Origin: Phycisphaerales bacterium
GTDB taxonomy: Bacteria > Planctomycetota > Phycisphaerae > Phycisphaerales > UBA1924
Assembly (NCBI GenBank): GCA_029260435.1
Contig: JAJDDG010000147.1
Location: 1-42,526 of the forward strand
DNA length: 42,526 nt
Direction: 5' to 3'
A model generated the notes under the pieces. That model worked only from the letters and a program-made list of their open reading frames with translations, made no database searches and had not been told where the DNA came from. The position numbers and the translations under genes were made by a program. Positions 1 to 42,526 of the stretch are shown piece after piece. Positions within the stretch are counted from its first letter, which is position 1, and each line of letters starts with the position of its first letter.

Positions 1-371
1 GTCGCGTCGATGCCCTCGTCCTTGACGTGGTAGGGCAGCGAGACGATGCGCTTGAACTCTCCGTACTTGCGTTCGGAGTGGAACACGTTCTCCAGCTTCT
101 CTTCTCTGAGGTCTTCCTTGTGCCCGGCGACCGTCAGGAGATCCCCTTCGACGGTGATCTCCATGTCGTTCTTATCAACACCCGGGAGTTCGACGTTCAC
201 GATCAGGTGATTGTCTGTTTGAGAGACTTCGAGCGTCGGGTTCCACCCGCCGGTGGTCGGCTTGAACTCGGCGAGGGTGTCGTAGGGGGTTTCGAACATT
301 CTGAAGAGGCGTTCGAAGTTCGGCCGGATATCTGCGATCGGGAATGCGTTGTCTTGTCGTTTGACGAGCAT
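1..371 (-). CDS. Small heat shock protein, Hsp20 family (3' end cut by the window)
   Basis: Holdase chaperone of the alpha-crystallin family, which binds unfolding proteins in the cytoplasm and works with ClpB and DnaK in disaggregation. The 123 visible residues start at ATG 371 behind a strong GGAGG site (GGAGGCAGACC). They read through the alpha-crystallin fold: a short N-terminal arm (MLVKRQDNAFPIADIRPNF), then LEVSQTDNHLIVNVELPGVD, a beta-strand region with EITVEGDLLTVAG, and HSERKYGEFKRIVSLPYHV. The last strands and the C-terminal IxI tail lie beyond the left edge. It is transcribed away from clpB, which fits a shared heat-shock control region. Family assignment is firm; the exact subgroup is not determined. 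Confidence 0.93.
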   Translation of the reverse strand, partial: MLVKRQDNAFPIADIRPNFERLFRMFETPYDTLAEFKPTTGGWNPTLEVSQTDNHLIVNVELPGVDKNDMEITVEGDLLTVAGHKEDLREEKLENVFHSERKYGEFKRIVSLPYHVKDEGIDA

Positions 372-689
372 GGTCTGCCTCCGGTTCATTTCTGCGCGGC
401 GTCGTATGTCGCGGGGTTGCTGTTTGGTCTTGCCGATAAATGGTGCAATACCTGTGCCGCGGGGGGGTGGTTTTAGATCGAACGCTGTGTGAGCAGGACG
501 TGGCGGGGGTGCCAAAGTGGCAAACGGGCTGCCGAGTCGGCAGCAGCGGGGGGTGTAATCGCTGAGAAAAGCAGGGTTTGCCGGATGGGTGGACGGGCAC
601 CCTGTTTGCATACGTTCTCAAGGTTACGGTGCGTTCGGTGTCGGGCGTGCTGTCGCCGAACACGAATGTACGGGGGCAGTGAGATCACG
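372..689. other. Divergent hsp20/clpB intergenic control region
   Basis: A 318-nt gene-free stretch between two divergent heat-shock genes. It holds two inverted repeats close together: TGCCA-AAG-TGGCA (510-522) and GCTGCCGA-G-TCGGCAGC (528-544). No CIRCE sequence (TTAGCACTC-N9-GAGTGCTAA) is visible. A GG-N10-GC spacing at 519-532, as in sigma-54 promoters, also occurs, but the match to the full consensus is poor. The role of the palindromes as operators is inferred from position only. Confidence 0.4.
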
Positions 690-3335
690 ATGGAACTCAA
701 CAAACTGACACAACGATCGCAGGAAGCCGTCCACGAGGCGCAGGGCACCGCGGTGCGCTACGGGCACCAGCAGGTGGACGGCGAGCATCTGCTCTTCGCG
801 CTGCTCACCCAGGAAGACGGGCTGGGCCCAAGACTGTTGGAGAAGCTGGGTGTGGACGTGCGTGCGCTGATCGGTGAGGTCCGCGCTGTGCTGGAGCGCG
901 CGCCGAAGGTGTCCGGGTCGGCGGCGGAGCCGGGCAAGGTGTACCTGACGCAGCGCGTCGGTGCTGTCTTGCAGGCGGCGGAGGACGAGGCGAAGCGGCT
1001 GAAGGATGAGTATGTGTCCGTCGAGCACCTGCTGCTTGCGTTGGTTGGCGAGGGGGACGCGTCCGAGGGCGGGCGGTTGCTCAATGCGCACGGTGTTTCG
1101 CGGGAGGGGTTTCTCGGCGCATTGACAGAAGTGCGCGGGTCGCAGCGTGTGCAGAGCGCGAACCCCGAGGCGACGTACGAGGCGCTGAGCAAGTACGGCA
1201 TCGATCTCGTGGAGGCGGCGAGGCAGGGCAAGATGGACCCGGTGATCGGTCGCGATGCGGAGATCCGCAGGACGATCCGGATCCTGTCGCGCAAGACGAA
1301 GAACAACCCGGTGCTGATCGGCGAGCCCGGCGTGGGCAAGACGGCGATCGTCGAGGGGCTCGCCCAGCGGATCATGCGCGGGGACGTGCCCGAGGGGCTG
1401 AAAAACAAGACCGTCTTCGCGCTGGACATGGGCTCGCTTATCGCGGGCGCGAAGTTCCGCGGCGAGTTCGAGGAGCGCCTGAAAGCGGTGCTGAACGAGG
1501 TGAAGCGCGCCGAGGGGCGGATCCTGCTGTTTATTGACGAGCTGCACACGATCGTCGGCGCGGGCGCGGCGGAGGGCGCGGTAGACGCGGGGAATATGCT
1601 CAAACCCATGCTCGCGCGGGGCGAGCTGCGCTGCATCGGCGCGACGACGCTCGACGAGTACCGCAAGTACATCGAGAAGGACGCCGCGCTGGAGCGCCGT
1701 TTCCAGCAGGTGATGGTCGATCAGCCGGATGTCGAGGACACCATCTCGATCCTGCGCGGGCTCCGCGAGCGGTTCGAGGTGCACCACGGCGTGCGCATCC
1801 AGGACAACGCGATTGTTGCCGCGGCGACGCTCAGCCACCGCTACATCTCCGATCGGTTCCTGCCTGACAAGGCGATTGATCTGATAGACGAGGCGTGCGC
1901 AATGATCCGAACCGAGATCGACTCGATGCCCGCGGAGCTGGACGAGGTGACGCGGCGCGTGATGCAGCTGGAGATCGAAGAGGCTGTGCTCAAGAAGGAG
2001 AAGGACAAGGCGTCCGGTGACCGTCTGGAAGTGTTGCGCTCCGAGCTGGCGGACCTGCGCTCGCGGGGCGATGCGATGCGCGTGCGGTGGGAGGCGGAGA
2101 AGGCGTCGATCCACCATGTGCAGGACATCCGCACCGAGATCGAGCGTGTGCGCCGCGAGGTCGAACAGGCCCAGCGCGATTATGACCTGAACAAAGCAGC
2201 CGAGCTGCAGCATGGGAGTCTTCCCAAGCTCCTGCGCGAGCTGGAGGCCGAGGAATCCGCGGCGCAGGGCGGGATCGACGAGGACGGCGTGCGCCTGCTG
2301 CGCGAGGAGGTCACCGAGGAAGAGATCGCGGACATCGTTTCGAATTGGACCAGCATCCCGGTGAACAAGCTTGTCGAGGGCGAGCGGGAGAAGTTGCTCA
2401 AGCTCGACGAGGTGCTGCATGAGCGGGTGGTCGGGCAGGACGAGGCGGTGCGGGTGGTTGCGGACGCGGTGCTGCGCGCCCGGGCCGGGATCAAGGATCC
2501 CAGGCGCCCGATCGGTTCGTTCATTTTTCTGGGGCCTACGGGTGTCGGGAAGACAGAACTCGCGCGGACGCTCGCGGCGACGCTGTTCGATTCCGAGGAG
2601 AACATCGTCCGCATCGACATGAGCGAGTACATGGAGAAGCACGCGGTCTCGCGCCTGATCGGCGCGCCCCCCGGGTACATCGGCTTCGAGGAGGGCGGGC
2701 AGCTCACCGAGGCGGTGCGGCGCAAGCCCTATTCGGTGGTGCTCTTCGACGAGATCGAGAAGGCGCACGCGGACGTATTCAACGTGCTCTTGCAGGTATT
2801 GGACGACGGGCGCGTGACCGATTCGCACGGGCGGACGGTGGACTTCAAGAACACCGTGATCATCATGACGAGCAATATCGGCTCGCACCATCTTCTCGAA
2901 GGTGTCACCGAGGGCGGGCAGATCACGACCGATGCGAGATCGCTCGTCGAGCGCGAGCTGCGAGCGCACTTCCGCCCGGAGTTTCTCAACCGCGTGGACG
3001 ACATCGTGATGTTCAAGCCGCTGCAGCGCACCGAGGTGGAGCGGATCGTTTCCCTGCTCGCTGATGAACTGGCGGCGCGTCTGCGCGATCGCGGGTTCGT
3101 GCTGGAGGTGTCGGACGAAGCGTGCGCGCTGATCGCGCGTGAGGCGTACGACCCGGTGTACGGGGCGCGTCCGCTCAAGCGATTCATCCAGCACGAGATC
3201 GAATCGAAGATCGCGCGGTTGATCGTTGGCGGCGAGGTTGCCGAGGGTGGCGTGATCGGTGTGGATGTCGGCGGCGACGGCGCACTGGACATCCGCTCGC
3301 TCGGCGTGCGCGAGGCGAAGGGGGTCGGTGGGTAA
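690..3335 (+). CDS. clpB: ATP-dependent disaggregase ClpB
   Basis: Hexameric AAA+ chaperone that extracts polypeptides from aggregates together with DnaK. The product is 881 aa, close to the usual 860. It has a Clp N-domain (about residues 1-145), first AAA+ module with Walker A GEPGVGKT (211-218) and Walker B FIDELHT (281-287), a long coiled-coil middle domain (about 410-535) that distinguishes ClpB from ClpA/ClpC, and a second AAA+ module with GPTGVGKT (615-622), sensor and C-terminal D2-small domain. The start at 690 ([13 protein letters not shown]) matches the family N-terminus; the frame stays open back to 489, but the upstream residues are unlike ClpB. It is divergent to hsp20, with which it acts functionally. 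Confidence 0.96.
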
Positions 3336-3363
3336 TGGTCAAAAAAGTGGGCGCAAAATGAAA

Positions 3364-3540
3364 GACCGGGCCGACCACGGGCTGCCTGGAGGAATCTGAG
3401 CAACCCGAGGTCTCTGACCCGGCCTTCCGGGGAGAGAGTCCGCTGGGGTCGTACGCGCCTGGTAGGGCGGGGTCTGCGGTGGACGCCTCTGGGGCCTTCC
3501 CTTGCGGGTGGGCTACTGTGTCCGGAGCAGCCCGTGGCCC
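3364..3540. ncRNA. Candidate structured non-coding RNA (strand uncertain; 6S-like architecture possible)
   Basis: A roughly 177-nt segment in a 543-nt gene-free stretch folds on paper into a closed, multi-hairpin structure. The two ends pair: CCACGGGCTGCCTGGA (3375-3390) against TCCGGAGCAGCCCGTGG (3521-3537) with a single bulged A, extended by GGG/CCC. Inside are a hairpin UCUCU-GA-CCCGG-CCUU-CCGGG-G-AGAGA (3411-3436), a CGCC/GGCG hairpin within a GUCC/GGAC-closed stem (about 3439-3484) and a CCC-UUGC-GGG hairpin (about 3496-3511). A long closing stem, an open 5' segment and a small hairpin on the 3' side are reminiscent of 6S RNA read on the plus strand, but no conserved sequence proves it. 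No tmRNA, RNase P or SRP motif was found. Confidence 0.45.
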
Positions 3541-3635
3541 AATGGTGAGGTCGTCCGCACCAGCGCGTACGCCATACGAACAGGGCGAGAATAAATCGGT
3601 TTGGGAGGGGTTTCGAAAATAGTGCGTTTTTTCTT

Positions 3636-3657
3636 GATGCTGCCTTTTTGCAGCATC
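3636..3657. repeat. Perfect 8-bp inverted repeat upstream of the XRE/TPR gene
   Basis: GATGCTGC (3636-3643) and GCAGCATC (3650-3657) form a perfect stem around a CTTTTT loop. A T-run lies before the stem on the plus strand (TTTTTT at 3627-3632), not after it, so it is not a standard plus-strand terminator. It may be an operator for the downstream regulator or a processing site. The rest of 3541-3878 shows no gene that I can support. Confidence 0.35.
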
Positions 3658-3878
3658 GGGAAGATGGATTGGGCTGGAACCGCCATGAACAGTGTGCGTA
3701 CAGGGGATAGAGGGGCGGGACACGGTTTCTCGGACGCATCGGAGGTGCAGTGCACCCGCTCGAATCTCAATCCAAACCCTTGAATTACGGCTTTGGACGT
3801 GCGAAACTGCTTCGTGTCAATGAATCGTGGGGCCGTGGACGTGGTGTCGGCGTCCGGAATTCGTATCGGGAGAGGCGG

Positions 3879-5141
3879 ATGGATACGCAAACAGAACGCA
3901 GACAAAGGTTGGAGAACTTGCTCCATCTTGCGCGCGTCGCCAGAGGGTGGAGCCGGGCGAAGCTGGCGCGCGCGGTGGGGCGCGACCCAACAAAGCTGGT
4001 CCCCGAGAGCGGGAATCCGAAGATGGATTACCTGGTCTCGCTCGCCGAGGTGCTTGAGTGGCCCGTCGGCGATGTCATCGAGGCTGTCTGGAACGGTTCG
4101 AGCAACGGTGCCCAAGCGGGCACAAGCACCTCGGGTGCGGCTCGGTGTTTCCGCGACGCGAACGAAGAACTCATGTCGGCGCACAAAGACGGCGACTTCC
4201 GCAAGGTCGTTGATCTGTCCCGCGAGATGTTCAATCTCGCGCAGAACGGCGACGAGCGGACGCACGCGTGCATCCGCGAGGCGGCGGGCTGGGACGGGCT
4301 CGGGCGCTACCCGCGCGTGCTCGAAGCGGCACGCCGTGGTTTGCAGCAGGGGCCGATGTCGCTCCGTCTGAGGCTCGTGCTCCAGGCGACGCTCGCCAAC
4401 GCGCAGTACACCCTCTGGGAGCTCACTCCGGCGCTGGGCACGTGCGAGGTGCTTGCGCGGTGGTACGAAGAGAACCCGCCCGAGAAGACGTATGATTTCA
4501 AGCGCGTCGCGTACGTGCATTATGTCCGCGGGCATACCCGGCGCCGTCTGATGGTGTTGGAGCCCGAATCGCTCGAGTCGCATTGCGACGGTGCGATCGC
4601 GGACCTTGAAAAAGCAGCGGAGATGTACTCCAAGCTCAGCGACGAGCTGGTAGACACCAACCTGCTCGGCATCGCCAATACGTGCAAGGGCGGGATCCTC
4701 GAAGTCGAGGTGGAACGCGGGCTCCGCACCCCGGGAGACGCCGTCGGGCAGATCCTCGACGGGCTTGACGCGGTCGTGGATCTCGAATCCGGCGGGCTCA
4801 CCGGCGACTGGATCGAGTCCTACGGGTGGTGGTGCATCTTTGGATCAAACATCGCGCTGCGGCACCTGCAGGGGCGGGATCTGCAGCAGGCGATGGCGGT
4901 GCTCACCAACAAGGCGATGGAGATCGCCGATCGTCTGGACAACTGGGCGATGCGGGAGCGCGTATTTACAATGCAGTACACGCTGCACCAGAACGTCGTG
5001 GATGCGACTGGTCTGGATCTGCAGTTCACGATTGACGACGAAGACCGCAGCCTCATCACATCAACGATGGGACGGTTCCCGAACTTCCGGCCGCTGGGTT
5101 GGAAGATCCTCGAGACCGCGAGGGTCGTGCAAACCCTCTAG
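3879..5141 (+). CDS. XRE-type HTH regulator with TPR-like C-terminal region
   Basis: A 420-aa protein with an N-terminal helix-turn-helix of the XRE class (about residues 9-68; ARVARGWSRAKLARAVGRDP is the HTH core) followed by about 340 residues of helical repeats resembling TPRs (for example ANEELMSAHKDGDFRKVVDL, then a paired helix set). Start chosen at ATG 3879 behind GGGAGAGGCGG; the frame is open upstream to 3750 without a better site. HTH-TPR fusions of this kind occur in peptide-sensing regulators (the RRNPP group), where the repeats bind an exported then re-imported peptide. The gene ends 12 nt before an exported protein gene. Ligand and targets are unknown; the TPR call is by pattern only. 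Confidence 0.75.
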   Translation: MDTQTERRQRLENLLHLARVARGWSRAKLARAVGRDPTKLVPESGNPKMDYLVSLAEVLEWPVGDVIEAVWNGSSNGAQAGTSTSGAARCFRDANEELMSAHKDGDFRKVVDLSREMFNLAQNGDERTHACIREAAGWDGLGRYPRVLEAARRGLQQGPMSLRLRLVLQATLANAQYTLWELTPALGTCEVLARWYEENPPEKTYDFKRVAYVHYVRGHTRRRLMVLEPESLESHCDGAIADLEKAAEMYSKLSDELVDTNLLGIANTCKGGILEVEVERGLRTPGDAVGQILDGLDAVVDLESGGLTGDWIESYGWWCIFGSNIALRHLQGRDLQQAMAVLTNKAMEIADRLDNWAMRERVFTMQYTLHQNVVDATGLDLQFTIDDEDRSLITSTMGRFPNFRPLGWKILETARVVQTL

Positions 5142-5153
5142 GAGAGTGTCGAG

Positions 5154-5687
5154 ATGAATTGGCATATGAACAAAACAGAACAGCTCGCTTGTCTCGCGAT
5201 TATCGCGGGCTTGGCAGTGGGATGCTTTGGCGTGTCACCGGCCTCGGCAGGGTTCAGCTACCCGTACCCGGGTATCGACGAAAAGCCGACGATCGATGAT
5301 CCCACCGATCTGAAAAACCCACAGCCAGATGACATCGATATCTGGGACGAGGGTGATCCGGATGGGGGAGGCAACCCCATCGGGCATATCGATATCCCCG
5401 AGATCGACAAGGACGGCAAGCCCAAGGCACCACCGCCCACGACGCTGTTCCTTCCCCCGCTTCCGGATTCGGACGACGATAGCTCGATCTTCGGCGATCT
5501 CATTCCAGATCCAAACATCGACTGGATGTTGAAATCATTCGATGCCGCGCCGTTGCTCGATGGCCCGCCGCTGCCCGGCAGTTCGGTCATCGTGAGTTCG
5601 TCGAGCTTCAACGGCGTGCCCGCTCCGGGCGGGCTCGGTGTTCTGGGGCTCGGGCTGCTCGCCCTGAACCGGAGACGCCGGTCCTGA
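5154..5687 (+). CDS. Small exported Asp/Pro-rich protein with PEP-CTERM-like (PAPG) tail
   Basis: A 177-aa protein with a signal peptide (hydrophobic LACLAIIAGLAVGCFGV, cleavage likely near ASA-G at about residue 32), an acidic, proline- and aspartate-rich low-complexity body with several DID/DDD stretches, and a C-terminal sorting-type tail: PAPGG, a hydrophobic helix LGVLGLGLLAL, then RRRR. That tripartite tail resembles PEP-CTERM signals recognised by exosortase, with PAPG replacing PEP. It begins 12 nt after the XRE/TPR gene and is probably co-transcribed with it; a strong terminator follows. No catalytic domain is seen. An alternative start is the second Met (residue 5). Function unknown; surface location is inferred. 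Confidence 0.72.
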   Translation: MNWHMNKTEQLACLAIIAGLAVGCFGVSPASAGFSYPYPGIDEKPTIDDPTDLKNPQPDDIDIWDEGDPDGGGNPIGHIDIPEIDKDGKPKAPPPTTLFLPPLPDSDDDSSIFGDLIPDPNIDWMLKSFDAAPLLDGPPLPGSSVIVSSSSFNGVPAPGGLGVLGLGLLALNRRRRS

Positions 5688-5723
5688 CGGAAGCCTGTTC
5701 TCAGGCACACAACAAATTGCACG

Positions 5724-5763
5724 AAAACAGCCCCCGTTCGATCTCGGCAGGGGGCTGTTTTTT
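5724..5763 (+). terminator. Rho-independent terminator after the exported protein gene
   Basis: AAAACAGCCCCC (5724-5735) pairs with GGGGGCTGTTTT (5750-5761) around a 14-nt loop and is followed by a T-run. It closes the XRE/TPR-exported protein transcript, and its symmetrical A/T flanks could also serve the convergent protease gene. Confidence 0.9.
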
Positions 5764-5831
5764 CCTTGAGACAACCGATCCAGACCGGATGCCGGATCAG
5801 AACATGTGCAATGGTAGGGGGTGTGGGGGGG

Positions 5832-8822
5832 TCAGCAGGGGTTGCCGAGGCGGAACAGCACAAAGGAGATGTCGTTCACATCGACCGTGGCGTCTGCGTT
5901 CACATCGCCGTCGCACCCCGGCGCACCGCAGGGGTCACCGAGGCGGAACAGCACAAAGGAGATGTCGTTGACGTCAACGATGTTGTCCCCGTTGGCGTCG
6001 CCCTCGCACGTCCCGGTATCGCAGACGAGGACACTCGCCTGGATTTCGATGGTGTCAACGAACCAGCCAAGGAAGTTGTTGTTGATGCCGTCCTGTGTGT
6101 CGAAGGCGAACGTGAGTTGCACGCTCTGCCCGGCGAACGCGGTCAGGTCGCCCTCGATGGTTTCCCACGAAGACTGGGCGAACGCCGAAGGCAGCACGAC
6201 GGGCACACCCTCGATCGAAACCGATGGCTCATCGACTCCCGCGAAGTTTTCGGTAGTCAGGTAGGAGCAGAACGAGAGTGTGATCGCGTCGGAAGCGGGC
6301 AGGGCAATCGACACGCTGACGAGTTGCCCCGAGTTCGCCGCGCCCGTGGAGTACGTGCAGGTACCGGTGTTGCCGTAGTACGCCCAGGGCGAGCCGTCGC
6401 ACGAGGCGGACGGCGCACAGAGGCTGTTCACACCCCAGAGCCCGGAGGTTGTCCACCCCGCGGGGAGCCCCGACGCGAAGTTTTCCGAATAGACGGTCGT
6501 GGTCTGCAACACCCCGACTTCGGCGCTGAAGACCGCGGTCGGCGCGTCGAACGGGGCGCGATGCTCGCCGGACACCGAGCCGTCGGCGGCGACGAAGAAC
6601 TGCGGGATATCGCCGCAGGCGGGCGCGGGCAGCGCCGCTTCGTAGGTGTTCCCGGAGATAATGGTCAGGTTGGTGATCGTGAAGGGAGAGGCGTCGAAGC
6701 GGTAGTGCAGCTTGGGTGAGCCCCCGACAAGCGATTCATCGCCCGGCTGGATATTTACCTGGAATGTCGAGGCGACACCCGGCTCGATCGTCGTGGGGGG
6801 CGTGATCGCCGAGAGTGTCAGCTCCTTGGGCAGCGCCGTGACGCTGCCGGTGGTCACCAGAGCGTACCCCTGCGTACCCTCGTTCACCGCGGCACCGACG
6901 ACCCGGATCGTCCATGTCCCGACATCGGGAGAGGGGATGAGTATCTGCTCGACGTTGTTGAGCGTGTCGGACGAACCGCCCGGAGCAGAGATCCCCGCGG
7001 CGAAGTTATTGCCGAAGAACGTGGTGTTGTCCGGTGCGATGACCACAAGATCGAGGTCGTTCACCGTGGGCGAGAGCACGCCGGGCGCACCCGCGGGCTC
7101 GGTCCATACCAGCGTGACGCGCAGCGGCTCGAGCGAGGAGGTCACCTGAATCGGCTGATCGACCGCGGCGCCGCTCGTGATGCCGTTCGCGTTGCGGATG
7201 TCATCGACGAACAATGTGTGCGCATCGCCGGCAAAGAAGAGCGAGTCGTCTGCGGCAAGGAAGCCCCAACCCTCCTGATCGCTCGGGTACCCGGCGATCG
7301 AGCCCATGTCCGAAGAGGCGTTGAGCAGGGTCGCCTTGAGCAGTGCTCCCGATGGTGTGAGCGCGTTGCCCGGCGTGAGCGAACCGCTCGGGTACCACCC
7401 CTCGGTGTAGTACTGGCGGACCAGCGCCGCGGCTCCCGCGACCGCCGGGGCAGCCATCGAGGTGCCGGTGAAGGCGACTGTCGAGCAGGGCGTGCCCGCA
7501 GACGCAGAGTTTGTGTTGCACCCGGGGGCGTAGATCTCGGGCTTGCGCCGCCCGTCGTCCGTTGGCCCGACCCCGCCCGAGCAGTGCGTGCCCTGGTTCG
7601 GGAACCGCTGGCTCGCGCCGACCGCGAGCAGGTTCTTCGCGTTCTCCGGGTTACGCAGCGCTGCGCCGTTGGTGACAGCAAAGAGAACAAGGTCGTCCTC
7701 GTTGTTGTGCATGAACATATCGATCGCGCGGGCGAGCCCGTCGTAGGAGGTGGACAGGTCGTTGCCCCAGCTGTTGGTGTGGATGCGGGCACCCTGCGAG
7801 TGGTGCAGATCCAATTGCCCGGTCATCCCCGAGAAGGTGAACGAGGGCGTGTCGTTGAACACCATCTTCGCCGCGTAGGCAACGCCCCGCGTGTCGTCGT
7901 TGATCCCGTTGTCACCAACCGCGGTCCCCGAAACATGCGTGCCGTGCGCGTCGGTGCCTACGGGGGCGTTGTTCGCGAGCACCTTGCGGTGTGTGGGGCC
8001 GATCGGGTTGATGTCCGACAGCGAGCAGTGGTTGAAGTCCGCCCGCCCGTCCATGATCCCGAGGATCTGGTTCTCGCCGTGCAGCCCCTGCGTGTAGAGC
8101 GGTGTGCCCGTGGGGGTGGCGGTCTGCACCATCCCACGGACTTCGTCGTTGCGCCGGTAGGTGATCTCGGGAACATCTTCGATGTGCTGGACAGCGGTAT
8201 TGTCAGCGATCGCGCCCGGTGCGCCCGCGGGCAGCAGGGCGATCATCGCGGTCGATCCGCCGACGATCTCGCCCCGGTGGAACACGGCGCTCGGGAACGC
8301 CTCGATCTCCGCGCGGACCAGGTCGATCTCCTGCTGGCTTGCGTCGCGGAACAGATGGATCGTGACCAGCGAGTGACCGAGCTTGGCGATCTCCTGACGG
8401 TCCGCAGTCTGGTAGTCGCGCTGCCCGATGTTCGCTTCGAGCTTCCACGCCGGATCAAAGGGCGCCTGCCAAGTGATGAAATCGATCGATGCAAGCTTGG
8501 CGTCGTCCGCCCCGTGCAGCCGCGCGACGAAAGAGTTTGTCGGCAGGTACTGCCCGAGTTCGACTCCCGCCTGTTCGAGCAGCAGACGCCGCTTGGGGGT
8601 CATCGGCCCGTCGAGTTGGATCACGCTGCGCCGCGACAGATCCGCCGCGTTGCACAGCGTACGGAGGGAGGCTTTCGTGTCCTCGTTGCAGTGGATCCCG
8701 CCATCCGGACCAATCAGCAGGCGCTGCGCGGAGGCGCTCGACGCGCACGCCGCGATAACCACCGAGGCAAGGACGCACGCGGACGACAATCGACAATCAC
8801 GATGGATATTCTGCACGATCAA
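5832..8822 (-). CDS. Exported subtilisin-like S8 serine protease with two-repeat dockerin-like C-terminus
   Basis: A 996-aa secreted protease. A signal peptide (VLASVVIAACASSASA, cleavage before QRL) leads into a propeptide-like region, then the S8 domain with the catalytic triad: Asp258 in GIMDGRADF, His293 in DAHGTHVSGT and Ser455 in GTSMAAPAVAGA; Asn385 (AVTNG) fits the oxyanion position. Then come a P/proprotein-like beta domain and, near the C-terminus, a jelly-roll region. The end has two 31-residue dockerin-like repeats (DANGDNIVDVNDISFVLFRLG and DVNADATVDVNDISFVLFRL) flanked by cysteines. The 8822 start is TTG; a GTG at 8816 with better spacing from GGGAG is an alternative. Convergent with the exported protein gene at 5154. 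Confidence 0.92.
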   Translation of the reverse strand: MIVQNIHRDCRLSSACVLASVVIAACASSASAQRLLIGPDGGIHCNEDTKASLRTLCNAADLSRRSVIQLDGPMTPKRRLLLEQAGVELGQYLPTNSFVARLHGADDAKLASIDFITWQAPFDPAWKLEANIGQRDYQTADRQEIAKLGHSLVTIHLFRDASQQEIDLVRAEIEAFPSAVFHRGEIVGGSTAMIALLPAGAPGAIADNTAVQHIEDVPEITYRRNDEVRGMVQTATPTGTPLYTQGLHGENQILGIMDGRADFNHCSLSDINPIGPTHRKVLANNAPVGTDAHGTHVSGTAVGDNGINDDTRGVAYAAKMVFNDTPSFTFSGMTGQLDLHHSQGARIHTNSWGNDLSTSYDGLARAIDMFMHNNEDDLVLFAVTNGAALRNPENAKNLLAVGASQRFPNQGTHCSGGVGPTDDGRRKPEIYAPGCNTNSASAGTPCSTVAFTGTSMAAPAVAGAAALVRQYYTEGWYPSGSLTPGNALTPSGALLKATLLNASSDMGSIAGYPSDQEGWGFLAADDSLFFAGDAHTLFVDDIRNANGITSGAAVDQPIQVTSSLEPLRVTLVWTEPAGAPGVLSPTVNDLDLVVIAPDNTTFFGNNFAAGISAPGGSSDTLNNVEQILIPSPDVGTWTIRVVGAAVNEGTQGYALVTTGSVTALPKELTLSAITPPTTIEPGVASTFQVNIQPGDESLVGGSPKLHYRFDASPFTITNLTIISGNTYEAALPAPACGDIPQFFVAADGSVSGEHRAPFDAPTAVFSAEVGVLQTTTVYSENFASGLPAGWTTSGLWGVNSLCAPSASCDGSPWAYYGNTGTCTYSTGAANSGQLVSVSIALPASDAITLSFCSYLTTENFAGVDEPSVSIEGVPVVLPSAFAQSSWETIEGDLTAFAGQSVQLTFAFDTQDGINNNFLGWFVDTIEIQASVLVCDTGTCEGDANGDNIVDVNDISFVLFRLGDPCGAPGCDGDVNADATVDVNDISFVLFRLGNPC
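5845..5969 (-). repeat. 93-nt duplication encoding the tandem dockerin-like units
   Basis: A 32-nt stretch beginning CCGAGGCGGAACAGCAC is identical at 5845-5876 and 5938-5969 (plus-strand reading), 93 nt apart, which equals 31 codons. It encodes the VNDISFVLFRLG core of each repeat. Identity at the nucleotide level points to a recent duplication or gene conversion of the tail module. Confidence 0.85.
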
Positions 8823-9022
8823 ATCTCTCCCGGAAGCTCTGGGGTGTCAGGAGGGCACCTGTTGCACTCTATCGGCGAGGCAGGCGTGATCGTCCGCCGC
8901 GGTTTGCCGATAGGGCGGACGAGTTGCCCGTACCCATACCGATAACCTGTGTACGCTCGCCGATCCGGACACAGACCGCGACGGCGTGCTCCCGATCCTA
9001 TACGCAGAACTCTGCAAACAGA

Positions 9023-9799
9023 TCAGAAATCCTTGGGTGAGTCCGAAAGGCTCTCGGCAAGCGCGGGCAGGATCCGCCCCGCAGCCCCCCTCAGGTGCCA
9101 GTCCACCGAACCGGAGATCGGGGTTTCATCCCGGTTGATCTCCGCGGTCCGAGCGCCCCGGGTGTGGGCGGCTCCCACCAGCCCCGCAGCGGGGTAGACC
9201 ATCGAACTGGTCCCGATCGACAGGAACACATCGCACGCGCCCGCCGCCTGCTGAGCAGCCCCGATCGCCTCCTCCGGGAGCATCTCGTGGAACCAGACCA
9301 CGCCCGGACGCAGGCACCCGCCGCACGCCTCGCACGTCGGCGGATACGTCTCGAACGCCACCCCCGTCTGCTCGGTGGACCGCCCGCATCCCGTGCACCG
9401 CCACATGAACAGCGAGCCATGCAGCTCGATCACCGGGTCAGACCCGGCGCGCTGGTGGAGGCGATCGACATTCTGGGTGATCAGCGTGAACCGGCACCCC
9501 GACGATGTGAACACGCGCTGCATATGTGTTAGGGTTTCGTGCGCGGGGTTGGGGTCGCACGCCGCGCACATCATCCGCCGGTGGTCGTACCAGCGCGTGA
9601 CAAGCTCGGGGTTTGCGGCGAACGCCTCGGGTGTCGCGAGCTGCATCGGGTCGAACCGAGCCCAGAGCCCCTCCATCGCGTCCCGGAATGTCGGGATCCC
9701 GCTTTCGGCGGACACCCCCGCGCCGGTCATGACCGTGACATGGTGTGCATCCCGCATCGCGTCAATAAGCGGGCGCGGGATGTCGAAATCTCTACTCAC
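9023..9799 (-). CDS. Sirtuin, NAD-dependent protein deacylase (CobB-like)
   Basis: A 258-aa Sir2-family enzyme that removes acyl groups from lysines, consuming NAD and giving nicotinamide and O-acyl-ADP-ribose. Visible motifs are GAGVSAESGIPTFRD (26-40), QNVD (109-112), catalytic His127 in ELHG, the zinc ribbon Cys135/138 and Cys156/159, and GTSS (196-199). Tyr71 and Arg74 (WYDHRR) match the residues that give class III sirtuins their desuccinylase activity. The start is GTG at 9799, overlapping the end of the upstream gene (stop TAG 9794-9792), so translation is probably coupled. It is the last gene of a minus-strand run gdhA-psuG-nuclease-sirtuin, a metabolic setting that suits control of NAD-linked metabolism. 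Confidence 0.95.
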   Translation of the reverse strand: MSRDFDIPRPLIDAMRDAHHVTVMTGAGVSAESGIPTFRDAMEGLWARFDPMQLATPEAFAANPELVTRWYDHRRMMCAACDPNPAHETLTHMQRVFTSSGCRFTLITQNVDRLHQRAGSDPVIELHGSLFMWRCTGCGRSTEQTGVAFETYPPTCEACGGCLRPGVVWFHEMLPEEAIGAAQQAAGACDVFLSIGTSSMVYPAAGLVGAAHTRGARTAEINRDETPISGSVDWHLRGAAGRILPALAESLSDSPKDF

Positions 9800-11315
9800 A
9801 TGTGTCGCCGAGGCGGAAGATCACGAAGGTGATGTCGTTGACATCAACTGCGCCATCGCCGTTCGCGTCCGCTCGCCCGCCGGGTAACCCGAGGTGCTGG
9901 ATCGCGAGCGACAGGTCCGACACACCGACGATCGAATCGGCATCGAGATCCGCCGGGCAGGTTGTGGGAAGATCATCGTTGAAGGCAAAGTCGGCGACGA
10001 TCATCAGGTGATCGCTCGCGGCACTGTCATTCTGTTCGAGCCCGAGTGATGTGCGTGCTTGCTTGCCAAGCGTACGAGAATCCAGCACGAACCCGTTCCT
10101 GCGCACCAGGCGGTCCGCCGAATACGCGCACAGATCGAGTCTCCCGGGTGAGAAACTGCCCGCCCCCGTGCCGCGACCGACCCAGGTGAACGCCTCATCG
10201 CCCACCAGGTGGGGCAGCAGCCAATCGCGCAGCCCGTGGTCCGGGGCGTTCTCCAGCATCGTGAGCGGCGTGCGCGACCCGACGAGGTTCCAATCGCCGA
10301 CGATCACGATCGGAATGTTCACGTACCGCACACCGAAATGTGCGGCACGAAGCGCGTCGAGTGTCTGGATCATGCCCTGAGTCTGTGCGATCCGTTGCGC
10401 GTCCTCTGACGAACCTATGAACCCGCAGCACTTCGGGTGGATCGCAAGCACCGCGATCGGGCCGCCCGGCAATTCGACAATCGCCGCAGCGTAGCGGGAG
10501 TTGAACGACGAGATCGGGATCACGGGCGAGCGGGAGGCGATGTGCGCACCGTTGATCTTGTGCACGTTCCATACGGCGCTGTCCTCGTGCGGGTCGGCCT
10601 GTCCCATCGCCGTCGCGATCGATGCCGCGGGCAGGTTCCACTCCTCCTCGAAGCAGTACACATCCGCCTCCACCGCGCGAAGCTGGCGGTAGATCTGGTC
10701 TCGACGCGAGATATCCTGGATGCCGTTCCGCTCGGTGTTGTACGCCGCTATGCGGAACGCGGTGTTGTTCGAGCGGCTCGTCGATCGACTCGGGGCAGCA
10801 GACGCGGGAGTGCCGAGTGTGAACGATGCGGGAGCAGCAAGCGCATCGGAGCCCGAGATGGAGATCTCCAGTGTGTCGCCGAGTTGAGCGCCAACGCCCC
10901 CGAGATCAACTCTTAGTTCGATATTGCTCGCCGCATAGGTCGGCCCGGTGGCGAGCCTGGATACATCGAGCGTCACCGGGTTCCCCGGGGTATTGAGATA
11001 CGTCCTCCGCGAGCGCATGTCGATGGTGAACACGTCGTCCGAGGGCAGTTTGATATGCACGAGCGGGACCTCGGTGCTCGATGCACCGGACTGCACGTTG
11101 AGCGTTGCGCCGAGGTCCATCATGAGAAACAACTCGGTCCCGCGCGACTGCGCCCGGAGCTGGGTGACATCCGCGGTGTCGGCATTATCGCCCGCGGGGT
11201 CGATGGCGATGGGAGGGATCATGCTCCAATCGCCGAAGTGCCCGTCGATACGCGGGGCGGCGTTGGCGGTGATCGGTACAGCGAGCAGCGCGATCCAGCA
11301 CGGCGCAATGCGCAT
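9792..11315 (-). CDS. Exported endonuclease/exonuclease/phosphatase-fold enzyme with dockerin-like C-terminus
   Basis: A 507-aa exported protein. Signal peptide MRIAPCWIALLAVPITANA, then a beta-sandwich domain resembling CBM9/DOMON (IDGHFGDWSM start, about 22-170), then an EEP catalytic domain (about 187-445) with AAYNTERNG, EEEW, IVIVGDWNL and ASDHLMIV, which correspond to the metal and phosphate-binding Asn, Glu, Asp-x-Asn and Ser-Asp-His residues of this fold. The end carries two dockerin-like units (DLDADSIVGVSDLSLAIQHL and DANGDGAVDVNDITFVIFRL, then DTCE). Start ATG 11315 follows GAGGAGG; the frame is open further upstream but without a signal peptide. Substrate (DNA, RNA or a phosphoester) cannot be read from sequence. 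Confidence 0.88.
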   Translation of the reverse strand: MRIAPCWIALLAVPITANAAPRIDGHFGDWSMIPPIAIDPAGDNADTADVTQLRAQSRGTELFLMMDLGATLNVQSGASSTEVPLVHIKLPSDDVFTIDMRSRRTYLNTPGNPVTLDVSRLATGPTYAASNIELRVDLGGVGAQLGDTLEISISGSDALAAPASFTLGTPASAAPSRSTSRSNNTAFRIAAYNTERNGIQDISRRDQIYRQLRAVEADVYCFEEEWNLPAASIATAMGQADPHEDSAVWNVHKINGAHIASRSPVIPISSFNSRYAAAIVELPGGPIAVLAIHPKCCGFIGSSEDAQRIAQTQGMIQTLDALRAAHFGVRYVNIPIVIVGDWNLVGSRTPLTMLENAPDHGLRDWLLPHLVGDEAFTWVGRGTGAGSFSPGRLDLCAYSADRLVRRNGFVLDSRTLGKQARTSLGLEQNDSAASDHLMIVADFAFNDDLPTTCPADLDADSIVGVSDLSLAIQHLGLPGGRADANGDGAVDVNDITFVIFRLGDTCE

Positions 11316-11350
11316 GGGTGTCCTCCTCAGGCTGCCACGAGTGTGCCAGT

Positions 11351-12244
11351 CTATGCGGAATGTGGTAGAAGTGAAGCGATCTTTGCGCCCAGCGCCGCGT
11401 TGGAGCGTACCAGAGCCAGATTCGCACGCAGCGTCGCACCCCGGGACACCTCGTGCAGCTCGCCGAGCACCGCGGGGGTCACGTCCCGACCGGAAACGTC
11501 CCGCTCGCGCACCCGCGACTCCGCTGTCTCGAGCCAGGCGTGCCAGCTCGTCGCATCGATCTCGTCGGACTCGGGGATCGGGTTGCACACAACAACCCCC
11601 CGCCCGGTGCGTGCCAGCTCGCTCTCGATGAACGAAGCCATCCGCTCGACATCATCGAACCGCGCATCGACCCCCGCCTCGGAATCGCGCAGGTAAAACG
11701 CCGGGAGCGAATCCGTCCGGAACCCGATGACCGGGACCGCGAGTGTCTCAAGCACCTCGCGTGTGGCGCAGATATCGAGCAGGGATTTCACACCGCTCGT
11801 CACCACCGCGACAGGGAAGCCAGAGAGCGCGAGCAGGTCAGAGGAAATATCCAGCGCGCGCGCAAATCCCTTGTGGACGCCGCCGATCCCGCCCGTCGCA
11901 AAGACCCGCACGCCCACCTCCGCCGCGAGTTCCATCGTCGAGCTCACCGTCGTCGCGCCGTGCGAGCCCCCGTGCAGCGCGACGCCCAGGTTCGCGCGGT
12001 TCACCTTGGGCACGTCCGGCGCCGCGATCAGCGCGCCGAGTTCGTCATCATTGAGACCGACGATCGCCCTCCCCGAAACGATGCCCACCATCGCCGGCGT
12101 CGCGCCGTGCTCCCGGATAATGTCGCCCAGCTCGCGCGCAAGGGCCGGCGCACTATCGCGCGGGATCCCATGCACGAGCAGCGTGGTCTCCAGCGCGACG
12201 GGGTGTTCGCCGGTGCGATTGATTGTCCTCGGTGTGCCGGGCAT
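11351..12244 (-). CDS. psuG: Pseudouridine-5'-phosphate glycosidase
   Basis: A 297-aa enzyme that splits pseudouridine 5'-phosphate reversibly into uracil and ribose 5-phosphate, allowing reuse of the modified nucleoside from RNA turnover. Family hallmarks are VALETTLLVHGIPR near the start, GATPAMVGIVSGRAIVGL, the KVNRANLGVAL segment with the catalytic Lys, a GGSHGATTVSST loop, FATGGIGGVHKG, and VVTSGVKSLLDI. Length is typical. It begins 6 nt after gdhA and is likely co-transcribed. No psuK kinase gene is adjacent, so pseudouridine phosphorylation would have to be encoded elsewhere. Confidence 0.95.
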   Translation of the reverse strand: MPGTPRTINRTGEHPVALETTLLVHGIPRDSAPALARELGDIIREHGATPAMVGIVSGRAIVGLNDDELGALIAAPDVPKVNRANLGVALHGGSHGATTVSSTMELAAEVGVRVFATGGIGGVHKGFARALDISSDLLALSGFPVAVVTSGVKSLLDICATREVLETLAVPVIGFRTDSLPAFYLRDSEAGVDARFDDVERMASFIESELARTGRGVVVCNPIPESDEIDATSWHAWLETAESRVRERDVSGRDVTPAVLGELHEVSRGATLRANLALVRSNAALGAKIASLLPHSA

Positions 12245-12250
12245 CGCGAA

Positions 12251-13612
12251 TCAGACCACGCCCTGGTCGAGCATCGCGTCCCCGACGCGGACGAAGCCCG
12301 CGCAGTTCGCGCCAGCGACATAATCACCCGGTTTGGCGTACTCGTGCGCCGCCTCGGCGCACTGTCGGAACACCCCCTGCATGATCTCCTTGAGCCTCTC
12401 GTCCACCTCCTCGCGGGTCCACGCGGTGCGGATCGAGTTCTGCACCATCTCCAGCGCCGAGACTGCGACCCCGCCCGCATTCGCCGCTTTCGCCGGGCCC
12501 AGCGCCACACCGCCCGACTGGAGCACGCCGATCGCCTCGTTGGTCGTGGGCATGTTCGCGCCCTCGGAGATGAGCTTCACGCCCGCGTTGATCAGGTTCT
12601 GCGCGTCCTTGGCGTTAATCTCGTTCTGCGTAGCGCACGGGAACGCGCACTTCGCGTCGAGCTGCCAGATCGGATTGCAATCGGCGCCGCGGTCCGTCTC
12701 GTGATACGTTGCGCCGGGGAACTTCTCGGCGTACTCCTGGATCCGCCCGCGCCGGTTGTTCTTCAGATCCATCACCCACTCGAGCTTGTCCTGCGTGATG
12801 CCGCCCGGGTCGTGGATGTACCCGGACGAATCGGACATCGTGATCGGCCTGGCACCCATGTGTATCAGCTTCTCGACGCAGTACTGCGCCACATTGCCCG
12901 AGCCGGACACCAGGCATGTCTTGCCTTCGAGCGAGTCGCCAATGACGCTCTGCATCTCCGCCGCGAAGTAGACGCACCCGTACCCGGTCGCCTCGGATCG
13001 GATGAGCGAGCCGCCCCAACTGATCCCCTTGCCGGTGAGCGCGCCGGTGAACTCATTGCGCAGGCGTTTGTACTGCCCGAAGAGATACCCGATCTCGCGC
13101 CCGCCCACGCCGATATCACCGGCGGGCACATCTGTGTTCGCTCCGATGTGTCGGCAGAGTTCGGTCATGAACGACTGGCAGAATTGCATAACCTCGTTAT
13201 CCGATTTGCCCTTGGGGTCGAAGTTGGACCCGCCCTTACTGCCGCCGATCGGCTGCATGGTGAGCGCGTTCTTGAAGATCTGTTCGAACCCGAGGAACTT
13301 CAAAACCGACAGATTCACCGTCGGGTGGAACCGCAGCCCGCCCTTGTACGGCCCCAGCGCGGAGTTGAACTTCACGCGATACCCGCGGTTGATCCGTGTC
13401 TCGCCCTGATCGTCAACCCACGGCACACGGAACAGAATCGCCCGCTCCGGCTCGACGAGTCGCTCCAGTATCTTCGCCTTCTGATATTTCGGGTTTTTCT
13501 CGACCACCCCGGAAAGAGTACTCAGCACCTCGGTGACGGTCTGGAGGAACTCGGTCTCGTGCGGGTTGTTTGCACATGTCAATGCGATGACGTCTTGAAC
13601 ATACTGGCTCAT
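12251..13612 (-). CDS. gdhA: Glutamate dehydrogenase, probably NADP-specific
   Basis: A 453-aa hexameric GDH that interconverts glutamate with 2-oxoglutarate and ammonium. Typical sequence runs throughout: FRVPWVDDQGETRINRGYRV, GPYKGGLRFHPTVNLSVLKF with the catalytic-site Lys, GGSKGGSNFDPKGKSD, DVPAGDIGVGGREIGYL, the Rossmann motif VSGSGNVAQY, and EGANMPTT. This is the hexameric 450-residue type, most of which use NADP for ammonium assimilation; cofactor choice is inferred. Start ATG 13612. It is the first gene of the minus-strand run that continues into psuG. Confidence 0.97.
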   Translation of the reverse strand: MSQYVQDVIALTCANNPHETEFLQTVTEVLSTLSGVVEKNPKYQKAKILERLVEPERAILFRVPWVDDQGETRINRGYRVKFNSALGPYKGGLRFHPTVNLSVLKFLGFEQIFKNALTMQPIGGSKGGSNFDPKGKSDNEVMQFCQSFMTELCRHIGANTDVPAGDIGVGGREIGYLFGQYKRLRNEFTGALTGKGISWGGSLIRSEATGYGCVYFAAEMQSVIGDSLEGKTCLVSGSGNVAQYCVEKLIHMGARPITMSDSSGYIHDPGGITQDKLEWVMDLKNNRRGRIQEYAEKFPGATYHETDRGADCNPIWQLDAKCAFPCATQNEINAKDAQNLINAGVKLISEGANMPTTNEAIGVLQSGGVALGPAKAANAGGVAVSALEMVQNSIRTAWTREEVDERLKEIMQGVFRQCAEAAHEYAKPGDYVAGANCAGFVRVGDAMLDQGVV

Positions 13613-13743
13613 AGTCGATTCCTTTTTGTGGATATCGCATTCGGCGGGCCCCGGAGCGATCCGCTCGAACCGCAGACGAGTAGGATATCTTGAGTACCCG
13701 AGGCGTGGGGAGATGGATCTTGGGGGGGAGGTGTGGGAGGCGG

Positions 13744-13817
13744 GGGCGTGTAGCTCAGTTGGCTAGAGCACTCGCCTTACAAGCGAGAGGTCCCCGGTTC
13801 GAGCCCGGGCGCGCCTA
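13744..13817 (+). tRNA. tRNA-Val (anticodon TAC)
   Basis: A complete 74-nt cloverleaf. The acceptor GGGCGTG pairs with CGCGCCT (two G-U pairs), discriminator A at 13817, and the D-arm has AGCTCAGTTGGCTAGAGC. The anticodon stem CTCGC/GCGAG encloses CTTACAA, giving anticodon TAC for GUA valine codons. The T-arm CCCGG-TTCGAGC-CCGGG follows. CCA is not encoded. It sits 18 nt before waaA, between divergent transcription units. Confidence 0.97.
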
Positions 13818-13835
13818 TTCCCCGATACTCCCCGC

Positions 13836-15077
13836 ATGGGCATCCTCCTCGATCTCATCTACCTCCTCGCCGCGGCCCTCGCCGCGCCGTGGTGGATGCG
13901 CAAATCCCGCTCCGGGTGGGGCGAGCGCTTCGGCAAAACCAATCCCCTCCCCCCCGTCACAGGTTGCCGAGTGCTGATCCACGCCGTCTCGGTCGGCGAG
14001 GCGAACATGATCGCGCCGCTCGTAGACCGCCTCATCGAGCAGGGCGTCGAGGTGGTCGTTTCTGTGACAACCGACACCGGCACCGCCCGCGCCCGCGAGT
14101 TGTACGAACCGCGCTGCGTAGTCGTCCGCTACCCGCTGGACGCGAGCTTCGCTGTCAAGCGATTCCTCAACTCGATCCGCCCGGACGCGGTACTGCTCGC
14201 GGAACTGGAGGTCTGGCCCAATTTCGTAATGGCCTGCATCGCCCGCGCCATCCCGGTGGGCGTCGTGAACGGGCGTCTGAGTGCGCGATCGTTCTCAAAC
14301 TACCGCAAAATCCGGTTCGCCCTCCGCAGAACTTTCGCACGACTCGCATCCGTCTGCGCCCAGGACGATGTGTACGCGCAGCGGTTTATCGAGATGGGTG
14401 TGCCCGCCGAGCGCGTCCGGGTCACCGGCACCATGAAATGGGACTCCGCCCAGGGCGGCATCGAAGCCCAGTCGGTCGAGCGCCTGAAATCCGAGTTGGG
14501 CATCGATGCTTCGCGTCCGCTTGTTGTCGCCGGGTCCACCGCCCCCGAAGAGCACACCCTGTTGCATAAAGCCGTCTCCGACCGCGCGCAGCTCATCTGC
14601 GCACCCCGACGCCCCGAGTGGTTCGACTCCGCTGCCCAGGTATTGTCGTCAGACGGGGCGTGCGTCCACCGCTCCGATCCGAGCACCAATCGCCCCGGCG
14701 CGAACCGATTCCTGCTGGACACCATCGGCGAACTGCGCGCCGCCTACGCCCTCGCGGATGTCGTCGTGATCGGGCGTTCCTTCGGGGATCTCTTCGGCTC
14801 GGACCCGATGGAAGCCGCCGCGCTGGGCAAAGCGATCGTCATCGGCCCGGCGGTCTCCGATTTCCAGGCGACGGTGGACGCGATGTGCGAAGATGACGCC
14901 ATGGTGCAGACAACCGCCGCCAACCTGTCCGCCGTGATCCGCGATCTTCTCCGCGACCGATCGCGCCGCGATTCCCTGGCGCGAAACGCGCTCGCCTGCG
15001 TCGAGCGCCACCGGGGCGCTGCCGATGCCTGCGCCGAATCTGTCATGACCATGATCAGCGGAACCAACAAGTCATGA
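13836..15077 (+). CDS. waaA: 3-deoxy-D-manno-octulosonic acid (Kdo) transferase
   Basis: A 413-aa membrane-associated GT30 glycosyltransferase that transfers Kdo from CMP-Kdo to lipid A precursor. An N-terminal hydrophobic anchor (LLDLIYLLAAALAAPWW) is followed by WGERFGK, HAVSVGEANMIAPLV (the HAxSxGE signature with the catalytic Glu), TTDTGTARARE, LAELEVWPNF, GVVNGRLSARSF, VTGTMKWD and VAGSTAPEEHTLL. The C-terminal half is the nucleotide-binding lobe with GRSFGDLFGSDPMEAAALGK. Its presence indicates a lipopolysaccharide-type outer membrane. The ATGA overlap with proB (15074-15077) suggests coupled translation. Confidence 0.95.
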   Translation: MGILLDLIYLLAAALAAPWWMRKSRSGWGERFGKTNPLPPVTGCRVLIHAVSVGEANMIAPLVDRLIEQGVEVVVSVTTDTGTARARELYEPRCVVVRYPLDASFAVKRFLNSIRPDAVLLAELEVWPNFVMACIARAIPVGVVNGRLSARSFSNYRKIRFALRRTFARLASVCAQDDVYAQRFIEMGVPAERVRVTGTMKWDSAQGGIEAQSVERLKSELGIDASRPLVVAGSTAPEEHTLLHKAVSDRAQLICAPRRPEWFDSAAQVLSSDGACVHRSDPSTNRPGANRFLLDTIGELRAAYALADVVVIGRSFGDLFGSDPMEAAALGKAIVIGPAVSDFQATVDAMCEDDAMVQTTAANLSAVIRDLLRDRSRRDSLARNALACVERHRGAADACAESVMTMISGTNKS

Positions 15078-16186
15078 CCGCGCCCGCAAGACAAGACCTC
15101 GCGGACGCACGCCTGCTCGTCGTGAAAGTCGGCAGCGCGCTGCTCACAGGCGGAAACGCGCGACTCGATTCGGCGTACATGCACGACCTCGCCTCGGCGA
15201 TCGCCACGCTCCGCGACGAGGCCCGACGCGTCGTCCTGATCTCAAGCGGCGCTGTCGCCGCCGGGCTCGCGCCCATCGGGATGACCTCCCGCCCGCACGA
15301 CCTCTCCCACCTCCAGGCCGCCGCCGCCGCCGGGCAGCCTCTGCTCATGGACGAGTGGCGCCGCGCGATGGCGGTCCGCGAGATCGGAGTCGCACAACTG
15401 CTCGTGAGCCGGGGTGATTTCGACGCCCGCAACAGATTCCTCAACGTCCGCAACTGCGTCTCCTCCCTCGCCGAACGCGGCATGATCCCCATCGTGAACG
15501 AGAACGACTCCGTCGCTACCGAAGAAATCTCCGTTGGCGATAACGATATCCTCGCCGCCAAATGCGCCGCGGCGCTCCGCGCCGATGCGCTGATTATCCT
15601 CACGACCGTCGATGGTGTGCTCGACAAATCCGGCGCGCTCATCGAGCAAGCCACCGATGCTCCCTCGCTCGCGCACCATGTCCGCCCCGACAAGAGCGAC
15701 GAGGGTCGCGGCGGGATGGCGACAAAGATCGAGGCCGCACGCACCGCCACGCGCTCGGGCGTCTCCGTTGTCATCGCGGGCGGCAGACCCGCCTCGAACC
15801 TCCTGAAGATCGCCCGTGGTGAGCGGGTCGGCACGCATGTCCCCTCCGCCTACGCGCAGCACGCCGGGCGACGCTTATGGATCGCCCTCGCGGCGACGCC
15901 CGCTGGCACGATCGATATCGACGAGGGCGCGGGCTGCGCGCTGCACGACCGCGGCGCGTCGCTGCTCGCCAAAGGAGTCAGCGCGGTGACGGGGCGCTTC
16001 GATGTGGGTGATGTCGTTGTGGTCCGCGATCACCACGGCAAGGAGATCGCCCGAGGGCTCTCGAACTTCACCGCCGACGAACTCCGGCGCGTCATGGGAT
16101 TGGACTCGGGCGAGTTCCACCGCGTGCTCGGGCGACAGACGCACGACGAAGTCATCCACCGCGACAACCTGACGCTGTCGAGCTGA
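15074..16186 (+). CDS. proB: Glutamate 5-kinase with PUA domain
   Basis: First enzyme of proline synthesis, phosphorylating glutamate with ATP. The 370-aa product has the amino-acid kinase fold (VVKVGSALLTGG, LISSGAVAAGLAPIGM, VNENDSV, SVGDNDILAA, GRGGMATKIEAA) followed by a C-terminal PUA domain (about residues 280-360), the arrangement of full-length ProB. Starts at ATG 15074 inside the last codon of waaA. proA is not in the window. The neighbouring genes are from unrelated pathways, so this looks like a compact housekeeping operon rather than a pathway cluster. Confidence 0.96.
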   Translation: MTAPARQDLADARLLVVKVGSALLTGGNARLDSAYMHDLASAIATLRDEARRVVLISSGAVAAGLAPIGMTSRPHDLSHLQAAAAAGQPLLMDEWRRAMAVREIGVAQLLVSRGDFDARNRFLNVRNCVSSLAERGMIPIVNENDSVATEEISVGDNDILAAKCAAALRADALIILTTVDGVLDKSGALIEQATDAPSLAHHVRPDKSDEGRGGMATKIEAARTATRSGVSVVIAGGRPASNLLKIARGERVGTHVPSAYAQHAGRRLWIALAATPAGTIDIDEGAGCALHDRGASLLAKGVSAVTGRFDVGDVVVVRDHHGKEIARGLSNFTADELRRVMGLDSGEFHRVLGRQTHDEVIHRDNLTLSS

Positions 16187-16192
16187 TCCACG

Positions 16193-17098
16193 ATGAACGA
16201 ACACGAACTCCTCCAGCATATCTACGCGAGAGCCGCGAAATCACCCGACAACCCCGCTGTCGAACTCGGCCCGGGCGACGACTGCTGCGTGCTCCGCTTC
16301 GGCGGCGAGCGACTGCTGATCACGACCGATCAACTCGTCGAGGGCAGGCACTACGAGCTGAGCGCGACCATCGACCAGATCGCGCGCAAGGCTGTCGCAC
16401 GCTCGATCTCTGATATTGCGGCCATGGGCGGCGAGCCGATCTCCACTCTTGCCGCGGCGTGCCTCCCGCCGGACTACCTCGAAGCTGATGAGTTATTCGA
16501 CAAGGTGCATAAGTGGTGCGAGCATTTCGGAGCGCCGCTCGTCGGCGGGGATATCGTGTCGAGCGATGGTCCAAACATCCTGACGATCACAACAATCGGA
16601 CGTACGTCCACCGCCGGAGAGCCGATCCTGCGCTCGGGAGCGAAGCCGGGTGACGCGCTGTATGTCACAGGCAAACTCGGTGGTTCGTTTCAGAGCGGGC
16701 GCCATCTTTCTTTCGATCCACGCTGCGCCGAGAGCACGCAACTCGTGCGCACACTCGCCAGCGACCTCCACGCCATGATCGATCTCTCCGACGGGCTCGG
16801 GCGCGATGGCGCACGAATCGCCGAGGCTTCCGCCGTGCGCCTCGTCTTCGAAGAACCCGCGCTGCCGATCCATGATGATGTCGCAGGGTGGGAGCAAGCA
16901 GTCTCGGACGGCGAGGACTACGAACTGCTCTTCGCCGTCGCCGATGGCGCGCCGGTGCCGCCGATGTGCAATCAAACGGGCACGCTATTCACCCGCATCG
17001 GGCGCGTCGAACCCGGCTCGGGGTGCGCCATCACACTGTTGGATGGCTCGGTGATTAATATCGCCGAAATGGGTTGGGACCACGGGAGAACCGGATGA
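16193..17098 (+). CDS. thiL: Thiamine-monophosphate kinase
   Basis: Final step of thiamine diphosphate synthesis: phosphorylates thiamine monophosphate with ATP. The 301-aa product carries the PurM-like fold with ELGPGDDCCVL, LITTDQLVEGRHY, ARKAVARSISDIAAMGGEP, PLVGGDIVSS and AMIDLSDGLGRD, which supply the Mg/ATP-binding aspartates. Gln replaces the usual Met in TTDxLVEG. Starts 6 nt after proB and ends in an ATGA overlap with tsaE. Confidence 0.95.
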   Translation: MNEHELLQHIYARAAKSPDNPAVELGPGDDCCVLRFGGERLLITTDQLVEGRHYELSATIDQIARKAVARSISDIAAMGGEPISTLAAACLPPDYLEADELFDKVHKWCEHFGAPLVGGDIVSSDGPNILTITTIGRTSTAGEPILRSGAKPGDALYVTGKLGGSFQSGRHLSFDPRCAESTQLVRTLASDLHAMIDLSDGLGRDGARIAEASAVRLVFEEPALPIHDDVAGWEQAVSDGEDYELLFAVADGAPVPPMCNQTGTLFTRIGRVEPGSGCAITLLDGSVINIAEMGWDHGRTG

Positions 17099-17562
17099 CC
17101 GCTGCGCGCATGCACACTTCGCACTCCGAGCAGGAGACCATCGATCTCGGCGCTGCCTTCGCAATTTCACTCACCGGTGGCGAACGCATCGCCCTGCTCG
17201 GCGACCTCGGGGCAGGCAAAACACGGTTCGTCCGCGGCATGGCGATCGGGCTCGGGCACGACCCGGCGCGCGTCTCAAGCCCGACTTACGTCATCGCGCA
17301 CGAGTACGCGACCGACGCCGTGCCGATCACGCTCGTCCATGTGGATGCCTACCGCATGCACCACGACGATGACATCGCACAGCTCGGGCTGGACGACATC
17401 GGTGGCGATGTCGTGCTTGTCGCCGAATGGGCCGAGCGGTGCGAGGGCGTGATGGGGTGGGTTGGTGGTGGGGTGGGCGAGGCGACGCACGAGATCGAGA
17501 TCGAGCATGTGGGTGAAACGACCCGCCACATTACGATCCGCGAGCTAGAATGTCCCCGATGA
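17095..17562 (+). CDS. tsaE: tRNA threonylcarbamoyladenosine biosynthesis ATPase TsaE
   Basis: A 155-aa P-loop ATPase that cycles the TsaBDE complex making t6A37 in ANN-decoding tRNAs. Walker A is GDLGAGKTRFVRG, followed by SSPTYVIAHEY, LVHVDAYRMH and VAEWAERC, the family's conserved order. Start ATG 17095 overlaps the thiL stop as ATGA; an in-frame upstream ATG (17074) lies inside thiL and is less likely. A Gly-rich segment WVGGGVGEA near residue 130 is an insertion relative to the usual length. Ends in an ATGA overlap with yacG. Confidence 0.94.
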   Translation: MTAARMHTSHSEQETIDLGAAFAISLTGGERIALLGDLGAGKTRFVRGMAIGLGHDPARVSSPTYVIAHEYATDAVPITLVHVDAYRMHHDDDIAQLGLDDIGGDVVLVAEWAERCEGVMGWVGGGVGEATHEIEIEHVGETTRHITIRELECPR

Positions 17563-17765
17563 GCGAGCACACCAAGACAAACGATGCGCAGCAACCCGCC
17601 GAGCAGGAATCTTGCCGCGCCTGTGGCACAAACATCACCCCGGACTCGAAAACCTACCCCTTCTGCTCACCGCGCTGCCGCGGCGCGGACCTGCTGGGGT
17701 GGTTCGACGGGCGCTACAAGATCTCCCGCGATGTCAAGGATTCGGATCTCGACGCGCTCGACTAG
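17559..17765 (+). CDS. yacG: YacG-type zinc-ribbon protein (putative DNA gyrase inhibitor)
   Basis: A 68-aa protein with the YacG zinc site: CRACG (C-x2-C) and FCSPRCRGADLLGWFDGRYKIS (C-x3-C, written here only as landmarks). In E. coli YacG binds GyrB and inhibits gyrase. The start at 17559 gives an ATGA overlap with tsaE, as elsewhere in this operon; ATG 17550 three codons upstream is an alternative. Its stop TAG and the stop of the convergent Fur-family gene lie in the same CTAG (17762-17765), so the two coding regions overlap by 4 nt. Confidence 0.88.
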   Translation: MSEHTKTNDAQQPAEQESCRACGTNITPDSKTYPFCSPRCRGADLLGWFDGRYKISRDVKDSDLDALD

Positions 17766-18223
17766 CTCCGCTTCGCGAAGATCTGCAGGCGGTGGCTCTC
17801 GGGCGAGAGCCCGTGCTGCTCGCACACACGTTCGGTGAGCGCTCGGAGTTCCGGGATCTCGATGGACAAAATCTCGTTCGTATCCACGCAAACGATTATG
17901 TCCCGCGTTTTCCGCCCGTACGCGAGCTGGTAATGCGCGTGCTCGGCGTCAAACAGCACCTGCTGGATGATCCCCGCCTCCTGCAACAGCTTAATCGTCC
18001 GGTACACCGTCGCTTTCGAGACCCGGTGCCCGCTCTCCTTCATCGCATCGATAAGCTGATCGACCTGGAACAGGTCGTCCATCACCACAAGCGTGTCGAG
18101 GATCTGTGCCCGCTCGGGTGTGTACTTGTGCCCGAGGTCGCGCAGGTGACTCCGGAACACCGCGCACAACGGTTCGAATGGGGTGAACTCGATCGGCGGG
18201 ATGTTCTCGGGCTGCTCTGCCAT
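17762..18223 (-). CDS. Fur-family transcriptional regulator (divergent metal sites)
   Basis: A 153-aa regulator of the Fur/PerR/Zur group. The winged helix is clear: HLRDLGHKYTPERAQILDTL, then the recognition region SKATVYRTIKLLQEAGII (69-86). The dimer/metal domain is present (AHYQL, IIVCVDTNEILSIEIPEL, ERVCEQHGLSPESHRLQI), but the structural CxxC zinc pairs are missing: the first is Cys112-x-x-Thr115 and the C-terminal pair is absent. His95/His97, Glu122 and His137 could still bind a regulatory metal. Follows polX by 22 nt. Whether it senses Fe, Mn or peroxide cannot be told; it is a candidate partner for the Fur-box-like site before feoA, but that is inference. Confidence 0.87.
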   Translation of the reverse strand: MAEQPENIPPIEFTPFEPLCAVFRSHLRDLGHKYTPERAQILDTLVVMDDLFQVDQLIDAMKESGHRVSKATVYRTIKLLQEAGIIQQVLFDAEHAHYQLAYGRKTRDIIVCVDTNEILSIEIPELRALTERVCEQHGLSPESHRLQIFAKRS

Positions 18224-18245
18224 GACCGATGAGTGTACCCGGAGC

Positions 18246-20003
18246 CTACCGTTTGGACTTGAGCCACTTGTTGAGCTTCGTTTTCGTCCACGTATTGACG
18301 CACCGCGCCGCGGACAACCCGCCCCGTCGCCCCGTCGCAACGCCGTACCGCAGGTTGTCGAACCCCTCCGCTCGGTGAACATCGCAGTTGATCGCGATGC
18401 TTGTGCCCCGCGTGAGCGCGTGCCGCACATGCGTGTCGCGCAGATCCAGACGCTTCCAGTTCGCGTTGATCTCCATCGCCGTGGCGTGCTCCGCCGCCGC
18501 GTCGAACAGCGTTTCGAGAGCCGGGTGCAGCCCCTCGCGCGAGCCGATGAGCCGCCCCGTCGGGTGCCCGATGATATGCACGAGCGGATGCGTGATCGCC
18601 TTGAGGAGGCGTTTGGTCGCCACCTTCGCTTCCTGGCGCAGCGCCGCGTGCGGCGACGCCACGACAACATCCAACCGCGCGAGAATCTCATCCTCATAAT
18701 CGAGCGAGCCGTCCGCGAGGATGTCCACCTCAGACCCGGCCAGGATCGAGATGCCCTTGATCCGTTCGTCCGCCTCGCGCACCGCGTCGATGTGCGCAAG
18801 CAACCGATCAACATCCAGCCCGCCCGCGATCGCCGACGAGCGCGAGTGATCCGTCACCGCGATCGTGTGGTACCCGCGTGCCTTGGCGCACGCCGCGAGC
18901 TCGTCGATCGACATGACACCATCGGACGCCGTGGTGTGCGCGTGCAGTTCCGCGCGGATGTCACCGACTTCGATCAGCACATCCGCATTGAAATCCTCGC
19001 TCATCTCACCCAGATCCTCGCGCAGCTCGGGCGGCACGAACGCGAGCCCCAGCGCGTCGTACACACCCTGCTCCGCTTTGCCAGCCGTCGCCTTCACGCC
19101 ACGTTGCTGCGGGGGCGTATCGCCATCATCGCGTGGGTACAGCCCGTACTCATTCAGCGTGAGCCCCCGCTTGATCGCACGCTCGCGGAGTTTCACGTTG
19201 TGCGCTTTCGAGCCGGTAAAATACAGCAGCGCCGCACCGAACGACGCCGCGGGGACTGTCCGAAGATCCACCTGGATCTGCTTCCGCCCCGCCTCGAACC
19301 GAACCGAAGACTTCGTTTCACCGTGCGCCAGTACCTTCGTTACTTCGGGCAGCGATGTAAAAACCTCGTGCACGCGCGCCGCATCCTCCGCGACAACGAG
19401 CAGATCGATATCGCCCACCGTTTCTTGCCCGCGCCGCAACGATCCAGCGTATTCCGCCCTGTCCACCCCGGGGATCTCCTTGATCCGATCGATGAGCAGC
19501 TCCGCGATCGGCAGCGCGACCCCCAGCGGAGTGCGCCCCTGTTGCTTCGAGGCAAACTCGATCGCATCGGTGATGTTCTCGACCGTCTTCTTGCCCATCC
19601 GCGGCAGCTCAAGAATCGTGCCATCCGCGATGATCCGCTTCAGATCATCGATGGACTCGACGCCCTTCTCCTCCCACATCGCCTTGACCGTCTTGGGCCC
19701 GAGCCCCGCGAGCGCGAGCACGTCCAGCACCCCGGGCGGCACCTTCGCCAGCAGCTCGTCGTGCTCGGTGATCCTGCCGGATGATGCGAACTCCTGGATC
19801 TTCGCAGCCGTCTTTTTCCCGATCCCCTCGATCGCGATGAGCGCCGCCTGATCCTCGCCCATCGCCGCGAGGTCCATCGTCGATTCCGCGATCGCGCGGG
19901 ACGCCGCCGCGTGCGCGTTCACCCGGAACCGATCCGCCCCGAGGAGCTCGAGCATCTGCGCCATCCGGGAGAAGAGCGCCGCGATCTCTTTGTTCTGCGT
20001 CAC
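18246..20003 (-). CDS. polX: Family X DNA polymerase with PHP domain
   Basis: A 585-aa bacterial PolX: gap-filling repair polymerase joined to a PHP metal-dependent phosphoesterase (3'-5' exonuclease/AP-processing) domain. Helix-hairpin-helix elements (IEGIGKKTAAKIQ, LAGLGPKTVKAMW, PRMGKKTVENI) lead to the nucleotidyltransferase core AGSLRRGQETVGDIDLLVV with Asp198 and Asp200, plus IQVDLRTVP for the third Asp. The PHP domain begins near 340 with ELHAHTTASDG and continues through VTDHSRSS, ILAGSEVDIL, VASPHAAL and IIGHPTGRL. The start is GTG at 20003 overlapping the upstream stop as GTGA. Confidence 0.95.
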   Translation of the reverse strand: MTQNKEIAALFSRMAQMLELLGADRFRVNAHAAASRAIAESTMDLAAMGEDQAALIAIEGIGKKTAAKIQEFASSGRITEHDELLAKVPPGVLDVLALAGLGPKTVKAMWEEKGVESIDDLKRIIADGTILELPRMGKKTVENITDAIEFASKQQGRTPLGVALPIAELLIDRIKEIPGVDRAEYAGSLRRGQETVGDIDLLVVAEDAARVHEVFTSLPEVTKVLAHGETKSSVRFEAGRKQIQVDLRTVPAASFGAALLYFTGSKAHNVKLRERAIKRGLTLNEYGLYPRDDGDTPPQQRGVKATAGKAEQGVYDALGLAFVPPELREDLGEMSEDFNADVLIEVGDIRAELHAHTTASDGVMSIDELAACAKARGYHTIAVTDHSRSSAIAGGLDVDRLLAHIDAVREADERIKGISILAGSEVDILADGSLDYEDEILARLDVVVASPHAALRQEAKVATKRLLKAITHPLVHIIGHPTGRLIGSREGLHPALETLFDAAAEHATAMEINANWKRLDLRDTHVRHALTRGTSIAINCDVHRAEGFDNLRYGVATGRRGGLSAARCVNTWTKTKLNKWLKSKR

Positions 20004-20392
20004 GAGCCCGTGCCTTTGCGCCCCCTCTTGGCAGGCTCATCCTCCGCCTTCGGTTCCTGCTGCGCACCCTGATCTCGCTCGACCTCGTACGTCCGGAACA
20101 CCTGCTCGACGTACCCCTCCCGCTGCGCCTCGGATTCCAGCACATCGATCTCGCGCGCCGGTTTCTCGGATTCCACAAACAGCTCGACCATCCGCGCCTC
20201 GATCGCCTCCACGATCCCCTCGCGCTCCTCCACCGGCGCGAGCAGCAGCGCAGCGACCAGACGGCGCGCCAGATCCGGCCCCGCCGGGCGGAGCAGCTCA
20301 ATCAGCGTCTGGACGTGGTCGTTGGGCAATGGCGTCCGCGACGCCCCGCGCTCGTCGTGCGCCCTGATCATTGGAGCCTTTGCTTTCGACAC
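20000..20392 (-). CDS. Hypothetical protein between HTH regulator and polX
   Basis: A 130-aa charged protein of unknown function. The middle is helical (LARRLVAALLLAPVEEREGI, then VEAIEARMVELFVE) and the C-terminus is a Lys/Arg/Glu-rich tail (EDEPAKRGRKGTGS). It overlaps the upstream HTH gene by 95 nt in another frame when started at GTG 20392 (preceded by GAGG), or by 74 nt from ATG 20371 (preceded by AAAGG). Its stop overlaps the polX GTG start, so it is part of the recG-HTH-polX-fur run. No signal peptide or known domain seen. Confidence 0.6.
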   Translation of the reverse strand: MSKAKAPMIRAHDERGASRTPLPNDHVQTLIELLRPAGPDLARRLVAALLLAPVEEREGIVEAIEARMVELFVESEKPAREIDVLESEAQREGYVEQVFRTYEVERDQGAQQEPKAEDEPAKRGRKGTGS

Positions 20393-20786
20393 AGGAATCT
20401 GCCTCGGGGGTTGGAGTCATCACACTATCGGATTGGTGCACCCGCAGCCTCGTTTCCAACGACTGCACAAACACCTCGATTCGGTCCACGCGCATCGTCA
20501 GCGTCTCCAGCGCGTTCGCTACAGCCGCGAGCAATTCGCGAGGGTCCGCATCATGCAACGCATGCCCCCGCACCTCCGACGCCCGCATCGTCCCCTGCCC
20601 GGTGAGCAGCCAGTTCGCGTTCAGGTCCAACTCAGTGCACAAAGCCGAGACAAACTCCACGCTCGGGTGCTGCCCCTGCAGATACCGACGCACCGTCTCG
20701 GGGTGCTGATCCGTCATTTCCCCGATCACCCGGTACGAGCGTTTGCCCACCGCTGCCTCGAGCCGTTCATGGAGTCCGTCCTGCAT
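20298..20786 (-). CDS. Phage-repressor-like XRE HTH protein
   Basis: A 162-aa cytoplasmic protein with a CI/XRE-like helix-turn-helix (MQDGLHERLEAAVGKRSYRV, IGEMTDQHPETVRRYLQGQ, then ELDLNANWLLTGQG, a phrase common in phage-type repressors). After it comes a predicted coiled coil (ELLAAVANALETLTMRVDRI, EVFVQSLETRL) suited to oligomerisation, then a disordered tail. ATG 20786 is preferred over the in-frame 20837 because a good promoter lies between them. No phage genes are near; it sits between recG and polX, both DNA repair genes, so control of repair is one possibility. Confidence 0.75.
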   Translation of the reverse strand: MQDGLHERLEAAVGKRSYRVIGEMTDQHPETVRRYLQGQHPSVEFVSALCTELDLNANWLLTGQGTMRASEVRGHALHDADPRELLAAVANALETLTMRVDRIEVFVQSLETRLRVHQSDSVMTPTPEADSCVESKGSNDQGARRARGVADAIAQRPRPDAD

Positions 20787-20795
20787 CACGGCAAA

Positions 20796-20824
20796 AGTAT
20801 GGTGTATGTTAGGCCACAGTGCAA
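20796..20824 (-). promoter_or_regulatory. Sigma-70-type promoter before the HTH-hypothetical-polX-fur genes
   Basis: On the minus strand TTGCAC (20824-20819) and CATACT (20801-20796) are separated by 17 nt. Transcription would start about 20789, only about 3 nt before the ATG at 20786, implying a leaderless or nearly leaderless mRNA. The promoter overlaps the gap after recG. Confidence 0.5.
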
Positions 20825-20840
20825 GCATGGATCTCACTAT

Positions 20841-22958
20841 TCACGCAATATCAACAAGCCCGAGCTGCTCGCCGTGCGCCTTGAGCAGGCGACGGAGCAA
20901 CACGGATTCCGCATCCAATTTCAGCTCCGCCGAGTGCTCGATCCACGCTGCAGCATCCCGCCGGGCAAGCATCAACAGCTTGATGTCCTCCGGGAACGCC
21001 GCAAGCCGAAACGGCGCCGCACCCGCCTGTCTGGACCCGATCATCTCGCCCGGCCCGCGGATCTCTAGATCCCGCTCAGCGAGCTCAAACCCATCCCGCG
21101 CCACCAGCATCGCGCCGATCCGCAGTTCCGCGTCCTTCGTTTTGGGTTCACAGATCAGCACACACGCCGAAGCTTTCTCCGACCGCCCAACCCGCCCGCG
21201 GAGCTGGTGCAGCTGCGCGAGCCCGAACCGCTCCGCCTGCTCGATCACCATCATCGTTGCGTTTGGCACATCGATCCCCACCTCGATCACCGTTGTCGCC
21301 ACCAGCGCATCAATCTCGCCGTCCCGGAACCGCTGCATCACCTCGTCGCGCTCCGCTCGCGCCATCCTGCCGTGCAGCGCCGAGACGCGCACCCCCGCAA
21401 GCTCCCGCTCCCTCAGGCGCCCGAGCGTGGTTGTGAGATCAACAAGATCCGAATCCTCACCCGTGTCGATCGATGGCACAACCACAAACCCCTGCTCGCC
21501 GCGGTCGATCCGCTCGCGCAGCGCGGTGTACGCCCGCGCCGAATGTTCGGGTGCCTCGTGCATCGTCACCACAGGATGCCTGCCGGGCGGCAACCCGGTG
21601 ATCGTGGATACGTCCAGATCACCGAACACCGTCAGTGCCAGCGTCCGCGGGATGGGCGTCGCGGTCATGACCAGCACATGCGGCGTCGAACCCGGGTCGC
21701 TCTTCCGCTCCTTGAGCGCCGCCCGCTGGTGTACGCCGAACCGGTGCTGCTCATCGATCACCGCGAGCCCGAGCGACCCGAACTCCACACTCTCGGTGAG
21801 CAGGGCATGCGTCCCGATGACAAGGTCCACCGCGCCACTCGCGATATCCGCAAGCAGCCCCGTCCGCTCCGCAGGTTTGATCGATCCGGTGAGCAATTCA
21901 ACGCGCACCCGCGAATCCTTGAGCAGCGCAGTCAGCCCCGCGAAATGCTGCTCCGCAAGCAGCTCCGTTGGTGCCATCAGCGCCGCCTGATGATCGCTCG
22001 CCACGCACATCAGCATCGCGTACACCGCGATCGCCGTTTTGCCCGAGCCAACATCACCCTGCACCAGCCGTGTCGCGGGCGACTCTTTGGACAGATCCTC
22101 GCGCAGCTCGCCCACTACTACGTCCTGCGCGCTGGTAAACGTAAACGGGAACAACGCCCGGATCCGCTCGTCGATCCGATCACTCGCCCGCAGCGCCGGC
22201 GCGTGCAGCGTCCTGCGGATCCGATCCCTGCGCATATGCACCGCCAGCTGGAGCAGCAGCAGCTCGTCGTACACCAGCCGCCTCCGCGCCTCGATGATGT
22301 CCTGGTCATCTTCAGGAGTGTGGAACATCCGGTACGCCTCACGCAGCGTCGGCATCTCCCGCTCTTTGCAGAGCGAGCCGGGCAGGTGGTCCTCGATCAG
22401 CGGGAGCGCAATATCAAGCACTTCCCCCACCGCGTTCTCGATCACGCGTGAAGGGATGTCCTCCCCCGCCGGATACACCGGTCGAATCACCGCCTCCCGC
22501 GACGGTGGTGGGGCGTCATCCGCGAGCGCCTCCCACCGAGGGTTGATCATCCGCAGCAACGCGCCGTCCCGCTTGGGCGTGCCGATCACCCGGATCGTCA
22601 TCCCCGGCTCGATCCGCCGGGCCAAATACGCCTGGTTGAACCACGTCAGCTCCAACCGCCCACCATCGTCGTCGCAGATCACCGCCATGAACCGCTTGCG
22701 GTTGTACGGCCCCGTAACCCGCGTGTCCGTTACCTCACCCCGCGCCGTGCCGATCGCATCGCCAACCATCTCGCCGATAGGCGTCTCGGCGTGCTCCGTC
22801 TCGTGCCGGAACGGCAGGTGGTGCACAAGGTGCGCGACGGACGGGATCCCCAGTCGGCGCAGCGCCAGCGCATGCTTGGGCGCGATGTGGGGGATCTCCT
22901 CCACGGGCGTCAGCAGCGTGATGGCGTTTTCGGGTTGTGCCGCGTCGGCGTTCGTCAT
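20841..22958 (-). CDS. recG: ATP-dependent DNA helicase RecG
   Basis: A 705-aa branch-migration helicase that reverses stalled forks and processes Holliday junctions. An N-terminal wedge/OB domain (IGEMVGDAIGTARGEVTD, GRLELTWFNQAYLARRI) precedes two RecA-like motor domains: Walker A QGDVGSGKTAIAVYAML, DEQH box AVIDEQHRFGVHQRAALK, TATPIPRTLALTVFGDLDVS, then IDVPNATMMVIEQAERFGL and LRGRVGRSEKAS. Start ATG 22958 (MTNADAAQPEN) is preferred; the open frame before it runs through the terminator of the upstream gene. Confidence 0.96.
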   Translation of the reverse strand: MTNADAAQPENAITLLTPVEEIPHIAPKHALALRRLGIPSVAHLVHHLPFRHETEHAETPIGEMVGDAIGTARGEVTDTRVTGPYNRKRFMAVICDDDGGRLELTWFNQAYLARRIEPGMTIRVIGTPKRDGALLRMINPRWEALADDAPPPSREAVIRPVYPAGEDIPSRVIENAVGEVLDIALPLIEDHLPGSLCKEREMPTLREAYRMFHTPEDDQDIIEARRRLVYDELLLLQLAVHMRRDRIRRTLHAPALRASDRIDERIRALFPFTFTSAQDVVVGELREDLSKESPATRLVQGDVGSGKTAIAVYAMLMCVASDHQAALMAPTELLAEQHFAGLTALLKDSRVRVELLTGSIKPAERTGLLADIASGAVDLVIGTHALLTESVEFGSLGLAVIDEQHRFGVHQRAALKERKSDPGSTPHVLVMTATPIPRTLALTVFGDLDVSTITGLPPGRHPVVTMHEAPEHSARAYTALRERIDRGEQGFVVVPSIDTGEDSDLVDLTTTLGRLRERELAGVRVSALHGRMARAERDEVMQRFRDGEIDALVATTVIEVGIDVPNATMMVIEQAERFGLAQLHQLRGRVGRSEKASACVLICEPKTKDAELRIGAMLVARDGFELAERDLEIRGPGEMIGSRQAGAAPFRLAAFPEDIKLLMLARRDAAAWIEHSAELKLDAESVLLRRLLKAHGEQLGLVDIA

Positions 22959-22984
22959 CGATGATGGTGCAGTGTACGCACCAT

Positions 22985-23024
22985 ACAAAAAACAAACACG
23001 CCCCCGCGGGTGCGAGGGCGTGTG
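22985..23024 (-). terminator. Rho-independent terminator after the OmpA-like lipoprotein gene
   Basis: Read on the minus strand: ACACGCCC, a 12-nt loop, GGGCGTGT, then TTGTTTTTTG. It lies between the lipoprotein stop (23093) and the recG start (22958), ending the xseA-xseB-peptidase-lipoprotein run. Confidence 0.85.
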
Positions 23025-23092
23025 GTGTGATTCTTTCCGTTCGCTCCGATTCAACCGGATCGAATGGGCGGTGTGATGGGGTGTGGGGGGGG

Positions 23093-23776
23093 TTAGCGGA
23101 GGATGATGATCTCGACACGTCGGGATTCCTTCTTGGATCCCCTCTGCTTCGCCGGGCCGTACCCCGCGATGTACATCTGATCCTTCGAGACACCCTTACC
23201 CGCGAGGTACTCCTCGACCGCCATCGCACGCTCGGCGCTCAGGCGTTCGTTCGTGCCCCACTTGCTCTTCTTGATCTTGTCGGTATCCGTGTGACCGGCG
23301 ATCCGGATCTCGTTGCCCGCGTACGAGCCCTGGATCACCGAGGCGATCTGGTCGAGCGTCGATTTCGCGGACGAACGCAGCGAGACCGAGCCGGAGTTGA
23401 ACAGCACGTCCCCCTCCACGCTCACCGCGATCTCGCCCGTGCGTGTATCAACGGACGAGCCGGGGATCCCCTCGAAACCCGTGATCGGTCTGTTCGATGC
23501 GCTGCTCAGGTCGCCGCGCAGGTGTTCGTTTTCGTTGAGCAGCCCGTCGCGTTCGGCTTCGATCGCCGCGCGAGCGGATTCCGAGTCATTGAGTGCCGAC
23601 TCGATCTGCTGGTTCCGATCTCGAAGTTCGGCGTTCTCCGCCTGGAGATCATCGATCGAGACCCTCCCGCCCTTGTTGCACCCGGAGAGCACAAGCGTGA
23701 GCAGAGCGAGCGAGGCGAGTCCGGTGGCGAGCGAGCGACGCCGACCATCCGTGGTGAGATTGCGCATCAGCGACAT
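23093..23776 (-). CDS. OmpA/Pal-family outer-membrane lipoprotein
   Basis: A 227-aa lipoprotein. The signal sequence ends in a lipobox LVLSGC with lipidated Cys33, followed by a coiled coil (IDDLQAENAELRDRNQQIES and onward to about residue 90) and a C-terminal OmpA peptidoglycan-binding domain (EGDVLFNSGSVSLRSSAKS, IRIAGHTDTDKIKKSKWGTN, ERLSAERAMAVEEYL, IAGYGPAKQ, RRVEIIIL). The Asp and Arg that hold meso-diaminopimelate in this family appear as HTDTD and RRVEI. It probably tethers the outer membrane to the wall. Start ATG 23776 with GGGAGAA upstream; terminator follows. Confidence 0.93.
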   Translation of the reverse strand: MSLMRNLTTDGRRRSLATGLASLALLTLVLSGCNKGGRVSIDDLQAENAELRDRNQQIESALNDSESARAAIEAERDGLLNENEHLRGDLSSASNRPITGFEGIPGSSVDTRTGEIAVSVEGDVLFNSGSVSLRSSAKSTLDQIASVIQGSYAGNEIRIAGHTDTDKIKKSKWGTNERLSAERAMAVEEYLAGKGVSKDQMYIAGYGPAKQRGSKKESRRVEIIILR

Positions 23777-23859
23777 AACGTTGTTCTCCCTGATGGGGTT
23801 GTTCCGCCGAGGCATCCGAGCCCGGCCGGACATAATAGTACAGGTTTTCGGACCGACGC

Positions 23860-25344
23860 TCAGGGCAGATCGATCGGGTGTCTCGCGATCATCGACAGCG
23901 TCCATTCCACCCAGGGTTTGCCGAGCACGCCCATCACCAGCGCCACCGCGAGATACGGCCCATACGGCAGCGCCGAACCGATCCGCGAGAACGGCGGGAT
24001 CTTCAGCCCCCCCAGCACCGCAGCGAAAATCCCGAGGAACGGTGCCACGAAGAACGCGATCACCGGGTCGTACACCCCAAGAATTGCCCCAGCCCCAGCC
24101 ATGAGATGCACATCCCCAAGCCCCATCGCTTCCTTGCCAAACGCGAGCGAGCCCCCGATCCGGATCGCCCAGACCGCCCCGCCACCAGCGAGGTACCCCG
24201 CCAGCGAGCCGCCCAATGCCATGAGCCACAGCGGCGGCGTACCCGTGATGCCGCCCGCGATGGAGTACCCCAGCGCGCCCAGCGCGACGCACGGCACCAG
24301 AAACGCGATCTCGCGGAGCATCTCTCGGCGCGCGTGCGGGTATTGCACCCAGATCGGTTCGATATGATCGCTCGGCTCCAGCGCGAGCCGGCGCAGCAGC
24401 GCGCCGATCGCCAGACCGACGACTGTGCCGACGCCCATTCCGAGCATCGGTTGCCCGAACCGGTTGGCGAGGAAGAAGCCAACGAACATGAGCGTGACCG
24501 CCGGCGCGGTGAACAGGAACGTGCGGTAGAGCAGCAGTTTCACAGACGGCTTGGCATCGGCATCGTTGAACTCTCCGCCGGTTCCGTTTTCGCTCTTCTC
24601 TTTCGCGGCTTTCTCGGCGCCGTGCTCCCACGCCTCGTAGTCGTGGAATGATTGTTTGAACATGCCGAACTGCACAAGGGCCGTGCTCAGCGCGATGCCG
24701 AGCATCCCGCCAATCGCGAGCCCGATGATCTCGGTGCCAAACGTCGGGATGATCCAGTCGTGCGGCGCGGGCATGCGCCACCCGCGGCGCATCGGCATGA
24801 GCCACGCGTGCAACGGGTGGATCACGAACCCCGCGATCGCCATAAACCAGCACAACGCGAGGGGGATCGTGTACGTCCGCAGATCGATAAGTGTCGCCGC
24901 AATGAGCGCGCCCAGCAGCGCGAACAGCCCCACCATCGCTGGCCACATGATGCCGAGCCCGCCCCGCGCCCACTCGGGTTTCCAGTAGTGCGAAACGACA
25001 CCGAGGTAGTCCAGGAGGGGCGGATTGCTCACCCACAGCATGAATACGAACACAAACAGCGAGCCGGTGAACGCCTCGACCAAGGGGTATTCCGGAGAGA
25101 TTGGCGTCTTGCAGAACCGGCATCTGCCGCGAAGAAACAACCACCCGAACACCGGGATGTTCTCGCGCCATGTCAGCGTCGTGCCGCACGCCGGGCACGC
25201 CGAGGGCGGCGAAACAATATTCAGATTCCGCGGCAGGCGGTAGACCAGCACGTTGATAAACGAGCCGCAGATCGCGCCGAACGCGAAGATGAACGCCGAC
25301 CATGTCAGCGCGAGCGAGATCTGGAGGAATTGCCAGCTATGCAT
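23860..25344 (-). CDS. Type IV prepilin peptidase (A24 family) with a long insertion
   Basis: A 494-aa polytopic aspartic protease that cleaves, and usually N-methylates, type IV pilin-like signal peptides. The N-terminus has CGSFINVLVYRLPR and the two CxxC pairs Cys50/53 and Cys75/78 (PSACPACG, RCRFC). Catalytic aspartates are Asp154 in LIDLRTYTIP and Asp411 in the GLGDVHLM (GxGD) motif. They are 257 residues apart, against about 65 in typical PilD/XcpA; the extra part holds a charged segment (AAKEKSENGTGGEFND) and about three hydrophobic helices. Start overlaps the xseB stop by 1 nt (TAATG). Confidence 0.92.
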   Translation of the reverse strand: MHSWQFLQISLALTWSAFIFAFGAICGSFINVLVYRLPRNLNIVSPPSACPACGTTLTWRENIPVFGWLFLRGRCRFCKTPISPEYPLVEAFTGSLFVFVFMLWVSNPPLLDYLGVVSHYWKPEWARGGLGIMWPAMVGLFALLGALIAATLIDLRTYTIPLALCWFMAIAGFVIHPLHAWLMPMRRGWRMPAPHDWIIPTFGTEIIGLAIGGMLGIALSTALVQFGMFKQSFHDYEAWEHGAEKAAKEKSENGTGGEFNDADAKPSVKLLLYRTFLFTAPAVTLMFVGFFLANRFGQPMLGMGVGTVVGLAIGALLRRLALEPSDHIEPIWVQYPHARREMLREIAFLVPCVALGALGYSIAGGITGTPPLWLMALGGSLAGYLAGGGAVWAIRIGGSLAFGKEAMGLGDVHLMAGAGAILGVYDPVIAFFVAPFLGIFAAVLGGLKIPPFSRIGSALPYGPYLAVALVMGVLGKPWVEWTLSMIARHPIDLP

Positions 25345-25589
25345 TAGTCGTCGCGATCATCCAGCGCGAGTTTTTTCACGCGCGTTTCGGCTTTGTCGAG
25401 AATACTGCGGCAGTGCTTGATCAGCACGACGCCGCGCTCGTACTGCTCGACGGAATCCTCGAGCCCGATCTCGCCGGCTTCGATCTTGTCCGCGATGGCT
25501 TCGACCTGCTCGATCGCCTGCTCGTACGAGAGATCACCGACGCTCGCCTTGGCTTTGGTGATTGTTTTTTTCGTGGTGCGCTTGGGCAT
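25344..25589 (-). CDS. xseB: Exodeoxyribonuclease VII small subunit
   Basis: An 81-aa helical subunit that binds several-to-one along XseA. LSYEQAIEQVEAIADKIEAG, then GLEDSVEQYERGVVLIKHC and LDKAETRVKKLAL are the family's conserved helices. The basic N-terminus (MPKRTTKKTITKAKA) is a common extension. Lies 21 nt after xseA and overlaps the prepilin peptidase start by one base. Confidence 0.95.
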   Translation of the reverse strand: MPKRTTKKTITKAKASVGDLSYEQAIEQVEAIADKIEAGEIGLEDSVEQYERGVVLIKHCRSILDKAETRVKKLALDDRDD

Positions 25590-25610
25590 GATTGCACAGT
25601 ACCTATCGGG

Positions 25611-27086
25611 TTAGAAGAGGTCCATCTGTGAGGGATCGTTCTTGCGTTTGCCCCGTCGCGGCGGGAGCGGCGGGGGCTTTGATCTTTTGGGTGCGGTGTC
25701 GGCGGCGAGGACTTGCGAAGTGAGCGAGCCGTCGGCTAATCGCGTGTTGAGAGTCACGCCGGGGGTTGCGGCGGCGGCGGTGCGGAGGATTTCGCCCGAG
25801 GGGAGGGTGGTGAGGGAGTACCCGCGGTCGAGGACGGCGAGGGGGGAGACGACGGCGAGTTCGCGGGTGAGTGCGCTCAGGCGGTGTATACGGGCGCGGA
25901 GGGCGAAGCGGGAGGTGACTTCCATGCGCGCCGCGGCGCGGTCGATGCGCGCACGGCGCTGGGCGAAGAGCGCACGGGGGTGGTGGGTCTGCAGGCGCGT
26001 GTCCAGCTTTGCGGTGCGCGCGGCCTGGATGTTGAGCAGATTCGTGACGATTCCAGTCAGATTTTGTTGCAAAGTGGTACACCGATCGCGCTGGATTCGC
26101 ACGAGCGCGCCCGGGTCGGCGAAGAAACGCGCTATCGAATCCGTCCGGGATCGCTCGATCTCGATCGCCCGCCCTGATGCGCGCGCCAGGCGGCGGTGCG
26201 TCATCGAGAGCTGCTCGCCCAGCGCGGCGCGGTCGGGGGTGAGGCGCATGGCTGCCTGGGTCGGGGTGGCGCAGCGTTCGTCGGCGACGAGTTCGGCGAT
26301 GGTGGTGTCTGTCTCGTGCCCGATGGCGGCGACGATCGGCACGGCGCAGCGGAGCACGGCGTCGGCGACGGTTTTTTCGTTGAACGCCCACAAGTCCTCC
26401 ATCGAGCCGCCGCCGCGGGTGAGGATCACGGCATCGATGGCGAGTTCGTCGCGGCGTTTGGAGATGGCGTTGATGGTTTTTGCGATCTGTGGGGCGGCCC
26501 GCTCGCCCTGGACGCGGACATCGACGACGAGGAGTTCGACGGCGGGGCAGCGGCGCTGGACCGTGTTGATCACATCTTGCAGCGCGGCACCGGTTTCGGA
26601 TGTGACGATCGCGATGCGCCGGGGGAATGTCGGCAGCGGTCTTTTCCGTTCGGGCGCGAAGTAGCCCTGCTCGCGGAGTTGGGCGCAGAGTTCGCGGAAC
26701 TTGCGGTCGAGTTCGCCCAGCCCGGCTTCTTCGAGCTTTGTGACATAGAGCTGGGTGCGCCCCTGCGGTGCATAGTGCTGCACGGCGCCGGTGGCGACGA
26801 CCTGCATGCCGGATTCCGGTTTGAACACGAGGGATCGCGCGGCGGAGGCGAACATGACGCAGGAGACAACTGCTGCGTCGTCCTTGAGGTCGAAGTAGTA
26901 GTGGGTGCGGCAGTTGAGGGAGGAGATCTCGCCGGTGACGCGGAGTTTTTTGGGGAGGGTGTCGCGGAGCGCGCCGTCGATCATTGAGGTGAGGAGGGTG
27001 ACGGAGATGGGGGCGTCGCTCTTCGATGGCGGGGGCGGTGGGTCCGGGCCGCGCATTTTGGATGGATCGAAGAGACTCCGTGCCAT
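25611..27086 (-). CDS. xseA: Exodeoxyribonuclease VII large subunit
   Basis: A 491-aa catalytic subunit of the single-strand-specific exonuclease VII. An N-terminal OB fold (KLRVTGEISSLNCRTHYYFD, DDAAVVSCVMFASAA) is followed by the catalytic domain: PTFPRRIAIVTSETGAALQD, LTRGGGSMEDLWAFN, PIVAAIGHETDTTIAELVAD and RCATPTQAA, then the long C-terminal coiled coil that carries XseB. Start ATG 27086 gives the family N-terminus; the open frame upstream is rejected as GC-driven. Only 27 nt separate it from the divergent nudix gene, so the two promoters must overlap coding sequence. Confidence 0.96.
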   Translation of the reverse strand: MARSLFDPSKMRGPDPPPPPSKSDAPISVTLLTSMIDGALRDTLPKKLRVTGEISSLNCRTHYYFDLKDDAAVVSCVMFASAARSLVFKPESGMQVVATGAVQHYAPQGRTQLYVTKLEEAGLGELDRKFRELCAQLREQGYFAPERKRPLPTFPRRIAIVTSETGAALQDVINTVQRRCPAVELLVVDVRVQGERAAPQIAKTINAISKRRDELAIDAVILTRGGGSMEDLWAFNEKTVADAVLRCAVPIVAAIGHETDTTIAELVADERCATPTQAAMRLTPDRAALGEQLSMTHRRLARASGRAIEIERSRTDSIARFFADPGALVRIQRDRCTTLQQNLTGIVTNLLNIQAARTAKLDTRLQTHHPRALFAQRRARIDRAAARMEVTSRFALRARIHRLSALTRELAVVSPLAVLDRGYSLTTLPSGEILRTAAAATPGVTLNTRLADGSLTSQVLAADTAPKRSKPPPLPPRRGKRKNDPSQMDLF

Positions 27087-27113
27087 GGGTGATGATGGTA
27101 CGGGAGTGGGCGT

Positions 27114-27689
27114 ATGATTGGCGGCATGAGCGAGCGGCGCGAGTTGATCCACAAGGGCAGGAAGTATGACTTCGAGCGTGTGTCGAGCGTGACGCCCGGC
27201 GGGCGGGAAGTGTGTCTGGAGATAGTTCGGCATCCGGGGGCGGTGTGTGTGGTGGCGGTGGCGGGTGCGGGGGTGTGCCCGGAGGGGATGGAGGGGGGCG
27301 AGCACGGCGGGGTGGTGATGATCACGAATTACCGGGTGGCGGTGCAGCGGGAGTTGTGGGAGGTGCCAGCGGGGACGAAGGAGGCGGGGGAGGAGGCGGT
27401 GGTGTGTGCGGGCAGGGAGCTAGAGGAGGAGACGGGGTTCAGCGCGGGGTCTATCGAGCCGATTGCATCGTTTTATACGACCCCCGGTATGACGGACGAA
27501 CTCATGCACGCATTTTTCGCACGCGATCTCACATATGTCGGGCAACGGCTTGAGGCTGACGAGGAGATCTGCGTTTCGGTAAAACGAGCGGACGAGGTGC
27601 TGGGGATGATCGAGAGCGGGGGGATCGTAGACGGAAAAACAATCACGGCGTTGCTGCTTGCGCAGCGGCGCGGGTTGCTTGAGGCATAG
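27114..27689 (+). CDS. Nudix hydrolase, ADP-ribose pyrophosphatase-like
   Basis: A 191-aa nudix enzyme. The nudix box is complete: G-TKEAG-E-EAVVCAG-RELEEETGF, followed by YTTPGMTDELMHAFFARDL, a feature of ADP-sugar pyrophosphatases (NudF/ADPRase type), which split ADP-ribose to AMP and ribose 5-phosphate. Start ATG 27114 is 7 nt after GGGAG; ATG 27126 (MSERREL) is an alternative. It precedes the S2P protease gene by 11 nt. A link to the sirtuin gene at 9023 through ADP-ribose chemistry is possible but not shown. Confidence 0.9.
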   Translation: MIGGMSERRELIHKGRKYDFERVSSVTPGGREVCLEIVRHPGAVCVVAVAGAGVCPEGMEGGEHGGVVMITNYRVAVQRELWEVPAGTKEAGEEAVVCAGRELEEETGFSAGSIEPIASFYTTPGMTDELMHAFFARDLTYVGQRLEADEEICVSVKRADEVLGMIESGGIVDGKTITALLLAQRRGLLEA

Positions 27690-27700
27690 CGGGGCGCTCA

Positions 27701-28753
27701 GTGGCATACGTCGATCGTGATTACAACGAGGTTGGCTCTGGCGGGGGCGGGAAGTGGTCGCGGCTGTTTGGTCGGGTGGTCGAGAACCCGGAGAACCCGC
27801 TCGGGTGGTCGGTGAAGATGTTCCGCTTCCGCGGGATCACGGCGCGGATTCACCTGGTGACGATCCTGTACATGCTGGTGATGATCGTGTCTTCGATCGC
27901 GATGGTGAACATGAATTGGCCGTACATGCTCATGGCGATGACGAGTCTGTTCGTTGTCGTGCTGGCGCACGAGTTCGGGCACTGCTTTGCGTGCCGATGG
28001 AGTGGGGGCGAGGCGGACCGGATCGTGATGCTGCCGTTCGGCGGGCTTGCGCTGTGCCACCCGGTGAATGAATGGAAAGCGAATTTTATTACTGCGGCGG
28101 GTGGGCCGGCGGTGAATGTGGTGCTTGCGCCGTTGACAATCGGAGCGCTGTTTGCGCTTGGGCTTGGTGATTTCGTATTGTTCAATCCGATGAAGCCGGG
28201 CATCATGATTGGCATGGTGGGGACCGAGCGCGGATTGCTTGGTATTGCGGTGTGGTTCTTGCACTACACGAACCTCGTGATCTTCGCGTTCAACGTGTTG
28301 CTACCGATGTTCCCGTTTGATGGGGGGCGGATGATCCAGACGCTGGTCTGGAAGAAGAAGGGGTATCGCAAGTCGATGGAGTTGGCGGTGACTGTTGGGT
28401 ACGCGGGTGCGATTCTGATGGGTGTGATCGCGGTGGTGATGGAGGGGGGGCAGATGCTGCTGGCGATTGCGGTGTTCGGCGGGTGGGCGTGCTGGATGGA
28501 GAAGCGGCGATTAACGGCGGACGCGGAACTGGCGGAGGCTGGGTACGGCGTGGTTGGGGAGTTTTCGGCGGAGGAGGGCGAGGAGGATTCTGGGGCTACT
28601 CGGGCGGAGGCGAAGGCTCTGGAGCGAGAGGCACGGGATCAGGGGGAGCTGGACCGGCTTCTGGCGAAGATTTCGGGATCGGGGATGGAGAGCCTGAGCA
28701 GGGGGGAGCGGAAGTCGCTCGATCGGATGACTAAAAAGAGACGGGACGGGTGA
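27701..28753 (+). CDS. Site-2-protease-like M50 intramembrane metalloprotease
   Basis: A 350-aa multi-pass zinc protease. N-terminal tag MAYVDRDY and a Gly-rich linker, then helices bearing the zinc motif HEFGH (90-94) and the third ligand in FPFDGGR (Asp207); six or so hydrophobic helices lie between 50 and 275. No PDZ domain. The last 34 residues (317-350, LDRLLAKISGSGMESLSRGE and onward) form a helical module related to the end of the neighbouring rhomboid. The start is GTG 27701, 11 nt after the nudix stop. Substrates unknown; such enzymes release membrane-bound regulators or clear signal peptides. Confidence 0.9.
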   Translation: MAYVDRDYNEVGSGGGGKWSRLFGRVVENPENPLGWSVKMFRFRGITARIHLVTILYMLVMIVSSIAMVNMNWPYMLMAMTSLFVVVLAHEFGHCFACRWSGGEADRIVMLPFGGLALCHPVNEWKANFITAAGGPAVNVVLAPLTIGALFALGLGDFVLFNPMKPGIMIGMVGTERGLLGIAVWFLHYTNLVIFAFNVLLPMFPFDGGRMIQTLVWKKKGYRKSMELAVTVGYAGAILMGVIAVVMEGGQMLLAIAVFGGWACWMEKRRLTADAELAEAGYGVVGEFSAEEGEEDSGATRAEAKALEREARDQGELDRLLAKISGSGMESLSRGERKSLDRMTKKRRDG

Positions 28754-28860
28754 GCCCAAGCCGAGGAATGGGGAAGGCGTGGGCTGACATAGCGCGCGTT
28801 GATCGGAGTCGAAGCGGTTTGAGCTCACAGATGGCGAACAAGAATGAGATCGTTAGAAGA

Positions 28861-28980
28861 AGAGGAAGACCCCCTCACCCGGTCTCGCTCCCCCCCACGG
28901 GTCGCTCGACCACCCTCTCCCTCGGAGGGGAGAGGGGGCAAGATGAACAAATCGCTGCTCCCGGAGGGGATAGGGGGCAG
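28861..28980. repeat. REP-like GC-rich hairpin sequence between the two protease genes
   Basis: The 256-nt gap before the rhomboid contains CCCTCTCC (28913-28920) paired with GGAGAGGG (28929-28936), set in the C-rich and G-rich strands CCCCCTCACCCGG and GGGGAGAGGGGGCA. A partial second copy of the G-rich arm (CCCGGAGGGGATAGGGGGCA, 28960-28979) follows. This looks like the dispersed palindromic elements found between genes in many bacteria. No T-run makes it a terminator. Confidence 0.5.
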
Positions 28981-29009
28981 AATCCAATGAACGCGGCGGG
29001 TGGAGCCTG

Positions 29010-30143
29010 ATGGGCATCTATGATCGAGACTATGCAAGGGCGGGGGGCGGCGGGACGTCGGCGCGCTCGGGGGTTGGTGGGTTTTTCTCGGGGCGGAGCG
29101 CGAACTGGTGGCTGATCGCTATCAACGTGGCGGTGTTTGTGATCGGGTCGCTTGTGTTTGGGCCCAACAAGACGATTGATATCCCGACACAGCGGTACGC
29201 GATGAATCCGGGTGTGAGCGTTGATCAGCGAGCGGATGCGATCGTGGATCGTAATCTGGTGACGATCCCTGGGCTGGGGCAGAACGGGTACAGGCTGCAT
29301 GACAGCCGGACGAACGAACTGATTGGGTATCAGGTTGTGATGCAGCGCCCGGTGCTTGAGGGGCTGGGTCATTTCTCGACGGGCAAGGGGTTTATCGAGC
29401 TTGAGGTGTGGCGGCTGGTGACGTTCCAGTTTTTGCACGCGGGAACGGGGCACCTGTTTATGAATATGTTGGGGCTGTATTTCTTCGGCCCTGTGGTGGA
29501 GCGGCGGTTGGGCTCGAAGCGGATTTATCTGGCGTTTTATCTGGTGTGCGGGATCTTTGGTGCGCTGCTGTATCTGCTGTTGAATCTGCTGGGGAATCTG
29601 ATCCCGGGGGGAGGGATTCCGGGGTTACTGTTCCAAGATGTGTATACGCCTTTGGTGGGGGCGAGCGCGGGAGTGTTTGGGGTGCTGATCGCGACGGCAT
29701 TCCTCGCGAAGGACGCGATTATTTTGTTGTTCTTCGTGCTGCCGATGAAGATTCGGCATGCGTCGATCCTGCTGATCGGGATCGAGATGTGGCATCTACT
29801 GAGTGCGGGATCGAACGCGGGTGGGAATGCTGCGCACCTTGGTGGCGCGGCTGCGGGGTGGTTCTTCATCCGGCGGACGCACCTGTTGACGGATTTCTTT
29901 GAGGTGTTCGGACCCTCGAAGGGGAAGAAGAAATCGGCGCGGGGGACGTTCCCGGGCAAGTCGCAGAACCCGAACCCCCCCCGGAACCCCCGGAAAAAGA
30001 TCAGCGCGAAGGTGGGGCGGTCGCCCTCGCAGAAGGAAGTGGATCGGGTGCTGGACAAGGTGCGGGAGCAGGGGATGCACACGCTGAGCGAGAAGGAGAA
30101 GGCGATTCTCCAGCGCGCGACACGCGAGCAGCGGGGCGAGTAG
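29010..30143 (+). CDS. Rhomboid-family intramembrane serine protease
   Basis: A 377-aa rhomboid. N-terminal tag MGIYDRDY and a Gly/Ser linker, first helix ANWWLIAINVAVFVIGSLV, an unusually long loop (about 52-130), then the core: WRLVTFQFLHAGTGHLFMN (WR motif and HxxxN), LVGASAGVFGVLIAT with catalytic Ser219 (GASAG) and GGNAAHLGGAAAG with His276. After a basic Pro/Lys linker the last 34 residues (344-377, VDRVLDKVREQGMHTLSEKE and onward) repeat the helical module of the M50 protease just upstream. The start follows GGTGGAG. Substrate unknown; pairing with the S2P-like gene suggests shared partners. Confidence 0.93.
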   Translation: MGIYDRDYARAGGGGTSARSGVGGFFSGRSANWWLIAINVAVFVIGSLVFGPNKTIDIPTQRYAMNPGVSVDQRADAIVDRNLVTIPGLGQNGYRLHDSRTNELIGYQVVMQRPVLEGLGHFSTGKGFIELEVWRLVTFQFLHAGTGHLFMNMLGLYFFGPVVERRLGSKRIYLAFYLVCGIFGALLYLLLNLLGNLIPGGGIPGLLFQDVYTPLVGASAGVFGVLIATAFLAKDAIILLFFVLPMKIRHASILLIGIEMWHLLSAGSNAGGNAAHLGGAAAGWFFIRRTHLLTDFFEVFGPSKGKKKSARGTFPGKSQNPNPPRNPRKKISAKVGRSPSQKEVDRVLDKVREQGMHTLSEKEKAILQRATREQRGE

Positions 30144-30153
30144 GCTTGGACGG

Positions 30154-31398
30154 ATGAGCCTGCGGTTTGAAATACATCAGAAGAGCGGGGCGTGCGGCGC
30201 ACGGTTGGGGCGCGTGGAGACGGCGCACGGCGGGTTCGATACGCCGGCGTTTATGCCGGTGGGGACGCAGGGGACGGTGAAGGGGCTCACGCCGCCGATG
30301 GTTGCGCAGACGGGCGCGCAGATTCTGCTGGGCAATACGTATCACCTGATGCTGCGGCCGGGTGCGGATCTGGTGGCGCAGATGGGCGGTCTGCATGGGT
30401 TTATGGGTTGGGACAAGCCGATTCTGACGGACTCTGGCGGGTACCAGGCGTATTCGATGAGCGATATCAATGCGTACGACGATGACGGGGTGACGTTTCG
30501 CTCGATCGTTGATGGATCGAAGGTGCGGCTGACGCCCGAGAGGGCGATCGAAGTCCAGAACAAGCTGGGCGCGGACATCATCATGGCGTTGGACGATTGC
30601 CCGCCCTCGGTGGATCCGGCGACGATGAACCAGTCGCGGCTTCGGATCGAGGCGCAGCAGTTGAAAGCGGGGCGGGTGAAGCGGGGGTACGACCACGCGC
30701 GGCGGCTTGATGAATCGAACGAGCGGACGGTGCAGTGGCTCGAGCGGTGCAAGGCGGCGCACGCGCGGGAGGGGGAGCAGGCGCTGTTCGGGATTGTGCA
30801 GGGGGGGACGGATCTGGAGCGGCGGAGCAAGAGCGCGGAGCAGGTGACGAATATCGATCTGCCCGGGTACGCGGTGGGCGGGGTGGCGGTGGGGGAGGGG
30901 TTTGAGGACATCGTGGGGGTGGTGGAGCACACGACGGGGCTGCTGCCAGCGGAGAAGCCGCGGTATCTGATGGGGGTCGGGTACGAGCGGGATATCGTTG
31001 CTGCGGTGCGGTCTGGTGTGGATATGTTTGACTGTGTGCTGCCGACGCGGAATGGTCGGAACTCGAACGCGTTTACGAGGACCGGGCAGATCCGGCTCAG
31101 GAATGCTCGGTTCGCGGATGACCCGGGGGCGATCGAGGCGGGGTGCGGGTGCCCGGCGTGCGATCCTGGGCGGCATGGGTGGGAGACACCCGGGGGGGCG
31201 GCGATTTCGAGGGCGTATATCCGGCATTTGTTCATGGCGAAGGAGATGCTGGGGGCGATTCTGGTGAGCCTGCACAACCTGCACCACTTCCAGCGGCTCA
31301 TGTTGGACATCCGGGCGGCGATCGGGGATGATTCGTGGTCTGCCTTGGCTGAGGCGTGGCCGGTTGCTGCGGGAGCGGCGGTTGGTGCGTCTGAGTGA
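30154..31398 (+). CDS. tgt: tRNA-guanine (queuine) transglycosylase
   Basis: A 414-aa enzyme that swaps guanine-34 for preQ1 in tRNAs with GUN anticodons. The nucleophile and acid/base aspartates are seen as Asp93 in LTDSGG and Asp293 in FDCVLPTRNGRN; also GTQGTVKGL, NTYHLMLRPG, GIVQGG, YAVGGVAVGE and MGVGYERDI. The zinc site begins C331-x-C333-x2-C336. SGGYQAYS replaces the usual SGGFQVFS, a mild variation. Located 10 nt after the rhomboid and upstream of yajC-secDF, the order conserved across many bacteria. Confidence 0.97.
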   Translation: MSLRFEIHQKSGACGARLGRVETAHGGFDTPAFMPVGTQGTVKGLTPPMVAQTGAQILLGNTYHLMLRPGADLVAQMGGLHGFMGWDKPILTDSGGYQAYSMSDINAYDDDGVTFRSIVDGSKVRLTPERAIEVQNKLGADIIMALDDCPPSVDPATMNQSRLRIEAQQLKAGRVKRGYDHARRLDESNERTVQWLERCKAAHAREGEQALFGIVQGGTDLERRSKSAEQVTNIDLPGYAVGGVAVGEGFEDIVGVVEHTTGLLPAEKPRYLMGVGYERDIVAAVRSGVDMFDCVLPTRNGRNSNAFTRTGQIRLRNARFADDPGAIEAGCGCPACDPGRHGWETPGGAAISRAYIRHLFMAKEMLGAILVSLHNLHHFQRLMLDIRAAIGDDSWSALAEAWPVAAGAAVGASE

Positions 31399-31534
31399 CT
31401 CTGGTGCGGTGCCGGGTCTGAGCCGGGGCGTTGTTGTCTGGAATTTTTGCCGGCTGTATTGCGGCAGGGTGTCGCGCCGAGAAGGTGCGGCGCGGTCTGT
31501 GGCGGTCGGTTGATAGGAAGCGAGTAAGGGACGT

Positions 31535-32008
31535 ATGGACGCTATGGGAACTGATCTGGGGATGCTGCTTGCTTCGGCACCGGGGATTGGCGGCGGTAGC
31601 CCGACCACGACAACCGGCGCGCCGGGTGGGACGGGCGGCGCGGGCGGGCAGGGGCAGTCGCCGTTTGGCGGGGGTTTTCTTTTCCTGATGTTCGGGATGA
31701 TCATCTTCATGATCGTGATGAGCACGATGAGCTCGCGCAAAGAGAAGAAGAAGCGCGAGGCGATGCTGGGTTCGCTCGGGCGGCACGATCGGGTGGTGAC
31801 GAGCGGCGGGGTGATTGGGACGATCGTTGAAGTGAAGAGCGATGAGGTCGTGCTGAAGGTGGACGAGTCCACCAACACGCGGATTCATTTCAGCAGGGCG
31901 GCGGTGCAGAGCGTGCTGAAGCACGCGAGCAGCGGCGGGGGAGAGCAATCGGAGGAGGAGGCGGGGGATATCAAGGAAACGCTGGAGCCGGCCGAACAGC
32001 TCGGGTAA
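31535..32008 (+). CDS. yajC: Preprotein translocase accessory subunit YajC
   Basis: A 157-aa single-pass membrane protein that associates with SecDF. A Gly/Thr-rich N-terminus (STTTTGAPGG-like) leads to one membrane helix (FLFLMFGMIIFMIVMSTM, about 48-65), the basic SSRKEKKKREAML, and the conserved GRHDRVVTSGGVIGTIVEV barrel, then an acidic tail. The N-terminal Gly-rich part is longer than usual. Start ATG 31535 with AAGGGACG upstream. Ends 68 nt before secDF. Confidence 0.94.
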   Translation: MDAMGTDLGMLLASAPGIGGGSPTTTTGAPGGTGGAGGQGQSPFGGGFLFLMFGMIIFMIVMSTMSSRKEKKKREAMLGSLGRHDRVVTSGGVIGTIVEVKSDEVVLKVDESTNTRIHFSRAAVQSVLKHASSGGGEQSEEEAGDIKETLEPAEQLG

Positions 32009-32076
32009 GCGGACGGGGATAGCACAGACTCAGTCGAACGGATCACGGGGCGGGGCGCGAAAAGGGTTCAACACCA

Positions 32077-35000
32077 ATGCAGCACATCGGACGCAACTCG
32101 GCGATGGTCATCGCCCTTGTTCTTCTCTGCCTCGCGGCGATTTTTCCACCCGAGCGCAACTTGCGTCTGGGCAAGGATCTCGCTGGTGGTGTGAGCCTGA
32201 CATACTCGGTGGATGTGAAGCCGAGCGACCCGCATAACACTGTGGATCTGACGATCCAGGTGCTCAAGGACCGGCTTGATCCGAACGGGATGAAGGAGCT
32301 GAGCATCGTCCAGCAGGGGCGGGATCGGATCGAGATCTCGTTCCCGTTGCCCAACGACGAGGTGAAGGAACTGCGGGGCGCGTTCGAGGCGGAACTGGAC
32401 AAGCTGCGCGACTTCGAGATTGACCCGTCTGCCTTTGAGCGGGCGTTGCGTGCGACCGGCGAGACGCGGGTAGCGCGGCTCGAAGAGATGATCGACGGCA
32501 GCGCGGCGCGGGAGCAGATGCTTCGGCCCGTGATCGATGCTGTCGGCATGACGGATATCGCGCGGGAAGCCTACGAGACATATGTAGCGGCCGGCGGCGC
32601 GGATGACGATGAGTCGGCGCGACTGCTGGACTCGGCGGTTGACGCCGAGGAGGCTCTGGAAAGCGCGCGGGGAGGCGTGACGGCGGCGTTGGTGAGCGCG
32701 GATGATGTTCGCGGCGCGTTGGAGCTGAGCCCGGTGCAGCCGATGGTGCTCAACTCGCAGACGAAGAACATGGACATGCTGGAGAGCCCGCGCGAGCTGG
32801 CGTTGAGTTCGGTGCGAGGGCGTGCGCGGCAGCTGGACGAGGCGATGGCGGGGCGGGAGTTTGCGGAGGGTGAGATCGGGGATGTCGAGCGGACGCTGGA
32901 CAGCGCGCTGGCGGCGCATGCGGTGTACGCGGCGCAGCGGCAGGGGTTCGATGATCCGAACGAGGTGATCCGGCTGCTGCGTGGCGCTGGTGTGCTGACG
33001 TTCCGGATTGCAATGGAGCCGGGGATCCGGACGGACGAGCAGCAGCTTCGCAAGCAGCTTCGCGAGCGCGGTCCGGACGCGGTGAACGAGGATGGTGTGC
33101 GGTGGTTCGCGCTGAACAAGCTCGAGGACTGGTACGACGATACGGATTCGTTCGGGCTGTTGCGGTCGGATCCCGGGGTGTATTTCCAGAGTTATCACGG
33201 GAAGATCGTGGAGGAACGGGACGGTGTGTACTACATGCTGTTCCACGACGACCCGACGCAGCGGATGACACGGGCGGAGGGCGAGTGGAGCGTGCGGAGC
33301 TCGAGCCAGGGGATCGATGATCGCGGTCGCCCGGCGATCAACTTCCGGATGGACGCGCGCGGCGCGACCCTGATGGGGAGGCTGACGGACTCGAATGTTG
33401 GTCGTCCGATGGGTGTGCTGCTCGATGACCGGGTGTACACGGCGCCGAACATTAATCAGCGGTTGACGGATAACATCCAGATCCACGGGTCGTTCCAGAC
33501 GCGGGAGATCACCGAGATCATCAAGATGCTGAACGCGGGTTCGCTCAGCGCCCGGCTCGGCGATCGCCCGATCTCGCAGAACACGCTCGCGCCGACGCTC
33601 GGCAAGGACAACCTCATGAAGGGGTTGGAGGCGAGCTGGATCGCGCTGGTCGCGGTTTGTGTGTTCATGGTGATTTACTACTTCTCGAACGGCGTGGTGG
33701 CGATGCTCGCGCTGGCGACGAACGCGATCCTGATTCTTGGTGCGATGAGTTTGACACGGGCGGCGTTCACGCTCCCCGGGATCGCGGGGATCGTGCTGAC
33801 GTTTGGTATGGCGGTGGACGCGAATGTGCTGATTTACGAGCGCATCCGCGAGGAGCTGGCGAAGGGGAACGATCTCAAGGCGTCGATCCGGATCAGCTAC
33901 AAAAAGGTGATGTCCACGATTGTTGACGCGAACGTGACGAACCTGATCGTGTGTTTCGTGCTCGCGTATACGGCGACGCCCGAGGTGAAGGGCTTCGCGA
34001 TCACGCTGGGTATCGGCATCGTGGCGACGCTGTTCAGCGCGTTGATCGTGACGCGGCTGATCTACGCGATCATGCTGGATTTTGTGAAGATCAAGACGAT
34101 GCGGCAGCTGCCGATTGTGCTGCCGGTGATCGACAAGGTGCTGACGCCGAGGCTGGACTTTATTGGGTTGCGGCCGCTGTTTGTTGTTGTCAGCACGGTG
34201 CTGGTGGGGTCGGGTATTTTTATGGTCGCTTCGCAGGGCGAGCAGATGCTGGGCACGGAGTTCCGGGGCGGCACGGAGGTGACGGTCGAGCTTCGCGCGG
34301 ATGCGGAGCGGATGAATCGCGAGGCTGTTGAACTTCGGGTGATGGATATCGTGAGCAAGGCGGAGGCGGCGCTGGAGGCGGACGCGGGTGACGCGGAGGC
34401 GTTGGTGCTTGCGCGGCTGACGGATGCGCTGGTGGTGCCGGTGAATCCGGAGTCGGACGGGGTGACTTCGGGCGTGTTTAAGATCAGCAGCACGATCTCG
34501 GAGGACGAGGCGACGGAGTTGAGCGAGCAGCAGGTGCTGCAGGAGGCGATCGTTGCGGCGTTTGTGGATGTGATCGATCAGCGGCAGCCGCTGCGGTTTG
34601 ACGGGTGGGACAGCGAGGCGCTTTCTGCGGCGCCGATCAACAAGGTGATCCGCGAGGATCTGGGATCGAACATTGGTCGTCCCGAGGTTCGGATCCCGGT
34701 GGATCGGTATGTGGGCGGTGTGGCGGTGGTGATGGACAATTTCGAGTCGCCTCTGCCATCGCGTGAGGAGCTTGAGAAGCGGCTCGATCACATGCGTGCG
34801 CAGCCGGATTACTCGGCGCTGTTGAAGCGTGCGCACGAGTTGGTTGTTCTTGACGGGAGTGACGCGGCGGTGGAAACCGCGGTGTTGTTGTCGATCGATT
34901 CATCGGTGAGTTTCTATACGGACGAGGCGCGGTGGAACGAATCGGTTGCGGGACGCGAGTGGTCTTTGGTTCGCGATGCGTTGACCGGCGCGACGACGCT

Positions 35001-35643
35001 CGCGGGTGTGCAGTCGTTTAGCGCGTCGATCGCGCAGGACTTCAAGGCGCAGGCGATTGTTGCTGTGGTGCTGAGTTTCCTGCTGATCATGGCGTATATC
35101 TGGATCCGGTTCGGTTCGATTCGTTATTCGATGGCGGCGATCACTGCGCTGCTGCACGATGTGGTCGCGGTGCTTGGGTTGATCGCGCTTGCGGAGATTC
35201 TCTACGAGAACTTCCCCGCTCTCGCGGCGATCGGGATCCAGCCGTTTAAGATCGACCTGGGTCTGGTGGCGGCGATCCTGACGATCATTGGGTATTCGCT
35301 GAACGACACGATCGTGATTCTGGACCGTATCCGTGAGAACCGCGGGAAGCTGGCGTACGCCTCGCGGGATTGCATCAACAGCTCGATCTCGCAGACGCTG
35401 AGCCGGACGCTGATTACGTCGGGCACGACGCTGGTGGCGTTGACTGTGATGTTCGTGATCGGTGGGGAGGGGATCGCGTCGTTCACGTATGCGTTGTTGT
35501 GCGGCGTGGTTGTCGGGACGTACTCCTCGATCGCGGTTGCATCGCCTATGGTGTATTCGAAGAAGATTCCTCCGGCGTCGCGTCAATATGCGGCGGCGCA
35601 CTCGGCGGAGGCTGAGCGGGAACTGATCGGTAGCGCGTCCTGA
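32077..35643 (+). CDS. secDF: Fused protein translocase SecD-SecF
   Basis: An 1188-aa RND-type protein that uses the proton gradient to complete Sec export. The SecD half has LGKDLAGGVSLTYSVD, a large periplasmic region with extra helical segments (about residues 130-300), SARLGDRPISQNTLAPTLGK, and GIVLTFGMAVDANVLIYERI with the proton-relay Asp. The SecF half begins near residue 690 with GTEFRGGTEVTVELR and has RYSMAAITALLHDVVAVLGL, IGYSLNDTIVILDRIREN and SRTLITSGTTLVAL. Twelve membrane helices are expected. Fusion is known in several phyla including planctomycetes; the periplasmic insertion makes it longer than the usual 700-900 aa of fused forms. Confidence 0.95.
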   Translation: MQHIGRNSAMVIALVLLCLAAIFPPERNLRLGKDLAGGVSLTYSVDVKPSDPHNTVDLTIQVLKDRLDPNGMKELSIVQQGRDRIEISFPLPNDEVKELRGAFEAELDKLRDFEIDPSAFERALRATGETRVARLEEMIDGSAAREQMLRPVIDAVGMTDIAREAYETYVAAGGADDDESARLLDSAVDAEEALESARGGVTAALVSADDVRGALELSPVQPMVLNSQTKNMDMLESPRELALSSVRGRARQLDEAMAGREFAEGEIGDVERTLDSALAAHAVYAAQRQGFDDPNEVIRLLRGAGVLTFRIAMEPGIRTDEQQLRKQLRERGPDAVNEDGVRWFALNKLEDWYDDTDSFGLLRSDPGVYFQSYHGKIVEERDGVYYMLFHDDPTQRMTRAEGEWSVRSSSQGIDDRGRPAINFRMDARGATLMGRLTDSNVGRPMGVLLDDRVYTAPNINQRLTDNIQIHGSFQTREITEIIKMLNAGSLSARLGDRPISQNTLAPTLGKDNLMKGLEASWIALVAVCVFMVIYYFSNGVVAMLALATNAILILGAMSLTRAAFTLPGIAGIVLTFGMAVDANVLIYERIREELAKGNDLKASIRISYKKVMSTIVDANVTNLIVCFVLAYTATPEVKGFAITLGIGIVATLFSALIVTRLIYAIMLDFVKIKTMRQLPIVLPVIDKVLTPRLDFIGLRPLFVVVSTVLVGSGIFMVASQGEQMLGTEFRGGTEVTVELRADAERMNREAVELRVMDIVSKAEAALEADAGDAEALVLARLTDALVVPVNPESDGVTSGVFKISSTISEDEATELSEQQVLQEAIVAAFVDVIDQRQPLRFDGWDSEALSAAPINKVIREDLGSNIGRPEVRIPVDRYVGGVAVVMDNFESPLPSREELEKRLDHMRAQPDYSALLKRAHELVVLDGSDAAVETAVLLSIDSSVSFYTDEARWNESVAGREWSLVRDALTGATTLAGVQSFSASIAQDFKAQAIVAVVLSFLLIMAYIWIRFGSIRYSMAAITALLHDVVAVLGLIALAEILYENFPALAAIGIQPFKIDLGLVAAILTIIGYSLNDTIVILDRIRENRGKLAYASRDCINSSISQTLSRTLITSGTTLVALTVMFVIGGEGIASFTYALLCGVVVGTYSSIAVASPMVYSKKIPPASRQYAAAHSAEAERELIGSAS

Positions 35644-35703
35644 GCGGGTTGTTTCAACCGGGGACGCGATCGTGGCGATGGAGGAGCCAAGGAGGGCGAC
35701 GGC

Positions 35704-36366
35704 TTGAGCGGTCTGCACCCGAATCCCGGGGGGGAACACGATAGCTCGGGCGGTGCGCGCCTGGCGATGGCGGTGGGTGTGCTGGTGGTGATCTGGTTTG
35801 TGGTGTACTGGCTGACGCCGAGCGGTGGGGAAGAGGCGGTGGTGGTGCGGTTCGACGATGCGGCGGGCGGCGCGGGGGTTGAGATCGAAGATGCTGCGCG
35901 GGATGCGGTGCCTGTCGAGCCTGTCGTGGAAGATATAGACGATGGTGTGGGGATCATCCGCCCGGAGTTCACGGAGTATGTCACGGAGAAGGGCGACAAC
36001 GCGTGGACGATCTCGGAGAAGGTGTACGGCACGCCGGGGTACGCGCGCCGGATCATGAACGCGAATCCGTTGACGGATTTTACGCGGTTGCGCACGGGGC
36101 AGCGGGTGCGGGTGCCGAAGGATCCGGCGAATGTGCAGGGGTTGCCTGCGGATGGATCGGGTGAACCGATGGCGCCGGAGGCGGCGTACACGGAGTACAT
36201 CGTGCAGCGGAACGACACGCTGACGGGGATCGCCAAGGCGCTGTACGGGAAGGCTTCGTACTGGACGATGATCCGGGACGCGAACCCTGGGAAGATCAAT
36301 CAGGGTGGGACGAATATCCGACCGGGTATGACGATCATGATTCCGCCGCCGCCGAATGATGGATAG
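35704..36366 (+). CDS. Membrane-anchored protein with two LysM domains
   Basis: A 220-aa protein with one N-terminal membrane helix (LAMAVGVLVVIWFVVYWL, 20-37), an acidic linker (to about residue 88) and two LysM domains, 91-139 (EYVTEKGDNAWTISEKVYGT start) and 164-215 (EYIVQRNDTLTGIAKALYGK start). LysM binds N-acetylglucosamine chains, so it probably touches peptidoglycan from the inner membrane. The start is TTG 35704, chosen for AAGGAGG 8 nt upstream. No enzymatic domain. Last gene of the tgt-yajC-secDF run. Confidence 0.88.
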   Translation: MSGLHPNPGGEHDSSGGARLAMAVGVLVVIWFVVYWLTPSGGEEAVVVRFDDAAGGAGVEIEDAARDAVPVEPVVEDIDDGVGIIRPEFTEYVTEKGDNAWTISEKVYGTPGYARRIMNANPLTDFTRLRTGQRVRVPKDPANVQGLPADGSGEPMAPEAAYTEYIVQRNDTLTGIAKALYGKASYWTMIRDANPGKINQGGTNIRPGMTIMIPPPPNDG

Positions 36367-36375
36367 GAAAAGAGA

Positions 36376-36556
36376 GAGAAGACATGCCCACCCCTTCGGT
36401 GTGGGCATGCCACACAGAGTGGGGTCGTAGAAGAAGGCACCGGGGAGCAGGCACCGGGCATCAGGGAAGACAGAAGACATGCCCGCGCTGCGCGTGGGCA
36501 TGCCACGCAGCCATGTGTGCTCCCTGCACGCCTTGCCCGCTGGGCCAAGGCGTGGC
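36376..36556. repeat. Cluster of three REP-like palindromes
   Basis: Three hairpins in about 180 nt between convergent genes. Copy 1: CATGCCCAC (36383-36391) with GTGGGCATG (36401-36409). Copy 2: CATGCCC (36478-36484) with GGGCATG (36496-36502). Each is preceded by AGAAGA and followed by CCAC. Copy 3: CACGCCTTG (36527-36535) with CAAGGCGTG (36546-36554), a related form. Copies 1 and 2 are direct repeats of about 40 nt. They lack T-runs, so are more likely dispersed repetitive elements than terminators, though they may stabilise mRNA ends. Confidence 0.75.
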
Positions 36557-36573
36557 ACCCGGAGATTCGATGA

Positions 36574-36732
36574 TTACTTGCCGATGGACTTGCCCTCGAC
36601 TGTGAGGGATGTGCGGCGTTTTGTTTTTCGTTTGCGCTTGTAGGGGATGAGCGGGCGCAGGATGAACCATGCGCCGGCGAGCGCGGCGAGGGAGGCGACC
36701 CAGAACTGCCAGTCGTTGATCGGGAAGGACAT
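36574..36732 (-). CDS. Small membrane protein downstream of feoB
   Basis: A 52-aa protein starting 2 nt after the feoB stop. It has one membrane helix (FWVASLAALAGAWFILRPLI) preceded by INDW and followed by a strongly basic stretch KRKRKTKRR. Position fits the small FeoB-associated membrane proteins or FeoC-like subunits of other bacteria, but it has no cysteines and no winged helix. A role in the Feo complex is inferred from position only. Confidence 0.65.
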   Translation of the reverse strand: MSFPINDWQFWVASLAALAGAWFILRPLIPYKRKRKTKRRTSLTVEGKSIGK

Positions 36733-36734
36733 CG

Positions 36735-38741
36735 TCAGGCGCCGATGGTAAGGGATGCGAGGGTGTAGGCGAGGAACGCGCCGGAGTATGCGACGGCGGT
36801 CATCCATGCGAACTGGAGGGCGGCCCACTTCCATGAGCCGGATTCCTTTGCTGTGACGGCGAGTGTGGGCAGGCAGAGCATGGCGAGGACGAAGAATGTG
36901 AGCAGGGACCACGCGGTCGGGCGGTCGAAGAGCGGGGAGCCGTCATCGCGCTTCGCGGAGGCGATGTCGTTGAGGACGGAGTCGGAGTCTGTGTCGTCGT
37001 CACCGGCGATGACGACCGCCATGGTGGAGACGAAGACTTCTCGAGCGGCGAGGGAGGTGAAGACGCCGATGGAGAGGCGCCAGTCGAAGCCGAGGGGTTC
37101 GAAGACGGGCTGGATGAAGTGCCCGAGTTTGCCGGCGAATGAGTTTGCTTTGGCGTGGGCGGATTCGATGCGGTCTGCATCGGCGAAGATTTGGGTGGCT
37201 TGCTCTGGGTTTGCGGGTTCGATCTGGGCGGCTTGTGCGCGGAGTGATTCGGCTTGGGGGGGCGGAGTGCTGATGGGGTAGGACTCGAGCCACCAGAGGA
37301 TGATGGTGATGGCGAGGATGACGGTGCCGGCGTTTTTGAGGAAGACGAGCCCGCGGTCCCATGTTGTCATGAGCGCGGTGCGCAAGGATGGGAGTTTGTA
37401 GGAGGGGAGTTCGAGCATGAAGAGGCGGGAGGGAGAGCGGAGGAGAGTGTGCCTGAAGAAGAAGGCGCTGGCGAGTGCGGCGGCGATGCCGAGTGCGTAG
37501 CACCCGACGAAGGCGAGTGGGGCGAGGAGTGGTCTGTCTCTGAAGAGGACGGTGACGAGCAGGGCATAGACCGGGAGTCGGGCGGAGCAGGTCATGAAGG
37601 GTGCGACGAGGATTGTGGCGAGGCGCTGCTTGCGGTCGGGCACTGCGCGGGCTGCCATGATCGCGGGGAGTGCGCAGGCGTGGGCGGTGAGGAGTGGGAC
37701 GAAGGCGTGGCCCGGGAGGCCGACTGGTTTGAGCATGCGGTCGATGACGAATGTTGCGCGGGCGAGGTAGCCGGTGTCTTCGAGCAGGGAGAGCAGGAAG
37801 AAGAGCAGGAGGATCTGGGGCAGGAAGATCAGTGTTGCGCCGACACCCGTGATGAGCCCGTCGGCGATGAGTGAGGAGAGGATGCCCTCGGGCAGCGCGG
37901 TGGCGGCGGCGTTGGCGAGGCGTGCGAAGACGAGGTCGATGAGATCCATGGGGATCGTTGCGAACTTGAAGACGACCCAGAAGAGCCCTGCCATGACGAG
38001 GGCGAATGCGAAGACGCCGAGGATCGGGTGGGTGAATGCGTGGTCGAGGCGTTCGGTGAAGCGTTCGCGGGCGATCGCGGGTGGGGCGAGTGAGACGGCG
38101 CGTGTGATTTCGTCTGCCCATTGTTCGGCGGCTGCTGGGGAGCCGGCGGGGGTGGTTGAGGGGATGCGGGCCTGTGGCAGCGTTGCGGTGAGTTTGTCGA
38201 GCCCTTCGGCGGTGCGCGCGCAGATGGGGACGACGGGGCAGCCGGTGCGCTCGGTGAGGATTTCCAGATCGATGTGCAGCCCGCGGTTGCGGGCGAGATC
38301 GATCATGTTGATCGCGATGATTGTGGGGAGGCGGCGGCGGGCGGTTTCGGCGAGGAAGACGAGGTTGCGCCCGAGGTTTGTCGCGTCGAGGATGACCAGT
38401 AGTGCATCCGGCTCGGCTTTGATTTCGCCGCGGGGCGCGGTGTTGCCTGCGATGACATCGCGGCAGACGGCGGCTTCGGGCTGATCGATTTCGAGGGAGT
38501 AGACGCCCGGCAGATCGATGAGCTGCGCGGCGGAGCCGTCCGGCAGGTCGATGATCGCGGTGCGGGATTCCTGGGTGGTGCCGGGGAAGTTGGAGGTTTT
38601 GTGGCGGAGCCCGGTGAGGCGGTTGAAGAGTGTGGTTTTGCCGGTGTTGGGGTTGCCGAGCAGGGCGATGCGCATCGTTCGCGCCGTTGGCAAGGGTTGA
38701 TCGGGTTCGGGGTGGGGGGCGGTCACGGCGTGAGGGAGCAT
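36735..38741 (-). CDS. feoB: Ferrous iron transporter FeoB
   Basis: A 668-aa inner-membrane Fe(II) transporter with a cytoplasmic G domain: G1 LLGNPNTGKTTLFN, G2 NFPGTT, G3 DLPGVYSL, G4 NMID, followed by the GDI-like helical region and a polytopic domain with two Gate motifs (GVFAFALVMAGLFWVVFKFA, LPQILLLFFLLSLLEDTGYL, LLTAHACALPAIMAARAV). Length is near the small end of the family. The start at 38741 (MLPHAV) has no clear binding site; the internal ATG 38675 (MRIALLGNPN) is the family-like alternative. Follows feoA by 18 nt and is likely under the Fur-box-like promoter at 39084-39113. Confidence 0.95.
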   Translation of the reverse strand: MLPHAVTAPHPEPDQPLPTARTMRIALLGNPNTGKTTLFNRLTGLRHKTSNFPGTTQESRTAIIDLPDGSAAQLIDLPGVYSLEIDQPEAAVCRDVIAGNTAPRGEIKAEPDALLVILDATNLGRNLVFLAETARRRLPTIIAINMIDLARNRGLHIDLEILTERTGCPVVPICARTAEGLDKLTATLPQARIPSTTPAGSPAAAEQWADEITRAVSLAPPAIARERFTERLDHAFTHPILGVFAFALVMAGLFWVVFKFATIPMDLIDLVFARLANAAATALPEGILSSLIADGLITGVGATLIFLPQILLLFFLLSLLEDTGYLARATFVIDRMLKPVGLPGHAFVPLLTAHACALPAIMAARAVPDRKQRLATILVAPFMTCSARLPVYALLVTVLFRDRPLLAPLAFVGCYALGIAAALASAFFFRHTLLRSPSRLFMLELPSYKLPSLRTALMTTWDRGLVFLKNAGTVILAITIILWWLESYPISTPPPQAESLRAQAAQIEPANPEQATQIFADADRIESAHAKANSFAGKLGHFIQPVFEPLGFDWRLSIGVFTSLAAREVFVSTMAVVIAGDDDTDSDSVLNDIASAKRDDGSPLFDRPTAWSLLTFFVLAMLCLPTLAVTAKESGSWKWAALQFAWMTAVAYSGAFLAYTLASLTIGA

Positions 38742-38759
38742 CGGGGGAGAGGTGTTTGG

Positions 38760-39041
38760 TTAGTCGTCGGAGGACGAGACGGTGACCATTTGGGCGACGC
38801 GGCGGGAGATGCCCAAGGAACAGGATGAGCCTGCTTCGTCGGTGATTTTGACGATGCAGGGTTCGCCCGAGCGGGTGATCTGGATTTGGGCGTTGGTGCG
38901 GAGCCCGAGTGCGCGGAGCATATCACCTTCCTGGCGATCGAGACGGCAGCCGGTGATGCGGGCGCAGGTGCCGGTTTCAAGGTCGCAGAGACACTCTTCA
39001 CGGTGTGTGAGTTTTGGCGGTGTGGTGTCTGAGATGGTCAT
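38760..39041 (-). CDS. feoA: FeoA-domain protein
   Basis: A 93-aa SH3-like FeoA protein, cytoplasmic partner of FeoB. The fold is seen in GTCARITGCRLDRQEGDMLRAL (as landmarks GTCARITG, DRQEGDMLRALGL), AQIQITRSGEPCIVKI and LGISRRVAQMVTV. An N-terminal extension with HREECLCDLETGTC adds cysteines that FeoA usually lacks. Start ATG 39041 lies 5 nt after GGAG; a longer frame to 39182 would cover the promoter and is rejected. Confidence 0.9.
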   Translation of the reverse strand: MTISDTTPPKLTHREECLCDLETGTCARITGCRLDRQEGDMLRALGLRTNAQIQITRSGEPCIVKITDEAGSSCSLGISRRVAQMVTVSSSDD

Positions 39042-39083
39042 GGGGTCTCCGGCGGGTAGGCCGCTGTGGTGAGCGGTTGAGAT

Positions 39084-39113
39084 ATAGTAGGGGGTATTGA
39101 GACTGAATCGCAA
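39084..39113 (-). promoter_or_regulatory. feoA promoter with overlapping Fur-box-like operator
   Basis: On the minus strand TTGCGA (39113-39108), an 18-nt spacer and TACTAT (39089-39084) make a sigma-70-type promoter, with a start about 36 nt before the feoA ATG. The -35 lies in TTGAGACTGAATCGCAA (39097-39113), which agrees with TGAGAATGATTCTCA-type Fur boxes at 12 of 15 positions. Two further TGAGATA sequences flank it (39079 and 39118). Iron-dependent repression is inferred. The rest of the 303-nt gap up to 39344 shows nothing else that I can support. Confidence 0.6.
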
Positions 39114-39344
39114 GTACTGAGATAGGGGTTCTGTCAGTGCGGGGGCAGGGGTGGCGGAATGGGGCGAAAAGAGGCTGAACACTTGGGGTAGAGCACCATA
39201 GAGCGAAAAAAGGGATATTGGAGGCGGTTATCGGGGATTTTGTCCGCGCGGAGGTGATATGAGTGGTGTAGGGATCACCGCGTAGCTGGTGGCAATGGCA
39301 TTGGCATTGTCGATATCGAATTCTGTTCGGCGTGGGGCAAGCTC

Positions 39345-39857
39345 TCAGTGAGTGAGCGGTAGCGGCAGTTCGCGCTTGATACGTATTCGGACACTTTTGA
39401 ACGCGGGTGTGCGCGCGTTGGGATCTGCGCGGCGGGGCACGAGGACGTTTGCCTCGGGAAAATACATCGCGGCGTTGCCCGCGCGGATGTCGAACGCTCG
39501 CACGAGCACCCGGTGCATCTCGGCGGTTTCGTTGGAGACGGTCACGGTGTCGTTTTCGGTGAGCCCCATCGCGTCGATATCGGCTTGGTTCATGAGGATC
39601 ACGTCGCGCCGATTCTGCCCTCGATATATGTCCTGCTCTTCGTAGACGACGGTGTTGAACTGCCCTTCGCTGCGGATGGTCATCAGTGTGAGCGAATTGG
39701 GGGGTTGGTTCCGGGTGGGGATGGGCACGGCGTGGAAATGCGCGCGGCCCGGAGCGGGTCTTCCTCGTGTTCTTCTTCGCCATCGTCAGCCTCCTTGCTG
39801 ACAACGAGCATCATCGATCTCGGTACAAGGCGCAACCCGCCCATGCGCTGAACAAAC
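39345..39857 (-). pseudogene. Remnant of a YdeP/FdhA-type molybdopterin oxidoreductase (C-terminal part)
   Basis: A C-terminal fragment of a molybdopterin-dependent oxidoreductase alpha subunit. From GTG 39728 the frame reads 127 aa: LTLMTIRSEGQFNTVVYEEQ, DIYRGQNRRDVILMNQADID, RAFDIRAGNAAMYFPEANVL, VPRRADPNARTPAFKSV, the molydop-binding domain. Homology seems to continue upstream of the GTG (GRAHFHA), in a frame closed by TGA at 39788-39786, while the adjacent frame gives a plausible upstream stretch (MMLVVSKEADDGEEEHEEDP), suggesting a frameshift near 39750. The catalytic part of the protein, about 600 residues, is absent, and the sequence runs into the inverted repeat at 39858. Confidence 0.6.
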
Positions 39858-39878
39858 GAGCCGTCAAACAGGACCTAG
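39858..39878 (-). repeat. Left copy of the 21-bp inverted repeat
   Basis: Begins GAGCCGTCAAACAGG and ends ACCTAG at 39878. Identical in inverse orientation to 42254-42274. Inside it, AACTGG recurs near both copies (39889-39894 and, inverted, 42244-42249) at slightly different spacing, giving an extended imperfect repeat. Confidence 0.9.
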
Positions 39879-39935
39879 ACTAACTCTGGAACTGGACCGG
39901 GTTATGGTGGACAGACCAGTATGGGGACAGATGGA

Positions 39936-42155
39936 TCACAGATTCGGATCCGATTGGCACAGGCGGCATTTCTTAAACACATCGCCCCCATCCCTTGCAC
40001 AACGCTCCACTGGGCGTCCGCAACAACATGGTTCTCCCCAAAGGTTCATGTAGGATTTTCCAAGTGGAGCGACAGTCAATTTACCCCGCTCGTCGGCAGT
40101 TATTCGACGACGCCAAAGCGCGCAGTGTTCATTATTCATTCTCTTGTAGCCAACATCCTTCATTTGCTGATACGCAGCATTTTCATTCTTGAGACTGCTT
40201 TTGGATACCCATTTTTCCACCTTCTTAATGTCTGAATCCAACCCTTTGCTCTTGCGGTATGAGTCCAACAACGATGGTATTTCAAGGCGTAAATCAGCAC
40301 CCCCAAGTACGGAGTAATCGACATCATCTGCTTTCCAAGGCGGGAGCAAACCTTCGTCTTCATAATCTTCCTTCGAAAGGCGACAACCTCCATTGCATTC
40401 GTCCCCAAAAGCATGCGGGGGATCATATATTGGCACACCGCTACACCACACCCAACCCTCCCATGTTGGTTCGTCGAGCCACCAAGCAAGATCCTCATGC
40501 GAGAGAGGCCACTTGGGAACACACCATGCTCCGTGTCGAATATTAATCCCATGCGTAATTAGAATTCCCAGTCCTTTCTGCCAAATATCAACCCGTTCGG
40601 TGATTAAAAAATCGCTATTCCGAGGACTCTGGTGAACCTTACTGAGAAGTTGTTTGAACGAACGTTTCCACGAATCAGACTCAATCCAGCCTTCGATGCC
40701 GAGCGAGCGACAGATATCTTCGGTCACAATTACTTGCTCATCCTCACACAATTTATCTGGCAGGGAACAATTGCAACGGGCCCATGCCATTGCAATCAAT
40801 TCTTTCGCCTGGTGAGTTATTTCCTTTGCGGAATCCGCATCTGATTCAATCCACTTAACGTGAAGTATTTTCCAATCATCTGTAAGATCAAAAGCGTCAA
40901 CGAACTTCTTTTCTGCGTACTTTTTATCCCCACAACCTCTCTCAAGTAATGAACCGACCCACTCGTCAATAATCCAGTCCACATATTCCGGGTCCGAAAC
41001 ACCCAAGGCGCAAAGGTTTGGAACACGCCGATTCTCAAGCAATCTGGTTAATTTCCGACGCTTCTTCGGACTCTGACAGATTTCTTTGAATCTATTTTGT
41101 GCTCCGGTAAATTTCTCATCAAGGGTAATTGCACCGGCTTTGCTAAGGGATCCGTAGCTTGCAATATCTTGGATCTGCTTGCTCTTGATTGCTTTGTATT
41201 CGGTGGACTGAAGCACATCCTCCAGATGATTTACTATTACCGCCCATGCGCTTTCGTCACCCAATGGGACATCGTCGTTCTTAGTCTCTAGGTGTCTATT
41301 TGCTTTCGGTGTAGCCCAACGGCCGAGTGGTGTCCATATCGTAGACGGCGTCCATTGAAAGGTGCTAGACCTTTCGGATTTCGTGCCACTAAGAATGCCA
41401 GTTTGCACGAATGCCTCTGCAACTTCCCTAGCTCGTTGGTCATCACACAGTCTGATTACGCGCGGCACACTCATCGTGTAACTCTCATCTTTGTGTTCAA
41501 GGCTTCCCGGCGTATCTGTTGGTTCAATATTTGGTATCTGGAACTCTTTTATATGGCTCATTGGAACACCGAAATTTCGCTGTGTTTTAGGCGAATCAAC
41601 CCAGATGTATCCCGCCATCAGCAGATGTTCTATGCTGGATCCTCTTTGGTTTTCAGCAGTGCTGCTCGCTTCAATCATCTCTATGACCCACTCGATCAGG
41701 CCTTGTACAGCATCAGGCGCTGTGCAAACCAACACATCGGTATTCTTTTCAAAAGCGTTTCGTGTAGCATTTGCACTACCGATCCAGATCGCCTGCGGAG
41801 CATCAATCGTTCCGAAGACAAAGGTCTTTACATGGAAAATACCTTCTCGTGAATCAATGAGCAGAACCTCACAATTGACGCTACCCACACGCCTAAGATC
41901 CTCGGCGCCCACAAAATCATTTCGGAGCAGAGTTTTTTTTCCAAAGTAATCACGGCTCTGTACGATCACTCTAAGTTTTCGCAGTTTGCCCACATCTTCA
42001 CTAAGAAGATCGCGAATAAATCTCCCATCCCAGTAGGCTGTAATAATTGTGGCTTCATTGACGCAACGCAATTGTTGCACGAGCCAGTCACGAGATAAGA
42101 TTTCAACTGCATCCTGATGGTTGGGTAGGCCACGGTATACGAAACTGTTATGCAT
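39936..42155 (-). CDS. PLD-type nuclease-like protein with large C-terminal region and Cys cluster
   Basis: A 739-aa protein not recognised as a named family. The N-terminal part (about 1-170) is PLD-like: EATIITAYWDGRFIRDLL, LRVIVQSRDYFGKK, then FHVKTFVFG (His108, Lys110) and WIGSANATRNAFEKNTDVLV (Ser127, Asn129, Glu136). Only one HxK half-motif is present, so a dimer would be needed, as in Nuc and BfiI; Gly115 takes the usual Asp place. Residues 170-690 show no domain that I can name. The end has Cys710/711/712, Cys719, Cys730 and Cys733, a probable zinc site. Start ATG 42155 follows AAGGAGAG; the frame runs open to 42194. AT-rich codon use and the flanking repeat point to transfer. Confidence 0.72.
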   Translation of the reverse strand: MHNSFVYRGLPNHQDAVEILSRDWLVQQLRCVNEATIITAYWDGRFIRDLLSEDVGKLRKLRVIVQSRDYFGKKTLLRNDFVGAEDLRRVGSVNCEVLLIDSREGIFHVKTFVFGTIDAPQAIWIGSANATRNAFEKNTDVLVCTAPDAVQGLIEWVIEMIEASSTAENQRGSSIEHLLMAGYIWVDSPKTQRNFGVPMSHIKEFQIPNIEPTDTPGSLEHKDESYTMSVPRVIRLCDDQRAREVAEAFVQTGILSGTKSERSSTFQWTPSTIWTPLGRWATPKANRHLETKNDDVPLGDESAWAVIVNHLEDVLQSTEYKAIKSKQIQDIASYGSLSKAGAITLDEKFTGAQNRFKEICQSPKKRRKLTRLLENRRVPNLCALGVSDPEYVDWIIDEWVGSLLERGCGDKKYAEKKFVDAFDLTDDWKILHVKWIESDADSAKEITHQAKELIAMAWARCNCSLPDKLCEDEQVIVTEDICRSLGIEGWIESDSWKRSFKQLLSKVHQSPRNSDFLITERVDIWQKGLGILITHGINIRHGAWCVPKWPLSHEDLAWWLDEPTWEGWVWCSGVPIYDPPHAFGDECNGGCRLSKEDYEDEGLLPPWKADDVDYSVLGGADLRLEIPSLLDSYRKSKGLDSDIKKVEKWVSKSSLKNENAAYQQMKDVGYKRMNNEHCALWRRRITADERGKLTVAPLGKSYMNLWGEPCCCGRPVERCARDGGDVFKKCRLCQSDPNL

Positions 42156-42253
42156 CTTAAACTCTCCTTGGCCAGCCCACACGGGTAATACCAAGAACTA
42201 TGGTAGACCAACGATGGGTTGTGCGCTTGTACCCAATCCTGTACCAGTTGAAG

Positions 42254-42274
42254 CTAGGTCCTGTTTGACGGCTC
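42254..42274 (+). repeat. Right copy of the 21-bp inverted repeat
   Basis: Begins CTAGGTCCTG and ends GACGGCTC; exact reverse complement of 39858-39878. The IS630-type transposase fragment begins at its outer edge. Confidence 0.9.
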
Positions 42275-42499
42275 CAAGAGTCGGTTGCTCTTTGTCGGGA
42301 TCACCGCCCCGATGTCGCCGAGCGATGCGCCGAGTGGAGACGCGGGCAGCCGGATCAAGACATCGGTCGCCTGATCTTCATCGATGAAACATGGGCGAAG
42401 ACGAAGATGACGCGCCCGCGTGGGCGCTCGGGACGGGTTTGCAACACCGGATGTGATTCGTTGGGCGAACAGATCTTTGCGGGCTTGCTTCGAGGGTAG
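42269..42499 (+). pseudogene. IS630-family transposase fragment
   Basis: An open stretch without a start codon reads DHRPDVAERCAEWRRGQPD, DIGRLIFIDETWAKTKM and TRPRGRSGRV, the segment of IS630-family transposases that contains the second DDE aspartate and the following ETWAKTxM motif. The N-terminal HTH half and the C-terminal catalytic Glu region are missing: TGA lies just upstream (42266-42268) and the frame drifts out of homology before TAG at 42497. Base composition is like the host, unlike the neighbouring insert. Confidence 0.8.
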
Positions 42500-42526
42500 A
42501 TCGGGGGCGGGTCGGCGGGGCGCGAG

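Follow-up and report, generated by a model that had tools for sequence, protein, structure and literature searches.

A DUF6576 hairpin shared by adjacent site-2 and rhomboid intramembrane proteases of a planctomycete: a possible cytosolic docking module

The roles of most bacterial rhomboids, and their coupling to other membrane proteases, are a standing question. In membrane quality control, the Bacillus subtilis rhomboid YqgP serves FtsH as an adaptor, a role that does not require YqgP catalysis (PMC7231995). GlpG and Rhom7 are reported to clear orphan membrane proteins (PMC7232013), and RseP has been assigned a role in signal-peptide removal (PMC8144685). The window analyzed here, a stretch of 42,526 nucleotides from a Phycisphaerales bacterium, contains a site-2 protease (S2P) gene followed by a rhomboid gene, and both proteins end in the same short domain, DUF6576. 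We interpret this domain, with a probability of roughly 0.4, as a small cytosolic hairpin that docks its carriers on a shared partner involved in making membrane proteins or in controlling their quality. The 35-residue tail offers a direct handle on the standing question, and its partner, once pulled down, would make the context of two protease families testable in many bacteria.

The features of the locus are collected in Table 1. The S2P is a multi-pass membrane protein with the motifs HEFGH and FPFDGG (HExxH and xPxDGG), and the best solved-structure matches to its model were mjS2P (3b4r) and SpoIVFB (8vjm). Its GTG start lies 11 bases after the NUDIX stop codon and is backed by homologues with an ATG at the same N-terminal tag (MSFTDRDY in L040, MGYDDRHY in L037, and MAFHDRPY in L095). 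The rhomboid (PF01694) has both the catalytic Ser motif GASA and the His motif AHLGG (NAAHLGG), and its model matches GlpG. Motifs and model matches agree with an earlier, sequence-only reading of this DNA that had assigned the two catalytic cores, Peptidase_M50 and Rhomboid, to unrelated families. The rhomboid also has an ~80-residue insertion after its first transmembrane (TM) segment; this insertion (residues about 54 to 133) is strand-rich, varies in length among neighbors, and is short in L264.

Table 1. Features of the S2P-rhomboid locus (window positions)
Feature	Position	Strand	Remarks
NUDIX hydrolase, upstream neighbor	27114..27689	+	Pfam NUDIX E 1.4e-11; same place in relatives
M50 site-2-protease-like intramembrane metalloprotease (S2P)	27701..28753	+	350 aa, GTG start; Pfam Peptidase_M50 E 6.6e-14
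S2P N-terminal tag MAYVDRDY	27701..27724	+	Homologous tags in L040, L037, L095, L348
S2P C-terminal DUF6576 hairpin	28625..28738	+	PF20216 E 8.9e-9 (whole-genome search)
Short 24-bp palindrome in S2P-rhomboid gap	28913..28936	+	One of 4 near-identical genome copies
Rhomboid serine protease	29010..30143	+	377 aa; Pfam Rhomboid E 1.7e-26
Rhomboid N-terminal tag MGIYDRDY	29010..29033	+	M, G, D, R, Y invariant among 7 syntenic rhomboids
Rhomboid C-terminal DUF6576 hairpin	30018..30116	+	PF20216 E 1.8e-9 (whole-genome search)
tgt, queuine tRNA-ribosyltransferase, downstream neighbor	30154..31398	+	Pfam TGT E 1.9e-138; conserved
yajC, Sec accessory subunit	31535..32008	+	Pfam YajC E 2.2e-19
secDF, fused	32077..35643	+	Pfam SecD_SecF_C E 5.2e-61

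An ungapped alignment of the two C-termini covers 35 residues, 15 of them identical, and none of 20,000 shuffles reached its BLOSUM62 score of 72 (best shuffle, 52), so the resemblance noticed earlier by eye (13 of 34 residues) was borne out. Both tails score above the curated PF20216 cut-off of 27.3 bits (34.7 bits for the S2P and 36.0 bits for the rhomboid), and a Pfam scan of the window placed the matches at S2P residues 309 to 346 (E 2e-8) and rhomboid residues 337 to 369 (E 7.5e-9). When profiles of the two tails were exchanged in the first phylum sample, the rhomboid-tail profile recovered 37/37 S2P tails and the S2P-tail profile 83/83 rhomboid tails (worst E, 1.3e-8); hhalign related the two profiles with a probability of 99.6%. 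By sequence, both tails are members of one family, DUF6576, and the pattern D..L.K...G..SL..E...L is strictly conserved over unrelated cores and phyla.

AlphaFold predicted a two-helix hairpin at each C-terminus in models built from just 5 (S2P) and 7 (rhomboid) aligned sequences. In the S2P the helices span residues 298 to 327 and 334 to 349, with a mean pLDDT of 84 to 91 per block from residue 311 onward; in the rhomboid they span residues 341 to 354 and 361 to 374 (mean pLDDT, 80 to 92 per block). The hairpins are modeled as separate units behind a low-confidence linker. The N-terminal tags have low confidence, and neither model gave any sign of a tag docking on a tail. A sequence search of solved structures with the S2P tail returned nothing similar. 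The C-terminus of the S2P and rhomboid folds is usually cytosolic and, by this analogy, both tails probably face the cytosol; a point against this placement is that residues 270 to 350 of the S2P have a net charge of −4 and are thus not basic.

In the 3.1-Mb genome, a whole-genome search found only two copies of DUF6576, those of the adjacent S2P and rhomboid. Across Planctomycetota, 268 of 294 genomes have one to five copies. The census drew mainly on the strongest matches, hand-chosen loci, and related genomes, so that its counts are not independent, and many of the tailed sequences are stop-to-stop frames whose starts are uncurated. The first phylum sample comprised 122 carriers, of which 83 fell in a rhomboid cluster, 37 in an M50 cluster, and 2 elsewhere; Pfam confirmed Rhomboid in 83 and M50 in 36 of the 37. 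A second set of 55 matches, weak ones included, contained the same two classes and two further kinds, namely, SRP54 M-like proteins and degenerate rhomboid-like proteins. All 30 carriers sampled from Verrucomicrobiota were rhomboids, as were, clearly, 21 of the Calditrichota carriers, and one Bacteroidota control genome also contained the domain. A weak match in the middle of one protein (L231) was taken as false. At one locus (L087:2478-4843), two S2P genes lie side by side, each with DUF6576. The possibility that the module is a generic tail on cytoplasmic proteins, which the sequence-only reading had named as a check on its own proposal, was ruled out by this census, since the carriers sampled in three phyla are nearly all intramembrane proteases or their inactive relatives. 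Both tailed classes were present in 29 of 36 classified genomes, which were chosen mainly for multiple copies; many genomes have just one DUF6576 protein, in most cases a rhomboid.

The N-termini present a more restricted picture. The shared DRDY tag noted earlier is real on both window proteins, with the consensus M-G/A-x-x-D-R-x-Y, but it is not equally general in the two classes: it was found on 52 of the 83 DUF6576 rhomboids of the first phylum sample and on only five S2Ps (those of the window, L037, L040, L095, and L348). The tag thus belongs chiefly to rhomboids and is shared by some S2Ps close to the lineage of the window. In 12 genomes of the window's order, a version of it was present on 12/12 distinct readable tailed rhomboids and 0/12 tail-less rhomboids, one of which has the partial form MAQTDRDD; this split would have a probability of 3.7e-7 if the rhomboids were independent of one another, which, as relatives, they are not. 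As a candidate for a common N-terminus, the tag was rejected, because in the window's own genome it occurs at credible gene starts in the two proteases only, the other pattern matches lying in short or internal frames.

Relatives' loci were reached via the tgt gene, for which the closest match to the window's copy (64% identical) is in a Phycisphaerales metagenome-assembled genome (MAG). The cluster NUDIX-S2P/rhomboid-tgt-yajC-secDF is present in 14 genomes, including that of the window; among its members are MAGs of Phycisphaerales, Phycisphaerae, Planctomycetaceae, and Planctomycetia. The rhomboid precedes the S2P in 2 of the 14 (L037 and L095), and in the latter (genome G077) the S2P is tailed and the adjacent rhomboid is tail-less. 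Other occupants of the slot are two adjacent tagged and tailed rhomboids (L036:5126-7009) or a rhomboid alone (L043, L044, L257, and L259); away from tgt, we found a NUDIX-rhomboid pair in L041 and L042 and a NUDIX-S2P pair in L348. Conservation of the pair as neighbors holds around the window's own order but not elsewhere; outside the window's group, tailed S2Ps and rhomboids are mostly unlinked, though they usually co-occur.

Some carriers have lost their catalytic residues. The Ser/His pair is absent in 37 of 174 aligned tailed rhomboids (about a fifth), all of which keep the tail. DUF6576 is likewise kept by S2Ps with an altered HExxH motif (L019, L105, L211, and L248) and by two altered S2Ps that lie beside the cluster rhomboid (L262, with HDAAR and PFAGG, and L264, with RELVH). 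A small group of degenerate rhomboid-like membrane proteins, seen in one family, has the domain (L107, L201, and L245), and in each of the three genomes checked the remaining DUF6576 carrier is a rhomboid that lacks the catalytic pair. Catalysis is dispensable for retention of the tail. The domain also occurs in fusions: in six genomes of one family, stand-alone SRP54 M-domain-like proteins end in DUF6576 (L101, L197, L198, L222, L227, and L237), with SRP_SPB E values down to 1.3e-18 for the M-like domain. In at least three of the six, the fusion gene has a neighbor that encodes the Ffh GTPase motif, and one fusion gene lies inside an ffh-rpsP-trmD-like cluster whose genes were named by eye from sequence. 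The fusion protein is possibly an SRP helper or competitor.

In five Calditrichota genomes (L385, L386, L387, L388, and L409), the stop codon of the rhomboid comes a few codons past an A9 run, and the DUF6576 sequence lies behind it in the −1 frame. Four short Calditrichota frames that had been candidates for stand-alone small DUF6576 proteins proved instead to be such out-of-frame ends of rhomboid genes, of which there are five. The A9 run is in the identical place in 5/5 genomes despite differing surroundings and is absent from relatives with an in-frame tail. Assembly errors are unlikely to account for all five; the simplest reading suggested by the sequences is conserved transcriptional or translational slippage that would yield both tailed and tail-less rhomboid.

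Taken together, the tail is almost confined to intramembrane proteases, outlasts the loss of catalysis, and is also present on a protein-targeting factor, and it is therefore probably a docking handle. The retention of the tail by rhomboids and S2Ps without catalytic residues is what makes docking the best fit. The hairpin would tie proteins that grip TM or signal segments (rhomboids and S2Ps, inactive forms of either, and SRP54 M-like proteins) to one partner, for which we infer the Sec/SRP machinery or a membrane AAA protease such as FtsH. The rhomboid and the S2P would then have orphan or leftover membrane segments as their substrates, like GlpG/Rhom7 and RseP in other organisms, dead copies would serve as adaptors, like B. 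subtilis YqgP for FtsH, and the N-terminal tag would probably be a second contact, mainly specific to rhomboids. This best inference draws on the confinement of the tail to handlers of membrane segments, its independence from catalysis, its exchangeability between unrelated cores, its synteny with SecDF-YajC, and the SRP-like fusion. The sequence-only reading had cast both termini as docking modules that bring the two proteases to one partner or substrate, perhaps at the Sec machinery. Docking on a common partner is favored here for the tail, but less so for the tag, which is mainly a rhomboid feature modeled at low confidence; for the Sec link there are two independent hints, the yajC-secDF synteny and the SRP54 M-like fusion. 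Against the docking reading, tgt-yajC-secDF is a common cluster, neighboring genes need not work together, the SRP fusion was found in one family only in this sample, and the tag has no confident modeled structure. A broader version, in which DUF6576 would be a general cytosolic docking code of Planctomycetota and related phyla, with one hub of membrane-protein biogenesis for both protease classes, for their inactive forms, and for a receptor like the SRP54 M domain, and with A9 slippage setting the tailed fraction in some lineages, seems to us doubtful.

The strongest rival is that DUF6576 hairpins pair with one another, forming direct homo- or hetero-oligomers of rhomboid and S2P, or of active and inactive copies, for example, as a two-step cutting pair. 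Two-helix hairpins frequently oligomerize, many planctomycete genomes have at least two DUF6576 proteins, mostly of both classes and adjacent in the window's family, and the dead S2Ps retained beside a rhomboid would suit a structural partner. Hetero-pairing is not the general role, however, since many genomes have a single carrier; moreover, the tailed S2P of G077 has a tail-less rhomboid beside it, and pairing leaves the SRP M-like fusion unexplained. We consider pairing unlikely, though a serious contender, and infer that a biogenesis or quality-control partner is likelier than a private S2P-rhomboid complex. It is improbable that the tail regulates in cis, gating its own protease, e.g., by bending back toward it from the cytosolic side. 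In favor of gating, the tail comes after the final TM segment, and the arrangement in Calditrichota would yield protease with and without it; against it, dead rhomboids and S2Ps still have the tail, it occurs on two unrelated folds and a soluble M-like domain, and in the models it forms a hairpin of its own after a low-confidence linker. Slightly less probable again is a mere stabilizing cap or turnover signal with no specific partner; a short module at the extreme C-terminus with no described function would suit this role, but its strict conservation across unrelated cores and phyla and its limitation to one functional class would not. Finally, short helical tails can resemble each other, but chance or convergence of two amphipathic tails has a negligible probability and was ruled out by the shuffles, the hhalign comparison, and cross-profile E values no worse than about 1e-8 for any member.

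Compared with known systems, the docking reading finds partial counterparts. As to a site-1/site-2 regulated intramembrane proteolysis cascade, we found no linked anti-sigma factor or other membrane substrate among the scanned neighbors (NUDIX, tgt, yajC, secDF, and a prepilin-type peptidase); an unlinked substrate is possible. The window S2P shares its fold with SpoIVFB-type S2Ps, in which the C-terminus of SpoIVFB is a cytosolic CBS domain; the window protein has the DUF6576 hairpin there. In relatives, stand-alone domains like the M domain of SRP54/Ffh are fused to DUF6576 in proteins that lack the GTPase domain; the window proteins have no M domain. Pfam PF20216, above whose cut-off both window tails score, is entered as a family of unknown function, and neither the name DUF6576 nor a tail shared by rhomboids and S2Ps was found in the literature searched, which covered few subscription papers. 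Rhomboids, S2Ps, and DUF6576 are each known already; we did not find described the sharing of the domain by two protease classes, dead copies, and SRP M-like proteins. GlpG and Rhom7 belong to the same protease family and have a plausible job for the window rhomboid, but that work, in its accessible text, concerns catalytic rhomboids and mentions no S2P partner or shared terminal module (PMC7232013). A further likeness is to YqgP, a rhomboid with a cytosolic extramembrane part that is also a catalysis-independent adaptor (PMC7231995). YqgP, however, binds metal through an N-terminal domain and ends in an extracellular TPR domain, whereas by Pfam the window rhomboid has neither and begins with the tag and a TM segment; since it has no TPR and no domain before the rhomboid core, we do not file it as a YqgP orthologue. 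A physical transfer of substrate to FtsH, by analogy with YqgP, is a works-like hypothesis for how the window rhomboid may operate.
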